Source: Cellulomonas flavigena DSM 20109
Lineage (GTDB): Bacteria > Actinomycetota > Actinomycetes > Actinomycetales > Cellulomonadaceae
NCBI RefSeq assembly: GCF_000092865.1
Contig: NC_014151.1
Span: 2,976,001 to 3,040,000 of the forward strand
Length of the DNA: 64,000 nucleotides
Direction of reading: 5' to 3'
The first letter of the stretch is position 1. Each line of letters opens with the position of its first letter. A program made the position numbers and the translations under genes. The notes under the pieces were generated by a model. It searched no databases, had not been told where the DNA came from, and worked only from the letters and a program-made list of their open reading frames with translations. Below, piece by piece: positions 1-64,000 of the stretch.

Positions 1-1293
1 GCGCTGCTGACGCCCGACGACGCGGACGACGCTGTCCGGCGACGCTACGAGGCCGTCGTCGACCGGCTGCGCGAGGGCTGGGCACGGCGCGGCCGCGACC
101 GTCTCGAGGTCGTGCAGAACCAGCACCAGGCGGACGTGTTCCCCGTCGCGGACGAGCTGCTCGTCTCCCCCGAGACCTGGCCCGAGATCCGCGAGGAGGC
201 CGAGGGCATCGGCCTCGCCCCGGTGCCTCTCGGCCACGACGAGCTCGAGGGCCGCGTCGTCCGCCTGCGCACCACACCCGCGGGCCGCGACCTGGACCTG
301 CGCGCGCTCGTGCGGCGGTGGCGCCGCGACGGGCACGTCGTGTCGATGTCCTACGTCACGCCGCTGGCCGGCCGGCCCATCATGAAGCCGAGCTCCGGCG
401 CCTTCGCGCCGCAGGTCGCCGCCTTCCCCGAGTACGTCCAGGCGGGTCCTCGCCACGGCGAGGGCGTCGTGGTGGCCGTCGTCGACACCGGCATCACCGC
501 CGAGGAGCGGACCGACGGGTGGCTGACCGACGTGCCCCGGGTGCACGCGGACGACCTCGTCACGCACGGCGACGAGACGAACATCGACCCCCTGGACGCC
601 GACCCCGCGGACGGCTGGCTGGACGTGTACGCCGGCCACGGCACGTTCGTCGCCGGGATCGTCAAGCGGGTCGCCCCGGGAGCGGAGGTGCGGATGTACC
701 GCGCCGTCGGCTCCGGCGGCGCCGGGAGCGAGCTCGAGGTGGCCTGCGCGCTCGTCCGGGCGGTGCGGGACGGTGCCCATGTCGTCAACGTGTCGCTGGG
801 GACGCAGACGCTGTTCGACGAGCCGTCGCTGCCGCTGGCCGCGGCGCTCGACGTGGTCCGCGAGATCGAGGCGGAGCGCGAGTGGCAGTCGGTGGTCGTC
901 GCGTCCGCCGGCAACTACGGCGACGCCGTGCCGACGTACCCGGCGGCGTTCGGTCGGGTCGTGTCCGTCGCCGGACTGACGGCGGACCTGCGGCCCACGA
1001 CGTGGTCGAGCCACGGGCCGTGGGTCGACTTCTCCGCGATCGGTGAGGGTGTCGTCTCGACGTTCGTGGAGGGGACGCAGAACCCGGCGTTCGGGCCCGG
1101 CACGACCTTCGGCCCGAATGCCTTCGCGTCGTGGGTCGGGACGTCGTTCGCCGCACCCCAGGTCGCGGGCGCGATCGCCCGCACGATGACCGAGCTCGGC
1201 GTCAGCGGGCCCCAGGCCGTCGACGCCCTGCTGGCCGCCGGCAAGCCCGTCGCGGGCTTCGGCCGGGCCCTGCACGTCCTGCCGGGAGCCTGA
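1..1293 (+). CDS. S8 (subtilisin-like) serine protease, 5' end outside window
   Basis: The reading frame is open from base 1, so the gene starts upstream; a GTG at 112 is only an internal candidate. The subtilisin triad is visible, counting codons from base 1: Asp162 in VVDTGIT, His213 in GHGTFVAG and Ser382 in GTSFAAPQVAG, with the oxyanion Asn in ASAGN. About 130 residues of unrecognised sequence precede the catalytic domain. The protein ends soon after the Ser block with no C-terminal anchor or sorting signal. No signal peptide can be judged because the N terminus is missing. It lies 73 bp upstream of a sigma factor gene on the same strand and probably belongs to one cassette with it. Family assignment is firm; substrate and location are unknown. 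Confidence 0.88.
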   Translation, partial: ALLTPDDADDAVRRRYEAVVDRLREGWARRGRDRLEVVQNQHQADVFPVADELLVSPETWPEIREEAEGIGLAPVPLGHDELEGRVVRLRTTPAGRDLDLRALVRRWRRDGHVVSMSYVTPLAGRPIMKPSSGAFAPQVAAFPEYVQAGPRHGEGVVVAVVDTGITAEERTDGWLTDVPRVHADDLVTHGDETNIDPLDADPADGWLDVYAGHGTFVAGIVKRVAPGAEVRMYRAVGSGGAGSELEVACALVRAVRDGAHVVNVSLGTQTLFDEPSLPLAAALDVVREIEAEREWQSVVVASAGNYGDAVPTYPAAFGRVVSVAGLTADLRPTTWSSHGPWVDFSAIGEGVVSTFVEGTQNPAFGPGTTFGPNAFASWVGTSFAAPQVAGAIARTMTELGVSGPQAVDALLAAGKPVAGFGRALHVLPGA

Positions 1294-1366
1294 CGTGCTG
1301 GGCACATGCCTCGTGGAGCGTCATGATGGCCTGCGGGACAGACCCGACAGGCGAAGGAGTCGTGCC

Positions 1367-2008
1367 GTGAGCAGCCGGGAGCACCTGGGCGGACCGTACG
1401 ACGAACGCACCACGTCACAGCTCGTGGCCGGCGCGCTCACGGGCGACGAGGGGTCGTGGTCGGAGATCGTGCGCCGGCACACCAACCTCGTCATGGCGCG
1501 GGTTCGGCAGTTCCGCCTCACGCCGCAGCAGGCGGAGGACGTCGCGCAGACGGTGTGGCTCAACCTGCTGGAGCACCTCGGCGACCTGCGCGAGCCCGCA
1601 GCCCTGCCCGGGTGGATCTCGACGGCCACGCGCCACGAGTGCATCCGGGTGTCGAACCTGCAGCGCCGCGCGATCCCGGTGGACCCGACGACGGGCCGCC
1701 TGGACTCCCAGGACGACGCGGAGCTCGACGGGGAGCTGCTGCGCCACGAGCGGCACGCCGCGCTGCGGGCCGCGCTCGCCGAGCTGCCGCCGCACCAGCG
1801 GGACCTGTTGCTGCTGCTGTCGACCGATCCGCCGCCGAGCTACCAGGAGGTGTCCGCACGGCTGGGCATCCCGGTCGGGTCCATCGGCCCGACGCGCCAG
1901 CGCGGGCTGGCCCGGCTGCGCCAGACGGAGGCGATCCGTTCCTACCTCTCGGTGCCGTCCGGCGCCCCGACCGGCGAAGGAGGCCACGATGTCCTGGCAC
2001 TCGGATGA
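1367..2008 (+). CDS. ECF-like sigma-70 family RNA polymerase sigma factor
   Basis: A 213-residue protein with the two-domain layout of ECF sigma factors. A region-2-like segment lies near residues 30-90 (SEIVRRHTNLV to PGWISTATRHE) and a region-4-like helix-turn-helix near 135-185 (ALAELPPHQRDL, then YQEVSARLGIPVGSIGPTRQ). The GTG at 1367 is chosen because GAAGGAG at 1353-1359 sits eight bases upstream; an in-frame start at 1295 has no such site. The 3' end overlaps the next gene by 20 bp, implying coupling. No anti-sigma factor with membrane segments is seen next to it. The protease upstream or the small protein downstream could take that regulatory role, which is inference. Confidence 0.85.
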   Translation: MSSREHLGGPYDERTTSQLVAGALTGDEGSWSEIVRRHTNLVMARVRQFRLTPQQAEDVAQTVWLNLLEHLGDLREPAALPGWISTATRHECIRVSNLQRRAIPVDPTTGRLDSQDDAELDGELLRHERHAALRAALAELPPHQRDLLLLLSTDPPPSYQEVSARLGIPVGSIGPTRQRGLARLRQTEAIRSYLSVPSGAPTGEGGHDVLALG

Positions 2009-2513
2009 CGTGGGTCTGCCCCAGCCGCGCCCCGCGGACGCGTGGGCGGACGACGACGCGCTCGCGACCGACCTGGCGCGCGCGGTCGGCGAGGGGGAGC
2101 ACCTCGGGCGGATCACCGCGGCGGCCACGGCCGCCTTCCACGCGCACCGCGGGATGCTCGCGCTGCGTGAGGAGCTCGAGACCGACCTGCTGCTGCTCAC
2201 CCTCGTGCACGACTCGTGCACCGCGGACGCCCTCACGGGGGTCCGGGACCGCAGCGGGCAGCCGTCGCGGACCCTCGTGTTCGAGGGCGAGGGGCTCGGG
2301 GTCGAGGTCGAGGTGACCGACGGCGGCGTCGAGGGACAGCTCATCCCTGCGCGGGCCGGGCGGGTGGTGCTGCGACGCCCGGACGGCGAGGTGGCGAGCA
2401 CGCAGACCGACGAGGTGGGCTACTTCCGTCTCGACGTGCACCCCGAGGGCCCGGTCCGCCTGGTGTGCGAGAGCACGGACGGCTCGTGCGTGACCCAGTG
2501 GCTGCCCTGGTGA
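1989..2513 (+). CDS. small protein with carboxypeptidase-regulatory-like C-terminal domain
   Basis: A 174-residue protein starting inside the end of the sigma gene, with GAAGGAGG at 1975-1982 as ribosome site. The N-terminal half is alanine-rich and helical-looking (residues 15-75). The C-terminal half (about 100-174) is beta-rich: GQLIPARAGRVVLRRPDG, then ASTQTDEVGYFRLDV, then PVRLVCESTDG. That is the pattern of carboxypeptidase-regulatory or transthyretin-like folds. There are two cysteines near the C terminus and no signal peptide or membrane segment. Translational overlap with the sigma gene suggests it acts with it, perhaps as a partner or inhibitor. The exact family is not recognised, so the functional link is an inference from position only. 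Confidence 0.7.
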   Translation: MSWHSDDVGLPQPRPADAWADDDALATDLARAVGEGEHLGRITAAATAAFHAHRGMLALREELETDLLLLTLVHDSCTADALTGVRDRSGQPSRTLVFEGEGLGVEVEVTDGGVEGQLIPARAGRVVLRRPDGEVASTQTDEVGYFRLDVHPEGPVRLVCESTDGSCVTQWLPW

Positions 2514-2540
2514 GGGGCTGACGCGCCGCCGTGCGGCGTG

Positions 2541-2577
2541 CACGGGGCCCGGTCCGCAGGGGGGACCGGGCCCCGTG
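2541..2577. terminator. bidirectional hairpin terminator
   Basis: A perfect 15-bp stem (CACGGGGCCCGGTCC and its complement) with a 7-nt loop lies between the convergent small-protein gene and the MFS gene. There is no long T-tract, as is usual in very GC-rich actinobacteria. Confidence 0.8.
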
Positions 2578-2593
2578 GTCGTCGCGGCGGGCG

Positions 2594-3892
2594 CTACGGG
2601 CGTTCCGGGACGACGAGCGCCGGGGCGCCGGGCGGCGCGACAGCTGCGGTGGCGCGCGCCGCACGCCCCACCGCCGAGGACCGCTCGAGCCACCGCGCGA
2701 GCGGTGCGGCGGTCAGGGTCAGGACGGCGAACACCCCCGCCAGCACCACCCATCCCGTCGCCCCGTGCGCGATCACCCCGCTCGTCAGCACCACGGACCC
2801 CACGACGCCCTGCAGGATCGGCGCCAGGCTCGCGACCGACATGTACTCGCCCTCACGATCCGGCGCGGCGAAGCGGTAGCTCAGCGTCCAGGAGCCGGCG
2901 GCCTCCCACATCTCCCCGGCGGTCAGCGCGAGCACGGCCAGGAGCAGCAGCGCCACGACGAGCACGACCGACCCCGTGGCCCACCGGGTGGCAGCGACGA
3001 GCAGGCACGTGAGCGCGAGCGCGAGACCCGAGCGCACGAAGGCCCCGCGCCCCGCGGCGGTCGTCTCCCCGATGTCCGCGAACCGCACCTGCAGCGACGC
3101 CGCCAGCAGGGTGTTGACGACCACCAGCACGGAGATCAACGCCGCCGGAACGCCCGGGAGCCCGGCCACCCACAGCGGCAGACCGACGGACAGCACGCTC
3201 ACGTGCATCATCAGCAGTGCGCTCTGGACCGTCAGCGCCAGGTACGGCAGGTCCCTGACCGCCCGCGGCACCTCGACCCGCCACACGCCACCCTCGACCC
3301 GCCGGGGCACGGTCGTGACCTTCATGCGGGCGACGAACCAGGCGGCGAACAGGTACGCCACCGCGTTGGCGAAGGCGATCGACGCGTACGCCGTCCACGT
3401 GTCGGCCGTCAGGAGGGGCGCCGTCAGCGAGGCGCCCACCGTGAAGCCGATGTTGCGCCACGAACGCATGTACGCGGAGACGCGTGTGCGCTCCTCCCCC
3501 GCGGCGGCGCTGACGAGGCTGCGGCTGGCGGGTATCGCGCCGCAGTCGCCGATCGTCTGCATCGTGCCCACGACGAGGAAGAGCGGGAACGTCACCGCGA
3601 ACGGCATCGCCGCGGTCCACGCGGCACGCCAGAGGTGCATGCCCACGAGCGTGCGCCGCGCGCCCAGCCGGTCGCTGAGGACCCCGAGCGGCACGGTCAG
3701 CAGGAAGCCCACGATGCTCGCCACGGCGAACCCGATACCGACCTGCTCGGGCGCCATCCCGATGCCCCGGGTGTAGAAGACGGCCGAGCCGGCGAGGAAG
3801 AAGCCGGTCCCGACCGAGTCGACGAACGCGACCCACACCAGACCCCGGGCGGGACCGCGCGCGGGCAGCAGTGCAGCGAGCCGTTCACCCAT
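2594..3892 (-). CDS. MFS transporter
   Basis: About 432 residues with roughly 12 hydrophobic segments and an MFS motif-A loop between helices 2 and 3 (GVLSDRLGARRT). It is a cytoplasmic-membrane secondary transporter; the substrate cannot be read from the sequence. The start is uncertain. The ATG at 3892 gives MGERLAALLPARG, while an in-frame GTG at 3949 would add 19 residues that look like non-coding sequence. Neither has a clear Shine-Dalgarno sequence. The gene is monocistronic: it converges on the protease/sigma cassette and is separated from rplA upstream by a strong hairpin. Confidence 0.8.
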   Translation of the reverse strand: MGERLAALLPARGPARGLVWVAFVDSVGTGFFLAGSAVFYTRGIGMAPEQVGIGFAVASIVGFLLTVPLGVLSDRLGARRTLVGMHLWRAAWTAAMPFAVTFPLFLVVGTMQTIGDCGAIPASRSLVSAAAGEERTRVSAYMRSWRNIGFTVGASLTAPLLTADTWTAYASIAFANAVAYLFAAWFVARMKVTTVPRRVEGGVWRVEVPRAVRDLPYLALTVQSALLMMHVSVLSVGLPLWVAGLPGVPAALISVLVVVNTLLAASLQVRFADIGETTAAGRGAFVRSGLALALTCLLVAATRWATGSVVLVVALLLLAVLALTAGEMWEAAGSWTLSYRFAAPDREGEYMSVASLAPILQGVVGSVVLTSGVIAHGATGWVVLAGVFAVLTLTAAPLARWLERSSAVGRAARATAAVAPPGAPALVVPERP

Positions 3893-3975
3893 GCGGATGA
3901 TGATGCCGGACGAACCGGTCGACAACGACGCCGGTCCGCATCCTGTCACCGGCCGGACGAGCGGGCCCGGACGCG

Positions 3976-4013
3976 CGACGGCCCGGCACCCTCGCAGGGG
4001 TGCCGGGCCGTCG
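3976..4013 (-). terminator. rho-independent-type terminator after rplA
   Basis: A perfect 16-bp stem (CGACGGCCCGGCACCC and its complement) with a 6-nt loop lies just after the rplA stop codon and closes the rplK-rplA unit. Confidence 0.8.
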
Positions 4014-4033
4014 GTGCGCGGTGGGAGCAGCCG

Positions 4034-4750
4034 TCAGGCCGCGTCCTCCTCCGTGAGGTTGCGCGTCTTGGTCTGGTCCAGCGCGATGCCGGGGCCGTTC
4101 GTGGTCGCGAGCGTCGCCTTGGTGATGTAGCGACCCTTCGACGACGCCGGCTTCAGACGCAGGATCTCCTCGAGCGCGGCGGCGTAGTTCTCCACGAGCG
4201 CGACGTCCGAGAAGGACGTCTTGCCGATGATGAAGTGCAGGTTGGCGTGACGGTCCACGCGGAACTCGATCTTGCCGCCCTTGATGTCGGACACGGCCTT
4301 GGCCACGTCCATGGTCACCGTGCCGGTCTTCGGGTTCGGCATGAGGCCGCGGGGGCCGAGGACCTTGCCGAGACGACCGACCTTGCCCATGAGGTCCGGG
4401 GTGGCGACCGCGGCGTCGAAGTCCGTCCAGCCGTCGGCGACCTTGGCGATGAGCTCGTCGCCGCCGACCTCGTCGGCGCCGGCGGCGCGGGCCTGCTCGG
4501 CACGCTCGCCGTTCGCGAAGACGATGACGCGGGCGGTCTTGCCGGTGCCGTGCGGCAGGTTGACCGTGCCGCGGACCATCTGGTCGGCCTTGCGGGGGTC
4601 GACACCGAGGCGGAACGCGACCTCGACGGTCGCGTCGTACTTGGTGGTCGACGTCTCCTTGGCGAGGCGCACGGCCTCGAGCGGGGAGTAGATCCGGTCG
4701 GCGTCGATCTTCTCGACGGCGGCGCGGTACGCCTTGCTGTGCTTGGGCAT
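4034..4750 (-). CDS. rplA: 50S ribosomal protein L1
   Basis: A 238-residue protein, normal length for bacterial L1. It starts [16 protein letters not shown] and contains the conserved L1 block [15 protein letters not shown] and a C-terminal TNGPGIALD segment. L1 binds 23S rRNA at the mobile L1 stalk, helps release E-site tRNA, and often represses its own operon. The ATG at 4750 is preceded by AAGGAG nine bases upstream. It follows rplK with a 106-bp gap that holds a 10-bp-stem hairpin, and it is closed by the terminator at 3976-4013. Confidence 0.97.
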
Positions 4751-4812
4751 CTGCGTGTTCTCCTTGTTCAGCAGTCGTGGTCATGCGGGCCGCACGCGGG
4801 CCCTGCCACTGC

Positions 4813-4837
4813 CCGCCGGCGCAGGTCGCGCCGGCGG
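4813..4837 (-). promoter_or_regulatory. hairpin between rplK and rplA
   Basis: A perfect 10-bp stem (CCGCCGGCGC and its complement) with loop AGGTC sits in the rplK-rplA spacer. It could be a processing or attenuation site, or part of an L1 autoregulatory target. I cannot match it to a known L1-binding motif by eye. Confidence 0.4.
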
Positions 4838-4856
4838 ACGTCGTCGGACGAGAGCG

Positions 4857-5288
4857 TCAGCCCTCGACCTTGATCCCCATGGAACGCGCGGTCCCGGCGA
4901 TGATCTTCTCCGCCGCGTCCAGGTCGTTCGCGTTGAGGTCCTCGAGCTTGGTGCTCGCGATCTCGCGCACCTGCGCCGAGGTCAGCGTGCCGACCTTCGC
5001 GCTGTGCGGCGTCGCGGAGCCCTTGGCCACGCCCGCGGCCTTCTTGATCAGCTCGGCGGCCGGCGGCGTCTTCGTGATGAAGGTGAACGAGCGGTCCTCG
5101 TACACCGTGATCTCCACGGGGATGACGTTGCCGCGCTGCGACTCGGTCGCCGCGTTGTACGCCTTGCAGAACTCCATGATGTTGACGCCGTGCTGACCCA
5201 GCGCGGGGCCGATCGGCGGCGCAGGGGTCGCGGCACCGGCGTTGATCTGGAGCTTGATGAGGCCGGTGACCTTCTTCTTCGGGGGCAT
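4857..5288 (-). CDS. rplK: 50S ribosomal protein L11
   Basis: A 143-residue protein beginning [15 protein letters not shown], with the glycine/proline-rich N-terminal loop [20 protein letters not shown] that contacts the thiostrepton region of 23S rRNA, and the C-terminal rRNA-binding domain. L11 forms the GTPase-associated centre. The ATG at 5288 has GGAAGG seven bases upstream; upstream in-frame codons encode non-conserved basic sequence. It is followed by rplA and preceded by nusG across an 83-bp gap with a small hairpin, so rplK-rplA may be transcribed partly independently of secE-nusG. Confidence 0.97.
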
Positions 5289-5343
5289 GATGCCTTCCGT
5301 TCTTCTCGTGGGCCGACGCCGTGGGCGATGACCCGGTTGCATC

Positions 5344-5360
5344 GCCCCGCAGCGCGGGGC
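5344..5360 (-). terminator. small hairpin after nusG
   Basis: A 7-bp GC stem (GCCCCGC and its complement) with loop AGC follows the nusG stop by about ten bases. It is a weak terminator or attenuator between nusG and rplK. Confidence 0.4.
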
Positions 5361-5371
5361 GGGTCAGCAGG

Positions 5372-6145
5372 TCAGATCTTGGAGACCTGGCTGAAGGAGA
5401 GCTCGACCGGGGTCTCCCGGCCGAAGAGGGAGACGAGGACCTTGAGCTTCTGGTTCTCGGGGTTGATCTCGGAGATCGTGGCCGGCAGCGTGTCGAACGG
5501 CCCACCGTCGGTGACGGTGACCGACTCCCCGACCGTGAAGTCGACCTCGACCGGCTTGCTCGACGCCTTGGCGGCCTGCTGCGCGGGGGCCTTGGTCTCG
5601 ATCGCGGGCGCGAGCATCGAGAAGACCTCGTCGAGCGTGAGCGGCACCGGCTGGTGCGTGTGGCCGACGAAGCCGGTGACACCCGGCGTGTGGCGCACGG
5701 CGCCCCACGACTCGTCGGTGAGGTCCATGCGGACGAGGACGTAACCGGGGATCCGGACGCGCTTGACGACCTTGCGCTGCGCGTTCTTGATCTCGACGAC
5801 CTCCTCCATGGGGACCTCCACCTGGTGGATGTAGTCCTCCATGTTGAGGCTCTGCGTGCGCGACTCGAGGTTCGCCTTCACGCGGTTCTCGTAGCCCGCG
5901 TAGGAGTGGATCACGTACCAGTCGCCGGGAAGGCGGCGCAGCTTGGCCTTGAACGCGGCCACCGGGTCCTCGTCGGGGTCGGCCTCGTCGCCGGCCTCGT
6001 CGGACGTGTCGGCCTCGTCGCCGGTGGCCGTGTCGTCGAGCTCGTCACCCGCGCTCGCCTCGACGGCCTCGACGGACGCGAGCGCGTCCGCGAGCTCTGC
6101 CTCGGCGCCCGGCGTGGGCTCCTGCGACTCCTGCGACACGTGCAA
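5372..6145 (-). CDS. nusG: transcription termination/antitermination factor NusG
   Basis: A 257-residue protein. The NGN domain begins near residue 73 ([20 protein letters not shown]), with the conserved [12 protein letters not shown] strand. The C-terminal KOW domain contains [17 protein letters not shown] sequence and [14 protein letters not shown]. The first 70 residues are a Glu/Asp/Ala-rich disordered extension, common in actinobacterial NusG. NusG binds RNA polymerase and links it to Rho or to the ribosome. The start is probably TTG at 6145, with GGAG eight to nine bases upstream; a GTG two codons later (6139) is the alternative. It lies directly downstream of secE. Confidence 0.95.
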
Positions 6146-6240
6146 CCTGCTTTCTCCGTGAACAAGGGACCGGCGCGCGCCGGTACGTGCGCGGCTGACA
6201 CCGCGCGGGTGGGGTGGTCGTCGGCGTCAGCCGACGCGGC

Positions 6241-6519
6241 TCACCCGAAGACGAGGAACGTCAGCTTGCCGATGCCCAGGTCGATCAGCGTCACGAACAG
6301 CATGACGACCGTGACGAACACGAGCACGACGCTGGTGTAGGTGACGAGCTCCTGCCGCGTGGGCCGGACGACCTTCTTCAGCTCGGCGACGACCTGGCGC
6401 ACGAACAGCGCGATGCGCGCGAACAGGCCGCGCTTCTCGGCGTCGCGACGCGGCGCGCGCTCGGTCCTGCCGGTGGCCGAGCCCTCGGCGTCGGACGCCG
6501 CGGCGGCAGCGGTATCGCT
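6241..6519 (-). CDS. secE: preprotein translocase subunit SecE
   Basis: A 92-residue protein with a charged cytoplasmic stretch (RGLFARIALFVRQVVAELKK), the conserved VVRPTRQELVTYT segment and one C-terminal membrane helix (about 60-88). This is the usual single-helix SecE of actinobacteria. It clamps SecY in the translocation channel. The GTG at 6519 (VSDTAAAA) is preferred because AGGGGC lies seven bases upstream; an ATG at 6543 would add eight residues. It lies between tRNA-Trp and nusG on the same strand, the classic order. Confidence 0.92.
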   Translation of the reverse strand, partial: SDTAAAAASDAEGSATGRTERAPRRDAEKRGLFARIALFVRQVVAELKKVVRPTRQELVTYTSVVLVFVTVVMLFVTLIDLGIGKLTFLVFG

Positions 6520-6683
6520 CACGTCTGGCCCCTGTCTCGTCATCGGTGCGGCACCCGGGGTCGGGCACCGAGGTCGAGGACGCACGGACGGGGGCCGACG
6601 CGACGCGCCGGACCGACCGGCGGTCCTGCTCACGACGCCGACCCGACCTCGGGTGACCCCGAGGTCGAGCCGGTCCGCGTGCG

Positions 6684-6756
6684 CAGGGCAGACAGGACTC
6701 GAACCTGCAACCTGCGGTTTTGGAGACCGCTGCGCTACCAATTGCGCCACTGCCCT
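6684..6756 (-). tRNA. tRNA-Trp (CCA anticodon)
   Basis: A 73-nt cloverleaf on the minus strand. The acceptor arms AGGGCAG and CTGCCCT pair fully; the anticodon loop reads CTCCAAA with CCA; the T-arm contains GGTTCGAGTCC. CCA is not encoded at the 3' end. It precedes secE, as in most actinobacteria. Confidence 0.97.
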
Positions 6757-7011
6757 ACGGCGGCCGGGTCACCACGACTCCGCGACCACCGGACCGTCCC
6801 CGAGCGCGTCGGGCACGGACTGAAGGCGTGCTTCATCATGGCGGACGTCAACCGCCGGTGGACCACTGTACGCGACGTGGAGGCGTGCGGTCGAACCCGC
6901 CCGCGAGACACCTCGGCGCCCCCGCGCGCGGACCTCGCGCCTACCTCGCGCGGGCGCCGTCGTACCACGTCGTGAAATGTCCTCGGCGGACACCCGTGGC
7001 ACTCTGCGAGG

Positions 7012-8256
7012 ATGTGGCGCGTGACCGAGCACAGCGCATCGACGACGACGTCCCCCCGCTCCCGTGTCTCCGCCCGGGTCGCCGCGATCGCGGAGTCCGC
7101 GACGCTGGCGGTCGACGCGAAGGCGAAGGCCCTCAAGGCCGCCGGCCGGCCCGTGATCGGCTTCGGCGCCGGCGAGCCGGACTTCCCGACGCCGGACTAC
7201 ATCGTCGAGGCCGCCGTGAAGGCCGTGCAGGACCCCGTCAACCACCGCTACTCCCCCGCGGCCGGCCTGCCGGTGCTGCGCGAGGCGATCGCGGCCAAGA
7301 CGCTGCGCGACTCCGGCTACGAGGTGAAGCCGTCCGACGTGCTCGTCACCAACGGCGGCAAGCAGGCCGTGTTCCAGGCGTTCGCCGCGATCCTCGACCC
7401 GGGCGACGAGGTCCTGCTGCCCGCGCCCTACTGGACGACGTACCCCGAGGCCATCCGGCTGACCGGCGCCGAGCCCGTCGAGGTCGTCGCCGGCGTCGAC
7501 CAGGGCTACCTGGTGACCGTCGAGCAGCTCGAGGCGGCCCGCACGCCACGCACCAAGGCGCTGCTGTTCAACTCCCCGTCCAACCCGACGGGCGCCGTCT
7601 ACTCCCCCGAGCAGACCGCGGAGATCGGCCGCTGGGCCCTCGAGCACGGGATCTGGGTCATCACCGACGAGATCTACGAGCACCTGACCTACGACGATGC
7701 GGTGTTCACGCCGGTCGTCAAGGTCGTCCCCGAGCTCGCGGACACCACCATCGTCCTCAACGGCGTGGCCAAGACCTACGCGATGACGGGGTGGCGCGTG
7801 GGCTGGATGATCGGTCCGTCGGACGTCGTCAAGGCCGCGACCAACCTGCAGTCGCACCTGTCGTCCAACGTCGCCAACGTCTCGCAGCGGGCCGCCGTCG
7901 CCGCGCTGGAGGGCGACCTGTCCGCCGCGCACGAGATGCGCACGGCGTTCGACCGCCGGCGCCGCACCATGGTCGAGATGCTCTCGACGATCGACGGCGT
8001 CGTGTGCCCCGCCCCGCAGGGCGCGTTCTACGCCTACCCGTCGGTCGAGGGACTGCTGGGTCGCACGATCCGCGGCGTCACGCCGACCACGTCGGCGGAG
8101 CTCGCCGCACTCGTCCTCGACGAGGTCGAGGTCGCGGTCGTGCCCGGCGAGGCGTTCGGCCCCAGCGGTTACCTGCGCCTGTCCTACGCCCTGGGCGACG
8201 ACGACCTCGTCGAGGGCGTGACCCGCCTCCAGTCGCTGCTGCGCGAGGCCGTCTGA
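7012..8256 (+). CDS. aspC: pyridoxal-phosphate aspartate-type aminotransferase
   Basis: A 414-residue class I aminotransferase. It has the N-terminal [10 protein letters not shown] substrate loop, SPSNPTG near 188-194, DEIYEHL for the cofactor ring, and the PLP-binding lysine at about 254 in [16 protein letters not shown]. It most likely interconverts aspartate and oxaloacetate using 2-oxoglutarate/glutamate. Start choice: the ATG at 7012 sits six bases after CACTCT (preceded by TGG), a pattern seen at other apparently leaderless genes here. A GTG at 7021 has GCGAGG at a normal Shine-Dalgarno distance and is the alternative. It is divergent from tRNA-Trp and closed by a terminator at 8270-8301. 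Confidence 0.92.
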
Positions 8257-8269
8257 CCCACCCGACGGA

Positions 8270-8301
8270 CCTGGGGGTCCACCGTTCGGTGGACCCCCAG
8301 G
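8270..8301 (+). terminator. terminator after aminotransferase gene
   Basis: A perfect 14-bp stem (CCTGGGGGTCCACC and its complement) with a GTTC loop begins 13 bases after the stop codon. Confidence 0.85.
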
Positions 8302-8352
8302 ACGTCCGCCCGGTCGTCCCGGGCGACCCCGCCCGCCCGCGAGGCTGGCGGC

Positions 8353-9246
8353 ATGACATCGACGCACGCCCCGGCCGTCCTGGTCGAGGGGCTCCACAAG
8401 CGGTACGGCGCCAAGCGCGCCGTGGACGGGCTGGACCTGCGCGTCGAGCACGGCGAGATCGTCGCGGTGCTCGGGCCCAACGGCGCCGGCAAGACGACGA
8501 CGGTCGAGACGCTCGAGGGCTTCCGCCGCGCGGACGCGGGGCACGTGCGCGTGCTCGGCGAGGACCCGGCGACCGCCGGGCGCGCCTGGCGCTCGCGCAT
8601 CGGCGTCGTCCTGCAGGACAACCACGACCTCGCCGAGATCACGGTGCGCGAGGTCGTGCACCACTTCGCGGGCTTCTACCCCGCGCCGCGCGACCCCGAG
8701 CGGGTCATCGACGCCGTCGGACTGCGTCCGAAGGCGTCGACGCGGGTGCGCGGGCTGTCCGGCGGGCAGCGACGGCGGCTCGACGTCGCGCTCGGCGTGG
8801 TCGGCGACCCCGAGCTGCTGTTCCTCGACGAGCCGACGACCGGGTTCGACCCGCAGGCGCGCCACGAGTTCTGGGACCTCGTCGAGCGGCTGCGTCTCGA
8901 CGGCACGACCGTGCTGCTGACGACCCACTACCTCGAGGAGGCCGAGCGGCTCGCCGACCGCGTGGTGGTCGTCGCTGACGGCCGCGTGGTCGCGGAAGGG
9001 GCGCCAGCTGACCTCGGCGGGCGGCAGGCCCGCCGGGCGCGCGTGCGCTGGACCGCCGACGGCGTGACCCACGAGGAGGCGACGGACGCCCCGACGGCGC
9101 TCGTCGCACGGCTCGCCGCGCACCTGGCGGGCCCGGACGGCGAGGTGCCCGGGCTGCAGGTGCTGCGACCCACGCTCGAGGACGTCTACCTCGGGCTCGT
9201 CGGAGGGGACGCCACCGCGGCGTCCGGCCAGGAGGAGGCAGCGTGA
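8353..9246 (+). CDS. ABC transporter ATP-binding protein
   Basis: A 297-residue ATPase with Walker A GPNGAGKTT (41-49), signature LSGGQRRR (135-142), Walker B LLFLDEPTTGFD (155-166) and a switch His in LLTTHYLEEAE. The length and the C-terminal extension after about residue 215 fit the DrrA/CcmA-like group that powers ABC-2 exporters of drugs or lipids. It overlaps the permease gene by 4 bp (GTGA). A two-component pair follows the permease, the common pattern for exporters induced by a membrane-active compound. Substrate unknown. Confidence 0.92.
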   Translation: MTSTHAPAVLVEGLHKRYGAKRAVDGLDLRVEHGEIVAVLGPNGAGKTTTVETLEGFRRADAGHVRVLGEDPATAGRAWRSRIGVVLQDNHDLAEITVREVVHHFAGFYPAPRDPERVIDAVGLRPKASTRVRGLSGGQRRRLDVALGVVGDPELLFLDEPTTGFDPQARHEFWDLVERLRLDGTTVLLTTHYLEEAERLADRVVVVADGRVVAEGAPADLGGRQARRARVRWTADGVTHEEATDAPTALVARLAAHLAGPDGEVPGLQVLRPTLEDVYLGLVGGDATAASGQEEAA

Positions 9247-10100
9247 CGACGACGACCACCCCACGTCCCGCGGCGCGCACGTCGGCGCCCCGCATGCCCG
9301 GCCTCACGCGCCTGGCGTGGGCCCGCACCCGCTACGAGGTCACCGCGTTCTTCCGCGAGCGCGAGGCCGTCGTCTTCGTGTTCGCCTACCCGGTGATCAT
9401 GCTCGCGATCTTCGCGACCGTGTTCGGGTCCGACGAGGAGCTCCTGCCCGGCAGCGGCGTGCACTTCCCGCAGTACTTCCTGCCCGGGATGGTGGCCACG
9501 GGCGTGGTGCTCTCGAGCTTCCAGAACCTCGCGACGTTCATCGCCGCGGAGCGCGACGACGGCACCCTCAAGCGCCTGCGGGCGACCCCACTGCCGGCGA
9601 GTGCGTACTTCCTCGGCAAGACGGGCCAGGTGCTGCTGACGGCCGGCGTGCAGACCGCGCTGCTGCTGACGGTCGCGGGCGTCGTCTACGACGTGCCGCT
9701 GCCCGACGACGCCGGGCGCTGGTGGACCTTCGCGTGGGTGTTCGTGCTGGGGACCGCGACCGGGGCGGTGTGCGGCGTGGCGTTCTCGTCGCTGCCGCGC
9801 AGCGGCCGCTCGACGAGCGCGGTCGTGGTGCCGATCGTGCTGGTGCTGCAGTTCGTCTCGGGGGTGTTCTTCCGGTTCGACGAGCTGCCGGGCTGGATGC
9901 AGCAGGTCGCCGGTGTGTTCCCCCTGAAGTGGATCGCGCAGGGCATGCGCTCGGTGTTCCTGCCGGAGGGCGCGGCTGCGCTCGAGCCGTCGGGGTCGTG
10001 GCAGCACGGGGCGACCGCGGTGGTGCTCGCGGTGTGGCTCGTCGGGGCGCTGGTCGTGGGCGTGCGGACGTTCCGCTGGCGCCGCCGGGACGACGGTTGA
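9243..10100 (+). CDS. ABC-2 type transporter permease
   Basis: A 285-residue membrane protein with about six hydrophobic segments. It has the ABC-2 permease features: an N-terminal cytoplasmic stretch (TRLAWARTRYEVTAFFRERE), first helix AVVFVFAYPVIMLAIFATVFG, and the conserved segment ERDDGTLKRLRATPLPASAYFLGK before helix 3. It pairs with the ATPase just upstream (4-bp overlap, GTG start) to form the exporter. The next gene, the histidine kinase, begins 37 bp later. Confidence 0.9.
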   Translation: MTTTTTPRPAARTSAPRMPGLTRLAWARTRYEVTAFFREREAVVFVFAYPVIMLAIFATVFGSDEELLPGSGVHFPQYFLPGMVATGVVLSSFQNLATFIAAERDDGTLKRLRATPLPASAYFLGKTGQVLLTAGVQTALLLTVAGVVYDVPLPDDAGRWWTFAWVFVLGTATGAVCGVAFSSLPRSGRSTSAVVVPIVLVLQFVSGVFFRFDELPGWMQQVAGVFPLKWIAQGMRSVFLPEGAAALEPSGSWQHGATAVVLAVWLVGALVVGVRTFRWRRRDDG

Positions 10101-10137
10101 CCCGCGGTGCCCGCCGGCGCGTGGCAGCATCACGCGC

Positions 10138-11411
10138 ATGAGCACGCCGTCCGTCGCGGGCCACGAACCGGTCGCCCGGCACGAGTTCTGGGTACGCACG
10201 CTGCGCACCTGGGACGTGGTGTTCGTCGCGATGACCGTCGTGTACGTCGTGGCCGTGGTGGTCGGCGCCGCGCGCCCGTCGGACGCGCTGCTGCCGGCGG
10301 CGACGATGGGCGCGCTGGCACTGGCGTACGGCCTCGTCGGCCGCTCGGCCGCGCTGCAGGGCGACCCCCGCCGGGCCGACCTGTACCTGGCACTGCTGGT
10401 GGTGGTCGTCACGGTCCAGGTGGGCGCAGGCGACGTCGGCTCGGTCCTGCTGTTCCTCGCGTACTCGCAGGTCTGGTTCTTCACTCGCACGCGCACGGCG
10501 GGCGTCGTGTGGGCCACCGCCCTGACGGTGGCGATCGTGGTCGCCGCGGCGTGGCGCGTGCAGGCCACCGGACCGCAGATCGCCGAGATCGCGGCGCAGT
10601 TCGGCGTCGCGCTGCTGTTCGCGATCGTCCTCGGCCTGTGGATCACGCAGGTCGCCGAGCAGAGCGAGGAGCGTGCGTACCTGCTCGACGAGCTGCGGGC
10701 GGCGCAGGACGAGCTCGCCGCGTCGCACCACGCGGCGGGCGTCGTCGCCGAGCGCGAGCGGCTCGCGGCGGAGATCCACGACACGCTCGCGCAGGGCTTC
10801 ACGTCGGTCGTCATGCTCGCGCAGACGGCCGCGGTCGAGCTCGAGCGCGGGCACACCGACCGGACCGCGACGCGGCTGGCGCGGATCGAGGGCGGGAGAA
10901 CCTCGCGGAGGCGCGTGCGCTCGTCGCCGCGTTCGCGCCGCCCGACCTGCAGGACGGCGACCTCGCGGGCGCGCTGTCGCGGCTCGGCGAGCGGTTCGCC
11001 GCCGAGACGGGTCTCGAGGTGGACGTCGTCGACGAGGCCGGCGACGACGCACCGGGCCGCGAGGCGCAGGTCGTGCTGCTGCGCGCCGCGCAGGAGTCGC
11101 TGGCCAACGTCCGCCGCCACGCGGGCGCCACGCACGTCACGCTGCGGCTCGGGCGCACCGGTGGCGAGGTGGTGCTCGAGGTCACGGACGACGGCAGCGG
11201 CCTGGTACCCGGCACCCCGGAGGGCAACGGGCTGCGTGGTATGCGGGCGCGCGCCGACGCGGCAGGCGGCACGCTCGACGTCGCCGGGGCGTCGGGCGCG
11301 GGCACGCGGGTGCGTGTGCGCGTCCCGGCGACGCGGGCCACCACCGCGGCCGGCACGGGCGAGGGCGTCCCCGGCGGCCACCCCACCCCCGCCACGGAGG
11401 AGACCTCGTGA
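10138..11411 (+). pseudogene. NarL-type sensor histidine kinase, frameshifted
   Basis: Codons 1-251 (to 10890) encode four to six membrane helices (about 25-175), a short coiled segment and the HisKA_3 box with phospho-acceptor His214 in EIHDTLAQGF. The frame then fails. The rest of the kinase continues in another frame from 10896: ENLAEARALVAAFAPPDL, the N-box region AAQESLANVRRHAGA, the G-box DDGSGL and NGLRGMRARADAAGG, ending at the stop at 11411. One missing base within 10891-10896 explains it. Both halves look under selection, so this is either a recent mutation or a sequence error; if real, the kinase lacks its ATP-binding domain. The gene overlaps the response regulator by 4 bp. CAGCAT lies seven bases before the ATG. 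Confidence 0.8.
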
Positions 11412-12037
11412 ACCTGCGCGTCGTCGTCGCCGACGACCACCCCGTCGTGCGCTCGGGCATCGTCGCGATGCTCGACCTCGAGCCCGACCTCGAGGTGGTC
11501 GGCGAGGCCGGGGACGGCGAGCGGGCCGTCGCCCTCGCGCACGAGCTGCAGCCCGACGTCGTCCTCATGGACCTGCGCATGCCCGGTCTCGACGGCGCCG
11601 CCGCGACGGCCCGCGTCGTGACGGAGCTGCCGGGCGTGCACGTCCTGGTGCTCACGACGTACGAGACGGACACCGACATCCTGCGGGCTGTCGAGGCGGG
11701 CGCGACCGGCTACCTGCTCAAGGACACCCCGCGCGAGCAGCTCGTCGCCGGTGTCCGCGCCGCAGCCCGGGGCGAGTCCGCACTGTCACCCTCGATCGCC
11801 CAGCGGCTCGTCCGGCAGGTGCGCGGTGGGACCGGCGAGCGGCTCACACCCCGCGAGCGCGAGGTCCTCGCGGGCGTCGCGCGCGGCCTGTCGAACGCGG
11901 CGGTCGGCCGCGAGCTGTTCATCACCGAGGCGACCGTCAAGACGCACCTGCTGCGCGCGTTTGCCAAGCTCGGCGTGGACGACCGCACGCGCGCAGTGAC
12001 CGTCGCCATCGAGCGCGGGATCCTCCCCGGCGCGTGA
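11408..12037 (+). CDS. NarL/LuxR-family response regulator
   Basis: A 209-residue regulator with receiver residues Asp9-Asp10, phospho-acceptor Asp55 in VVLMDLRMPG, and Thr/Lys positions in LTTYE and LLKDTP. The C-terminal LuxR helix-turn-helix starts near residue 145 (LTPREREVLAGVARGLSNAAVGREL). The GTG at 11408 overlaps the kinase stop (GTGA) and has GGAGG upstream. It should be phosphorylated by the kinase encoded just before it, which carries a frameshift, and probably controls the ABC-2 exporter at 8353-10100. Confidence 0.93.
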   Translation: MNLRVVVADDHPVVRSGIVAMLDLEPDLEVVGEAGDGERAVALAHELQPDVVLMDLRMPGLDGAAATARVVTELPGVHVLVLTTYETDTDILRAVEAGATGYLLKDTPREQLVAGVRAAARGESALSPSIAQRLVRQVRGGTGERLTPREREVLAGVARGLSNAAVGRELFITEATVKTHLLRAFAKLGVDDRTRAVTVAIERGILPGA

Positions 12038-12095
12038 CGCCGGACGTCGGTTGCCCGGGGCACGGACGGCCCTACTGCCCCGCTGGTCGCGCGCC

Positions 12096-12107
12096 CATAC
12101 TGTGACC
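12096..12107 (+). promoter_or_regulatory. candidate -10 element of leaderless kinase gene
   Basis: CATACT at 12096-12101 lies six bases before the ATG at 12108, with no Shine-Dalgarno sequence between them. The spacing suits transcription starting at the ATG. Confidence 0.45.
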
Positions 12108-13649
12108 ATGCGGACAGGGCGGACGACGGGGCGCACGCCCGTCGTGCTCACCGAGCCCGGGCGTCGGCCGCCGTCGCGGGTGACGGTCCGCGGCCGCCTG
12201 ATGACGGCCGTGGTGGCCCTCACCGCAGCGGCGATGACGATCTCGGGGGTCACCGGTCTGGCGCTGCAGCTGCGCGCGACCGACGCCCGCATCGACGACT
12301 CCCTGCAGCGCGCGGTCGCGGCCCTGCGCACGAGCCAGCAGGACGGCGAGACGCTCCCCGACGAGACGCGGGTGCCGTGGACGTCGGTGCAGCGCTTCCT
12401 CGTCAAGGCCGTCGAGGCGCGCGTGCCCGGCGAGCACGAGGGCATGCTGTCGTGGTTCAACGGCGCCGTGGACGTGCGCCCGGCGGACGAGACCCGTGCC
12501 ATCCGGCTCGACACCGACGCCGAGCTCCTGGAGTGGCTGCGGACGGTCGACCCCGACGACCCGCGCGCCGAGGAGCCCCGCACCGTGCGCACGTCGGTCA
12601 CCGAGTACCGGCTGGTGGCGGTGCCCGTGCGGCTCGAGGCCGACCCCGGCGCCGAAGGGCTGTTCGTCCTCGCGTCGGACCGCACCGCCCAGAACGCGGG
12701 CGTGTGGCGGATCTTCCTCACGTACTCCGTGGTCGGCCTGGTGGCGCTGGTGATCACGTCGCTCGTCGCGTGGTTCGTGGTCGGGCACATGCTGCGCCCG
12801 GTACGGGTGCTGCGGGACACCGTGCGCCGCGTCACCGAGTCCGACCTGTCCGAGCGCATCGAGGTGACCGGCAAGGACGACCTCGCGGACCTCGCGTCGT
12901 CCGTCAACTCGATGCTGCAGCGCCTCGAGCGCGCGTTCGGGTCGCAGCGCGAGCTGCTGGACGACGTCGGGCACGAGCTGCGCACGCCGCTGACCATCGT
13001 GCGCGGCCACCTCGAGCTGCTCGACCCCGCGGACGCGAGCGACGTGCGGGCCACGCAGTCGCTCGCGCTCGACGAGCTCGACCGCATGCAGCGCCTCGTC
13101 GACGACCTCGTCACCCTGGCGACCGCCGACCGCCCCGACTTCGTGCGGCGGGCGCCCGTCGACGTCGGCCGGCTGACCGACGACGTGCTGGAGAAGGCCC
13201 GCGGCCTGGGCGAGCGCCGGTTCGTGGTGGTCGCGCGTGCCGACGTCGTCGTGGAGGTGGACGCGCAGCGCGTCACGCAGGCGTGGCTGCAGCTGCTCGC
13301 GAACGCCGTGAAGTTCTCCGCGCCGGGGTCGGTGGTCCGGCTCGGCAGCGAGGTCGCCGACGGCCGCCTGCTGGTGTGGGTGCGCGACGAGGGTCCGGGC
13401 GTGCCGCGCGAGGAGGAGGAACGGATCTTCGAGCGCTTCCACCGCGGCCAGGCGGACCGCGTCCAGCACGGCGCCGGGCTCGGCCTGCCGATCGTCGCGG
13501 CGATCGCCGCAGCCCACGGGGGGCGCGTCTTCCTCGAGCACCCCCCGCCCGGCGCCGGACCCGGCGTCGGTTTCGTCCTGGACCTGCCCGCCGTCGGCCT
13601 CGTCGACGGCGAGTCCGAGCCCTTCGTCCTCGTGGAGCCCCGCCGATGA
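12108..13649 (+). CDS. sensor histidine kinase (HAMP-HisKA-HATPase)
   Basis: A 513-residue classical sensor kinase. One membrane helix near 30-52, an extracytoplasmic sensor domain of about 145 residues, and a second helix near 200-225 are followed by HAMP, HisKA with His289 in DDVGHELRTPL, and HATPase_c (NAVKFSAPG, DEGPGVPREE, GAGLGLPIV). It sits in the membrane and phosphorylates the OmpR-type regulator whose gene overlaps its end by 4 bp. The ATG at 12108 follows CATACT by six bases; upstream in-frame codons are not conserved in style. The signal sensed is unknown. Confidence 0.93.
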   Translation: MRTGRTTGRTPVVLTEPGRRPPSRVTVRGRLMTAVVALTAAAMTISGVTGLALQLRATDARIDDSLQRAVAALRTSQQDGETLPDETRVPWTSVQRFLVKAVEARVPGEHEGMLSWFNGAVDVRPADETRAIRLDTDAELLEWLRTVDPDDPRAEEPRTVRTSVTEYRLVAVPVRLEADPGAEGLFVLASDRTAQNAGVWRIFLTYSVVGLVALVITSLVAWFVVGHMLRPVRVLRDTVRRVTESDLSERIEVTGKDDLADLASSVNSMLQRLERAFGSQRELLDDVGHELRTPLTIVRGHLELLDPADASDVRATQSLALDELDRMQRLVDDLVTLATADRPDFVRRAPVDVGRLTDDVLEKARGLGERRFVVVARADVVVEVDAQRVTQAWLQLLANAVKFSAPGSVVRLGSEVADGRLLVWVRDEGPGVPREEEERIFERFHRGQADRVQHGAGLGLPIVAAIAAAHGGRVFLEHPPPGAGPGVGFVLDLPAVGLVDGESEPFVLVEPRR

Positions 13650-14320
13650 CCCACATCCTGATCGCCGAGGACGAGGAGCGCATCGCCTCCTTCGTCGCCA
13701 AGGGCCTGCGCGCCCACGGGTACGAGGCGAGCGCCGTCATGACCGGCGAGGCGGCCCTGGCACGGATCGAGGCCGGCGGCATCGACCTGCTCGTGCTCGA
13801 CCTGGGCCTGGGCGACATGGACGGCTTCGAGGTGCTGCGGTACCTGCGCGCCGAGGGCTACGAGCTGCCCGTCATCGTGCTGACGGCTCGCTCGTCCGTG
13901 ACGGACACCGTGACAGGGCTGGAGTCGGGTGCCGACGACTACATGGCCAAGCCGTTCCGGTTCGAGGAGCTGCTGGCGCGCGTCCGGCTGCGGCTGCGCA
14001 GCCAGCCGGCGGCGACCGCGCGCGGCAACGTGCTGGTCCACGGGCGGCTGCAGCTCGACCTGCGCACGCGCCGCATGCGGGTCGACGACGTCGAGGTCGA
14101 CCTGTCGGCGCGCGAGTTCGCCCTCGCGGAGACGTTCATGCGCAACCCCGGCGACGTGCTGACACGCGAGCGACTGCTGTCGGAGGTGTGGGGCTACGAC
14201 TTCGACCCCGGATCGAACGTCGTGGACGTGTACGTGCGGTACCTGCGCCGCAAGCTCGGCGCGGAGCACTTCGACACCATCCGCGAGGTCGGGTACCGGC
14301 TCGTCGACGCCCCCGTGTGA
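13646..14320 (+). CDS. OmpR/PhoB-family response regulator
   Basis: A 224-residue regulator with receiver acidic pair Glu8-Asp9, phospho-acceptor Asp52 in LLVLDLGLGDMDG, and Lys in MAKPFRFEELLARV. The C-terminal winged helix starts near residue 130 (LSAREFALAETFM, then LSEVWGYDFDPGSNVVDVYVRYLRRKLG). ATG overlaps the kinase stop (ATGA), indicating translational coupling. It is the cognate partner of the preceding kinase; targets are unknown. Confidence 0.95.
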   Translation: MTHILIAEDEERIASFVAKGLRAHGYEASAVMTGEAALARIEAGGIDLLVLDLGLGDMDGFEVLRYLRAEGYELPVIVLTARSSVTDTVTGLESGADDYMAKPFRFEELLARVRLRLRSQPAATARGNVLVHGRLQLDLRTRRMRVDDVEVDLSAREFALAETFMRNPGDVLTRERLLSEVWGYDFDPGSNVVDVYVRYLRRKLGAEHFDTIREVGYRLVDAPV

Positions 14321-14378
14321 CCGAGCGAGGGCAGGCCGCGGCTGCGCGACCCTGCGCCGGGCTGGCACACTGACCGCG

Positions 14379-15407
14379 ATGCGCGACCTGGCCCTGCTCC
14401 CCAAGGCGCACCTGCACCTGCACTTCACGGGGTCGATGCGGGTCGACACCCTCGCCGAGCTGGCGGACCGCCACGGCATCCGTCTCCCCCACGTGCTGCT
14501 GGACGACGACCCGCTCGTGGTTCCCGCGGGCGCGCGCGGGTGGTTCCGCTTCCAGCGGATGTACGACGCGGCGCGCGCGTGCGTGCGCTCGGAGGCCGAC
14601 ATGCGCCGGCTCGTCGCCGAGGCCGCCGCGGACGACGCCGCCGAGGGCTCGGGACGCCTCGAGCTGCAGGTCGACCCGACGTCGTACGCGCCGTTCGTCG
14701 GCGGGCTGACCCCGGCGCTCGAGATCGTCCTCGACGCGGCGCGCGAGGCGCAGGCGGCGACCGGTGTCGAGATCGGCGTCGTGGTGGCGGCGTCGCGGAT
14801 GCGGCACCCGCTGGACGCGCGCACGCTCGCCCGGCTCGCGGCGAAGCACGCCGGGGACGGCCCGGGGCAGGTCGTCGGGTTCGGGCTGTCGAACGACGAG
14901 CGGCGCGGCACGACCGCCGAGTTCGCCGGTGCGTTCGCGATCGCCCACCGCGCGGGGCTGCTGTCCGTGCCGCACGGCGGCGAGCTGCTGGGGCCCGAGC
15001 ACGTCGAGCAGGTGCTCGACCACCTGCGGCCCGACCGGCTGGGGCACGGCGTGCGCAGCGGCGAGGACCCGCGCGTTCTGGAGCGCGTGCTGCAGGACGA
15101 CGTGCCGCTCGAGGTGTGCCCCGCGTCGAACGTGTCGTTGGGGGTGTACGCCGGACCGGGGGACGTGCCGCTGCGGGCGCTGGTCGACGCGGGCGCACGC
15201 GTCGCGCTCGGCGCGGACGACCCGTTGCTCTTCCGTTCACGCCTCGTCGACCAGTACCGCATCGCGCGCGAGGCGCACGGCTTCACGGACGCCGAGCTGG
15301 CCGACCTGGCCCGGTCGTCGATCACCGCGAGCGCCGCGTCACCCGCCACGCGGGCGCGCCTGCTGGCGGGTGTCGACGCGTGGCTCGCGTCGGCCCCCGC
15401 CGGCTGA
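14379..15407 (+). CDS. add: adenosine deaminase family protein
   Basis: A 342-residue metal-dependent amidohydrolase. The zinc ligands are in AHLHLHFTGS (His11, His13, His15). The conserved blocks VPHGGELLGPEH (His and Glu), DRLGHGVR and GADDPLLF (zinc-binding Asp pair) are present, so the active site looks complete. It would deaminate adenosine or a related nucleoside in purine salvage; adenine or a modified base is possible. ATG at 14379 follows TGG-CACACT by seven bases without a Shine-Dalgarno sequence. It is monocistronic and converges on the peptidase gene. Confidence 0.88.
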   Translation: MRDLALLPKAHLHLHFTGSMRVDTLAELADRHGIRLPHVLLDDDPLVVPAGARGWFRFQRMYDAARACVRSEADMRRLVAEAAADDAAEGSGRLELQVDPTSYAPFVGGLTPALEIVLDAAREAQAATGVEIGVVVAASRMRHPLDARTLARLAAKHAGDGPGQVVGFGLSNDERRGTTAEFAGAFAIAHRAGLLSVPHGGELLGPEHVEQVLDHLRPDRLGHGVRSGEDPRVLERVLQDDVPLEVCPASNVSLGVYAGPGDVPLRALVDAGARVALGADDPLLFRSRLVDQYRIAREAHGFTDAELADLARSSITASAASPATRARLLAGVDAWLASAPAG

Positions 15408-15470
15408 GCACGACCGCCGGCGCGTCCCTGCGGTCGTGGCGACCGGGGGCACACCCGCCGGGCGCGCCCA

Positions 15471-15504
15471 GGGCGGGGCCCGGCCGACCGGCCGGACCCC
15501 GCCC
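15471..15504 (-). terminator. terminator of S33 peptidase gene
   Basis: GGGCGGGGTCCGGCCG (minus strand) pairs with its downstream arm over 16 bp through one G-U pair. In plus-strand RNA the same position is a C-A mismatch, so the hairpin suits minus-strand transcription, though it may stop both convergent genes. Confidence 0.7.
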
Positions 15505-15521
15505 CTCGTCCGTGCGGTGCG

Positions 15522-17453
15522 TCAGCTGCGCGGCGTCGCTCCGGGCACCGGCGGCACCACGGGCGGCAGGGCCCGCTTCGGCTCCGCGGTGCGGGACGAC
15601 GGCTGGACGACGAACGGCTGCTCGTCACCCACGCACTGCGTGCCCACCGCGGGCAGCTCACCCGCGATGAGGTAGGCGTCGATCGCACCGGTGGCGCACA
15701 CCGACGTGCCGTACGCCGTGTGACCCCAGTTGTCCGAGGACAGCAGGCGGCTGTTCGGGAGCACGTCCGCGGCTGCGACCGCACCCTCGTAGGCCGTCGC
15801 GGGGTCCCACAGGTTGCCCACGACGAGCACGGGCGCCGCCGTCCGCGCGGTGAACGGACCCCGCCAGGCGTCCTCGTCCTGCGCGGTCCACACGGACGAC
15901 GCGCACTGCGGCGACGCCCACGACCACGCCGGCCCGAACCCGGGCGCGAGCTCGTCCTGCCGCTCGCCCGCCACGATCCACTCCTCCGGCTGCGCCGGGT
16001 TCAGCGAGTCCGTGCACAGCACCGCGGAGAATGCCTCGGTGTAGTTGGAGTACGGGAACGCGAACCCGCGGCCTGCAGCGCGCTCCACGCGCTGCGCGTC
16101 GCGGGCGGCGGCCTTCTCCTGCTCCTGCCGCTCGTACCCGACGAGGATCTCGAGGGCCTCGGCGCGCAGGGCCGCGTTCTCCGGCGTCTCCGGCTGCAGC
16201 AGCCAGTAGAAGGCCCACGTGTACAGGTCCACACCCGACCAGCCGGACGGCGAGTACAGCGCGCCGAGCACGGCGTTGACGAAGACCGGGGTGTCGACCT
16301 CGACGAGCAGCTCGTCGGTGTACGGGTCGCGCAGCTCGACGGGCGTCTCGTCGAGCCCGGCGTAGACCTCGTCCCACACCGCCTGCGGCTCACCGATCTC
16401 GGCGGTGCGGCACAGCTCCGGACCCGCCTCGGCGCACCGCGTGAGCACCTCCTGCGCGGCCCGCCACGCGGCGGTGCCGGACCCGAGCCGCTCGGTCACC
16501 GGGATGTCCGCGTTGTCCTCGGTGCCGGCCCACGCCAGCGGGTCGAGCACGCCGTCGATCACGAGCGCGCGCACGCGGTCCGGGAACATGTTGGCGTAGA
16601 CCTGGCCGAGGTAGCTGCCGTAGGAGAACCCGAGGTACGTCAGCTCCTCGTCGCCGACGGCCCGGCGGACGACGTCCATGTCACGCGCCACCTGTGCCGT
16701 CGACATCGAGGCGCTGAGCGGCTTCCCGGTGGTCGAGCACGCCTGACCGAGCTTGCGCGCGGAGTCGACGAACGCGGCGGTCTGCTCCTCGCCCTGCGGG
16801 TACGGCACGTACATGCCCGAGAGCGCGGCGTCCTGCTGCCCGATGTTCTTGAAGCACCTGACGTTGTCCGAGTAGTTGGTGCCGCGCGGGTCGAGCCCGA
16901 CGACGTCGAACGTCGCCAGCACCTCCGGCGACAGGAAGTAGGGCGCGAACGACGCGATGTCGACACCCGAGCCGCCCGGGCCGCCCGGGTTGATGAACAG
17001 CGAGCCGATGCGCTTGTCGGGGTCGGTGGCCTTGATGCGCAGCAGCGCGACCTCCGTGGTGGCGCCGTCCGGCTCGTCGTAGTCGAGCGGGAGCGCGACG
17101 ACGCCGCACTCGGCGCCGTCACCGAAGTAGGACGAGCAGTCGTACCAGTCCGGGTCGGGCGTCGGGACGCCGTCGACGCGCGCGGCCTCGACCGCACTCG
17201 TCGTGTCGTGGTCACCTGCCGGCGCGGACGGCGTGGGCGTGGGCTTGCCGGGCTTGGGCTTCCCCGGCTTGCCCGGCTTGCCCGGTGCCGGCTTGCCCGG
17301 CTTGCCCGGCCCCTTCTTGTCCGGTGCCACCGCTGCCGTACCGGCGTCGGGTGCTGCCGTCGCCGTGCTGGCCGAGAAGGCCGTGAGCGTCGTGGCCAGA
17401 CAGGCCGCGACGGTCGTCACGGCGAGCGCACGGCGGAGCTGTGCTTTCCTCAT
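15522..17453 (-). CDS. secreted S33-family alpha/beta-hydrolase (tripeptidyl aminopeptidase type)
   Basis: A 643-residue exported protein. A basic and hydrophobic signal peptide (1-35, cleavage near TATAA-PDAG) is followed by a low-complexity linker of GKPGKP repeats (48-72). The alpha/beta-hydrolase core has the oxyanion segment INPGGPGGSG, nucleophile Ser277 in GFSYGSYLG, Asp in VVGNLWDPATAY and His in NWGHTAYG near the C terminus. Family members remove tripeptides from protein N termini outside the cell or hydrolyse related esters. ATG at 17453 has GGGG seven bases upstream; an in-frame ATG two codons earlier is possible. Exported hydrolase is firm; the substrate is inferred. Confidence 0.88.
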   Translation of the reverse strand: MRKAQLRRALAVTTVAACLATTLTAFSASTATAAPDAGTAAVAPDKKGPGKPGKPAPGKPGKPGKPKPGKPTPTPSAPAGDHDTTSAVEAARVDGVPTPDPDWYDCSSYFGDGAECGVVALPLDYDEPDGATTEVALLRIKATDPDKRIGSLFINPGGPGGSGVDIASFAPYFLSPEVLATFDVVGLDPRGTNYSDNVRCFKNIGQQDAALSGMYVPYPQGEEQTAAFVDSARKLGQACSTTGKPLSASMSTAQVARDMDVVRRAVGDEELTYLGFSYGSYLGQVYANMFPDRVRALVIDGVLDPLAWAGTEDNADIPVTERLGSGTAAWRAAQEVLTRCAEAGPELCRTAEIGEPQAVWDEVYAGLDETPVELRDPYTDELLVEVDTPVFVNAVLGALYSPSGWSGVDLYTWAFYWLLQPETPENAALRAEALEILVGYERQEQEKAAARDAQRVERAAGRGFAFPYSNYTEAFSAVLCTDSLNPAQPEEWIVAGERQDELAPGFGPAWSWASPQCASSVWTAQDEDAWRGPFTARTAAPVLVVGNLWDPATAYEGAVAAADVLPNSRLLSSDNWGHTAYGTSVCATGAIDAYLIAGELPAVGTQCVGDEQPFVVQPSSRTAEPKRALPPVVPPVPGATPRS

Positions 17454-17520
17454 GAACATCCCCCTGGACGGCGCCCGCCGGTGCCCCTGCGCCCCGGCCG
17501 TCGACGCACGTCCACCCTGA

Positions 17521-17570
17521 CGGGCACGCGAGGTCGCGGACAACGGCCGCAGGACGGATCCGCGTGCCCG
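17521..17570. promoter_or_regulatory. inverted repeat upstream of S33 peptidase gene
   Basis: CGGGCACGCG at 17521-17530 is inverted exactly at 17561-17570, with 30 bases between. It spans a possible minus-strand promoter (TTGTCC, 18 bases, CAGGGT) for the peptidase gene. It may be an operator, or the tail terminator of murB. Confidence 0.4.
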
Positions 17571-17621
17571 ACCTGGGAGGGATGTCCTGTGCCGTCCTGG
17601 GGCGGTAGGGTCGCGCGCCCG

Positions 17622-18764
17622 TCAGAGCGCGAGGCCGACGAGCACGGGCTCGGGCTCCAGCACGACACCGAACCGGTCGCGCACGCCGTCACGCACCTCG
17701 CGGGCCAGCGCGACGACGTCGTCGGCGCGCGCCGCGCCGCGGTTCGTCAGCGCGAGGGTGTGCTTGGTGGACAGCGTCGCGGCACCCGACCCGTGGCCAC
17801 GGCCGAATCCGGCGTGCTCGATGAGCCACGCCGCGCTCGTCTTGACGGCGCCGTCCGGCAGCGGCCACCGCGGCGCGTCGGACGGCAACGCGTCGGCGTC
17901 GTGCGACGCGACGACGGGGTTGGTGAAGAACGAGCCGGCGCTCCACGTGTCGTGGTCGTCGGCATCGAGCACCATGCCCTTGCGCGCGCGCAGCGCGAGC
18001 ACGGCGGCGCGCACGTCGGCCAGCGGCGCCCGCTCGCCCACCGCGACGTCCAGCGCGCGGGCCAGCTCCGGGTATCCCACGGGCGACGACAGCGAACCCT
18101 GCTTCACCTGGAAGGTGACGTCGAGGACGACGTAGCGCGGCGTCGGGCCCCACGGCGCCGCCGGGTCCGCGGGGTCCGGGCGCGACGAGCGCTTGAGCAG
18201 GGACGTGCGGTAGCCGAAGCCGAGCGTCACGAACGGCAACGTGCGCACGCGCCCGCGCCCCCGGTCCCAGACGCGCACCTGCGAGATCGTCTGCGCGACG
18301 TCCTGCCCGTACGCGCCGACGTTCTGCACGGGTGTGGCGCCCGTGGACCCGGGGATCCCGGACAGCGCCTCGACGCCGACGAGCTCGTGCTCGACCGCGT
18401 ACGCGACGACGTCGTCCCACACCGTGCCCGCGGGCACGGTGAGCGTGACGCCGGCGCACGCCGACGCGTCGGGCACCGCCACGCCGCCGCGCACGTCACG
18501 CACCACGACCCCCGGGAAACCGGCGTCCGACGCGAGCACGTTGGAGCCGCCGCCGAGCACGAGCAGGGGCTCGCCCGACGCGTCCGCGTCGCGCACGACG
18601 TCCAGCAGCTCGGCCTCGGTGGTCGTCTCGACGTACCGGGCGACGGGCCCGCCCACGCGCAGGGTCGTGAGATCGGCGAGCGTCGGTGCGCCGGGGTGCC
18701 GCGGGACGGCAGGGTGCGCCGACGCGGGGGCCGGGCCGGGCAGGGCGCAGGTGTCGGGCTCCAC
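17622..18764 (-). CDS. murB: UDP-N-acetylmuramate dehydrogenase
   Basis: A 380-residue FAD enzyme that reduces UDP-GlcNAc-enolpyruvate to UDP-MurNAc with NADPH in cytoplasmic peptidoglycan synthesis. Visible landmarks are TTLRVGGPVARY, the FAD-binding LGGGSNVLASDAGFPGVVV, GIPGSTGATPVQNVGAYGQDV, YRTSLLKRS and GSFFTNPVV with the catalytic Ser, and a C-terminal AAWLIEHAGFGRG block. GTG at 18764 lies exactly six bases after a TAGCCT -10-like hexamer, so the mRNA is probably leaderless. That hexamer overlaps the stop codon of the upstream MFS gene. Confidence 0.95.
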   Translation of the reverse strand: MEPDTCALPGPAPASAHPAVPRHPGAPTLADLTTLRVGGPVARYVETTTEAELLDVVRDADASGEPLLVLGGGSNVLASDAGFPGVVVRDVRGGVAVPDASACAGVTLTVPAGTVWDDVVAYAVEHELVGVEALSGIPGSTGATPVQNVGAYGQDVAQTISQVRVWDRGRGRVRTLPFVTLGFGYRTSLLKRSSRPDPADPAAPWGPTPRYVVLDVTFQVKQGSLSSPVGYPELARALDVAVGERAPLADVRAAVLALRARKGMVLDADDHDTWSAGSFFTNPVVASHDADALPSDAPRWPLPDGAVKTSAAWLIEHAGFGRGHGSGAATLSTKHTLALTNRGAARADDVVALAREVRDGVRDRFGVVLEPEPVLVGLAL

Positions 18765-18776
18765 CCGCCCAGGCTA
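18765..18776 (-). promoter_or_regulatory. -10 element of leaderless murB transcript
   Basis: On the minus strand TAGCCT (18776 to 18771) is followed by six bases and the murB GTG. The same hexamer and spacing precede menC. It includes the TAG stop codon of the upstream MFS gene. No -35 box is clear. Confidence 0.6.
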
Positions 18777-20075
18777 GTCCGCGGTGCGCGTCCTGCTGTC
18801 GTCGAGGGCGTCGGCCGGCACCCGCGCGTTCTCGTGCCCGCTCCCGCGCGGCAGGGGCCGGGCGGCGCTCGTGACGAGCAGGCCGAGCACCACGGGCGCG
18901 AGGATCGCGAGCAGTGCCTGGCGGTACCCCACGTGCTCGGCGAGCAGGCCGAGCAGCGGCGGTCCGGCGAGGAACGCGGAGTAGCCGATGGTCGAGACGA
19001 CCGCGACCCGCTGGGCGGCGCGCAGCGGGTCGTCGGCGGCGGCGCTCATGCCTACCGGGAACCCGAGCGCGGCACCCATGCCCCACGCGGCCACGCCGAC
19101 GAGTGCGAGCCACAGCTGGTCGGCGAGGCCGAACACCAGCAGGCCGGCCCCGGCGAGGCCCACGCACAGGCGCAGCACGACGACGCGTCCGTACCGGTCG
19201 AGCAGTGCCGTGCCGAACAGGCGCATGGCCGTCATCGCGGTGACGAACAGCCCGAACCCGACCGCGCCGGTGGCGTGCGACGTGTCGAAGCCGTCGACGA
19301 CCGCGAGGCTCACCCAGTCGTTGGCCGCGCCCTCGGTGAGTGCGGCGGCGAGCACGACGAGGCCCAGGAGCAGGGTGCGCGGCTCGAGCCACGCGCCGAG
19401 CGCGCGCCGGGCGCCGCGGGGTGCGGGGTGCGCCTCCGTCCCGCCGGCGGGCGCGTCCGACGCGGGCACCGGCGCGGGCTCGGCGAGGAACGCGCGCACG
19501 CACAGCGCGACCGCGCCGGTGGACAGCACGACGACGACCGGCAGGTGCACCTGGACGGGGACGTGCAGCACGGCAGCGCCGGCCGCCACCCCGGCGGCCG
19601 CCATGGTCCCCACCGAGAAGCCCGCGTGGTAGCGCGGCATCACGGTGCGCCCGAGCCGCTGCTCGACGACCGCGCCCTCGATGTTCATGGCGGCGTCCCA
19701 CACCCCCGCGCCGATGCCCGCGAGCACGAGGCCGACGGCGACCACCACGACCTGCCCGAGCGCGACGCCGATCGAGCCGATCGCGAACCCCGACCCGTTG
19801 ACCACGGCGAACGCGAGCACGGTTCGCCGGGCGCCCCAGCGCTCCACCGCGAGCCCGGACAGCGGCAGCGCGGCGAGGGAGCCGAACGCACCGATGAGCA
19901 GCAGCACGCCCATGCGCTCGGGCGTGAGGTCGAGCGCGTCGCGCACGGCGGGCAGACGCGCCGCCCACGAGGCGAAGTTGATGCCGGAGAGCAGGAAGAC
20001 CCCGAAGACCGCGGCGGACGCGTGCCGGACGTCGCGCGGTGCGGGGACGTCCTGGACCTCGGCCACGCGGTTCAT
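18774..20075 (-). CDS. MFS transporter (YbjJ-like), second of a tandem pair
   Basis: A 433-residue transporter with 12 predicted membrane segments. The first helix region reads GINFASWAARLPAVRDAL, followed by motif-A-like sequence GLAVERWGARRT and conserved charges in GAGVWDAAMNIEGAVVE. This pattern resembles the YbjJ-type MFS group, whose substrates are poorly known. The ATG at 20075 has GGAGGTG seven bases upstream and overlaps the stop of the upstream paralogue by 4 bp. Alignable motifs show the two genes are paralogues. It is probably controlled through the twin palindromes upstream of the pair. Confidence 0.85.
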   Translation of the reverse strand: MNRVAEVQDVPAPRDVRHASAAVFGVFLLSGINFASWAARLPAVRDALDLTPERMGVLLLIGAFGSLAALPLSGLAVERWGARRTVLAFAVVNGSGFAIGSIGVALGQVVVVAVGLVLAGIGAGVWDAAMNIEGAVVEQRLGRTVMPRYHAGFSVGTMAAAGVAAGAAVLHVPVQVHLPVVVVLSTGAVALCVRAFLAEPAPVPASDAPAGGTEAHPAPRGARRALGAWLEPRTLLLGLVVLAAALTEGAANDWVSLAVVDGFDTSHATGAVGFGLFVTAMTAMRLFGTALLDRYGRVVVLRLCVGLAGAGLLVFGLADQLWLALVGVAAWGMGAALGFPVGMSAAADDPLRAAQRVAVVSTIGYSAFLAGPPLLGLLAEHVGYRQALLAILAPVVLGLLVTSAARPLPRGSGHENARVPADALDDSRTRTAD

Positions 20076-21466
20076 CGTGCACCTCCGCGCGCCGCGGGGC
20101 GAGCGGATCGCGTGCGGCCGCGCCGTCGCGTCGCACGACGAGGCAGTCCGTGGTGCCGTGCGTGCACGAGACGGACGAGTCGGTCGGCGTCGGAACCGTC
20201 GCGCGTCGGCGGACCGTCGGGCGCGGCCGGTGGCGCGGGCGCGTCGTCGTCCGTGCGCTCGCGCGCCACGGCGGGCGCGACGAGCACGCTCGCGACCATC
20301 GCGGCGACGATGAGGACGAGCGCGTGGCGCGCCCCGACGGACTGCGCGGCGAGCCCCAGCACGGGCGGCGCGACGAGGGACGCGACGGAGGCGAACGCCG
20401 AGACGACCGCGACACGGCCGGCCGCCCGCGCCGGGTCGTCGGACGCGGCGGCGATGCCGACCGGGACGGCGAGGGCGGCGCCCACGCCCCACAGCACCAC
20501 GCCGACGCACGCGAGGGGCAGGCTCGGCGCGAACCCGAAGACCAGCAGCCCGACGACCGACGACGAGCCGGACGCGCGCAGCACGGTGACGCGGCCGAAC
20601 CGGTCGACGAGGCGGATGCCGACCAGGCGCACGACGGTCATGGACGCGACGAAGAGGCCGAGCACCGCGCCGCCGACCGACTCCGAGCGCGCGAACCCGT
20701 CGACGACCGCGAGCGACAGCCAGTTGTTGGCGGCGCCCTCCGAGAACGCGGCTGCCAGCACCACGACGCCGACGAGCAGCGTGCGTGGCTCGCGCCACGC
20801 GTCGAGCGCGGTGCCGAGGCGGCGCACACCGCGCACGGGGGCGGCCCCGGTCGGGGAGACGAGCGACGCGCGCGCGGCCTCGGCCACCGACGGCGGCAGG
20901 ACGACGCCCGGCAGCGACGCGAGCCGCCACACGACCACCACGGCCGCCGTGAGCGGGAGCTGCACGCCGACCGGCACCCCGGTGGCGGAGGCCAGCGCCC
21001 CGGTGCCGGAGCCGAGGACGGCTCCGATCGAGAACGCGGCGTGGAACTGCGGGATGACGGTGCGGCCCATCGCGCGCTCGACGCGCGCGGACTCCACGTT
21101 GATGGCCACGTTGCCGAGCGCCACGGCCACGCCGTTGAGGAAGATGCCGGCGGCCAGGAGCGCTCGCGAGCCGACCGTGGGACCGACGCCGAGCAGGACC
21201 AGCGCGGCCGCGAGCACGAGCGTCGAGACCAGCAGGACGCGCCGGCTGCCCACCCGCTGCACGGCGGCGCCGGCGGCGGTGACGGTGAGCAGCGACCCGA
21301 CCGAGCCCACGAGCAGCAGGACGCCGAGATCGGCGGTGCTGAGGTCGAGCAGGTCGCGCACCGTCGGGATGCGGGCGAGCCAGCTCGCGAACGCGACGCC
21401 CGCGAGGGCGAACAGGCCGAGCAGCAGCAGGCGAGCACGGGCGACGGCGGGGGCAGGGCGGGGCAC
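20072..21466 (-). CDS. MFS transporter (YbjJ-like), first of a tandem pair
   Basis: A 464-residue transporter, paralogous to the next gene: GVAFASWLARIPTVRDLL, then AAVQRVGSRR and GNVAINVESARVERAMGRTV match the corresponding blocks there. About 12 membrane segments are followed by an unusual 55-residue hydrophilic tail rich in Arg, Asp and Pro (about 410-464). GTG at 21466 has GGAG upstream. It is divergent from a LacI-type regulator, with two TCGAATCGATT palindromes in the 198-bp spacer. The two products might form a heteromeric pair or take different substrates; that is speculation. Confidence 0.85.
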   Translation of the reverse strand: MPRPAPAVARARLLLLGLFALAGVAFASWLARIPTVRDLLDLSTADLGVLLLVGSVGSLLTVTAAGAAVQRVGSRRVLLVSTLVLAAALVLLGVGPTVGSRALLAAGIFLNGVAVALGNVAINVESARVERAMGRTVIPQFHAAFSIGAVLGSGTGALASATGVPVGVQLPLTAAVVVVWRLASLPGVVLPPSVAEAARASLVSPTGAAPVRGVRRLGTALDAWREPRTLLVGVVVLAAAFSEGAANNWLSLAVVDGFARSESVGGAVLGLFVASMTVVRLVGIRLVDRFGRVTVLRASGSSSVVGLLVFGFAPSLPLACVGVVLWGVGAALAVPVGIAAASDDPARAAGRVAVVSAFASVASLVAPPVLGLAAQSVGARHALVLIVAAMVASVLVAPAVARERTDDDAPAPPAAPDGPPTRDGSDADRLVRLVHARHHGLPRRATRRRGRTRSARPAARGGAR

Positions 21467-21521
21467 GTGGGTCTCCGGGTCAGGACGGGACGTCGCGCGG
21501 CGGGGGTGGGCCGCACGACGG

Positions 21522-21535
21522 TCGAATCGATTCGA
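21522..21535. promoter_or_regulatory. palindromic operator 1, LacI-type
   Basis: TCGAATCGATTCGA is a perfect 14-bp palindrome with a central CG, typical of LacI-family operators. Its centre is 30 bp from that of the second palindrome, so both face the same side of the helix. Confidence 0.7.
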
Positions 21536-21551
21536 GGAGCGTGCGCCGGTA

Positions 21552-21565
21552 TCGAATCGATTTGA
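21552..21565. promoter_or_regulatory. palindromic operator 2, LacI-type
   Basis: TCGAATCGATTTGA is the same palindrome with one changed base. It overlaps a possible plus-strand -35 (TTGAGG at 21562-21567), which would let the regulator repress its own gene. Confidence 0.68.
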
Positions 21566-21592
21566 GGGAACGCACCATGGTGCGGGTACGCT
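21562..21592 (+). promoter_or_regulatory. candidate promoter of the LacI-type regulator
   Basis: TTGAGG, a 19-base spacer and TACGCT (21587-21592) precede the regulator. The spacing is longer than ideal and no other -10 candidate is clear. Confidence 0.35.
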
Positions 21593-21664
21593 GGCCGCGA
21601 CGTCAAACGTCCTGCCCGACGTCGGACGCCGCCCCTCTCAGATCGCCGGTCCCGGAGGTCCGCC

Positions 21665-22732
21665 CTGTCCGCGCAGCGCACCACCCTGGCCGACGTCGCC
21701 GCGAGCGCCGGCGTGTCGGTCTCGACAGCCTCCCTCGCGTTCTCCGGCTCCGGGCCCATCGCCGAGGCGACCCGCTCACGGGTGCTCGAGGCCGCCCGGT
21801 CGCTCGGTTACGCCGGCCCCAACCCGCTCGGCCGCCAGCTGCGCCGCGGCCGCTCCGGCATCGTCGGCGTCATCATGGGCGACGCCCTGCGCCGCGCGTT
21901 CCGCGACCCCGTCGCCGTGCAGGTCCTCGACGGCCTGACGTCGACGCTCGGTCCGCTCGGCCTCGGCGTGCTGCTCGTCCCGGGCCCGAACGACCCGTCG
22001 CAGCCGGCCGTCGACCCGCTGCTGGAGTCCGCGGCGATGGACGTCGCGGTGCAGATGTGGGGCGGGACCACCGACGACCCCGTGCTGGGGATGCTGCGGC
22101 GGCGCGGCACGCCCACCGTGCTCGTCGAGGGGACGCCCCAGCCCGACGTCGCGGCGATCGGGATCGACGACCACGGCGGCATGACCGAGCTGACGCAGCA
22201 TCTGCTCACGCTCGGCCACACCCGCATCGCGACGGTCACGCTGCCGTTCGACCGCGACCGCCGCGAGGGCCCCGCCGACCGCGCGCGGCTCGGCGCGATC
22301 TCGTGGGAGATCACCCGGCGCCGGCTCGCCGGCGTCACGGACGCCGGCGTCACACCGACCGTGGTCTACGAGACCCCCGCGTCGCTCGTCGAGAACGGTG
22401 CGGCCGCGGGCCGAGCGCTGCTGAGCGCCGCCGACCGCCCGACAGCGGTCGTCTGCCAGTCGGACCTGCTCGCATCGGGCGTCGTGCTCGCCGCGCGCGA
22501 GCTGGGGCTGCGCGTGCCCCAGGACGTCTCGGTCGCCGGGTTCGACGGCCTCGACCTGCCGTGGCTCGCCCCCGACGTCCTGACGAGCGTGGCGCAGCCG
22601 CTCGCCGAGAAGGGCGCCGCGATCGGTGAGGCCGTCGCCGAGCTGCTCGCGGGCCGCGCGCCCGAGCCGCGCGTGCTCCCGGTCCGGCTGCGCACGGGCA
22701 CCACGACGGGCCCGGTCCCGCGCCGGCGCTGA
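21665..22732 (+). CDS. LacI-family transcriptional regulator, probable CTG start
   Basis: About 355 residues. The N-terminal helix-turn-helix reads TTLADVAASAGVSVSTAS, followed by a hinge and a periplasmic-binding-protein-like effector domain (GIVGVIMGDALRR through SVAGFDGLDLPWL and VAQPLAEKG). The HTH needs codons upstream of the first canonical start (GTG 21713), which would cut off its first helix. Between the frame's stop at 21563 and the HTH there is no ATG, GTG or TTG. CTG at 21665 has GGAGG six bases upstream and is the best start. It is divergent from the MFS pair; the effector is unknown. Confidence 0.87.
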   Translation: MSAQRTTLADVAASAGVSVSTASLAFSGSGPIAEATRSRVLEAARSLGYAGPNPLGRQLRRGRSGIVGVIMGDALRRAFRDPVAVQVLDGLTSTLGPLGLGVLLVPGPNDPSQPAVDPLLESAAMDVAVQMWGGTTDDPVLGMLRRRGTPTVLVEGTPQPDVAAIGIDDHGGMTELTQHLLTLGHTRIATVTLPFDRDRREGPADRARLGAISWEITRRRLAGVTDAGVTPTVVYETPASLVENGAAAGRALLSAADRPTAVVCQSDLLASGVVLAARELGLRVPQDVSVAGFDGLDLPWLAPDVLTSVAQPLAEKGAAIGEAVAELLAGRAPEPRVLPVRLRTGTTTGPVPRRR

Positions 22733-22825
22733 GCGCCCGAGAGCGCAGCGCCTGCGCGACGCAGCCGCGCTGCCCGACGCTCAGCGACGCGGCCCCTCAC
22801 GCCCGACGCGCTGCGCCGCGGCACC

Positions 22826-23254
22826 TCAGGAGAGGCGGACGACCGCCTGCGCCTTGCCGAGGACGCGCGCGCCCTTGACCGTCACGGTGAGGTCCACGCG
22901 TGCCGTGCCGGCGTCCGCGTCGAGCGCCCCGACGGTCGCGACGACCTCGACGGACGCCTCCCCCGGGTCCGGCACGGGCACGGGACGCGTGAACCGCGTC
23001 TGGTAGTCGACGACGGCACCGGGGTCCCCCGCCCAGTCGACGACGACCGTGACGGCGGCCCCCATGGTCCACATGCCGTGCGCGATGACGCCGGGCAGCC
23101 CGACGGACGCCGCCACGCGGTCGTTCCAGTGGATGGGGTTGAAGTCACCCGAGGCGCCCGCGTACCGCACGAGGCGGGCCCGGTCGACGGCGAGCGTGCG
23201 GCGTGCGACCTCCTGGCCGACCGCGAGGTCGGCGAGGGACGGGCGGCGGCTCAT
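22826..23254 (-). CDS. hadB: MaoC-family dehydratase, HadB-like
   Basis: A 142-residue hot-dog protein with the hydratase-2 catalytic pattern: Asp37 and His42 in GASGDFNPIHWND, then GLPGVIAHGMWTMG. In mycobacteria HadB is the catalytic half of the (3R)-hydroxyacyl-ACP dehydratase of FAS-II. In other actinobacteria the pair sits near rpmG and murB, as here, although its acyl substrate is less certain. It overlaps hadA by 4 bp (ATGA) and converges with the LacI-type gene. Confidence 0.87.
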   Translation of the reverse strand: MSRRPSLADLAVGQEVARRTLAVDRARLVRYAGASGDFNPIHWNDRVAASVGLPGVIAHGMWTMGAAVTVVVDWAGDPGAVVDYQTRFTRPVPVPDPGEASVEVVATVGALDADAGTARVDLTVTVKGARVLGKAQAVVRLS

Positions 23255-23703
23255 GCGTCGTCCTCGGGCCGCACGGCGAGCGTCGAGACGACGGTCGCCA
23301 CCGGGGCGCCGGACTCGTCGGCGATCTCGCAGCGGGTGGTGACCATCGACAGGCCGGCGCGCTGCGTCACCGCGTCGACGTGCAGCTCGGTGAGCAGCCG
23401 GTCGCCCGCGTGGACGGGGCGGTGGTGCGTGAAGCGCTCGTCGGCGTGCACCACGCGGCTGAAGTCGATGCCTGCGGCAGGGTCCTCGACGTACTGAGCC
23501 TCGGTGCGCTGCGCGATCACCACCGTGAACGTCACGGGTGCGACGACATCGGGGTGACCCAGCGCCCGCGCGGCCTCGACGTCGGTGTGGGCGGGGTGCG
23601 TGGCACCCGTCGCCTCGGCGAACTCGCGGATCTTCTCACGCGAGACCACATACACGTCGCCGGGCGGGTAGACCCGCCCGGCGTACGAGGTGTCGACCGG
23701 CAC
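23251..23703 (-). CDS. hadA: MaoC-like dehydratase partner, HadA-like
   Basis: About 150 residues with a single hot-dog domain: YPPGDVYVVSREKIREFAEATGA, then THPAHTDVEAARALGHPDVVAPVTF. The position equivalent to the HadB catalytic His motif is altered, in line with a non-catalytic substrate-binding partner. The GTG at 23703 (VPVDTSYAG) is chosen by family length; upstream in-frame codons are the antisense of rpmG and are not coding. It is translated after rpmG and coupled to hadB by a 4-bp overlap. Confidence 0.85.
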   Translation of the reverse strand: MPVDTSYAGRVYPPGDVYVVSREKIREFAEATGATHPAHTDVEAARALGHPDVVAPVTFTVVIAQRTEAQYVEDPAAGIDFSRVVHADERFTHHRPVHAGDRLLTELHVDAVTQRAGLSMVTTRCEIADESGAPVATVVSTLAVRPEDDA

Positions 23704-23735
23704 GATGCTCGATCGGGAGGTGCGCGTGGCCCGCG

Positions 23736-23906
23736 TCAGCGGGTCTCGCGGTGCACCGTGTGCTTGTTGTCCCGCGGGCAGAACTTCTTCATCTCGAGCC
23801 GGTCGGGGTTGTTCCGACGGTTCTTCTTGGTGATGTAGTTCCGCTCCTTGCACTCCGTGCAGGCGAGCGTGATCTTCGGGCGGACGTCCGCGCTCTTGCT
23901 GGCCAT
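23736..23906 (-). CDS. rpmG: 50S ribosomal protein L33
   Basis: A 56-residue basic protein, [16 protein letters not shown], with [22 protein letters not shown] and ending HTVHRETR. The ribbon has the first CxxC pair and one Cys of the second pair (FCPRDNKH), so a full four-cysteine zinc site is not present. ATG at 23906 has GAGGTG nine bases upstream. It lies downstream of tRNA-Thr and tRNA-Met and upstream of hadA, the usual actinobacterial arrangement. Confidence 0.95.
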
Positions 23907-24002
23907 GTTCGTGTCACCTCTCGCGCCCCGCGGGGGCTGCGTTCTTCTCCTGGCGCGCGCCGGCCGACGCGCGCTGCTGCGACGGATGTTCGCCGGACGT
24001 GG

Positions 24003-24076
24003 TAGCGGGAGCGGGATTCGAACCCGCGACACCACGATTATGAGCCGTGTGCTCTAACCACCTGAGCTATCCCGCC
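24003..24076 (-). tRNA. tRNA-Met (CAT anticodon)
   Basis: A 74-nt cloverleaf. The acceptor GGCGGGA pairs with TCCCGCT, the anticodon loop reads CTCATAA, and the T-arm contains GGTTCGAATCC. The bases after the discriminator A are CCA, so the 3' CCA appears encoded. Elongator versus initiator is not settled by eye; the paired position 1 (G-U) argues for elongator. Confidence 0.95.
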
Positions 24077-24134
24077 ACAGCGGTCGTGCCCCGGGCCGAC
24101 CGTCCGAGGACGACCGGCCCGCGACACACCACAG

Positions 24135-24207
24135 AGCCCCGAAAGGGAATCGAACCCTTGACCTTCTCCTTACCATGGAGACGCTCTGCCGACTGAGCTA
24201 TCGGGGC
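24135..24207 (-). tRNA. tRNA-Thr (GGT anticodon)
   Basis: A 73-nt cloverleaf with acceptor GCCCCGA/TCGGGGC, anticodon GGT in CATGGTAAG, and T-arm GGTTCGATTCC. It is first in the tRNA-Thr, tRNA-Met, rpmG, hadA, hadB series. Confidence 0.97.
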
Positions 24208-24217
24208 AGCGCGGACC

Positions 24218-24246
24218 AGAGTACACGGGCGCGGGGCCCGCGTGAA
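24218..24246 (-). promoter_or_regulatory. promoter of the tRNA-Thr/tRNA-Met/rpmG unit
   Basis: On the minus strand TTCACG (24246 to 24241), a 17-base spacer and TACTCT (24223 to 24218) precede the tRNA-Thr 5' end by 10 bases. The spacing is right for a housekeeping promoter. Confidence 0.6.
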
Positions 24247-24365
24247 ATCGGATCCCCCCGTCGCCGCGGACCCGCTCGACGAGCGCTCGAGGCCGCCTCC
24301 CCCACTCCGTGCCAAAGCGTTTCAGTTCGTCGCGGGCCGTCGAGCCCCGTGCCACGATCCGGCGC

Positions 24366-24785
24366 ATGCGCACCCCCCGTCGCGGCCGCACGGCCGCCGC
24401 ACTGTCCGTTCTCGCCCTGGTCACCCTCGCCGCCTGCAGCGGTGGCGACGAGGGTGTCGACCCCTCGACCGCCGACTGGCCCGCCGCGATCGACCCTGCC
24501 GAGGCCGACGGCGACTTCTTCGTCGTGTGGACCCGCGTCTCCGACAGCGACCAGGACCCGGTGCTGGCCGCCGAGGTCGACCGCCTCGCCGAGCAGGGCT
24601 ACGACGTCGAGCCGTGGTCGCCCGAGTGCCAGAGCGGCGCGAAGGACCGCCTCGTCGAGCTCACCGGCTTCCCCGAGCCGGCGGCCGTCGGCGTCGCGTT
24701 CGCGACCGCGGAGGACGCCGGCATCTTCGATACGCGCGACGAGGGCGCGACGGTCTCCCTCACCGAGGGCTCCTGGACCTGCTGA
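24366..24785 (+). CDS. small predicted lipoprotein, function unknown
   Basis: A 139-residue protein. A basic N terminus and hydrophobic stretch end in the lipobox LAAC (Cys24), followed by an acidic soluble domain of about 115 residues (DGDFFVVWTRVSDSD, EQGYDVEPWSPECQSGA, GVAFATAEDAGIFDT, ending SLTEGSWTC). I do not recognise the domain. One cysteine mid-chain and one at the C terminus could form a disulfide. ATG at 24366 follows TGC-CACGAT by seven bases. It is monocistronic, flanked by tRNA genes on the other strand and closed by the palindrome at 24821. Confidence 0.8.
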   Translation: MRTPRRGRTAAALSVLALVTLAACSGGDEGVDPSTADWPAAIDPAEADGDFFVVWTRVSDSDQDPVLAAEVDRLAEQGYDVEPWSPECQSGAKDRLVELTGFPEPAAVGVAFATAEDAGIFDTRDEGATVSLTEGSWTC

Positions 24786-24820
24786 GCGGGCGACCGGCCG
24801 CGACCGGCCGCACCGACGAC

Positions 24821-24852
24821 GAAGGGGGCGTCCTGATCAGGACGCCCCCTTC
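24821..24852. terminator. bidirectional terminator, 32-bp perfect palindrome
   Basis: GAAGGGGGCGTCCT, then GATC, then the exact complement form a 14-bp stem. It lies between the convergent lipoprotein gene and tRNA-Tyr and has short A/T ends on both sides, so it serves both strands. Confidence 0.9.
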
Positions 24853-24858
24853 GGTGCG

Positions 24859-24940
24859 TGGCGGGTGAGGGATTCGAACCCCCGTAGGCGTTGCCAGCTG
24901 ATTTACAGTCAGCCCCCTTTGGCCACTCGGGTAACCCGCC
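24859..24940 (-). tRNA. tRNA-Tyr (GTA anticodon)
   Basis: An 82-nt class II tRNA. The acceptor GGCGGGT pairs with ACCCGCC, the anticodon loop reads CTGTAAA, there is a long variable arm, and the T-arm contains GGTTCGAATCC. The discriminator is A. Confidence 0.96.
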
Positions 24941-25163
24941 AAGGGGCGCGCGGTCACGTGTCGGCCTCGGGACCGCGTCCGGAAGTGCATGGACGTCGGG
25001 CTCGACGCGTCCGCGTGAACGGCGTGCGGATGGAAGGATAGCAACTCCGAGAGGGGGCTCGTGCACATCGCCGCGTCGTGGGCTGCGGAACGGACGCCCG
25101 ACGCCGCACGGACCCCGCCGCAGGACCGTTGAGGCGCCCGCTCGGGCGCCGGGAGGGAGCAGC

Positions 25164-25661
25164 ATGGCGAGCGAGTCGTCGTTCGACGTCGTCAGCAAGG
25201 TCGACCGCCAGGAGGTCGACAACGCGCTGAACCAGGCCGCGAAGGAGATCACGCAGCGCTACGACTTCAAGGGCGTCGGTGCGTCCATCGCGTGGAGCGG
25301 CGAGAACGTCCTCATGATCGCGAACTCCCCCGAGCGCGTGCTGGCGGTGCTCGACGTCTTCCAGACGAAGCTCATCAAGCGGGGGATCTCGCTCAAGGCG
25401 CTCGACACCGGGGAGAACGAGCCCCAGCCGTCCGGCAAGGAGTACCGCCTCGTCGGCTCCATCAAGGAGGGCCTGAGCACCGAGGTCGCCAAGAAGCTCG
25501 CCAAGATCGTGCGCGACGAGGGCCCGAAGGGCGTCAAGACGCAGATCCAGGGCGACGAGCTGCGCGTCTCGGCCAAGAGCCGCGACGACCTGCAGGCGGT
25601 CATCGCGCTGCTGAAGAACGCGGACGTCGACGCGGCGCTGCAGTTCGTCAACTACCGCTGA
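25164..25661 (+). CDS. YajQ-family nucleotide-binding protein
   Basis: A 165-residue protein with the YajQ hallmarks: [20 protein letters not shown] at the N terminus, RYDFKGV, and [20 protein letters not shown] before [12 protein letters not shown]. It should fold as two ferredoxin-like domains. Family members bind nucleotides or nucleic acid, and one Xanthomonas member is a c-di-GMP effector; the role here is unknown. ATG at 25164 has GGGAGGGAG upstream. In-frame codons further upstream read through the tRNA-Tyr antisense region and are not coding. Confidence 0.92.
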
Positions 25662-25683
25662 GCCCCGCAGCGCACCGCCACGG

Positions 25684-25712
25684 GGGCGGGCACCCGCGTC
25701 GGGTGCCCGCCC
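25684..25712. terminator. hairpin between convergent YajQ and htpX genes
   Basis: GGGCGGGCACCC pairs perfectly with GGGTGCCCGCCC around a GCGTC loop (12-bp stem), 22 bases after the yajQ-like stop and 23 bases before the htpX stop. Confidence 0.8.
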
Positions 25713-25735
25713 GTGACGGCGGGCGGCGGGGTGAC

Positions 25736-26605
25736 TCACCGAGGGGTGGCGGGCCCCCCGGCCATCGCCTCGAGCCGCGCGACCCGGTCGGCCATCGGCG
25801 GATGGGTCGCGAACAGCCGCGCCATGCCCGCTCCGCGGAACGGGTTGGCGATCATGAGGTGCGAGACGTCGACGAGGTCGCGGTCCTGCGGCAGCGGGCG
25901 GGCCCGCGTGCCCGCCTCGAGCTTGCGCAGCGCCGACGCGAGCGCGAGCGGGTCGCCCGTGAGCCGGGCGCCGTCCTCGTCCGCGTCGTACTCGCGCGTC
26001 CGGGAGATCGCGAGCTGCACGAGCGTCGCGGCGAGCGGCGCGAGGACCACCATCAGCAGGCCCGCCAGCGGGTTGCCACCCTCGCGGCGGTCCCCGCCGC
26101 CGAGGAAGAACGCGAGCTGCGCGAGCGACGTCACGACGCCCGCCACGGCGGCCGCCACCGACGACGTGAGGATGTCGCGGTGGTAGACGTGCATGAGCTC
26201 GTGCCCCAGCACACCGCGCAGCTCACGCTCGTCGAGGATCGCCAGGATCCCCTCGGTGCAGCACACGGCCGCGTTCTGCGGGTTGCGGCCCGTGGCGAAC
26301 GCGTTGGGCGCCATCGTCGGCGACACGTAGAGCCGCGGCACGGGCTGGCGTGCCGCGGTCGAGAGCTCGCGCACGATCCGGTACATCGCGGGCTGCTCGA
26401 TCTCGCTGACCGGGCGGGCGCGCATCGCACGGATCGCGATCTTGTCGGAGTTCCAGTAGCTGTAGGCCGTCATCCCCAGGCCGAGCAGCGTGAACACCCA
26501 CAGGTAGCGTGCACCGCCGACGAACCACCCGATGCCCAGCAGCACCGCCCACAGCACGCCGAACAGCGCCGCCGTCTTCAGGCCGTTGTAGTGCCGGTGA
26601 CCCAT
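25736..26605 (-). CDS. htpX: zinc metalloprotease HtpX
   Basis: A 289-residue M48 membrane protease. Two N-terminal helices (about 11-50) are followed by the catalytic HELMH at 135-139 ([14 protein letters not shown]), two more helices near 145-200, and the third zinc ligand Glu in [10 protein letters not shown]. The active site faces the cytoplasm and degrades misfolded membrane proteins. The C-terminal segment [16 protein letters not shown] is typical of the family. ATG at 26605 has GAGGAC upstream. It stands alone between two terminators, downstream of fprA. Confidence 0.95.
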
Positions 26606-26715
26606 CTGCGTCCTCGTCCTCCCCGCGGGGGTGTCGCCGCGTCCCCGCCACCGACCTCAACGTCCCGTGCAGCGCGCGCGTTCCCGCGCCACCCACCCCC
26701 GGCGCGGGACGCGAC

Positions 26716-26748
26716 GGACCCCCGGACGACGGGGTCGTCCGGGGGTCC
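26716..26748 (-). terminator. terminator after fprA-like gene
   Basis: A perfect 15-bp stem (GGACCCCCGGACGAC and its complement) with a 3-nt loop, 20 bases beyond the fprA stop codon. Confidence 0.85.
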
Positions 26749-26769
26749 GGGTGCGCCGTCCCGCGCGGA

Positions 26770-28155
26770 TCAGTCCTGCGGGACCTCGCGGCCGAGGGCC
26801 ACGGCCACCATGTGCTCGCGGGGGACCACCTTGACGCGCTCGCGCCCCTGGGGCTCGCCCAGCGACCGCTCGTACGCGTCGAGCAGCTCCCAGCCGGACC
26901 ACTCGATGGTGTCGGCACCGCGCTGCGCGAGGAAGTCCAGGACGGCCTGCGGGTCGCGCTCGGTGGCGGTGTAGAACGACGCGCCGCCCTCGGCGACGTC
27001 CTCGGCGAGGTGCCGGATCGTCTCGGACGCGTCGGACTTCGTGTGCCCGATGAGGCCGACGGGACCGCGCTTGATCCAGCCCGTCGCGTACACGCTGTCG
27101 AGGTGCTCCCCGTCGACGTCGACCACGCGGCCCTCGCGGTTGGGGATCACGCCCGCGACGTCGTCGAACGGGATGTCGACCAGCGGCGAGCCGAAGTAGC
27201 CGACCGCGCGGTAGACGGCCTGCACGGGCCACTCCTGGAACTGGCCCGTCCCGGTGACGTTGCCGTCACCGTTGAGCGCGGTGCGCTCGGTACGCAGGCC
27301 CACGACCCTGCCGTCCTCGCCCAGCACCTCGACGGGCTTGTGCAGGAAGTGCAGGTGGATGCGGCGCGACGCCGTGAGGTCCTCGGGCTCCTTGAGCGTC
27401 CAGTCCGTGAGGGTCTTGACGACCTGCTTGGTCTGGTTGCTCGAGTGGATCGCGGCCATCGAGCCCTCGTCGAACTCGAAGTCCTCCGGGTAGACGATCG
27501 TGTCGACGTCCGGCACGTGCCCGAGCTCGCGCAGCTCGAGCGGCGAGAACTTGGCCTGCGCGGGACCGCGACGCGCGAAGACGTGCACGTCGGTCACCGG
27601 GTTGGCCTTGAGGATGTCGTAGACGTTCTGCGGGACCTCGGTCGGCAGCAGGTCGTCGGCGTGCTTGGCGAGGATGCGGGCCACGTCGAGCGCGACGTTG
27701 CCCGCGCCCAGGACCGCGATCTCCCGGGCCTCGAGCGGCCACGTGCGCGGGACGTCGGGATGCCCGTCGTACCAGGACACGAAGTCGGCCGCGCCGTACG
27801 AGCCCTCGAGGTCGATGCCGGGGATGGGCAGCGCCGCGTCCCGGATCGAGCCGGTCGAGAAGATCACCGCGTCGTAGAACGTGCGCAGGTCGTCGAGCTT
27901 GAGGTCGGTGCCGTAGTCGACGTTCGCGAGCAGGCGGATGTCGCCGCGCTCGAGCACCTTGTGCAGCGCGACGATGATCTGCTTGATGCGGGGGTGGTCG
28001 GGCGCCACGCCGTAGCGCACGAGGCCGAACGGCGCGGGCAGGCGCTCGAACAGGTCGATGCTGACGTCGAGGTCGGTCTTCGACAGGATGTCGGCCGCGT
28101 AGATGCCGGCCGGACCGGCACCGACGATCGCGACGCGCAGGGTCGGGGTGCTCAC
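26770..28155 (-). CDS. fprA: FprA-type ferredoxin-NADP reductase (FAD-dependent)
   Basis: A 461-residue adrenodoxin-reductase-like flavoprotein. FAD-binding VGAGPAGIYAAD is near residue 11, LPAPFGLVRYGVAPDH near 50, and NADP-binding GAGNVALDVARIL about 165. ARRGPAQAKFSPLELREL and YATGWIKRGPVGLIGHTK follow. It passes electrons between NADPH and ferredoxin in the cytoplasm. GTG at 28155 gives MSTPTLRVAIVGAG; upstream in-frame sequence lacks coding character. It is divergent from rarD; TAGACT at 28276-28271 is a possible -10 with a leader of about 110 nt. Confidence 0.93.
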   Translation of the reverse strand: MSTPTLRVAIVGAGPAGIYAADILSKTDLDVSIDLFERLPAPFGLVRYGVAPDHPRIKQIIVALHKVLERGDIRLLANVDYGTDLKLDDLRTFYDAVIFSTGSIRDAALPIPGIDLEGSYGAADFVSWYDGHPDVPRTWPLEAREIAVLGAGNVALDVARILAKHADDLLPTEVPQNVYDILKANPVTDVHVFARRGPAQAKFSPLELRELGHVPDVDTIVYPEDFEFDEGSMAAIHSSNQTKQVVKTLTDWTLKEPEDLTASRRIHLHFLHKPVEVLGEDGRVVGLRTERTALNGDGNVTGTGQFQEWPVQAVYRAVGYFGSPLVDIPFDDVAGVIPNREGRVVDVDGEHLDSVYATGWIKRGPVGLIGHTKSDASETIRHLAEDVAEGGASFYTATERDPQAVLDFLAQRGADTIEWSGWELLDAYERSLGEPQGRERVKVVPREHMVAVALGREVPQD

Positions 28156-28308
28156 GGGACCTGGTTGCCTTCCGCTGTGGGGAGCCCTCGCACGACGGGG
28201 CGAGCCGCGGTCGTGAGGGCGCGCCTCGCGGCCGCACACCCCGGCGCCGGTGCGAGAACAGTGCGGCCCAAGTCTAGGTGCGGAGTGCCCACGCGCTCGA
28301 CGTCCACT

Positions 28309-28337
28309 CCACGATACGGACAGCCCACGATGTGGAC
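28309..28337. repeat. direct repeat in the fprA/rarD divergent spacer
   Basis: CCACGAT-AC-GGAC (28309-28321) is repeated as CCACGAT-GT-GGAC (28325-28337), 16 bp apart. GTCCAC at 28302 also mirrors the final GTGGAC. The second copy covers the expected -35 of rarD, so this may be a regulator site. Confidence 0.45.
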
Positions 28338-28353
28338 ACGCGACACGGGCGCC

Positions 28354-28365
28354 TAGAGTCGGTGG
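28354..28365 (+). promoter_or_regulatory. -10 element of leaderless rarD transcript
   Basis: TAGAGT at 28354-28359 is followed by six bases and the GTG at 28366. No Shine-Dalgarno sequence fits. Confidence 0.6.
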
Positions 28366-29274
28366 GTGGACGCCCCCTCCCCTACCCGTCGCGGCGGCCT
28401 GGCGGCAGGCGTCGCCGCGTACGTGCTCTGGGGCGGGCTGCCGCTGTACTTCCCGCTCCTGGCACCGAGCGACCCGGTCGAGATCATCGCCCACCGCGTC
28501 GTGTGGTCGCTGCTGTTCTGCCTCGTCCTGCTGCAGCTCACCGGCACGTGGCGGGCGTTCGCCGGCATCGTGCGCGACCGCGGCCTGCTGCCACGCCTCA
28601 CGCTGGCGGCCGTGCTGCTCGCGGTGAACTGGCTGGTCTTCGTCCACGGTGTCACCACCGGGCACGTCGTCGACGCCGCGCTGGGGTACTTCATCAACCC
28701 GCTGGTCACGATCGCCCTGGCCGTGCTCGTGCTCGGCGAGCGCCTGCGCACCGTGCAGTGGGTCGCGGTCGGGTGCGGCGTCGCGGCGGTGGTCGTCCTG
28801 ACGGTCGGCTACGGGCGCCTCCCGTGGATCGCGCTCGTGCTCGCGGTGAGCTTCGGGTGCTACGGGCTCATCAAGTCACGCGTCGGCGCCCGCGTCGCCG
28901 CGCTGCCCGGCCTCGCGGCCGAGACCGCCGTGCTGGCACCGGTCGCCATCGGGTACCTCGCGTGGCTCCACGCGACCGGCGTCGGGACGTTCGCCGTCGA
29001 CCTGCACGGTCTCGCGCTCGCCGGGACCGGCGTGCTCACCGCCGTCCCGCTGCTGCTGTTCAACTCCGCCGCGCGCCGCCTGCCGCTGACCACCGTCGGG
29101 CTGCTGCAGTACCTCGCGCCCGTGCTGCAGCTCGCCATCGGGGTGCTCGTCGCGGGCGAGCAGATGCCGCCGGCCCGCTGGTGGGGCTTCGGCCTGGTGT
29201 GGGTCGCCCTGGCCGTGCTCACGGTGGACGGCCTGCGGCACTCCCGACGCCCGGCGCCGGGCGCACCCGCCTGA
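28366..29274 (+). CDS. rarD: EamA/RarD-family transporter
   Basis: A 302-residue membrane protein with about ten helices and the RarD signature blocks: AAYVLWGGLPLYFPLL, IIAHRVVWSL, NWLVFVHGVTTGHVVDAALGYFINPL, and LQYLAPVLQLAIGVLVAGE. It belongs to the drug/metabolite transporter superfamily; RarD was linked to chloramphenicol sensitivity, but the transported molecule is not established. GTG at 28366 follows TAGAGT by six bases. It is divergent from fprA and convergent with the FHA-domain gene. Confidence 0.93.
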   Translation: MDAPSPTRRGGLAAGVAAYVLWGGLPLYFPLLAPSDPVEIIAHRVVWSLLFCLVLLQLTGTWRAFAGIVRDRGLLPRLTLAAVLLAVNWLVFVHGVTTGHVVDAALGYFINPLVTIALAVLVLGERLRTVQWVAVGCGVAAVVVLTVGYGRLPWIALVLAVSFGCYGLIKSRVGARVAALPGLAAETAVLAPVAIGYLAWLHATGVGTFAVDLHGLALAGTGVLTAVPLLLFNSAARRLPLTTVGLLQYLAPVLQLAIGVLVAGEQMPPARWWGFGLVWVALAVLTVDGLRHSRRPAPGAPA

Positions 29275-29303
29275 GCCACCTCCCCTCCCGGGGCCGTGAC
29301 GGG

Positions 29304-30917
29304 TCAGTCCGCCTCGACGCGCGCCTCGCGGTCCCCGAGCCGCACCGTCCACCCGGCGCCGACGAGCGCGCGCGTCCCCGCCGGCAGGACCCGGGCGACG
29401 CCCGTGGGGTCGACGACGACCGTGCCGTTCGTGGACCTGCGGTCGGCGACCCAGATCGCGGAGTCCTCGTCGTCCGTGGCCGGCACGGGCCCGAACTCGG
29501 CGTGCACGCGCGACAGGCTCCGCGCCGCGTCCTGCAGCGCGACGACGTGCAGGATGTCCTGACCGTCCTCGGCCCGCGGCCCACGGCCCACGAGGCCCCG
29601 GCCGACGACGCGGACGCGCTCGCCGGTGTCGAAGTGCAGCGAGAGCGTCCCCGTGCGACGCCGCAGCGTCTCGGGGTCACGCACGCGCGTGTGCTCCAGG
29701 TCCGCGAGGTCGTCGTCGACCGCGCCGGCGGCAGCGGCCGCCCGCGGGGCCTGAGCGACGCCCGCGCCGGGTGGCGGCGGCAGCAGGTCGGGCTCCGGCG
29801 CGGGGCGCACGGACGCCGCCGGGGTGACTCCGGGTGCCTCACGCACGGGGACCGGGGTCGGGGCGGGCGGCCCCGGGGCGACCGGGACCACGACCGGCGG
29901 CTGCGCCGGCGCGGCCGGCGAGGCGGCGTCATGCGGGGCCGACGGCCCACCGCCCGACCCCGACGAGGACGGGGCGAACAGGAAGTCCTCGAGGGTCGAC
30001 GGCGCGGGCACCGCCGACGCGGGCGGCGGGACGGAGGCCGACGTCGCGGCGGGACGCGGCGGCGTCCACGCGTCGGCACCCCGCTGCGGCCCCCCCGGCG
30101 CCACCACGCCCCCGGGGCGCGACGACGCGAGCACGACCGCCGTGCCGGACGCCTTGTCGTGCCAGCCGCGCCGGCGCGGACCGGAGTCCCACGCCCCGGA
30201 CGCGGCGATCACCCAGTTGCCGACGAGGCAGGCCAGCGTGCCCAGGCCGAGCACGAGCTGCCGCACGAGGGCTCGCCCGATACCGGGGACCGCTCCCGTG
30301 CGCTCGTCGACCGTGCGCAACCCCAGGAGCCGCGACCCGAGGGTCGCGCCCCCACGTCCCTCGGCGACGACCTGCGCCACGGTCACCGCCAGGCCCAGGA
30401 GCCCCGGCAGCACCGCACCCTCGCCACCGGTGAGGCTGACGACGAGCAGACCCAGCCCCGCGGCAGCACCGGCCGCCAGGACGTCGATCGCGTACGCCAG
30501 CACGCGCGTGCCCACCGGCGGGACCGCGTCCGTCGAGGGCACCGCGCGCGCCGACCGTGCCGACTCGCGCACCTCCCGCGCGGCCGTCGCGGCGTCGAAC
30601 GCCGCAGCCCGCGGGGCCGTCGAGCGCGCGGCCGTCGAGCGCGGGGCCGGGGGCGGTACGGCGGGCGTCACGGCGGGGCGGGCACCGGTCGGCGCCGCGT
30701 CCGCGGCCTCCCCGGCGTGCGGGACGGCAGCACCCGCCGGACCGTGCGCAGCAGCGGCCTCGAGGCGACCGTCGTCCGGGGCGGCCGCGTCGTCGTCGCC
30801 CGCTGCGGGGCGGGCGATGAGCGGGACGCGCGCGCCGCAGACGGCGCACGACCCCGCGTCGGGGGCGAGCGGCATGCCGCACGATGCGCAGCGCGGGGCC
30901 GAGGCGCGGGTGCTCAC
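29304..30917 (-). CDS. zinc-ribbon / RDD / FHA domain membrane protein
   Basis: A 537-residue multidomain protein. An N-terminal zinc ribbon (Cys10, Cys13, Cys24, Cys27) is followed by an Ala/Pro linker, an RDD membrane domain at about 135-265 (GTRVLAYAIDVLAAG through GWHDKASGTAVV), a long Pro/Ala linker, and a C-terminal FHA domain at about 425-525 (GLVGRGPRAEDG, LSRVHAEFG, DRRSTNGTVV). FHA domains bind phosphothreonine, so it is a likely target or scaffold in Ser/Thr kinase signalling at the membrane. GTG at 30917 has GGAGG upstream. It follows a PP2C phosphatase gene by 28 bp, supporting that role. No kinase gene is in the window. Confidence 0.85.
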   Translation of the reverse strand: MSTRASAPRCASCGMPLAPDAGSCAVCGARVPLIARPAAGDDDAAAPDDGRLEAAAAHGPAGAAVPHAGEAADAAPTGARPAVTPAVPPPAPRSTAARSTAPRAAAFDAATAAREVRESARSARAVPSTDAVPPVGTRVLAYAIDVLAAGAAAGLGLLVVSLTGGEGAVLPGLLGLAVTVAQVVAEGRGGATLGSRLLGLRTVDERTGAVPGIGRALVRQLVLGLGTLACLVGNWVIAASGAWDSGPRRRGWHDKASGTAVVLASSRPGGVVAPGGPQRGADAWTPPRPAATSASVPPPASAVPAPSTLEDFLFAPSSSGSGGGPSAPHDAASPAAPAQPPVVVPVAPGPPAPTPVPVREAPGVTPAASVRPAPEPDLLPPPPGAGVAQAPRAAAAAGAVDDDLADLEHTRVRDPETLRRRTGTLSLHFDTGERVRVVGRGLVGRGPRAEDGQDILHVVALQDAARSLSRVHAEFGPVPATDDEDSAIWVADRRSTNGTVVVDPTGVARVLPAGTRALVGAGWTVRLGDREARVEAD

Positions 30918-30945
30918 GGGCGGTCCTCCGGGATCGGGTGGGCCG

Positions 30946-31719
30946 TCATCGTGCCACGTCCGGCGCTTCCGGCGCGCCCAGCTCCCGGGTGACGGCCACC
31001 GCGTCGACCACCACGACCGTCACGTTGTCCTGCGCACCGGCCCCGAGCGCCTCGCGCACGAGCCGCTCGGCGGCGGCCCGCGGGTGCCGCTCGGCGCGCA
31101 GCACGGCCTGCACGCGGGCGTCCGGAAGCACCTCCGTGAGGCCGTCGGAGCACACCACCATGCGGTCGCCGCGGCTCACGGGGAACATCCGCAGCTCCGG
31201 GTCGACGCGCGACGCGCCCCCGCCCAGCACGCGCGTCACGACGTGCCGGCGCGGGTGCCGCGCGGCGTCCGCCGCGGCCAGCACGCCCTGCTCGACGAGC
31301 TCGGCCACCTCGGAGTGGTCGCGCGTGAGCTGCTCGAGGATGCCCCCGGCCATCCGGTAGGTGCGCGAGTCACCGACGTTGAGCACGAGCCAGCACGCCT
31401 CGCCCGCGTGCTCGGTGACGACGACGCCGGTGAGCGTCGTCCCGGGCCGCCGCTGACCCTCGACGGGCAGGGCACGCACCTGCCGGTGCGCCTCGCGCAC
31501 CACGCGGGTCACGGTGTCCATCGTCGGCAGCGTGCCGGTGAGCCGCTCGACCAGCACCTCCACCGCCAGGCGCGAGGCGACCTCGCCGGCCTCGTGCCCA
31601 CCCATGCCGTCCGCGACGAGGAACAGCCCGTCGGACGCCCATGCGGTGTCCTCGTTGGTCTCGCGGCCCGCCTGATCGGTGGCGGCACCGGAGCGGAGCC
31701 TGACGCCTGCGACCATCAT
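30946..31719 (-). CDS. PP2C-family Ser/Thr protein phosphatase
   Basis: A 257-residue metal-dependent phosphatase. Motifs: RETNEDTAWA (metal Asp), LFLVADGMGGHEAGE, a central NVGDSRTYRM, RDHSEVAELVEQG, MVVCSDGLTEVL and the final AQDNVTVVVVDA. It removes phosphate from Ser/Thr residues and counteracts eukaryote-like kinases (the PstP role in mycobacteria), but lacks the C-terminal membrane part of PstP. Two consecutive ATG codons begin the frame at 31719. It lies 10 bp after the polyprenyl synthase stop and 28 bp before the FHA gene. Confidence 0.93.
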   Translation of the reverse strand: MMVAGVRLRSGAATDQAGRETNEDTAWASDGLFLVADGMGGHEAGEVASRLAVEVLVERLTGTLPTMDTVTRVVREAHRQVRALPVEGQRRPGTTLTGVVVTEHAGEACWLVLNVGDSRTYRMAGGILEQLTRDHSEVAELVEQGVLAAADAARHPRRHVVTRVLGGGASRVDPELRMFPVSRGDRMVVCSDGLTEVLPDARVQAVLRAERHPRAAAERLVREALGAGAQDNVTVVVVDAVAVTRELGAPEAPDVAR

Positions 31720-31729
31720 GGCGTCCGCG

Positions 31730-32737
31730 TCACGAGGCGCGGTCGACGAGCGCGTCGGCGAACGCGACGAGGGCGTCCTTCACGGGCCCGGCCGGCAGCG
31801 GCCCGAGCTCGGTGACGGCCTGCCGCGCGAGCTCGACGGCCCGGCGACGAGTCAGGGTGACGACCTCGTGCTCGCGCAGCGCCTCGACCGCGACCGCGAG
31901 GTCGGCGTCGGCCGTGAGGTCGGAGTCGAGCAGCGCGACCACGTCCCGGTCGCGGGAGCCCGCCGGCGTCTGGGCCGCGCGCGACCGCAGCAGCAGCGCG
32001 GGCATCGTCGGCACTCCCTCGCGCAGGTCGGTGCCCGGGGTCTTGCCCGTGACGGACCCGTCGGAGGTGAGGTCGATGACGTCGTCGGCGAGCTGGAACG
32101 CCACGCCCACGATCTCCCCGAACTGCGTCACGGTGCGCACCACGTCGGGACGGCACCCGGCGAACATCGCACCGAAGCGCGCCGACGTCGCGATGAGCGA
32201 GGCCGTCTTGTCCGCGAGCACCTGGAGGTAGTGCTCCACCGGGTCCTCGTCGGGGCGTGGTCCGACGGTCTCGTGGAGCTGCCCCAGGCACAGCCGCTCG
32301 AACGTCTGCGCCTGGATCCGGACGGCCTCCGGACCGAGCCCGGAGACGATCGAGGACGCGCGCGCGAACAGCAGGTCCCCGGTGAGGATCGCGACCGAGT
32401 TGCCCCAGACCTCGTGCGCGGAGGGCGCGCCGCGCCGCAGCGGCGCGGAGTCCATGACGTCGTCGTGGTACAGCGTCGCGAGGTGGGTGAGCTCGACGAC
32501 CGCGGCCGCGTCGATGACCTCGCGACGGTTGCCGTCCCCGAGCTCGGCCGTCAGCAGCGTGAGCAGCGGGCGCAGCCGCTTGCCGCCGGCGTCGACGAGG
32601 TGACGGGACGCGTCGTGCGCGATGGGGTCGGCGTACGTCACCGCGTCCCGCAGCAGCTCCTCGACCAGCGCGACCCGCCCGGAGAGGCGCTCCGCGAGGG
32701 CGTCGTCGTGCAGAGGGAGGGCGAGTGCGGTGGTCAC
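31730..32737 (-). CDS. long-chain polyprenyl diphosphate synthase
   Basis: A 335-residue trans-isoprenyl synthase with the first Asp-rich motif DDVMD (92-96) and second DDVID (218-222), plus GGKRLRP near 51. The residue five positions before the first motif is Ala, as in enzymes that make long (heptaprenyl to decaprenyl) chains. With menaquinone genes and complex I around it, the product is most likely the menaquinone side chain. GTG at 32737 follows TAGGTT by six bases. It lies just downstream of nuoN but has its own promoter, and it leads into the PP2C and FHA genes. Confidence 0.92.
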   Translation of the reverse strand: MTTALALPLHDDALAERLSGRVALVEELLRDAVTYADPIAHDASRHLVDAGGKRLRPLLTLLTAELGDGNRREVIDAAAVVELTHLATLYHDDVMDSAPLRRGAPSAHEVWGNSVAILTGDLLFARASSIVSGLGPEAVRIQAQTFERLCLGQLHETVGPRPDEDPVEHYLQVLADKTASLIATSARFGAMFAGCRPDVVRTVTQFGEIVGVAFQLADDVIDLTSDGSVTGKTPGTDLREGVPTMPALLLRSRAAQTPAGSRDRDVVALLDSDLTADADLAVAVEALREHEVVTLTRRRAVELARQAVTELGPLPAGPVKDALVAFADALVDRAS

Positions 32738-32749
32738 GGGACGAACCTA
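32738..32749 (-). promoter_or_regulatory. -10 element of leaderless polyprenyl synthase transcript
   Basis: Minus-strand TAGGTT (32749 to 32744) followed by six bases and the GTG start, in the 94-bp gap after nuoN. No Shine-Dalgarno sequence is present. Confidence 0.6.
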
Positions 32750-32771
32750 TCCGCACCGCGGCCGCAGGACT

Positions 32772-32808
32772 GAACCGGGAGCGGGCGATGTCCGGACGAT
32801 CCCGGTTC
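32772..32808 (-). terminator. possible terminator of the nuo operon
   Basis: GAACCGGGA and TCCCGGTTC form a 9-bp stem with a 19-nt loop, 24 bases after the nuoN stop codon. Confidence 0.5.
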
Positions 32809-32831
32809 GACCCCGGCGCGCCCGCGCCCGC

Positions 32832-34529
32832 TCACGGCAGCAGGACCGCCACCGACGCGATCGCGTCGAGCACCGGCGAGGGCACCACACCGAGCACGAC
32901 CGTCAGCACCGCGCAGACGGCGACCGCGACGACCGTCAGCCCCTCGCCGCCGGCCACCGTCGCGCGCGTCGAGCGCTCGGCCTCGGCCGTCAGCACCGCG
33001 GCCCGGGCACCTGCCTCGCCGTCCGGACCGGCTCCCGTGCCGTCCACCACGAGCGACGACACCTCGGCGCGGGGCGCCTCCGCGGCCTCGTCGTGCGCCT
33101 CGGTGAAGAACATCAGGACGATGATCCGGACGTAGAAGAACGCCGCGGCCGCCGACGCCAGGACACCGACGAGCGCGAGCTGCCACGCACCACCCTCGAC
33201 GGCGGCCGAGAACACCGCGAACTTGCCCACGAACCCTGCCGTCAGCGGGATGCCCGCGAACGACAGGAGGAACAGCGTGAAGGTCACGGCCACGACGGGG
33301 TGCGAGCGGCCGAGCCCGGCCCACTGCGACAGGCGCGTGGCCTCGCCGAGGACCGCGGGCGCGTCGTCGTCGCCCGTCCCCTGCTCGCGGACCAGCGAGA
33401 CGAGGCCGAACGCGCCGACCGTCGCCGCGCCGTACGCGAGCAGGTAGAACAGCACGGCCGTGATGCCCGACTGCTCGAGCGCGACGACGCCGGTGAGGAC
33501 GAAGCCGGCGTGCGCGACGGACGAGTACGCCAGGAGCCGCTTGACGTCCGTCTGCACGAGGGCGGCGACCGTGCCGACGACCATCGTGAGGACCGCCACC
33601 ACCCACAGCACGACCTCGAGGTCCCAGGCCATGCCCGGGAGCATGCCGTAGACGACGCGCAGCAGGGCACCGAACGCGGCGACCTTGGTGCACGCGGCCA
33701 TGAAACCGGTGACGGGGGTGGGGGCGCCCTGGTAGACGTCGGGCGTCCACATGTGGAACGGGACCGCGCCGACCTTGAAGAACAGGCCACCCAGGAGCAG
33801 CAGTGCGCCGACCACGAGGAGACCCTCCGTGCCGTCGGGCGTGGCGGTGGCAGCCGCGATGTCCGCGTACCGCAGCGAGCCGGCGTACCCGTACAGCAGA
33901 CCGATGCCGAACAGCATGATCGCCGAGACGAACGCCCCCAGCAGGAAGTACTTCATCGCGGCCTCCTGCGAGAGCAGGCGACGGCGGCGTGCCATGCCGG
34001 ACAGCAGGTACAGCGGCAGCGAGAGGACCTCGAGCGCGACGAACAGCGTCAGCAGGTCGGTCGTCGCGGGGAAGACCATCATGCCGCCCGTGGCGAACAG
34101 CAGGAGCGGGAAGACCTCGGTCTGCCGCAGGCCCTTGGCGCGCGCGAGCTCCTCGTAGTCCGAGCCGGGCACCGCGGCCGCGGACGGTGCGAAGGCGTCC
34201 TCACCACCGGCGACGCGGTCGGCGAAGACGAGGGTCGACAGCAGCGCGAGCAGCGCGACGGTCGCCTGCAGCACGAGCGTGGGCCCGTCCACGACCAGCG
34301 AGCCGCCCAGCACGTCCGTGCCGCCGGTGCGCTCGACGCCGGACCACAGCGCGGCGATCGCGAGCAGGGCACCGGCGAGCGACGCGAGCGTGAGGACGAG
34401 CTGCACGAGACGGCGGCGCGCGGCGGGCACGAAGGCCTCCACGAGCACGCCGACGACGGCCGCCAGCAGGACGACCAGCACGGGGACCATCGGTCCCCAC
34501 GCGATCTCGGGCGCGGTGAAGCCGCTCAC
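32832..34529 (-). CDS. nuoN: NADH-quinone oxidoreductase subunit N
   Basis: A 565-residue antiporter-like membrane subunit of complex I with about 14 helices. Conserved blocks include LLTLFVALEVLSLPLYLLSG and PFHMWTPDVYQGAPTPVTGFMA, with proton-channel Lys/Glu residues. About 60 extra hydrophilic residues near 465-520 interrupt the last helices, longer than in E. coli NuoN. GTG start overlaps the nuoM stop by 4 bp. It is the last gene of the operon. Confidence 0.97.
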   Translation of the reverse strand: MSGFTAPEIAWGPMVPVLVVLLAAVVGVLVEAFVPAARRRLVQLVLTLASLAGALLAIAALWSGVERTGGTDVLGGSLVVDGPTLVLQATVALLALLSTLVFADRVAGGEDAFAPSAAAVPGSDYEELARAKGLRQTEVFPLLLFATGGMMVFPATTDLLTLFVALEVLSLPLYLLSGMARRRRLLSQEAAMKYFLLGAFVSAIMLFGIGLLYGYAGSLRYADIAAATATPDGTEGLLVVGALLLLGGLFFKVGAVPFHMWTPDVYQGAPTPVTGFMAACTKVAAFGALLRVVYGMLPGMAWDLEVVLWVVAVLTMVVGTVAALVQTDVKRLLAYSSVAHAGFVLTGVVALEQSGITAVLFYLLAYGAATVGAFGLVSLVREQGTGDDDAPAVLGEATRLSQWAGLGRSHPVVAVTFTLFLLSFAGIPLTAGFVGKFAVFSAAVEGGAWQLALVGVLASAAAAFFYVRIIVLMFFTEAHDEAAEAPRAEVSSLVVDGTGAGPDGEAGARAAVLTAEAERSTRATVAGGEGLTVVAVAVCAVLTVVLGVVPSPVLDAIASVAVLLP

Positions 34530-36070
34530 TGGTCACTCCCTTCGGTACCGGCGGTGGTCGTGGGCGCGACGTCGTCGACGCCGAGCTGGGCGATGCTCTC
34601 CTGCGCGGGCGGCCGGACGAGGTCCAGCGCGGGCCCGGGGACGAACCCGAGGACCAGCATGAGCGCGACCAGCGGACCGACGACCCACCGCTCGCGGGCA
34701 CCGACGTCGGGCGTCGCCGCCAGCTCCGGGCGGGGCGGTCCGGTGAAGACCCGCTGGTAGAGCCACAGCACGTACACCGCGGCCAGGACCACGCCGAGCG
34801 TCGCGACGACCGCCGCGGCCGGGTGCGCCGCGAACGTGCCGACGATGACGAGGAACTCGCTGACGAACGTCGACAGGCCGGGCAGCGAGAGCGCCGAGAG
34901 CCCGACGACGAGGAACAGGCCCGCGAGCACCGGGACGACCTTCTGCAGGCCGCCGAAGTCCACGATCTGCTGCGACCCGCGCCGCGCCGCGAGGAAGCCG
35001 ACGAGCAGGAAGAGCGCACCCGTCGAGAGCCCGTGGTTGACCATGTAGAACGACGAGCCCGCCACCGACGTCGACGTGAACGCGAAGATCCCGAGCACGA
35101 TGAAGCCGAAGTGGGACACCGAGGTGTACGCGACGAGCCGCATCATGTCCTTCTGGCCGATCGCGAGCAGCGCCCCGTAGATCACGGAGACCACCGCGAG
35201 CACGATCACCACGGGCGCCGCCCAGCGCGAGGCCGCCGGGAACAGCGGCAGGCACAGCGTGAGCATCCCGAAGGTGCCGACCTTGTCGAGCACGCCGACC
35301 AGCAGCGTCGACGTGCCGGCCGGGGCCTGCTGCGCGGCGTCCGGCAGCCAGGTGTGCACCGGGAACATCGGCGCCTTGATCGCGAACGCGAGGAAGAACG
35401 ACAGGAACAGCCACTTCTCGACCGTCGGGTCGAGCTCGAGCCCCACGAGGTTCTCGATGAGGAAGCCCTCGGGGCCCCCGGGGCCCTGCAGGTACAGCGC
35501 GATGACGCCCACGAGCATGACCAGCCCGCCGGCCAGCGAGTACAGCAGGAACTTCACGGCGGCGTAGCGCCGCTGCGCGCCGCCGAACGCACCGATCATG
35601 AAGTAGACGGGGATGAGCATCGCCTCGAAGACGACGTAGAAGAGGAACACGTCGCGCGCGGCGAACACCAGGACGATGAACGCCTCGAGCAGCAGGACGA
35701 GCGCCAGGTAGTGCCGCAACCGGTCGGTCGGGGCGTCCGTGGAGCCCTGCTCGCGCCACGCGGCGAGCACCACGAGCGGCACGAGGACGACCGACATGCC
35801 GATGAGCGCGAGCCCGACGCCGTCGACGCCGAGCGCCCACGACACGCCGAGCGCGGGGATCCAGGGCGCGGTCTCGACGAGCTGGTGCGTCGCGGCGTCC
35901 GCCACGTCGAAGGCCGTGAACGCCGCGACGGCGAGCAGCACCTCCGCCAGGGCGAACCCGAGCGCGACCGTGCGCGCGCGGGTGCGGGCGCCGGCGGGCA
36001 GCAGCCACAGGGCTGCGGCACCGACCAGCGGCAGCACCACCAGCGCGGTGAGCCAGGGGAAGTTCGACAT
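34526..36070 (-). CDS. nuoM: NADH-quinone oxidoreductase subunit M
   Basis: A 514-residue antiporter-like proton-pumping subunit. Landmarks are VLLLEAFIVLVFAARDVFLF, FEAMLIPVYFMIGAFGG (channel Glu), FAIKAPMFPVHTWLPDAAQQAP (channel Lys) and MVNHGLSTGALFLLVG. ATG at 36070 begins MSNFPWLTALV. A 4-bp overlap joins it to nuoN, and a 29-bp gap separates it from nuoL. Confidence 0.97.
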   Translation of the reverse strand: MSNFPWLTALVVLPLVGAAALWLLPAGARTRARTVALGFALAEVLLAVAAFTAFDVADAATHQLVETAPWIPALGVSWALGVDGVGLALIGMSVVLVPLVVLAAWREQGSTDAPTDRLRHYLALVLLLEAFIVLVFAARDVFLFYVVFEAMLIPVYFMIGAFGGAQRRYAAVKFLLYSLAGGLVMLVGVIALYLQGPGGPEGFLIENLVGLELDPTVEKWLFLSFFLAFAIKAPMFPVHTWLPDAAQQAPAGTSTLLVGVLDKVGTFGMLTLCLPLFPAASRWAAPVVIVLAVVSVIYGALLAIGQKDMMRLVAYTSVSHFGFIVLGIFAFTSTSVAGSSFYMVNHGLSTGALFLLVGFLAARRGSQQIVDFGGLQKVVPVLAGLFLVVGLSALSLPGLSTFVSEFLVIVGTFAAHPAAAVVATLGVVLAAVYVLWLYQRVFTGPPRPELAATPDVGARERWVVGPLVALMLVLGFVPGPALDLVRPPAQESIAQLGVDDVAPTTTAGTEGSDQ

Positions 36071-36099
36071 CAGTTCCAGGTCTCCTGTCGGCTCTTCGG

Positions 36100-38079
36100 T
36101 CAGCCGCGCACGGCGAGGACGACGACGGCCAGCACGACGACGCCGAGCACCATCGCCGCGGCGTACGAGCGGGCGTACCCGTTCTGGACCCGGCGCACGA
36201 GGTCGCCGACGCCGACGGTCAGCCGGCCGAGACCGGTCACCGCCCCGTCGACCACGGCCTTGTCGCCGTACACCAGCGAGCGGGTCAGGTACTGCCCCGG
36301 CGCCACGAGCAGCGCGTCGTTCACGGCGTCCTGGTGCAGGTCCACGCGGGCGGCGCGCGTCAGGGCCGTGCCCAGCGGGGGTGTCACCGGGACGGTCGTG
36401 ACCGCGTACCGGCGCCACGCGAGCACGAGGCCCAGCGCGACCGCGGCGAGCGTCAGCCCGACGATCAACGGGATCGCGAGCACCGGCTCGTGGTGCTCCG
36501 CGTGGCCCACCGAGGGCTCGAGCCACTCGACGAACCCGACGCTCGAGAGCACCCAGCCGAGACCGACCGAGCCGACGGCGAGGACGATCATCGGCCACAC
36601 CATGAGCGCCGGCGACTCGTGCGGGTGCTGCTCCTTGCCCTCGCGCGTCGTGCTCCAGCGCTTCTGGCCCTCGAACGTCATGAAGAACAGGCGCGACATG
36701 TAGAACGCGGTGATCCCGGCACCGAGCAGCGCGACTCCGCCGAACACCCAGGCGCGCCACGGCTGCCCGTCGACGGGCACGAAGGCCGCCTCGATGATCT
36801 TGTCCTTGCTGAAGAACCCGGCGAACGGCGGGATCCCGAGGATCGCCAGCCAGCCGGCCATGAACGTGAAGTACGTGATCTTCATGTACCGGCCCAGGCC
36901 ACCGAACCGGCGCATGTCCACCTGGTCGTCCATGCCGTGCATGACCGAGCCGGCCCCCAGGAACATGCCGGCCTTGAAGAAGCCGTGCGTCACGAGGTGG
37001 AAGATCGCGAACGCGTAGCCGATCGGGCCGAGGCCCGCGGCGAGCACCATGTAGCCGATCTGCGACATCGTCGAGGCGGCGAGCGCCTTCTTGATGTCGT
37101 CCTTGGCGCAGCCGACGATCGCACCGAACAGCAGTGTCACCGCACCGACGACCGCGACGACGAGCTGCGCCGTGGGCGCCGCGGCGAACACCGCGCCGGA
37201 CCGGATGATGAGGTACACGCCCGCCGTGACCATCGTCGCGGCGTGGATGAGCGCCGAGACGGGCGTCGGGCCGGCCATCGCGTCGCCGAGCCACGACTGC
37301 AGCGGGAACTGCGCCGACTTGCCGCACGCGGCGAGCAGCAGCATGAGGCCGATCGCCGTGAGCGTCCCCTCGGAGGCCGCGGCCACGCCGCTCTCCACCG
37401 TCGCGAAGTCGAGGCTGCCGAACGTCGCGAACAGCAGACCCATCGCCGCCAGCAGGCCGACGTCACCGACGCGGTTGGCGACGAACGCCTTCTTCGCCGC
37501 CACCGCGTAGGGGGTGTGGTGGTTCCAGAAGCCGATGAGCAGGTACGACGCGAGGCCGACGCCCTCCCAGCCGACGAACAGCAGCACGTACGAGTCCGCG
37601 AGGACCAGCAGCAGCATCGCCGCGACGAAGAGGTTGAGGTAGGCGAAGAACCGACGGCGGGCCGCGTCGTGCTCCATGTAGGCCACGGAGTACACGTGGA
37701 TGAGCGTGCCGACGAACGTGACGAGCATGACGAACGTCAGGGACAGCGGGTCGACCCGCAGCCCCGCGTCGATGCTCAGCGCGCCCGCGTCGAGCCAGGT
37801 CGCGAGGTGCACGTCGTGCACGCGCTGGCCCGCGGGCTGCCCGAGCACGGCCACGAGCAGCAGCAGGCCGACCACGAAGGCACCGGCGGACGCGAGGACG
37901 CCGATCCAGTGCCCCCACCGGTCGGCACGCCGGCCGAGCAGCAGCAGCACCGCGGCCGACAGCAGCGGCAGCGCGACGAGCCACACGGCGGCCTGCCCGC
38001 CGGACCACTCGGGAGCGGCCACGACCGGGTCGACCGCCGGCAGCACGGCCGGCGCGGTCAGGGAGATCAGGGTGTGCAC
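36100..38079 (-). CDS. nuoL: NADH-quinone oxidoreductase subunit L
   Basis: A 659-residue subunit, the most distal proton pump of complex I, with about 16 helices and the long C-terminal lateral helix that braces NuoM and NuoN. It has [38 protein letters not shown] and [19 protein letters not shown] at 38079 has AGGGGC upstream; the nuoK stop is 10 bases away. Confidence 0.97.
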
Positions 38080-38089
38080 GTGCTGCCCC

Positions 38090-38389
38090 TCAGCTCTTCA
38101 GCAGGTTGACGTCGTCGACCGACGCCGAGCGCCTGGTCCGGAAGATGGTCACGATGATCGCGAGCCCGACGACGACCTCCGCTGCCGCGACGACCATGAC
38201 GAAGAACGCGAGCACCTGGCCGGACAGGTTGCCGTGCAGGCGCGAGAACGTCACGAGCAGCAGGTTCGTCGAGTTGAGCATGAGCTCGACGCCCATGAAC
38301 ACGATGATCGCGTTGCGCCGCAGCAGGACCGTCGTGGCACCGATCGCGAACAGGATCGCGGCCAGCACCAGGTAGTGGGTCAGGCTCAC
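38090..38389 (-). CDS. nuoK: NADH-quinone oxidoreductase subunit K
   Basis: A 99-residue three-helix membrane subunit, normal length. [18 protein letters not shown] carries the conserved membrane Glu, and the second Glu is in [14 protein letters not shown] start overlaps the nuoJ stop by 4 bp. Confidence 0.97.
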
Positions 38390-39363
38390 CGGCCCGCCTC
38401 CTCGTCGTGCGTCGGGGCCTCGGCAGCAGAGAGCGCCTCAGGGTCGGCGGTCGCCTCCTGCGCGTCGGTGTCGCGCACGACCACGCCGCCGGCGATCCGC
38501 CCGTGCTCGTCGCCCTGGTACTCGTCGTCGGACGTGAACGTGCCGGCACCGACGGCCCAGCCGCCGGCCAGCACGCGGTCGATGCGTGCCGCGTACTCGC
38601 GCGCGTCGGCCTCCTGGCCGCGGACGCGCAGCACGCGCGGCACCGAGGACTCCAGCGGTGTGCCGTCGGGCAGCAGCGCCGGGACGTCCATCGCGTTGTG
38701 CCGGGCGTAGACGCCGGGCGCCGGCAACGACACCGGGTGCTGACCGTCGCGCAGGCGCCGCTCGGCGCGCTCGCGCTGGGTGACGCGCGGTGCGAGCCGG
38801 CCGCGGTGCGTGAGCACCAGGGCGCCGAGCGCCGCGGTGACGAGCAGGGCGCCGACGACCTCCATCGCGAGCACGTGCTGGCCGAAGATCACGTGCGCGA
38901 CGGCCTCGGGGTTCGACGGCTGGTTCGCCGTCGCGAGCCCCTCCGGCGCACCGTACGTCGCGCGGCCGACGACTCCTGCCAGGACGACGCCCAGACCCAG
39001 GCCCGCCAGCAGGCCGATCCAGCGCTGCCCGCGGATGGTCTCCACGAGGGAGTCGGAGCGGTCGACGCCGACGAGCATGAGGACGAACAGGAAGAGCATC
39101 ATCACGGCCCCGGTGTAGACGACCACCTGCACGACGCCGAGGAACTCCGCCCCCTGCGCGACGTACAGGAACGCCAGCGAGATCATGATGAAGATGACCG
39201 CCAGGGCCGCGTGCACGGCCTTGCGGGCCAGCAGCAGGCCGAGTGCCGCGAGCACCATGAGCGGGCCGAGCGTCCAGAACAGCACGGCCTCGGCCGTGCT
39301 CGTCCGGCCGGCGTCGGTCAGTGCGCCGGCGGCCGCCGGCAGCACGGAGAGGACGAGACTCAC
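38386..39363 (-). CDS. nuoJ: NADH-quinone oxidoreductase subunit J
   Basis: A 325-residue membrane subunit with five helices in the first 190 residues, including the conserved [25 protein letters not shown]. After helix 5 comes a hydrophilic tail of about 130 residues (starting [20 protein letters not shown], with acidic [15 protein letters not shown]), absent from short NuoJ proteins. Its role is unknown; it would face the cytoplasm near the quinone site. GTG at 39363 overlaps the nuoI stop by 4 bp. Confidence 0.95.
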
Positions 39364-40145
39364 CGGGCACCCCCCTGGCGGTGCGCGGCCGCCGTGATCG
39401 CACGTTGCGCGAGGCGCGTCTCCCCCAGGTCGGGGACCTGCGCCCCCTGCGCGGCGTTCTCCGGCAGCGTCGGGTCGTCGGGACGGTGCTCCGCGACCCA
39501 CGCGCGCTGGTCCTCGGTCACGCCCGTGACCGCGCCGCGGTAGTAGTCGGTGTCCGACGAACCCTCGACCATCGGGTGCGGCGTCGCGAGCTGGCCCGAG
39601 CGCAGCGGGGCCAGCAGGTCCTGCTTCTCCCAGATCATGCCGGGACGCGTGGGGCCCGCGAGCTCGTACTCGTTGGTCATCGTCAGCGCCCGCGTCGGGC
39701 ACGCCTCGATGCACAGGCCGCAGAAGATGCAGCGCAGGTAGTTGATCTGGTAGACGCGGCCGTACCGCTCCCCCGGCGAGTACTGCGCGTCGGGGGTGTT
39801 GTCGTCGGCCTCGACGTAGATCGCGTCCGCGGGGCAGGCCCACGCGCACAGCTCGCAGCCGATGCACTTCTCCAGGCCGTCGGGGTACCGGTTGAGCTGG
39901 TGGCGGCCGTGGTAGCGGGGCTTGGTCGGCACCTGCTCGCGCGGGTACTGCTCGGTGACCGTCGGCTTGAACATGTTCGCGAACGTGACGCCGAACCCGG
40001 CGACGGGCGCGAGCAGCTCGCTGAGCCCCGAGCGCTTCTCGATGAGCGACTCGTAGCCCTGCGCCGGGCGGTCGACCTCGCCGCCCGTGCGCGTGCGCTG
40101 CACGTCGGCACCGGGCGCAGGCTTCTTCTTGCGCTGCTCAGCCAC
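39360..40145 (-). CDS. nuoI: NADH-quinone oxidoreductase subunit I
   Basis: A 261-residue ferredoxin-like subunit with two [4Fe-4S] motifs: [16 protein letters not shown] and [16 protein letters not shown] (clusters N6a and N6b), which pass electrons to NuoB. The sequence is longer than E. coli NuoI at both ends; the C-terminal 75 residues are hydrophilic. GTG at 40145 has GGAGGTG seven bases upstream and overlaps the nuoH end by 8 bp. Confidence 0.97.
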
Positions 40146-41514
40146 CGCGCACCTCCAGCGGGGTCTCGGGTCCGGACGGGTCGCCGGCGTCCGTCGCGGC
40201 GAGGCGACGGGCCGCACGGGGGGACGGGGGCAGCACCTGACCGGGCAGGGGCGGCACCGGGTAGCCGTCGGCGAAGGGGTCGAACTCCTGCGGGCCGGTG
40301 GGCTCCGGGGTCGGCTCGGGCTTCTTCTCCGGCACGAGGAAGGACGCGACGAGGCCGACGGCGACGAGCCCTGCGAGCACGAACAGCAGCGTGCGCAGGT
40401 CGACGTCCCACAGCTGGCGCGCCGCCTGCACGAGCGTGACGCACACGACCCACCCGAGCGCGGCCGGGATGAGGACCTTCCAGCCGATCTTCATGAACTG
40501 GTCGTACCGGAAGCGCAGCACCGAGCCGCGGATCCACACGAAGAGGAACATGAACAGCCAGACCTTGGCGACGAACCACAGGACGGGCCACCAGCCGGTG
40601 TTGAACATGCCGTCGTTGATCGCCGAGATCGGCCACGGGGCGCGCCACCCGCCGAAGAACAGCGTGGTCGCGACCGCCGAGACGTTGAGCATGTTGATGT
40701 ACTCGGCGAGGAAGAACCACGCGAACTTCATCGAGGAGTACTCGGTGGTGTAGCCGCCGACGAGCTCGCCCTCGGCCTCGGGCAGGTCGAACGGCAGACG
40801 GTTCGTCTCGCCGACCATCGAGATGACGTAGATGACGAACGCCGGCAGCAGCGGCAGGAACCACCAGACCTGCGTCTGGGAGTCGACGATCTGGGACGTC
40901 GACATCGACCCGGCCATGATGAACACGCTCACCAGGGACAGGCCCATCGCGAGCTCGTACGAGATGACCTGGGCGGTGGAGCGCACGCCGCCGAGCAGCG
41001 GGTACGTCGAGTTGGACGACCAGCCGCCGAGCACGATGCCGTACACGCCGACCGCGGCGCACGCGAGGATGTAGAGCACGGCGACCGAGAAGTCCGTGAG
41101 CTGCAGCGGCGTCACGACGCCGAAGATGCTGACCTCGGGGCCGAACGGGATGACCGCGTAGACGAGCAGCGAGCACAGCACGGCGATCATCGGCGCGAGG
41201 ATGTAGACGAGCTTGTCGGCCGCCTTGACGGTGATGTCCTCCTTGACCAGGAGCTTCATCGCGTCGGCGAGGGACTGCAGCAGACCGAACGGCCCGTGCA
41301 CGTTCGGACCCGGCCGCAGCTGCATGCGTCCCACGACGCGGCGCTCGAACCAGATCGCGATGAGCACGCTCGTCAGCAGGAAGACGATGATCGCGACGGC
41401 CTTGAGCAGCCACACCCAGAACACGTCCTGGCTGAAGTCCGCGGTGACCGGCGCGACCGCGCCGTCGCCGACCGCGGACGGCACCGCGCCCAGTGCTGTG
41501 ACCAGCACGCTCAT
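40138..41514 (-). CDS. nuoH: NADH-quinone oxidoreductase subunit H
   Basis: A 458-residue membrane subunit forming part of the quinone chamber, with about eight helices. Conserved blocks: [40 protein letters not shown] and [21 protein letters not shown] Pro-rich cytoplasmic tail of about 60 residues follows the last helix (from [18 protein letters not shown]). ATG at 41514 overlaps the nuoG stop by 4 bp. Confidence 0.97.
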
Positions 41515-44165
41515 GCCCGCTCCTCCTCGTCCACGCGGACGCCGGCGACGGCCTCCGCGGCGTCCCCGCTCAGCCGCTCGTCGGCCTGCGCGGTGGTGGG
41601 GGCGACCTCGCCGCCACCCGCCGGCGCGAGCCGCACGACCGCGCCGCCGACCGCGCCCAGCACGTCCCGCACCGCGCCGCCGCGCGGGTTGGTCGCGAGC
41701 CACACCACGTGGTCGGCCATGTCGGTGACCCGCACGAGCGCCGTGATCGTGCCCCGGTCGGTGCTCACCGTGACGTGCTCGCCGTCGACGAGCCCTGCCG
41801 CCTCGGCCGTGACGGCCGAGACCCGCGCGACCGGTTGCTTCGCGGTGCCCGCGAGGTACGGCTCGCCGTCCTGCAGGCGACCCGCGTCGAGCAGCTGGTG
41901 CCACGTCGCGAGGACCGCGTGCCCCGGGGGGACGGCGGGCGGCTCGGCCGCCGGCGTCACCGGGGCCGGGACGCGCGCTCCGTCCCACCCGCCGAGCTGG
42001 TCGAGCTCGGCGTGCACGTCGGCGAGCGCCCGCAGGCCCAGGTCGGCGCCGAGCGCGTCGGCCAGCCGGTCCAGGACGCGGAAGTCCGACAGATGGGTGG
42101 TCGTCAGCGCCTGCGGGAACGGGCGCGGGCGCCCCTCCCACGAGACGAACGTGCCGGCCTTCTCGACCGGCGGCGCCACGGGCAGCACGACGTCCGCGCG
42201 GTCCGTGACCTCGCTGCGCCGCACCTCGAGCGAGACGAGGAACGGCACCGTGTCGAGCGCCCTGCGTGCGAGCACGGGATCGGCGTGGTCGGCCGGTTCG
42301 ACGCCACCGACGAGCAGCGCGCCGAGCGTCCCGTCGGCCGCGGCCGCGAGGATCTCGTCGGCGCTGCGCCCGGGGGTGGCCGGAAGGTCGTCGACGCCCC
42401 ACACGGCGGCCAGGTCGACGCGGGCCGACGCGTCGGCCACCGGGCGCCCGCCCGGCAGCAGCGTCGGCAGCGTGCCGGCCTCGACCGCACCGCGCTCGCC
42501 CGCACGCCGCGGGACCCACGCGAGGCGGGCACCGGTGCGCTGCGCCAGGCGCAGCACCGCGCTGAGGGCGCCCGGCGCCGTGGCGGCCCGCTCCCCCACG
42601 AGGATCACGGCACCCTCGGCGGCCAGCGCCTCGGCGGTGTCGCCCAGCACGTCGTCCGCGCCGGTCGCGATGGCGTCGAGCACCTCGGGCTCCGTGCCCG
42701 GGGCGGCCGCCAGCAGCGTGCCGTCGAGCCGCTCCAGGCCCCTGCTCGCCAGGGCCGCGACCGAGAACACGCGCGTGCGGCCCTTGACGACCGACTCACG
42801 CAGGCGCAGGAAGAGGATCCCGCCCTCCTCCTCCGGCTCGTACCCGACGCACAGCACCGCAGGCGCCGCGACGAGGTCGCCGAACGTGACCTGCAGCGTG
42901 CGGCCCGCGACGTGGTGGCCGAGGAAGGCCTCCTCCTCGTCCGAGTGCGGGCGCGCGCGGTGGTCGACGTCGTTGGTGCCGAGGACCGTGCGCGCGAGCT
43001 TGGCGTACGCGTAGGCGTCCTCGAGCGTGAGGCGGCCGCCGGGCAGCACGCCCGTCGCGACCCCGCGCAGGCCCTCGGCGGCGGTGTCCAGCGCCTCGGT
43101 CCACGAGCAGGGCTCCAGCTCGCCACGCGTGCCGTCGGCGTTCCGACGGCGCACGAGCGGCGTCGTGATGCGGTCCGGGGCGGACTGCCAGTGGAACGCG
43201 AAGCGGTCCTTGTCGCTGATCCACTCCTGGTTGACGGCCGGGTCGTCGCCCGCGAGCCGTCGCAGCACGACGCCGCGCCGGTGGTCGACGCGGATCGCCG
43301 AGCCGTTGGCGTCGTGCTCCGCGACGGACGGCACCGACACGAGGTCGAACGGCCGCGAACGGAACCGGTACGCGGCCGACGTCAGCGCGCCGACCGGGCA
43401 GATCTGCACGGTGTTGCCGGAGAAGTAGGACGCGAACGGCCGGCCGCTCGTGTCGAGCGTCGAGGCTCCCACCGGGGTGTCGCCCGCGAACCCGAGGACC
43501 TCGGTGTCGAACGTGCCGATCTGCTGCTGCGCACCGCGCTTCTGCAGGTCGATCCACACGTCGCCCGCGATCTCCTCGGAGAACCGCGTGCAGCGCTGGC
43601 ACAGGATGCAGCGCTCCCGGTCGAGCAGGATCTGCGTCGAGACCGCGATCGGCTTGGGGAACGTGCGCTTCACGTCGACGAACCGCGTCGCCGCGCGACC
43701 GTTGCTCATCGCCTGGTTCTGCAGGGGGCACTCGCCGCCCTTGTCGCAGACCGGACAGTCGAGCGGGTGGTTGATGAGCAGCAGCTCCATGACGCCGTGC
43801 TGCGCCTTGTCGGCCTCGGGCGACGTGTGCTGCGTCTTCACCTGCATGCCCGGCGTGGCCTCGAGCGTGCAGGACGCCTGGGGCTTGGGCATCTTGGCCA
43901 GGTTGCCGTCGCGGCCGGGCGCCCACACCTCGACGAGGCACTGGCGGCACGCACCGGCGGGCGCGAGCAGCGGGTGGTCGCAGAAGCGCGGGATCTGGAT
44001 GCCGAGCTGCTCGGCCGCGCGGATGACGAGCGTGCCCTTCGGCACGCTCGTCTCGATGCCGTCGACGGAGAAGGTGACGGTGTCCGTCGGCTCCGGCGCA
44101 GGGGTCGGGGGCGCGGCCGGCACCAGCGGTGTGGTGTCGGTGCCCTTCGGGGTCGTGATCGTCAT
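41511..44165 (-). CDS. nuoG: NADH-quinone oxidoreductase subunit G
   Basis: An 884-residue large iron-sulfur subunit. An N-terminal [2Fe-2S] domain ([19 protein letters not shown]), the His-Cys3 cluster segment ([17 protein letters not shown]) and the [4Fe-4S] motif ([16 protein letters not shown]) are followed by a degenerate molybdopterin-oxidoreductase domain. It relays electrons from NuoE/F toward NuoI. The first 30 residues are a Thr/Pro-rich extension. ATG at 44165 overlaps the nuoF stop by 4 bp. Confidence 0.97.
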
Positions 44166-45496
44166 GCGTGCACCCCCGCCAGCTGCGTGCTGCGACGCGG
44201 CGTGTAGTCGAAGAGCGAGCTGCGCTCGGGCGGGAACAGGACGTCGGCGGGCGTGTGCGTGCCCGCCTCGAACTCCTCCCGGAAGTACTGGATGGCGCTC
44301 GTCACGGGGCTCGTCGCACCGTCGCCGAGCGCGCAGAACGCGCGGCCCAGGATGTTGTCGCACAGGTCGAGCAGCAGGTCGATGTCGGCCGACGTGCCCT
44401 GACCCGCCTCGAGGCGCGCCATGACCTGCGCGAGCCAGAAGGTGCCCTCGCGGCAGGGCGTGCACTTGCCGCACGACTCGTGCTTGTAGAACTGGATCCA
44501 GCGCGAGACGGCCTTCACGACCGACGTGGTCTCGTCGAAGATCTGCAGCGCGCGCGTGCCGAGCATCGAGCCGGCCTTGCCGACCGACTCGTAGTCGAGC
44601 GGGACGTCGAGGTGCTCGGCGGTGAAGATCGGCGTCGACGACCCGCCGGGCGTCCAGAACTTCAGCTCGTGGCCCTCACGGACCCCACCGGCCATGTCGA
44701 GCAGCTCGCGCAGCGTGATGCCCAGCGGCGCCTCGTACTGCCCGGGCCGCGTGACGTGCCCCGAGAGCGAGAACAGGCCGTGCCCGGCGGAGCGCTCGGT
44801 ACCCATCGACGTGAACCAGTCGGCGCCGCCGACGATGATCCCGGGCACGGACGCCACGGACTCGACGTTGTTGACGACCGTGGGCCGCGCGTAGAGGCCG
44901 GCGACGGCGGGGAACGGCGGCTTGAGGCGCGGCTGGCCGCGCAGGCCCTCGAGCGAGTCGAGCAGTGCCGTCTCCTCGCCGCAGATGTACGCACCGGCAC
45001 CGGCGTGCACCGTGATCTCCAGGTCGAAGCCCGACCCGAGGATGTCCGTGCCCAGGTACCCGGCCTCGCGCGCCTCGCGGACCGCCTCGAGCAGCCGGCG
45101 GTACACGTGCACGACCTCGCCGCGCACGTAGATGAACGCGTGGTGGCAGCCGATCGCGTAGGACGTGATGATCACGCCCTCGATGAGCTCCTGCGGGCTG
45201 GCCATCATCAGCGGGATGTCCTTGCAGGTGCCCGGCTCGGACTCGTCGGCGTTGACCACGAGGTAGCGCGGGCCGCCGTCGGGCGCGGGCAGGAAGCCCC
45301 ACTTCATGCCCGTGGGGAAGCCGGCACCGCCACGTCCGCGCAGGCCGGAGTCCTTGACGGTCGTCACGACGTCCGCCGGCGCCATCGTCAGCGCCTTGCG
45401 CAGGCCGCGGTAGCCGCCGTCGGCCTCGTAGCGCGCGAGCTTCCAGGACCGGTCCGCGTCCCAGTGCGCGGACAGCACGGGGGTCAGGGTCGTCAT
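44162..45496 (-). CDS. nuoF: NADH-quinone oxidoreductase subunit F
   Basis: A 444-residue FMN and NADH-binding subunit. [16 protein letters not shown] and [12 protein letters not shown] form the flavin/NADH site; the N3 [4Fe-4S] ligands are in [12 protein letters not shown] with a distal Cys in [15 protein letters not shown]. It accepts hydride from NADH. ATG at 45496 shares one base with the nuoE stop (TGATG); GAAGGAG is five to eight bases upstream. Confidence 0.97.
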
Positions 45497-46380
45497 CACG
45501 ACTCCTTCGCGTCGTCGGACTTCTGCTTGCGCTGCTCGCCGGCTGGCGAGACGTCGGCGGGTGCCGTCACAGGACGGTCGGCGCTCGACTGCTCCTCGCC
45601 CGCGGCGGGCACACCGTGCGTGGCCGTGGCCGTGGCCGCGGCGCGCTCGGCGGCGTCGTACGACGGCGCCGTCCAGCCGCGCTCGCGCGCGAGACGCGTG
45701 CCACGCACGGTCGGCTCGCCGGCGCCCACGCCCTCGTCGGCGCGCCCGTCGGGGAAGCCGGCGAGCACGCGGCTCATCTCCTTGAACGTGCACACCGACG
45801 AGGCCCCGCGGGTCGGGGCGACCGCCTCGCCGGCGGCCAGCCGGTCGACGACGTCGACGGCCGACGCGGGGGTCTGGTTGTCGAAGAACTCCCAGTTGAC
45901 CATCACCACGGGGGCGTAGTCGCAGGCCGCGTTGCACTCGACCCGCTCGAGCGTGATCGCCCCGTCCGGGGTGGTCTCGTCGTGCCCGATGCCGAGGTGC
46001 TCGCTGAGCTCCTCCCAGATGGCGTCGCCGCCCATGACCGCGCACAGCGTGTTGGTGCACACGCCCACGGTGTACGTGCCGTTGGGGTGGCGCTTGTACT
46101 GCGTGTAGAACGTCGCGACGGCCGACACCTCGGCCGTCGAGATGCCCAGCACGGACGCGCAGAACGCGATGCCGCGCGGGCTGACGTAGCCGTCCTCCGA
46201 CTGCACGAGGTGCAGCATCGGCAGCAGCGCCGAGCGCGCCTGCGGGTAGCGCGCGACGATCTCCTGCGCGTCGGCGGTCAGCCGCGCGCGCGTCGCGTCG
46301 TCGTACCCCGTCGCGTGCCGGGCGCCCGGGGCGCGCCCGTGGTCGTGGGGCGCAGCTGCGCCCGCGTGCTCGACGGACAT
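45496..46380 (-). CDS. nuoE: NADH-quinone oxidoreductase subunit E
   Basis: A 294-residue thioredoxin-like subunit with the N1a [2Fe-2S] ligands in GVCTNTLCAVMGG and VECNAACDYAPVV. It partners NuoF. After about residue 185 there is a hydrophilic Ala/Glu-rich tail of some 105 residues, longer than in E. coli. ATG at 46380 shares one base with the nuoD stop. Confidence 0.96.
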   Translation of the reverse strand: MSVEHAGAAAPHDHGRAPGARHATGYDDATRARLTADAQEIVARYPQARSALLPMLHLVQSEDGYVSPRGIAFCASVLGISTAEVSAVATFYTQYKRHPNGTYTVGVCTNTLCAVMGGDAIWEELSEHLGIGHDETTPDGAITLERVECNAACDYAPVVMVNWEFFDNQTPASAVDVVDRLAAGEAVAPTRGASSVCTFKEMSRVLAGFPDGRADEGVGAGEPTVRGTRLARERGWTAPSYDAAERAAATATATHGVPAAGEEQSSADRPVTAPADVSPAGEQRKQKSDDAKES

Positions 46381-47726
46381 CAGCGGTCCACCCCTCCCAG
46401 CACCGGGTCGATCGACGCGACGGCGACGACGACGTCGGCGACCTGCCCGCCCTCGCACATCATCGAGACGGCCTGCAGGTTGTTGAACGACGGGTCGCGG
46501 AAGTGCGCCCGGTACGGCTTGGTGCCGCCGTCGGACACCAGGTGCACGCCCAGCTCGCCGCGCGGGTGCTCGACGGTCTGGAACACCTGGCCGGCCGGCA
46601 CGCGGAAGCCCTCGGTGACGAGCTTGAAGTGGTGGATCAGGGCCTCCATCGAGGTGCCCATGATCTCCTTGATGTGGTCGAGCGAGTTGCCCATGCCGTC
46701 CGTGCCGATGGCGAGCTGCGCGGGCCATGCGACCTTCTTGTCCGCGACCATGACCGGCCCGGGCGTCGCGAGCCGCTCGAGGCACTGCTCGACGATCCGC
46801 ATCGACTGGTAGCACTCCTCGATGCGCACGATCAGGCGCGCCCAGGAGTCCGAGGCCTCCTGCGTCGGCACGTCGAAGTCGTACGTCTCGTAACCGCAGT
46901 ACGGGTCCGTCTTGCGGACGTCGTACGGCAGGCCCGTCGCGCGCAGCAGGGGGCCGGTGACGCCCAGCGACATGGCGGCGGCGAGGCTGAGGACGCCGAC
47001 CTCCTTCATGCGCGCCTGCAGGATCGGGTTGGCGAGCATGAGGTCCTCGAGCTGCGTGAAGTAGCCGCGGACCTTGGTCATCGCCTCGCGCACCTGGTCG
47101 ATGGCGCCGGGGGGCACGTCCTGCGCGACGCCGCCGGGGCGGATGTACGCATGGTTCATGCGTAGCCCGGAGACCATCTCGAAGATCTTGAGGATCTCCT
47201 CGCGGGCCGTGAAGCCGAGGATCATGATCGTCGTCGCGCCGAGCTCGTTGCCGCCCGTGGCGAGGAAGACCAGGTGGGACGAGATGCGGTTGAGCTCCAT
47301 CATCAGCACACGGATGACGCTGGCGCGCTCCGGGACGTCGTCCGTGATGCCCAGGAGCTTCTCGACCGCGAGGCAGTAGGCCGCCTCCTGGAACAGGGGG
47401 GCGACGTAGTCCATGCGGGTGCAGAAGGTCACGCCCTGGGTCCAGGTGCGGAACTCCATGTTCTTTTCGATGCCCGTGTGCAGGTAGCCGATACCGGCAC
47501 GGGCCTCGGTGACGGTCTCGCCGTCGATCTCGAGCATGAGCCGCAGCACGCCGTGGGTCGACGGGTGCTGGGGGCCCATGTTGACGACGATGCGCTCCTC
47601 GCCGAGGCGTGCGGCCTCCTCGGCGATCTCCGACCAGTCGCCGCCGGAGGCCTCGAACGAGGGCACGCCCTGCGTCTCGTCCTGGGAGACGGGCCGGGTC
47701 GCGTGAGGGGTCTGCGAGGTGGTCAT
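46380..47726 (-). CDS. nuoD: NADH-quinone oxidoreductase subunit D
   Basis: A 448-residue quinone-site subunit related to hydrogenase large subunits. [18 protein letters not shown] carries the quinone-binding His, followed by [15 protein letters not shown] and the C-terminal DPVLGGVDR end. ATG at 47726 shares one base with the nuoC stop. The first 45 residues are an extension before the conserved core. Confidence 0.97.
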
Positions 47727-48655
47727 CAGCTGTACGACCTCCGCTGGTCCGGGGGCGGGATGGTCGCGCCCTTGTACTCGACCGGGATCCCGCCGAGGGG
47801 GTAGTCCTTGCGCTGCGGGTGGCCCGGCCAGTCGTCGGGCATCTGGATGCGCGCGAGGCCGGGGTGCCCGTCGAACACGATCCCGAAGAAGTCCCAGGTC
47901 TCGCGCTCGTGCCAGTCGTTGGCGGGGTACACCGCCGTCGTCGACGGGACGTGCGGGTCGCCCTCGGGGACGGCGACCTCGAGCCGCAGACGGCGGCCGT
48001 GCGTCACCGAGACGATCTGGTAGACGGCGTGCAGCTCGCGTCCCGCGTCGTGCGGGAAGTGCACGCCGGAGACGCCGAGCGACAGCTCGAACCGCAGGTC
48101 GGGGTCGTCCCGGAGCTGCTGCACGACCTCGACCAGGTGCTCGCGTGCGACGTTCAGCGTGAGCTCGCCGCGGTCGACGACGACCGACTCGACGGCGTTC
48201 GCGAAGCCCGTGCCGGACTCGTCGAGCACCTCGGTGAGGATGTCGACGACCTCGTCGAACCAGCCGCCGTAGGGCCGCTCGCTCGGCCCGGGCATCGCGA
48301 TCGTGCGGACGAGACCGCCGAAGCCCGAGGTGTCGCCCGTGCCGCTCACCCCGAACAGGCCGGTGCGGACGTCGACGACGTCGAGCGGCGTGCGGGCGCC
48401 CGGCTCGACACCGGCGGGCACGTTCTGGGAGCCGGCCTCGAGAGCGGCGGCGCTCGTGCGCTGCGTCCCCGCGGGGGCGGGCTCGCCGGGCTTGACGGCG
48501 GCCGACGCGTCGGCCTTCTCGGCGGTCGCCTTGTCGCCCTCGACCGGTCGGTCGGCACCGGGCGTCGTCGCGTCCTCGCGGGGCGTGCCGACGGCCTCGG
48601 GCTTCGTGCCCTTCTCCGGCCCACCCTCGGGCGGGGTGGTCTTCTCGTCGCTCAT
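47726..48655 (-). CDS. nuoC: NADH-quinone oxidoreductase subunit C
   Basis: A 309-residue peripheral-arm subunit (30-kDa type). The core (about 95-309) ends with the conserved [20 protein letters not shown] and [16 protein letters not shown]. The N-terminal 90 residues are a Glu/Pro/Ala-rich, probably disordered extension. ATG at 48655 overlaps the nuoB end by 4 bp. Confidence 0.96.
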
Positions 48656-49203
48656 CGCAGCAGTCCCGTCATGTGCGACGTCGGGGTCGCGGCCATCGCG
48701 GCCTCCTGCGCCTTGCGGGCGGCCTCCTGGCGGTTGACGCCGAGGGGCTCGTCCTGGATCTGCTGGTGCAGCGCGAGGATCGCGTGCAGCAGCATCTCGG
48801 GGCGCGGGGGGCAGCCGGGCAGGTAGATGTCGACCGGGACGATGTGGTCGACACCCTGCACGATCGCGTAGTTGTTGAACATGCCGCCGGAGGACGCGCA
48901 CACGCCCATCGACAGCACCCACTTCGGCCCGGCCATCTGGTCGTAGACCTGGCGGACGATCGGGGCCATCTTCTGGCTCACACGCCCGGCGACGATCATG
49001 AGGTCGGACTGGCGCGGCGACGCGCGGAAGACCTCCATGCCGAGGCGCGAGATGTCGTACCGGCTGGTGCCGGCCGCCATCATCTCGATCGCGCAGCACG
49101 CGAGCCCGAAGGTCACGGGCCACAGCGAGGCCTTGCGGAAGTACCCGACGAGGTCCTCGACCGTCGTCAGCAGGAAGCCCGAGGGCGCTTCCTCGATCCC
49201 CAT
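48652..49203 (-). CDS. nuoB: NADH-quinone oxidoreductase subunit B
   Basis: A 183-residue subunit holding the terminal N2 [4Fe-4S] cluster: [11 protein letters not shown] (tandem cysteines), [12 protein letters not shown] and [12 protein letters not shown]. It delivers electrons to quinone with NuoD. ATG at 49203; it overlaps nuoC by 4 bp and follows nuoA after 69 bp. Confidence 0.97.
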
Positions 49204-49272
49204 GTCAGTCCCTCCTCGGTGAAGTCGTCAGTGGGCGCGGCGTCGTCGACACGGCCGGCGCGGGGTGCGGCG

Positions 49273-49635
49273 TCAGTCCCACTCCAGGCCGCCGCGCTTC
49301 CACTCGTACGCGAACGGGACCGTGATGATCAGCAGGAACACCATCATCGCCACGAGGCCGAACGTCGCGAGCTCCGCGAAGCCGACGGCCCACGGGTAGA
49401 GGAAGACGACCTCGATGTCGAAGACGATGAAGGTCATCGCCACCAGGTAGTACTTGATCGGGAAGCGCCCGCCGCCGATCGCGTGCGGCGTGGGCTCGAT
49501 GCCGCACTCGTAGGCCTCGAGCTTGGCGCGGTTGTAGCGCTTGGGCCCGAGGATCGCGCTCGCGCCGACGCCACCGAGGGCGAGGACGGCCGCGATCCCG
49601 ATCATCACCAGGAGCGGGACGTACGGGTTGCTCAT
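49273..49635 (-). CDS. nuoA: NADH-quinone oxidoreductase subunit A
   Basis: A 120-residue three-helix membrane subunit. KLEAYECGIEPT and YYLVAMTFIVFDIEVVFLYPW are the conserved segments. ATG at 49635 has GGAGGA upstream. It is the first gene of the nuo series, 69 bp downstream of the reductase gene. Confidence 0.97.
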   Translation of the reverse strand: MSNPYVPLLVMIGIAAVLALGGVGASAILGPKRYNRAKLEAYECGIEPTPHAIGGGRFPIKYYLVAMTFIVFDIEVVFLYPWAVGFAELATFGLVAMMVFLLIITVPFAYEWKRGGLEWD

Positions 49636-49704
49636 CGAGCGGTCCTCCTCGTCGAAGACGACCGGCGGTGCCGGCCCTGCGTGCCGTGGGTCATGCTCGT
49701 CGCC

Positions 49705-51036
49705 TCATGCGTCCGGCGCCAACCGTGCGAGCCCGGAGATGACGCGGTCGACGAGATCGCCGCCGCGCGGTTCGTAGCAGTCGGACAGCAGCTTGAGGAC
49801 GAACTTCATGAGCAGCGGCCGGGGCAGCCCGTACCGGGTGCACAGCCGCATCACCTGCGGGTGCTCGATGAGCCGCACGAACACCCGGCCGAGCGTGTAG
49901 TACCCGCCGAGGTCGTCCTTCATGCGCTGCTGGTAGGACGCGAGCGCGCGCTCGCGTCCGGCGGCCGAGCCGCGCGCCAGGGCCTGCGCGATCGCGTCCG
50001 CCGCGACCCGCCCGGCCTGCAGGCCGTACGCGATGCCCTCGCCGTTGAACGGGCTCACCATGCCGGCCGCGTCGCCCGCGAGCAGCAGCCCGTCGGCGTA
50101 CAGCGGACCGCGGTTGAAGCCCATGGGCAGGGCGGCGCCGCGCACGGGGGCCACCTGGTTCTCGGGCGTGAACTCCCACTCGGCCGGGGCGTTCGCCATC
50201 CAGCGCGCGAAGAGGTCCTTGTAGTCGACCTTGGTGGCAGCGGCCGTCGAGCTGACCGAGCCGAGCCCGACGTTGGCCGTGCCGTCCCCGAGGGAGAAGA
50301 TCCAGCCGTAGCCGGGCATGAGGTTGGACCGCCCGGGGGCGCCGTCCCACAGCTCGAGGTGCGACTCCATCCACGGGTCGTCGTGGCGCGGCGTGCGGAA
50401 GTAGGTCCGCACGGCGACACCCATCGGACGGTCGTCACGCTTGGTACGCCCGACCGCGGTCGCCAGGCGCGCGGAGACGCCGTCGGCCGCGACGACGACG
50501 GGGGCGCGGTACTCGACCTCGTCGCCCGCGTCGACCGTGCGGCGGCCGTCGCGCGCGACGGCCCGGGCGCGGACGCCGACGACGCGTGCGGTGCGCTCGT
50601 CACGCACCGGTGCGACGACGGACGTGCTCTCGAGGAGCTTCGCCCCGGCCGCGCGGGCGTGCTCGGCGAGCGTCTGGTCGAAGGACGTACGGGCGCGGGC
50701 CAGGCCGTAGGAGGGATAGCTCGACAGCTCGGGCCACGGCAGCTCGAGGCGGTGCCCGCCGCCGATGACCCGCAGGCCGCGGTTGCGGATCCAGCCGTCC
50801 TGCTCGCGCGTCGGCACGCCCATGCGCACGAGCTCGGCGACCGCGCGCGGCGTCAGGCCGTCGCCGCAGATCTTGTCGCGCGGGAAGGTGGCCTTCTCCA
50901 GCAGCAGCACGTCGAGCCCGGCGGCCGCGCAGTGGAAGGCCGTGGACGCTCCGGCAGGGCCGGCGCCGACGACGATGACGTCCGCGTCATCGACCGCTGC
51001 GACCACCCTTGCCACCCCACTTGTGACGTTGTTCAC
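49705..51036 (-). CDS. geranylgeranyl-reductase-family flavoprotein (MenJ-like)
   Basis: A 443-residue FAD protein. VIVVGAGPAGASTAFHCAAAGLD is the dinucleotide fold near residue 20; then KICGDGLTPRAVAELVRMG and GDAAGMVSPFNGEGIAYGLQAGRVAADA (FAD and active-site GD motif). Family members reduce double bonds in polyprenyl tails; beside menG and complex I it probably saturates a unit of the menaquinone side chain, as MenJ does in mycobacteria. GTG at 51036 has GAGGAG five bases upstream, and the promoter at 51050-51078 leaves no room for the in-frame GTG at 51063. Confidence 0.88.
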   Translation of the reverse strand: MNNVTSGVARVVAAVDDADVIVVGAGPAGASTAFHCAAAGLDVLLLEKATFPRDKICGDGLTPRAVAELVRMGVPTREQDGWIRNRGLRVIGGGHRLELPWPELSSYPSYGLARARTSFDQTLAEHARAAGAKLLESTSVVAPVRDERTARVVGVRARAVARDGRRTVDAGDEVEYRAPVVVAADGVSARLATAVGRTKRDDRPMGVAVRTYFRTPRHDDPWMESHLELWDGAPGRSNLMPGYGWIFSLGDGTANVGLGSVSSTAAATKVDYKDLFARWMANAPAEWEFTPENQVAPVRGAALPMGFNRGPLYADGLLLAGDAAGMVSPFNGEGIAYGLQAGRVAADAIAQALARGSAAGRERALASYQQRMKDDLGGYYTLGRVFVRLIEHPQVMRLCTRYGLPRPLLMKFVLKLLSDCYEPRGGDLVDRVISGLARLAPDA

Positions 51037-51049
51037 GTGCTCCTCGGCG

Positions 51050-51078
51050 AGTGTAACGAGCACCTGGGAGCGTGTCTG
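51050..51078 (-). promoter_or_regulatory. promoter of the reductase-nuo transcription unit
   Basis: Minus-strand CAGACA (51078 to 51073), a 17-base spacer and TACACT (51055 to 51050). The predicted mRNA start, near 51043, would place the leader just at the GAGGAG ribosome site. Confidence 0.55.
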
Positions 51079-51253
51079 CGAAGGTCTGCCTTACCTGCCC
51101 CCGCGGCCTGGGACGATGGGCCCACGGGGAGGCCCGGACCTGGGGCGAACCGGACCGCCGGGAGCACCCCGAGGGCTTGCAGACCGCATCCGGGCAGCCG
51201 GCGCAGGAGGCCGCTGGGAGCCGCCCGGCCCCCGGCCGCACCGCCGCCGCGGA

Positions 51254-51946
51254 TCAGGGCCGGTGCGCGCGGTGCAGCGCGACGATCCCGCCCGAGAGGT
51301 TCCGGAACGCGACCTTGTCCCAGCCCGCGTCGCGCACCATGAGGCCGAGCTCGCGCTGCCCGGGCCACTCGCGGATCGACTCGGCGAGGTACACGTACGC
51401 GTCGGGCTCCTTGGAGACCGCGCGCGCGACGGGAGGCAGCGCCCGCATGAGGTAGTTGGTGTAGACGGTGCGGAACGGTGCGAACGTCGGGCGCGAGAAC
51501 TCGCACACGACGAGGCGGCCGCCGGGCTTGGTCACCCGCAGCAGCTCGCGCAGCGCCGCGTCGACGTCGTTGACGTTGCGCAGCCCGAACGACATCGTCA
51601 CGGCGTCGAACGACTCGTCCGCGAACGGCAGGTGCAGCGCGTCGCCCGCGACGAACGGCAGGTCCGGCCGGCGACGGCGACCGACGCGCAGCATGCCCGT
51701 CGACAGGTCGCACGGCACGACGTGCACGCCCGCGTCCGCGAGCGGCTCGCTCGACGTGCCGGTCCCGGCCGCGAGGTCGAGCACGGTCTCCCCGCGCCGC
51801 GCGTCGAGGGCGGCCAGGGTGGCCCTGCGCCAGGTACGGTCCTGCCCCAGCGAGATGACGTCGTTCGTCACGTCGTACCGGTGCGCGACGGCGTCGAACA
51901 TGGCGGCGACGTCGCGGGGGTCCTTGTCGAGGGCGGCGCGAGGCAT
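51254..51946 (-). CDS. menG: demethylmenaquinone methyltransferase
   Basis: A 230-residue UbiE/MenG-type SAM methyltransferase. [25 protein letters not shown] at the N terminus, SAM motif [34 protein letters not shown] and VVCEFSRPT are diagnostic. It makes the last ring methylation of menaquinone. ATG at 51946 is assigned from the conserved start [16 protein letters not shown]. It is divergent from the TRM11-like gene, with a 16-bp palindrome between, and lies upstream of the reductase and nuo genes. Confidence 0.95.
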
Positions 51947-51962
51947 GCGCCCATGGTCGCAG

Positions 51963-51978
51963 GTCCCGCGCGCGGGAC
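51963..51978. promoter_or_regulatory. 16-bp palindrome between menG and TRM11-like gene
   Basis: GTCCCGCG followed by its exact complement, 17 bases upstream of the menG start in a divergent spacer. It could be an operator; high GC content makes chance palindromes more likely. Confidence 0.35.
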
Positions 51979-52057
51979 GCGCACCGTGCTCGGGTAGCGT
52001 GCGGAGCCGGGCGCGCGACGGCGCGTCGCACGACCAACCCCCGGGGGCCCACCACCC

Positions 52058-53104
52058 ATGCCGCAGTACGCGATCCTCGTCCAGCCGTCGGCGAACCGGG
52101 TGTACTCGCAGCACGCCGCACGTCTCGTGCGCCACGAGCTGCTCGCGCTCGACGCGCTGCTGCTCGACGGCCGCGCGGGCGCGCACGGCGGCCCGGTCGA
52201 GCGCACCATGGGCGGCGTCCCGTACCTCGTCCTCGAGGCGGACCTGTCGCCCGACGACCTACGCGTGCTGGCGAACCTGTCCTCGCTGTTCGCGCTGTTC
52301 GAGCTCCGCGACGACGGCGCGCTGCTGCCGCTCGACGCCCCGCGGCTCGACCGGTACGACGACGACCTGCTCACGATCCTCAAGTACGTCGGCAAGACGA
52401 ACGAGCAGCTCACGCGGCTCCTGCTCAACCTCACGGCCGCCGCGGCGACGACCCGCGAGCAGTTCCTCGGGCGCCGTGTGCGCGTGCTCGACCCGATGTG
52501 CGGGCGCGGCACGACGCTCAACCAGGCGCTCATGTACGGCTGGGACGCGTCCGGCGTCGACGTCGACCGCCGCGACGTCGAGGCGTACACCGCGTTCCTC
52601 GACCGGTGGCTGCAGGACAAGCGGCTCAAGCACCGCTCGAAGAGCACGCGCGTGCGCGTCGACGGCCGCACCCTGGGGCGCCGCACGACGTTCGAGCTCG
52701 CCGCCGACAAGGAGGCGTACCGCGCCGGTGACGTGCAGACGGTCGAGGTGACGCAGGGCGACACCCTCGACGTCGGGCGCATGTACCGCCCCGGGTCGTT
52801 CGACGTCGTCGTCGCCGACGCGCCGTACGGCATCCAGCACGGGTCGGTGACCGGCCCGCGCACGCCGTCGCGATCGCCGCGCGACCTGCTCGCGGACGCG
52901 GTCCCCGTCTGGACGGGCGTGCTGCGGCGCGGCGGCGCGCTGGGCCTGTCGTGGAACACGCGGGTGCTGCCGCGCACCGATCTCGTCGCGATGCTCGTCG
53001 ACGCGGGCCTCGAACCGCTCGAGGACGCCCCGTTCCTCGGCCTCGCGCACCGCGTCGACCAGGCGATCGAGCGCGACGTCGTCGTCGCGCGCAGACCGGC
53101 CTGA
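52058..53104 (+). CDS. TRM11-like SAM-dependent methyltransferase
   Basis: A 348-residue protein. The SAM-binding motif [17 protein letters not shown] begins near residue 145, and the catalytic motif-IV variant DAPYG is at 254-258. This pairing is typical of the TRM11/RlmL-type amino-methyltransferases that modify guanosine N2 in RNA. The N-terminal 110 residues would be the RNA-binding part, but no clear THUMP motif is visible. Guanosine N2 of a tRNA is the most likely target, by analogy. The start has GGGGGCC upstream. It is followed 85 bp later by menF. Confidence 0.82.
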
Positions 53105-53175
53105 CACCGCCGACGAACCGCCCGCTGAGACGAGCGTCGCACCGCCGTCCCCGCGTCGGTGCGCGCGCGAGGGCC

Positions 53176-53189
53176 TACCCTGGAGGGCG
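53176..53189 (+). promoter_or_regulatory. possible -10 element of menF
   Basis: TACCCT at 53176-53181 is followed by eight bases and the menF ATG. GGAGGG lies in the same gap, too close for standard use, so leaderless initiation is likely but not certain. Confidence 0.45.
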
Positions 53190-54515
53190 ATGAGCACGTC
53201 GCCCCGCACCCCCGTCACGGGTGGCGTCCCCCGCCCTCTGCTGGTGCGCACCGTGCCGTGCGACCTGCCCTCGGGTGACGCGCCGGACGCCGCCGACCTG
53301 CTCGACCTGCTCGGCCCCGACGCGCCGCTCGCGTGGGTGCGGCGCGGCGACGGCCTCGTGGCCTGGGGCGAGGCGGTGCGCGTCGAGGTCCGGGGGGCCG
53401 ACCGGTTCGCCGCCGCGGAGCGCGCGTGGCAGGGCGTGCTGCGGCACGCGATCGTCCGCGACGAGGTGCGGCTGCCGGGCACCGGGCCCGTGGCGTTCGG
53501 CTCGTTCGCGTTCGACGACGACTCGCCCGCCGGTGGCGTGGTCGTGGTGCCCCGCGTCGTCGTCGGACGTCGCGACGGCCGGACGTGGCTGACGACCGTG
53601 AGCACCGCGGGCGAGCTCGGCCCGGTCCCCCGGCTGTGCGACGTCGTGCCGCCCCGCACGGCACCCGTCGCCCCGGGCGACGTCACCTACACCGACGGCG
53701 CGGTCGACGCCGAGGCCTGGCTCGACGTGGTCGCGCGCGGCGTCGCCGCGATCCGCGCGGGCGAGGTGGACAAGGTGGTGCTCGCGCGCGACGTGCACGC
53801 GACCACCGAGCACCCGCTCGACGTGCGCTGGGCGCTGCACCGCCTGGCCGACCGCTACCGCTCCTGCTGGACGTTCAGCGTCGACGGCATGATCGGCGCC
53901 ACCCCCGAGCTGCTCGTGCGCTCCGAGCGTGGTCTCGTCACCTCACGCGTGCTGGCCGGCACGATCCGGCGCACGGGCGACGACGACGCCGACATGGGGC
54001 GCGCCGCGATCCTCGCGCACTCGTCGAAGGACCTCGAGGAGCACGAGTACGCGGTGACGTCCGTCGCGCGGGCGCTCGCCCCGTTCTGCTCCTCGTCGAA
54101 CGTCCCCGACGTGCCGTTCGTGCTGTCGCTGCCGAACGTGCTGCACCTCGCGTCCGACGTGACGGGCGTCCTCACCGCCCCGCAGGGCGACGAGGCGCAC
54201 CCGTCGTCCCTGGCGCTGGCCGCCGCGCTGCACCCCACCGCCGCGGTGTGCGGCACGCCGACGCAGGCCGCCCGCGCGCTGATCTCGCGCATCGAGGGCA
54301 TGGACCGCGGCCGCTACGCCGGCCCCGTCGGCTGGTTCGGCGCCGACGGCGACGGCGAGTGGGGCATCGCGCTGCGCTCCGCCGAGCTCGACCCCGTCGA
54401 CCCGCGCCGCCTGCGGCTGTTCGCCGGCTGCGGCGTCGTCGCCGCGTCCGACCCGGCGGCCGAGCTCGCCGAGTCCCGCGCGAAGCTCGACCCCATGCGG
54501 CACGCGCTGTCCTGA
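53190..54515 (+). CDS. menF: isochorismate synthase
   Basis: A 441-residue chorismate-utilising enzyme. The C-terminal catalytic half has GEVDKVVLARDV, FSVDGMIGATPELLVR, VLAGTIRRTG, DLEEHEYAVTSV, HPTAAVCGTPTQAA and DRGRYAGPVGW. It isomerises chorismate to isochorismate, the first menaquinone step; a salicylate-synthase relative is less likely given the other men genes nearby. ATG at 53190. It converges on the HtrA gene, with a shared terminator. Confidence 0.93.
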   Translation: MSTSPRTPVTGGVPRPLLVRTVPCDLPSGDAPDAADLLDLLGPDAPLAWVRRGDGLVAWGEAVRVEVRGADRFAAAERAWQGVLRHAIVRDEVRLPGTGPVAFGSFAFDDDSPAGGVVVVPRVVVGRRDGRTWLTTVSTAGELGPVPRLCDVVPPRTAPVAPGDVTYTDGAVDAEAWLDVVARGVAAIRAGEVDKVVLARDVHATTEHPLDVRWALHRLADRYRSCWTFSVDGMIGATPELLVRSERGLVTSRVLAGTIRRTGDDDADMGRAAILAHSSKDLEEHEYAVTSVARALAPFCSSSNVPDVPFVLSLPNVLHLASDVTGVLTAPQGDEAHPSSLALAAALHPTAAVCGTPTQAARALISRIEGMDRGRYAGPVGWFGADGDGEWGIALRSAELDPVDPRRLRLFAGCGVVAASDPAAELAESRAKLDPMRHALS

Positions 54516-54541
54516 CCCGCGGCACGCGGCGTCCGGACACG

Positions 54542-54582
54542 GCACGTGGCCCCCGCCCCCCGACGGGGCAGGGGCCACGTGC
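54542..54582. terminator. bidirectional terminator between menF and htrA-like gene
   Basis: GCACGTGGCCCC pairs with its complement over 12 bp. One C-A mismatch and 5 further pairs lead to a CCGAC loop. It lies between convergent genes. Confidence 0.82.
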
Positions 54583-54595
54583 GTGCGCAGGTGCG

Positions 54596-56209
54596 TCAGC
54601 CGCGGCCCGCGCGCTCCTGCAGCCACTGCCACAGCTCCTCGGGCGTCATGCCACCGGGCATGGTGTCCTCGCCCTGGTCCGGCGTGCCCTGCTCGCCCTG
54701 GTCGCCGGGTGCCGGCTGCCCCTGGCCGGGCTGCTGCGCGTCGATGTCGTCGGGGCGCGTCGCCAGGGTCACGTCCACCTCGACCGCCGCGCCGTCACGC
54801 ACGACCGTCAGCGTCGCGTCGTCACCCGACGACATCGCCCGCACGAACGCGGTGAGCGACTCGGCACCCCCGACGGGCCGGCCGTCGATCGCGACCACCA
54901 CGTCACCCTGCAGCACCCCGGCTCCCGCCGCGGGCGAGCCCTCGGTGACCGCCTCGACGACCGCACCACGTCGCGTGACGCCGTCCGCCGTGGCCGTGCC
55001 GTCGGAGAGCGAGACACCGAGGAACGCGTGCTCCGCCTGCCCGTCCGCGATGAGCTGCTCGGCGATGTCCTTCGCCAGGTTCACGGGGATCGCGAACCCG
55101 AGCCCGATGGACCCCGACGCCTGGCTGAGCGTGGCGATCGACGACGTGATGCCGATGACCCGGCCCGTCGCGTCGAACAGCGGGCCGCCGGAGTTTCCCG
55201 GGTTGATCGCCGCGTCGACCTGGATCGCGTTGGTGACCGCACCGCTGCCGCCGTCCGTGCCGCGCGTCGAGACCGGACGGTCGACCGCGGAGACGATGCC
55301 GGTGGTGACCGTGTTGGCCAGTCCGAGCGGGTTCCCCACGGCCATGACCGGGTCCCCCACGGTGACCTCGTCGGAGTCGCCCAGGGTCGCGGCCTCGAGG
55401 TCGTCCGGCGCGTCGCGCAGGCGGACGACCGCGAGGTCCGTGCTCGCGTCCGTGCCGACGACCTCGCCCTCGAGGATGCGGCCGTCGGTGAGGGTGACGC
55501 TCACGTCGCCCTCCGCGCCGGCCACCACGTGGTCGTTGGTCAGCACGAGTCCCGCGTCGTCGATGACGACGCCGGAGCCCTGACCGCCGCCGGCCTGCGT
55601 GCGCACGTCGATCGCGACGACCGACGCCTGCACGGCGGCCACGACCCGCTGCCAGTCGGGGTTGTCGACGCTCGACCCCTCGACGGGGCCCTCTCCGGAG
55701 TCCGAGCGCCCGAGCTCGGCGATCGACGCGGCGCGCTCCGACCCGGAGGTCCCGCCGTCGTCGAGGAGCCCGACACCCGTGACCGCGCCGCCGCCCACCA
55801 GCAGGCCGACGACCGCGGCCGAGGTGATCCACGGCCACAGGCGCGAGCGACGGCGGGGCTCGGCGGAGCCCGGCGCGGCCCACGGGTCGACCTGCGACGG
55901 CCCTCCGGGCGGGACGTGACCGGGCGGGACGTGACCGGGTGCGGCCGGCAGGCCGAACGCGGTGCCCGGGGCGTTGTCCGGTGCGCCGGGCGCGGGCGGC
56001 GCGGTCGCGGAGGTCGCGCCGGCACCGACGGCGACGGGCTGGCGTGCGGCGCGCTGCGCCGCCTCGTACCGCGCCCAGTGCTGCGCGGGCGTCAGGCGCG
56101 GCGCAGCGTCCGCGGGCGGCAGCGGCTGCGTGGCGTCCGCCGCGGGCAGCGGCTGGGTGGTGCGGGGGTCCGGGGTGCCGGCGGGGCGCGGCTCGGGCGT
56201 GGTGGTCAT
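54596..56209 (-). CDS. HtrA/DegP-like membrane-anchored serine protease
   Basis: A 537-residue protein. A Pro/Ala-rich cytoplasmic region (1-122) is followed by one membrane helix (about 124-149), a trypsin-like domain with His227 in TNDHVVAG, Asp258 in STDLAVVRL and Ser340 in GNSGGPLF, then a PDZ domain (about 400-490) and an acidic Gln/Pro tail. It would degrade or refold damaged proteins outside the membrane. ATG at 56209 has AAGGAGG seven bases upstream, so an in-frame ATG at 56233 is unlikely. A palindrome cluster lies 38-67 bp upstream. It is downstream of menD on the same strand. Confidence 0.93.
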   Translation of the reverse strand: MTTTPEPRPAGTPDPRTTQPLPAADATQPLPPADAAPRLTPAQHWARYEAAQRAARQPVAVGAGATSATAPPAPGAPDNAPGTAFGLPAAPGHVPPGHVPPGGPSQVDPWAAPGSAEPRRRSRLWPWITSAAVVGLLVGGGAVTGVGLLDDGGTSGSERAASIAELGRSDSGEGPVEGSSVDNPDWQRVVAAVQASVVAIDVRTQAGGGQGSGVVIDDAGLVLTNDHVVAGAEGDVSVTLTDGRILEGEVVGTDASTDLAVVRLRDAPDDLEAATLGDSDEVTVGDPVMAVGNPLGLANTVTTGIVSAVDRPVSTRGTDGGSGAVTNAIQVDAAINPGNSGGPLFDATGRVIGITSSIATLSQASGSIGLGFAIPVNLAKDIAEQLIADGQAEHAFLGVSLSDGTATADGVTRRGAVVEAVTEGSPAAGAGVLQGDVVVAIDGRPVGGAESLTAFVRAMSSGDDATLTVVRDGAAVEVDVTLATRPDDIDAQQPGQGQPAPGDQGEQGTPDQGEDTMPGGMTPEELWQWLQERAGRG

Positions 56210-56246
56210 GGCTGCCTCCTTGTCGACGTCCATGAGACCTCGTCGT

Positions 56247-56276
56247 CCTGGGATCGGCCTCCCAGGAACCTGGGAG
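56247..56276 (-). promoter_or_regulatory. CCTGGGA palindrome cluster upstream of HtrA gene
   Basis: CTCCCAGG, AA, CCTGGGAG (56259-56276) is a perfect 18-bp palindrome. A third half-site, CCTGGGA (56247-56253), lies beside it in inverted order. Three regularly placed half-sites just upstream of a stress protease suggest an envelope-stress regulator site. Confidence 0.5.
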
Positions 56277-56324
56277 CTGCCTGTGGAACGTCGAGGACCA
56301 GGCGTGGGGTGCGGGGTACGGGGT

Positions 56325-58265
56325 TCAGGCGAGCGGTGACAGCGCCTTGTCGACGGCGGCCGCGACGTCGACCGCCACGCGCTCGGTGAGCGAGCGGCGG
56401 TGCGCACGGTCCACGCGCACCTCGACGACGCTCGTGCCCGTGCCCGGCGCCGCGAGCGCGGGCAGCAGGCCCTCGGTGTCGACGACGCGCGTGTGCCGCA
56501 CGCCGTACGCCGCGCACAGCGCCGCGACGTCGACGCCGTGCGGCGTGCCGAACACGCGCTCGAAGACGTCGGCACGCTCCGGCTCACCGTGCTCGAGCGT
56601 CGTGAACACCGACCCGCCGTCGTCGTTCGCGACGACGAGCTGCAGGTCCACCGGGTGCTCGAGGGGTCCGCGCAGCAGCCCGCCCACGTCGTGCAGGAAC
56701 GTGAGGTCCCCGAGGTACGCCCGCACTCGCCGGTCGGGCAGCGCGAGCGCGACGCCCGTCGCCGTGGCCACCGTGCCGTCGATGCCCGCGAGCCCACGGT
56801 TCGCCAGCACGAGCGGGGCGATGTCCCAGCGGGCGACGAGGTCGAGGTCGCGCACGGGGTTCGACGAGCCGACGACGAGCACGTCGTCCGGCGCGCTCGC
56901 GCGCGCGACGGCGCGGGCGAGGGCCCACCCGCTGACCCGCGGCCCGCTGCGCGAGCGGCGCGCGTCCTCCGGGGTGTCGAGGACACCGGCGAGCACCTCC
57001 TGCGCCGCCTCGTCGGCCGTGCGCCAGGCGTCGAGCCAGCCCGCGGGCGCGCCGACGCGTCCCTGGCGCATGCGCCACGGCACCTCGAGCAGCACCTGGG
57101 AGGCGTTGCGCGCGGCGTCGGGCCAGTCGGTGCCGCGAGGCGCGACCACGAGCACGTCGACGTCGGGCCGCGCGAGCAGCGCCTGGACGGGACGTGTGAG
57201 CGTGGGACGGCCCAGCACGACGACGCGCCCGACGCGCCCGCCCAGCCGGTCGTCCGCCAGCAGCATCCGGTACGCGCCGATCGCGCAGGGGCCCTGCCGG
57301 GCGCCGGACGACGGCTCGGCGAGCAGCGGCCAGCCGTTGGCCTCGGCGAGGCGGGCGGCCCCGGGGCCGGCCCCGTCGCCCGCGACGACGACCGTGGGCA
57401 CCGTCCCGCGCGCCCGGCGCGACGGTCGCACGGGCGCGTCGGTGTCGTCGGCGACCAGGTCGGCGACCAGCGGCAGCACGCCCGTCGCACCGACGGCGGG
57501 CTCGCTGGGCAGCGCGCGCCCGACGACGTGCGACAGGCCCGCGTCGGCAGGTGCGGGCCACGGTTCGCCGCCGGGCACCAGCGGGTCGCGGAACGCGAGG
57601 TCGAGGTGGACGGGCCCGGGGTCGCCGGTGCGGGCCCCCGTCGCGGCCGCGAGCGCGCGCGACACGGTCCGGCGCAGGTCACGGTCCTCGCCGGGGCGGC
57701 CGGTCGGCGCGGGGACGTCGACGGCGAGGCGGACCGCGGGACCGAACAGCCCCGGCTGCTCGGTCGTCTGGTTGGCGCCCGTGCCACGCAGCTCGTGCGG
57801 GCGGTCGGCCGTCACCAGCACCAGCGGCACGCCGGTGTGGTGCGCCTCGAGGACCGCCGGGTGCAGGTTCGCCACCGCGGTGCCCGACGTCGTGACGACG
57901 GCGACGGGCCGCGCGGCGGCAGGACCGCGCGCGCCGGCGTGCGCCGACGCCTTGGACAGCCCGAGCGCGAGGAACGCCGCGTCACGCTCGTCGATCCGCA
58001 CGTGCAGCCGCAGCGCGGGCGCGCCGACGGGCCGCTCGTCGTCGGGACGGGCCGCGTCGGCCAGCGCGTACGCGAGCGGGGCGCTGCGCGACCCGGGGGC
58101 GAGCACGACGTCCCGCACACCGAGCGCCGCGAGGGCCTGCACCACGACGCGGGCGGCAGCGACCGACGGCGGGGCGGGCGGCCCGTGGTCGGGCACGGGC
58201 GCGGCCCTGCGCCGCCGACGGGGCGCGGGCGCGTCGTCGGGCTGCGGTGTCACGCCCGCCATCAT
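56325..58265 (-). CDS. menD: SEPHCHC synthase (MenD)
   Basis: A 646-residue thiamine-diphosphate enzyme. APGSRSAPLAYALAD, the catalytic-Glu region RIDERDAAFLALGLSK, TTSGTAVANLHPAVLEA and TADRPHELRGTGANQTTEQ are diagnostic, and the C-terminal ThDP fold contains GDLTFLHDVGGL and VVANDDGGSVFTTLEHG. It joins isochorismate to 2-oxoglutarate. The ATG at 58265 overlaps the menC stop by 4 bp; the next codon is also ATG. The N-terminal 35 residues are a basic extension. Confidence 0.95.
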   Translation of the reverse strand: MMAGVTPQPDDAPAPRRRRRAAPVPDHGPPAPPSVAAARVVVQALAALGVRDVVLAPGSRSAPLAYALADAARPDDERPVGAPALRLHVRIDERDAAFLALGLSKASAHAGARGPAAARPVAVVTTSGTAVANLHPAVLEAHHTGVPLVLVTADRPHELRGTGANQTTEQPGLFGPAVRLAVDVPAPTGRPGEDRDLRRTVSRALAAATGARTGDPGPVHLDLAFRDPLVPGGEPWPAPADAGLSHVVGRALPSEPAVGATGVLPLVADLVADDTDAPVRPSRRARGTVPTVVVAGDGAGPGAARLAEANGWPLLAEPSSGARQGPCAIGAYRMLLADDRLGGRVGRVVVLGRPTLTRPVQALLARPDVDVLVVAPRGTDWPDAARNASQVLLEVPWRMRQGRVGAPAGWLDAWRTADEAAQEVLAGVLDTPEDARRSRSGPRVSGWALARAVARASAPDDVLVVGSSNPVRDLDLVARWDIAPLVLANRGLAGIDGTVATATGVALALPDRRVRAYLGDLTFLHDVGGLLRGPLEHPVDLQLVVANDDGGSVFTTLEHGEPERADVFERVFGTPHGVDVAALCAAYGVRHTRVVDTEGLLPALAAPGTGTSVVEVRVDRAHRRSLTERVAVDVAAAVDKALSPLA

Positions 58266-59218
58266 GCCCGAGCGCGCACGGCGGTGAGCCGCGCGTCCCA
58301 GCGGGCCACGAGCGCCGGCGTGGCGCGTGCGGCGTCGAGCAGAGCCGGGTCGGGCTCCGGGCGACGCGCCTCGATGACGCCGCCGCGCGGCAGGAGCGGG
58401 TCGGCCACGAGGTCGTCGGCCAGCAACGCCGCGGTCGCCAGGCCGCAGGCGTACGGCAGCTCGGGCAGCGCGGCGGCCAGCGCCAGGCCGGCGGCGAGCC
58501 CCACGGAGGACTCGAGCGCGGACGACACGACCACGGGCAGTCCCGCCTCCTCGGCGAGCCGCAGGCACGCGCGCACGCCGCCGAGCGGCTGCACCTTGAG
58601 CACGAGGACGTCGGCCGCGTGCCGGCGCACGACGGCGAGCGGGTCGTCACCGCGGCGCACGGCCTCGTCCGCCGCGAGGGGCACGTGCGTGCGGCGTCGC
58701 AGTGCGGCGAGGTCGTCCACGCCGGGCACCGGCTGCTCGGCGTACTCGAGCCCGCCGGCGGCGCGGTCGAGCGCCGCGAGGGCGGCGGCCGCGGCGTCGA
58801 CGTCCCAGGCGGCGTTGGCGTCGACCCGGATGGCACCGTCGGGCCCCAGCGCGTCGCGCACGGCCTCGAGCCGCGCCTCGTCGGCACCCGCCGGCTGTCC
58901 GGGCTCGGCGACCTTGACCTTGGCGGTGCGGCAGCCGCCCGACGCGGTGACGATGCGGTGCGCGTGCTCGGGGTCGACGGCGGGCACGGTCACGTTGACG
59001 GGAACGTGCGTGCGCACGGGCGTCGGCCAGCCCTCGTCGGAGGCCTCGCGCGCCGCGCGCCACCAGCGCACCGCCGCGTCGTCGTCGTAGTCCCAGAAGG
59101 GGCTGAACTCGCCCCACCCCGCGTCGCCGCGCACGAGCACGCCGTCGCGCCGCGTCAGCCCGCGGAACCGCGTCGTCAGCGGCACGTCCCACACGACCAG
59201 GTCCGCGAGCCCTCTCAC
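58262..59218 (-). CDS. menC: o-succinylbenzoate synthase
   Basis: A 318-residue enolase-superfamily enzyme. The catalytic Lys pair is in AKVKVAEPG; metal ligands are in VDANAAW, YAEQP and LAADEAVRRG; the second catalytic Lys is in VLKVQPLGG. It dehydrates SHCHC in the third menaquinone step. GTG at 59218 follows TAGCCT by exactly six bases. It is coupled to menD, and its promoter borders the repeat array at 59252-59640. Confidence 0.94.
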   Translation of the reverse strand: MRGLADLVVWDVPLTTRFRGLTRRDGVLVRGDAGWGEFSPFWDYDDDAAVRWWRAAREASDEGWPTPVRTHVPVNVTVPAVDPEHAHRIVTASGGCRTAKVKVAEPGQPAGADEARLEAVRDALGPDGAIRVDANAAWDVDAAAAALAALDRAAGGLEYAEQPVPGVDDLAALRRRTHVPLAADEAVRRGDDPLAVVRRHAADVLVLKVQPLGGVRACLRLAEEAGLPVVVSSALESSVGLAAGLALAAALPELPYACGLATAALLADDLVADPLLPRGGVIEARRPEPDPALLDAARATPALVARWDARLTAVRARA

Positions 59219-59230
59219 GCACCCAGGCTA
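59219..59230 (-). promoter_or_regulatory. -10 element of leaderless menC transcript
   Basis: Minus-strand TAGCCT (59230 to 59225) plus six bases, then the menC GTG. Hexamer and spacing are identical to murB. Confidence 0.62.
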
Positions 59231-59251
59231 GGGGCCCTCCCCCGCCCCCAC

Positions 59252-59640
59252 CGACCGGAACATCGCTCACCGTCCGGGGCTCGCACCGGTGACCCAGGTT
59301 CCGCTCGCCGACCGGAACACCGCTCACCTCTCACGGTGCGTCGCGGTGACCCAGGTTCCGCTCGCGGCACCCGCGCCTCGCCGACCGAAACACCGGTCAC
59401 CTCTCGCGGTGCGGAGCGGTGACCCAGGTTCCGCTCGCGGCGCCCGCGCCTCGCCGACCGGAACACCGGTCACCGTCCGGGGCACGGACGGTGACGCAGG
59501 TTCCGCTCGCCGGCCGGAACACCGGTCACCTCTCGCGGTGCGGAGCGGTGACCCGGGTTCCGTTCGCGGCACCCGCCCTCGCCGAGCGGAACACCGGTCA
59601 CCTGTCGCGATGCGTAGCCGTGACCGGTGTTCCGCTCGGC
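59252..59640. repeat. six-copy array of 48-nt inverted repeats (duplicated trimer)
   Basis: Units start at 59256, 59313, 59386, 59459, 59515 and 59587. Each is a left arm CGGAACACCGGTCACC (or near variant), a 16-nt middle, and a right arm like GGTGACCCAGGTTCCG; unit 4 is 47 nt. The arms pair over 7 and 6 bp around a 3-nt mismatch; in unit 6 they pair at 15 of 16 positions. Units 1 and 4 share one middle (CGTCCGGGGC start), the other four another (TCTCGCGG type). Spacers are 9, 25, 25, 9 and 24 nt, so units 1-3 are repeated as 4-6 with a period of about 202 bp. The array fills the divergent menC/menB spacer. I see no gene in it and no second array in the window. Confidence 0.9.
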
Positions 59641-59722
59641 GGGATGGGCGTGGGGTGTGGGGTGGGGAGTGGGGTTCCGGTGGGCGGGGCACGCAGGGCG
59701 TCGGGGCGGGGCGGGCGGTCGT

Positions 59723-59734
59723 TAGGGTGGGGCG
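59723..59734 (+). promoter_or_regulatory. -10 element of leaderless menB transcript
   Basis: TAGGGT at 59723-59728 is followed by six bases and the GTG at 59735. The 82 bp between it and the repeat array is G-rich with no clear -35. Confidence 0.6.
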
Positions 59735-60718
59735 GTGAGCTCGGACGCCGCCCCCGCCCCCCTGCCCGCGCGCGTGTCGGAGACGTTCGACCCGACGCGG
59801 TGGCGCGACGTCGAGGGGTTCGACGGCCTCACCGACCTCACCTACCACCGCGGGTACGCGCGGCCCACCGCCGCGCAGGCGGCGGCCGGCGCGGCGCCGC
59901 GTGACCTGCCCGTCGTGCGCGTCGCGTTCCACCGCCCGGAGGTCCGCAACGCGTTCCGGCCCCACACGGTCGACGAGCTGTACGCCGTGCTCGACCACGC
60001 CCGCACCACGTCCGACGTGGGCACCGTGCTGCTCACCGGCAACGGACCGTCGCCCAAGGACGGCGGCTGGGCGTTCTGCTCCGGCGGGGACCAGCGCATC
60101 CGGGGCCGTGACGGTTACCGGTACGCCGACGGCGAGACGGCCGAGGCCGTCGACCCGGCCCGCGCGGGGCGGCTGCACATCCTCGAGGTGCAGCGGCTGG
60201 TCCGGACGATGCCGAAGGTCGTCGTCGCGCTCGTCAACGGCTGGGCTGCGGGCGGCGGGCACTCGCTGCACGTCGTCGCCGACCTGACGATCGCCAGCCG
60301 TGAGCACGCGCGGTTCATGCAGACCGACGCGAACGTCGGCTCGTTCGACGGCGGGTACGGCTCGGCGCTGCTCGCGCGGCAGGTGGGGCAGAAGCGCGCA
60401 CGGGAGATCTTCTTCCTCGCGCGGGAGTACTCGGCCGACGACGCGTACGCGTGGGGCGCCGTCAACGACGTCGTCCCGCACGCCGAACTGGAGGACGCGG
60501 GGCTGGAGTACGCGCGGATCGTCGCGACCAAGTCGCCGCAGGCGATCCGCATGCTGAAGTTCGCGTTCAACCTCGCCGACGACGGCCTGGCCGGTCAGCA
60601 GGTCTTCGCGGGCGAGGCGACGCGCCTGGCGTACATGACGGACGAGGCCGTCGAGGGCCGCGACGCGTTCCTCCAGCGGCGCGACCCGGACTGGTCCGGG
60701 TTCCCCTACGCCTACTGA
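59735..60718 (+). CDS. menB: 1,4-dihydroxy-2-naphthoyl-CoA synthase
   Basis: A 327-residue crotonase-fold enzyme. VAFHRPEVRNAFRPHTVDEL, the oxyanion and active-site stretch GGWAFCSGGDQRIRG, NGWAAGGGHSLHVVADLTIA, and the MenB-specific TDANVGSFDGGYGSALLARQ. It cyclises o-succinylbenzoyl-CoA. It is longer at the N terminus than E. coli MenB (about 40 extra residues). GTG at 59735 follows TAGGGT. It converges on a small membrane-protein gene, with only 6 bp between stops. Confidence 0.95.
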   Translation: MSSDAAPAPLPARVSETFDPTRWRDVEGFDGLTDLTYHRGYARPTAAQAAAGAAPRDLPVVRVAFHRPEVRNAFRPHTVDELYAVLDHARTTSDVGTVLLTGNGPSPKDGGWAFCSGGDQRIRGRDGYRYADGETAEAVDPARAGRLHILEVQRLVRTMPKVVVALVNGWAAGGGHSLHVVADLTIASREHARFMQTDANVGSFDGGYGSALLARQVGQKRAREIFFLAREYSADDAYAWGAVNDVVPHAELEDAGLEYARIVATKSPQAIRMLKFAFNLADDGLAGQQVFAGEATRLAYMTDEAVEGRDAFLQRRDPDWSGFPYAY

Positions 60719-60724
60719 GGCGCG

Positions 60725-60904
60725 TCAGGACGGGCTGACCCAGGACATCAGGTCGAGCAGCGAGGCGACCACGGCGCCGCCGCCGACCAGCAGCATGACG
60801 AGGACGAGACCTGCGGCGACGACGGCCACGGCCGAGCGGAGCGAGTGGTCCTCGGGCTCACGGCGGGACGGGCGGACGGTGGGGAACGAGGTGTGTGCGG
60901 CCAT
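60725..60904 (-). CDS. small single-helix membrane protein, unknown function
   Basis: A 59-residue frame starting ATG at 60904: MAAHTSFPTVRPSRREPEDH, then one clear hydrophobic helix (about 24-52, with VVAAGLVLVMLLVGGGAVVA), ending SWVSPS. The basic/acidic start before the helix suggests the N terminus is cytoplasmic. The stop is 6 bp from that of menB. There is a fair gap (157 bp) to the DUF3048 gene on the same strand. The clean amphipathic layout and use of the whole gap favour a real gene; there is no recognised family. Confidence 0.6.
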   Translation of the reverse strand: MAAHTSFPTVRPSRREPEDHSLRSAVAVVAAGLVLVMLLVGGGAVVASLLDLMSWVSPS

Positions 60905-61061
60905 GCCCCCAGCGTCGCGCCGACGGCACCGCCGACGCGTCGCCCCGCGGGACCGTCCTGCGCGGCCACGTTCCGCCCTGCGGCTGGCGCCACCTCCACC
61001 GTGAGGAGGAGGGGCCGCGCACCGTTGTCGTCCCCAGGTATCGCCGACGGCCGCAGCGGCG

Positions 61062-62162
61062 TCAGGAGACCGTCAGCGAGCCCTTCCCGGCCGGGATCAT
61101 CTCGACCCACGTGTTGCCGGGTGCGAGCTCGGCCTCGGAGCCGTCGGGCAGGAACAGCCGCATCGGCTGGTTCTCGGCGTCCTTCTGCCACCGCGCCGCG
61201 ATCGTCCTGCCGCCCGTCGCCACGACCGCGTCACCGGAGCCCACGAGCTCGTAGGTCGGCACGGCCGCGCCGCCCTGCGCGCCGTACCCGGTGCTCGGGT
61301 GGGGCGCCGTGACGGCGACGACGTTGACCGCCGAGATCCGCGCACCGCTCGCCGCGGTCGCGGGCGACGAGCCCTCCGACCGCAGCCACGTGCCCGAGCC
61401 GGCGTCCCACGTCCACGTCGGGGACGACTGGCCCGAGAGCCGGAACGCGAGGGTGCCCGCGGGCGTGCCGCCCGTGACCGCCGCGGCCCGGTCCGCGCTG
61501 CGCGCGAACCCGAACTGCTCGGGCGGCGCCGTGCGCCCGGCCTCGGCGGTGCCCCACCACGTGGACAGGGAGCCCATGACGTTGTGCGGTGCTGACCGCC
61601 CACGCACCCGGTACAGCCCGGGCGCGCCCGCATCGTGCGAGACCTGCTGCACGCCCGACGCAGCGACCAGCGCGAGGATGCCCGCCTGACCGCCGGAGAA
61701 AGCGAGCATGCCGTTCAGCGGCGCGACGATGGCCGGGTCCATGGGCCGCACGGAGCGGATCGGGCCGACCTCCTCGGGGGCCTTCGAGTGGAAGACGGCC
61801 ACCAGGCGCGAGACCTCGAACTCGACGATGGTCTCCCAGACGACGTCCGCCTGGTCGAGGCCGGCCTGCGGGCGCGCGACCGCCGTGTTCTCGATCTTGA
61901 CCGCGATCGCCGGGCGCGGGTCCGCGACGCCCTGCACCCCCGTGAGGGGCCACGTCGGCGGGACCTCGGGCGCGGGCACGGCCTGCTTGTCCGCCACGAC
62001 CTCCGCGCGCGCCGTCACGGTGGGCGCCGGGGTCTGCGGCGCGGGCGAGCTGCACGCCGCGAGCGCGAACAGGGCCGACGTCGCGGCCAGCGCACCGGCC
62101 CGGCCCCGCCACCTGCGTGCCGTCGTCCGTCCCGTGCTCGTGCGTGCCACCGTCGCTGCCAT
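61062..62162 (-). CDS. DUF3048 (YerB-like) lipoprotein
   Basis: A 366-residue protein with a lipobox LAAC (Cys37) after an Arg-rich start and hydrophobic stretch. The domain has the DUF3048 landmarks: AIAVKIENTAVARPQAGLDQADVVWE, FEVSRLVAVFHSK, PIRSVRPMD and YRVRGRSAPHN, then a beta-rich C-terminal half ending NTWVEMIPAGKGSLTVS. It should be anchored to the outer face of the membrane; function unknown. The ATG at 62162 has GGAG six bases upstream; GTG at 62168 is an alternative. It is divergent from menE. Confidence 0.87.
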   Translation of the reverse strand: MAATVARTSTGRTTARRWRGRAGALAATSALFALAACSSPAPQTPAPTVTARAEVVADKQAVPAPEVPPTWPLTGVQGVADPRPAIAVKIENTAVARPQAGLDQADVVWETIVEFEVSRLVAVFHSKAPEEVGPIRSVRPMDPAIVAPLNGMLAFSGGQAGILALVAASGVQQVSHDAGAPGLYRVRGRSAPHNVMGSLSTWWGTAEAGRTAPPEQFGFARSADRAAAVTGGTPAGTLAFRLSGQSSPTWTWDAGSGTWLRSEGSSPATAASGARISAVNVVAVTAPHPSTGYGAQGGAAVPTYELVGSGDAVVATGGRTIAARWQKDAENQPMRLFLPDGSEAELAPGNTWVEMIPAGKGSLTVS

Positions 62163-62339
62163 CGCCACTCCCGTCCCCCGCCGCCGCGGCGATCTGCCAC
62201 CGCGCGTGCACCGGCGCCACGTCGGGCGCCGGGACACTCTACGACGTCCGCGGGCACCGCCCGGGGAGGCCGCGGCGCCGCCGCCCACCGCCCGCGGCCC
62301 GGCCGGTGGGCGGCGGCGCGCGGACCGGGACCGACGACC

Positions 62340-62351
62340 TACGCTGGGCGG
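62340..62351 (+). promoter_or_regulatory. -10 element of leaderless menE transcript
   Basis: TACGCT at 62340-62345 is followed by six bases and the GTG at 62352, without a ribosome site. Confidence 0.58.
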
Positions 62352-63503
62352 GTGAACCGGCCGCTGCGCGACGTGCCCGCGCGGGTACCGGACCTCGTAC
62401 CGGCCCTGACCGCGGCGCTGGACGGCACGGGTCCGGCCGTGCGCGTCCTCGACGACCCCTCCCCCGGCCCCGCGGTCGACGTGCCCGACCAGGTCGCGCT
62501 CGTGGTGCGGACGTCGGGCTCGAGCGGACGGGCCCGCGACGTGATGCTGCCGGCCGCGGCGCTGCGGGCGTCCGCCGAGGCGACCGCAGCACGCCTGGCG
62601 GGACCCGGCGCGTGGCTGCTGGCACTGCCGACGCACCACGTCGCGGGGCTGCAGGTGGTGCTCCGGGCGCTGCTCGCCGGCGGGGAGCCGACGACGCTCC
62701 CGGAGGGGCCGTTCCGCGCCGCGGGGTTCGTGGAGGCCGCGCACGCGACGACCGCCGGACCCGGGCCCCACTACACGTCCCTCGTGCCCACGCAGCTCGT
62801 GCGCGTGCTCGACGCCCCGGCCGCCACGGACGCCGCACGGGAGTTCGACGCGGTCCTGGTGGGCGGCGCCGCGTGCCCGGCGCCGCTGCTGGCCCGCGCC
62901 CACGCGGCGGGGCTGCACGTCGTCACGACGTACGGCATGACCGAGACCTGCGGCGGCTGCGTGTACGACGGCCGTCCGCTGGACGGTGTCACCGTCGCCG
63001 TCGACGCCGAGCAGCGGGTCTCCCTCAGCGGTCCCGTGCTCGCGGCGGGCTACCTGCACCGTCCCGACCTCGACGCGACCACGTTCACCACGAGCGCCGG
63101 TCGCCGGTGGCTGCGCACGGCCGACCGCGGCCGGCTCGACGACGGCGTGCTGCACGTGCTCGGGCGCCTGGACGACGTGCTCGTCACCGGCGGCGTGAAG
63201 GTCGACCCGTTGGCCGTCGAGGAGCTGCTCGGGGCCGCCCCGGGCGTGCGCGAGGTGTGCGTCGTCGGCGTCCCCGACCAGCACTGGGGGCAGTCCGTCG
63301 TGGCCGTCGTGGTCACGCAGGACGGCACCGCACCGCCCCTCACCCAGCTGCGCGCGACGGTGGCGGCGGCCCTGGGTCCGGCGAGCGCACCACGGCAGGT
63401 GCTCGTCGTCGACGAGCTGCCCGTGCGCGGACCCGGCAAGCCCGACCGGCGTGCGGTCGCCCGACTCGCCGCGCAGCTCATGCCGGGCCCGCCGGCCCGC
63501 TGA
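62352..63503 (+). CDS. menE: o-succinylbenzoate-CoA ligase
   Basis: A 383-residue ANL-superfamily adenylating enzyme, shorter than the 450-residue E. coli form, as is usual in actinobacteria. P-loop RTSGSSGRARDV, LPTHHVAGLQVVLRAL, TTYGMTETCGGCVYDG, LRTADRG and the hinge/C-terminal Lys in VRGPGKPDRRAV. It activates OSB to its CoA ester. GTG at 62352 follows TACGCT by six bases. menA follows after 47 bp on the same strand. Confidence 0.93.
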   Translation: MNRPLRDVPARVPDLVPALTAALDGTGPAVRVLDDPSPGPAVDVPDQVALVVRTSGSSGRARDVMLPAAALRASAEATAARLAGPGAWLLALPTHHVAGLQVVLRALLAGGEPTTLPEGPFRAAGFVEAAHATTAGPGPHYTSLVPTQLVRVLDAPAATDAAREFDAVLVGGAACPAPLLARAHAAGLHVVTTYGMTETCGGCVYDGRPLDGVTVAVDAEQRVSLSGPVLAAGYLHRPDLDATTFTTSAGRRWLRTADRGRLDDGVLHVLGRLDDVLVTGGVKVDPLAVEELLGAAPGVREVCVVGVPDQHWGQSVVAVVVTQDGTAPPLTQLRATVAAALGPASAPRQVLVVDELPVRGPGKPDRRAVARLAAQLMPGPPAR

Positions 63504-63550
63504 CGCACCCCGACCGCAGCACGACCACCGCCCCACCGAACAGGAGCACG

Positions 63551-64000
63551 ATGGCCACCGCCTCCGAATGGCTCGCCGGCTCACGCCCCCGCACGCTGCC
63601 CGCCGCCGTCGCCCCGGTCCTCGTCGGCACCGGCGCCGCGGCGCAGGCCGGCGGCGCGCACGCGGGTCGCGCCGCGCTCGCCCTGGGTGTCGCTCTGGCG
63701 CTGCAGGTCGCCGTGAACTTCTCCAACGACTACTCCGACGGCGTGCGGGGCACCGACGTGGACCGCGTGGGCCCGATGCGCCTGACCGCGTCGGGCGCGG
63801 CGCCCCCCGCGCAGGTGCGCAACGCCGCGGTGCTGTCCTTCGCCGTCGCGTCGGCCGTCGGCCTGTGGCTCATCGCGCTCTCGGGTGCCTGGTGGCTCGT
63901 CGCGGTCGGCATGCTGTGCATCGTCGGTGCGTGGACGTACACGGGCGGGAAGCGGCCCTACGGCTACCTCGGCCTCGGCGAGGTCGGGGTGTTCGTGTTC
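63551..64000 (+). CDS. menA: 1,4-dihydroxy-2-naphthoate polyprenyltransferase, 3' end outside window
   Basis: The first 150 residues of a UbiA-superfamily membrane prenyltransferase: WLAGSRPRTLPAAVAPVLVG at the start, then the Asp-rich prenyl-diphosphate motif NFSNDYSDGVRGTD, MRLTASG, and later YTGGKRPYGYLGLGE. It attaches the polyprenyl tail to dihydroxynaphthoate. ATG at 63551 has CAGGAG four bases upstream. The gene runs off the end of the window. Confidence 0.94.
   Translation, partial: MATASEWLAGSRPRTLPAAVAPVLVGTGAAAQAGGAHAGRAALALGVALALQVAVNFSNDYSDGVRGTDVDRVGPMRLTASGAAPPAQVRNAAVLSFAVASAVGLWLIALSGAWWLVAVGMLCIVGAWTYTGGKRPYGYLGLGEVGVFVF

Follow-up and report, generated by a model that had tools for sequence, protein, structure and literature searches.

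The six inverted repeats between the menC-like and menB-like genes of Cellulomonas flavigena appear, on balance, to belong to a lineage-specific, REPIN-like, non-autonomous repeat family that was amplified locally at this site. The window, the whole stretch of 64,000 nucleotides that was analyzed, covers positions 2976001 to 3040000 of a genome (designated G000) that consists of a single contig of 4,123,179 bases. A mobile repeat was one of several possibilities raised in a preliminary description of this DNA, and it is the one that the results favor most, because there are many copies elsewhere in the genome, few or none in relatives, and one copy inside a gene. The mobility of the family is something that we infer. 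Membership in the REPIN/RAYT system itself is not claimed, because neither the transposase of that system, in a search for it, nor its sequence tag, by inspection of the consensus, was found.

Six inverted-repeat units were confirmed in positions 59252 to 59640, with cores that run from CGGAAC to GTTCCG. Each unit consists of two arms of ∼23 nt, inverted with respect to each other across 16 nt, and is ∼66 nt long overall. As initially described, the cores were 48 nt long with the exception of one of 47 nt (unit 4), and two types of middle were present, one in units 1 and 4 and the other in units 2, 3, 5, and 6. The spacers, previously given as 9 or 24 to 25 nt, measured 9, 25, 25, 9, and 24 nt, and the period of the trimer was 203 bp (previous estimate, ∼202 bp). 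Within the window, the arm pattern had eight matches, every one of which was inside the array (100 shuffles: mean, 0.11; maximum, 1).

The inner stem of unit 4 and the nearly complete pairing of the arms of unit 6 had also been pointed out, and both were recovered (Table 1). When the units were folded as single-stranded DNA, only unit 4 (z, −3.56) and unit 6 (z, −9.06) folded clearly better than shuffled sequences. Unit 5 was marginally better (z, −1.88), and units 1 to 3 folded no better than shuffled DNA (z, 0.52, −0.16, and −0.76). The proposal that the array is a duplicated trimer agrees with the order of the spacers, the 81% identity of the two trimers (166 of 204 columns), and the finding that unit 1 is closest to unit 4 (86% identity). 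However, identity is higher between units 2 and 3 (91%) and between units 3 and 5 (92%) than it is between units 2 and 5 (89%) and between units 3 and 6 (82%), and for this reason the identities make a single trimer duplication only a plausible origin of the array.

Table 1. Features of the array and its surroundings, in window coordinates
Feature	Position	Strand	Remarks
menC-like gene (enolase superfamily)	58262..59218	-	PF13378, PF18374
Left flank of the array, C-rich	59215..59244	.	Measured over 30 nt; overlap with the menC box
TAGCCTG box, -10-like, just upstream of menC	59224..59230	-	Similar box in 16/16 loci measured
Unit 1, type A middle	59256..59303	-	Orientation assigned from arm letters
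Unit 2, type B middle	59313..59360	-	Orientation assigned from arm letters
Unit 3, type B middle	59386..59433	-	Orientation assigned from arm letters
Unit 4, type A middle	59459..59505	-	47 nt; 11-bp inner stem; orientation assigned from arm letters
Unit 5, type B middle	59515..59562	-	Orientation assigned from arm letters
Unit 6, type B-like middle	59587..59634	.	Full complementarity between arms 59580-59601 and 59620-59641
Right flank of the array, G-rich	59646..59675	.	30 nt measured
TAGGGT box, -10-like, just upstream of menB	59723..59728	+	Similar box in 16/16 loci measured
menB-like gene (ECH_1)	59735..60718	+	PF00378

The array is one of many in its genome. When 3 mismatches were tolerated, a 19-letter pattern of the arm matched the whole genome at 27 forward and 29 reverse places, compared to 0 for the reversed control. 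A covariance model was built from 37 copies (36 distinct) that were picked by the pattern and oriented by their own letters, so that its conservation and asymmetry are partly by construction. This model found at least 82 places in at least 39 clusters; among the matches listed, 18 clusters had a single unit, 11 had two, 4 had three, 4 had four, one had six (the men array), and one had eight. A script pattern (16-nt spacer; up to 4 substitutions) that was applied to the fetched stretches also yielded 82 units at 39 sites, 16 of which were single. The script missed the cluster at 3233468, which has a 12-nt spacer, and added a site at 3293449 to the clusters of the model, which brings the total to at least 40 sites, with some cluster sizes differing between the two counts. 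Searching the genome for the arms, as had been recommended, therefore revealed many copies outside the men locus (at least 38 other clusters). Similarity was higher within arrays (0.859; 91 pairs) than between loci (0.704; 3381 pairs), which fits local duplication.

Within the genus, the sampling included a single further species in which the family is abundant. With no more than 3 mismatches allowed, the two-arm pattern was detected in 2 of 81 genus genomes, G000 and G068 (73 and 41 places per strand, respectively), and in its strict form in none of the remaining 79, with 0 matches for the reversed control; 9 of the 81 genomes miss 90% completeness or 5% contamination. At the family level, 4 of 221 genomes matched, although G090 (one place) and G185 (two places) did so only when 3 mismatches were allowed, and there was one control match, in G218. 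Among 396 genomes drawn from the order, a draw that did not include G068, the only matches with up to 2 mismatches were those in G000 (58 places) and a single place in G352.

The covariance model, which is more tolerant, had matches in 15 of the 81 genus genomes at an E value of 0.01. Three of the 21 model loci that were fetched were G068 copies. The loci in three near relatives that the strict pattern scores as empty (L139 in G079, L143 in G010, and L149 in G003) each had one degenerate unit with the outer arms of the G000 family. At the model loci of two further groups (G028 and G048; G002, G016, G017, and G023), most repeats differed in sequence but had the same layout, and those of G007 and G062, as well as one of G023, look like chance matches. 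Same-layout repeats with arms like CGAACGGGACCTGGCTCACG were observed at L137 and L151 (G028) and at L138 and L154 (G048); the corresponding pattern was present in 3 of 81 genomes (four places in G048, two in G028, and one, at 3 mismatches, in G016). Other same-layout repeats, with arms around ACAACATG, were observed at L140 (G017), L141 (G016), L142 (G023), L144 (G002), and L256 to L262. The ACAACATG pattern was present in 7 of 81 genomes, with one to six places in each (those in G024 and G037 required 3 mismatches), and was absent from G000 and G068.

The initial suggestion that the array regulates the men genes did not find support in the men loci of relatives. The comparison comprised 30 of 78 menB matches, with menC and menB adjacent in 17; the intergenic flanks seem too far diverged among the relatives for a target-site duplication to be read from them. 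The locus of G000 has six units and that of G068 has one, and the other 15 of these 17 loci have none; an element specific to men was rejected on this evidence, and at least 38 other clusters in the genome argue in the same direction. It is unlikely that the array serves these two genes as a dedicated switch, because the repeats are scattered throughout the genome and, of the other species sampled in the genus, just one has them in large numbers. Cellulomonas came first among the 80 named loci listed for menC relatives, with 90% identity in the best segment to Cellulomonas sp. B6 and Cellulomonas avistercoris. The two −10-like boxes are candidate promoters, with patterns that were chosen after the loci had been viewed; 16 loci were measured, and L175, in which the genes are adjacent and there is no unit, was left out. 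The two boxes are 492 bp apart in G000, 106 bp apart in G068, and 10 to 78 bp apart in the remaining loci. If the array influences menB and menC at all, it would do so incidentally, by pushing the two boxes apart, and the case is a warning not to take an array at one promoter for a regulator of that gene. The men segment of G068 is duplicated (G068:C1:3263621 and 3352651, ∼89 kb apart), and the same single unit is present in each copy.

The repeats showed no preference for a particular arrangement of neighboring genes. In G000, the neighboring genes were codirectional at 14 sites, convergent at 12, and divergent at 10, and a further 3 sites fell within called genes; the numbers for G068 were 18, 3, 6, and 4, respectively. 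The duplicated men segment of G068 was counted twice in these gene-context counts and in the flank-skew and gap counts, and not in the arm-linkage or flank-pairing tests. Neither genome differed from its site-free control gaps (chi-square P values, 0.20 and 0.51), and a preference for one arrangement was therefore rejected. The expectation that such repeats avoid divergent promoters also failed, since 10 of 36 intergenic G000 sites were divergent compared to 14 of 70 control gaps (Fisher P value, 0.46). Genes were called with a simple codon model trained on four window genes, and one of the 3 sites scored as inside genes, at position 2594 of L236, may be the result of a wrong start codon.

Among the 3 of 39 G000 sites that were called as lying within genes, one is well supported. 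In this gene, which encodes an ABC ATPase (named from its motifs), one unit forms an in-frame stretch that is absent from 12 of 14 aligned genomes. The same linker has other insertions in G044 and G050 and a PADRN peptide in G068. In-frame units were observed in L206:2402-4126 (flippase-like) and L236:4435-5604 (ABC ATPase-like), with protein names assigned by eye, and yield peptides like ADRNPGHLP and VPVGG.

The pairing of the arms was evaluated in the 37-copy alignment. Paired cells made up 77.6% of the total in the observed alignment and 77.6% in shuffled ones, and the covariation score (0.120 versus 0.116) was reached by 175 of 500 shuffles. Pairing did exceed that of slid alignments, as would be the case for any palindrome, and one column pair (9-58) was unpaired in 21 of 36 copies. 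When linkage was analyzed with one random unit per site, at 69 sites from G000 and G068, none of nine variable positions showed a dependence between the letters of the two arms (no |z| above 1.6). Linkage was found within arms, between positions 16-17, 16-18, 17-18, and 19-20 (MI for positions 16-17, 0.33 versus 0.05; sd, 0.03). Because the arms are independent of each other, are linked internally, and have no excess of covariation, we read them as two half-sites, which may be recognized separately, rather than as a conserved RNA. A small stem inside each arm, between positions 9 and 20, was considered and rejected (24.1 complementary versus 26.0 shuffled).

The 30-nt flanks were rich in C to the left of the arrays and rich in G to the right at 39 of 39 G000 sites and 31 of 32 G068 sites. 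This skew was not present 300 to 900 bp out, and the midpoints of site-free gaps did not have it (means of 0.00 for 61 gaps and 0.01 for 50 gaps). An exact palindromic extension of the units by the flanks was rejected, because most blocks were near chance when compared to re-paired flanks. The exceptions were nucleotides 10 to 13 (z, 2.0) and 19 to 25 (z, −2.2) in G000 and nucleotides 19 to 25 (z, 1.9) and 36 to 45 (z, 2.3) in G068.

These data bear on several other explanations of the array. A local tandem-duplication accident unrelated to other places would account for the resemblance of the array copies to each other, and the lack of conservation at the men locus, which had been named beforehand as one mark of such an accident, was indeed found. 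The other mark, few or no copies elsewhere, was not, and with at least 38 other clusters in the genome the copy census refutes this explanation, to which we attach next to no weight. The preliminary description also considered a structured transcribed RNA, and a structured RNA or bidirectional terminator on the menB and menC transcripts might be suspected from the strong folding of units 4 and 6 and from the 12 of 36 intergenic G000 sites that lie between convergent genes. However, there is no excess of covariation, column pair 9-58 is mostly unpaired, re-paired flanks match each other as well as the true flanks do in most blocks, the array is upstream of both genes, and positions 58000 to 61000 have no Rfam match at the gathering score. 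A structured RNA was rejected because there is no excess of compensatory changes in the stem, the arms are independent, and the flanks do not pair exactly, and any RNA or terminator function at this locus seems very unlikely. It would be less surprising, but still improbable, if the units were binding sites of a host protein, such as a nucleoid protein or a regulator, with inverted half-sites that multiplied because binding was useful. Arms that act as independent half-sites at a near-constant spacing of 16 nt and eight sites common to G000 and G068 are consistent with such a role; the absence of the strict pattern from 79 of 81 genus genomes, a gene context that does not differ from that of control gaps, and the copy within a coding region count against it.

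A serious rival, even if we consider it unlikely, is descent of the repeats from an old element that was already present in an ancestor of G000, G068, and their near relatives, was lost or decayed in most members of that clade, was amplified or kept in two, and is perhaps immobile now. Eight of 39 G000 sites, the men locus included, share both flanks with a G068 site (in L190, L194, L198, L240, L244, L245, L249, and L251; counted from BLAST rows), compared to a rough expectation of 0.4 if 3000 gaps are assumed. Common descent accounts for these shared sites and for the degenerate copies just as well as movement does. The single degenerate units in G079, G010, and G003 have the same outer arms, and the PADRN peptide in the corresponding linker of the ABC ATPase of G068 is, at the peptide level, what one arm would encode. 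However, inheritance would require many near-complete losses, and G000 and G068 were grouped in 0% of 200 bootstrap trees both for menB (30 genomes) and for three genes (13 genomes), with the caveat that both trees were poorly resolved (10 of 27 and 4 of 10 inner branches well supported, respectively). Furthermore, units at shared sites were no more alike than others in a test of low power (4 to 23 of 26 other loci were equal or better; flanks were 76 to 92% identical at best segments). Shared ancestry and site preference both remain as explanations of the shared sites.

A REPIN-like family that amplified locally, the reading that we prefer, can be compared with known repeat systems. BIMEs are arrays of palindromes between genes in which REPs alternate in orientation. 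The G000 family likewise forms arrays of intergenic palindromes, but in eight of its arrays no pair of units was assigned opposite orientations by our own letter rule, with several assignments ambiguous. REPINs consist of two short inverted arms around a spacer that form a hairpin and are dispersed, mostly extragenic, and also found in ordered tandem clusters that include flanking sequence (PMC3116915). The Cellulomonas repeats resemble them in having closely spaced, short, inverted arms in many dispersed copies, in being mostly extragenic, and in forming ordered tandem clusters with flanking sequence included. They differ in the absence of a detected RAYT (PF01797), in ∼23-nt arms with a 16-nt spacer, in polarized C-rich and G-rich flanks, and in having an actinobacterial host, and the GTAG tag at the foot of REPs was not apparent by eye in the family consensus. 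CGTC-tagged REPs are similarly palindromic with some copies inside genes, and are reported to seem to lack a dedicated transposase (PMC3733652). In contrast to the Cellulomonas family, they have stems of 8 to 9 bp, loops of 4 to 5 nt, and a CGTC tag, none of which was seen by eye in the family alignment. Palindromic elements of Rickettsia are also inserted in frame into protein genes, but they are ∼150 bp long and frequent in genes (PMC10969869), compared to 3 of 39 sites called inside genes here.

A RAYT-like enzyme had been suggested as the source of mobility. No match to the RAYT/Y1 transposase family PF01797 was found in any of the four genomes searched (G000, G068, G078, and G025), in a search for which the control was positive in 5 of 14 named genomes. 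There was no transposase among the 25 families listed for each genome, out of the 162 and 121 that were matched by 76 and 61 neighboring proteins, respectively. A phage or plasmid origin was rejected on similarity, as phage, plasmid, and viral collections gave no match, one of the searches being for the exact pattern only. Among the titles listed from the open-licence literature, none describes such repeats in Cellulomonas, and a description elsewhere is possible.

The repeats of other species suggest an extension of this picture, which we put forward tentatively. Several Cellulomonas lineages might each hold their own version of one architecture, moved by a non-Y1 enzyme that reads the arms separately. 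The shared design would be a pair of ∼20-nt arms inverted around a gap of ∼16 nt, with similar preferences for the letters beside AAC. The versions seen were the G000/G068 family, GAACGGG in G028 and G048, and ACAACATG in G002, G014, G016, G017, and G023.

For the men array, each arm would be read by a protein, and an enzyme encoded elsewhere would have moved the element, which would have landed between the two men promoters. Tandem duplication, in one round perhaps of a whole trimer, may then have enlarged the array. If this is correct, a genus of actinobacteria contains REPIN-like repeats in the absence of the transposase by which the known system is defined. Its sampled genomes, with many copies in 2 of 81 and few or none in the rest, would form a natural series in which the enzyme could be sought by gene content.

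Several minor features of the G000 repeats were also observed. The periods of the arrays were often near 73, 84, and 95 bp, a regularity seen after the fact, and there were fewer clusters between 1.5 and 3.0 Mb, in bins that were picked after looking. At L008 (genome positions 3233375 to 3233447), a short tandem repeat with CGAGGCGTCGTTCCGGC adjoins a repeat unit.
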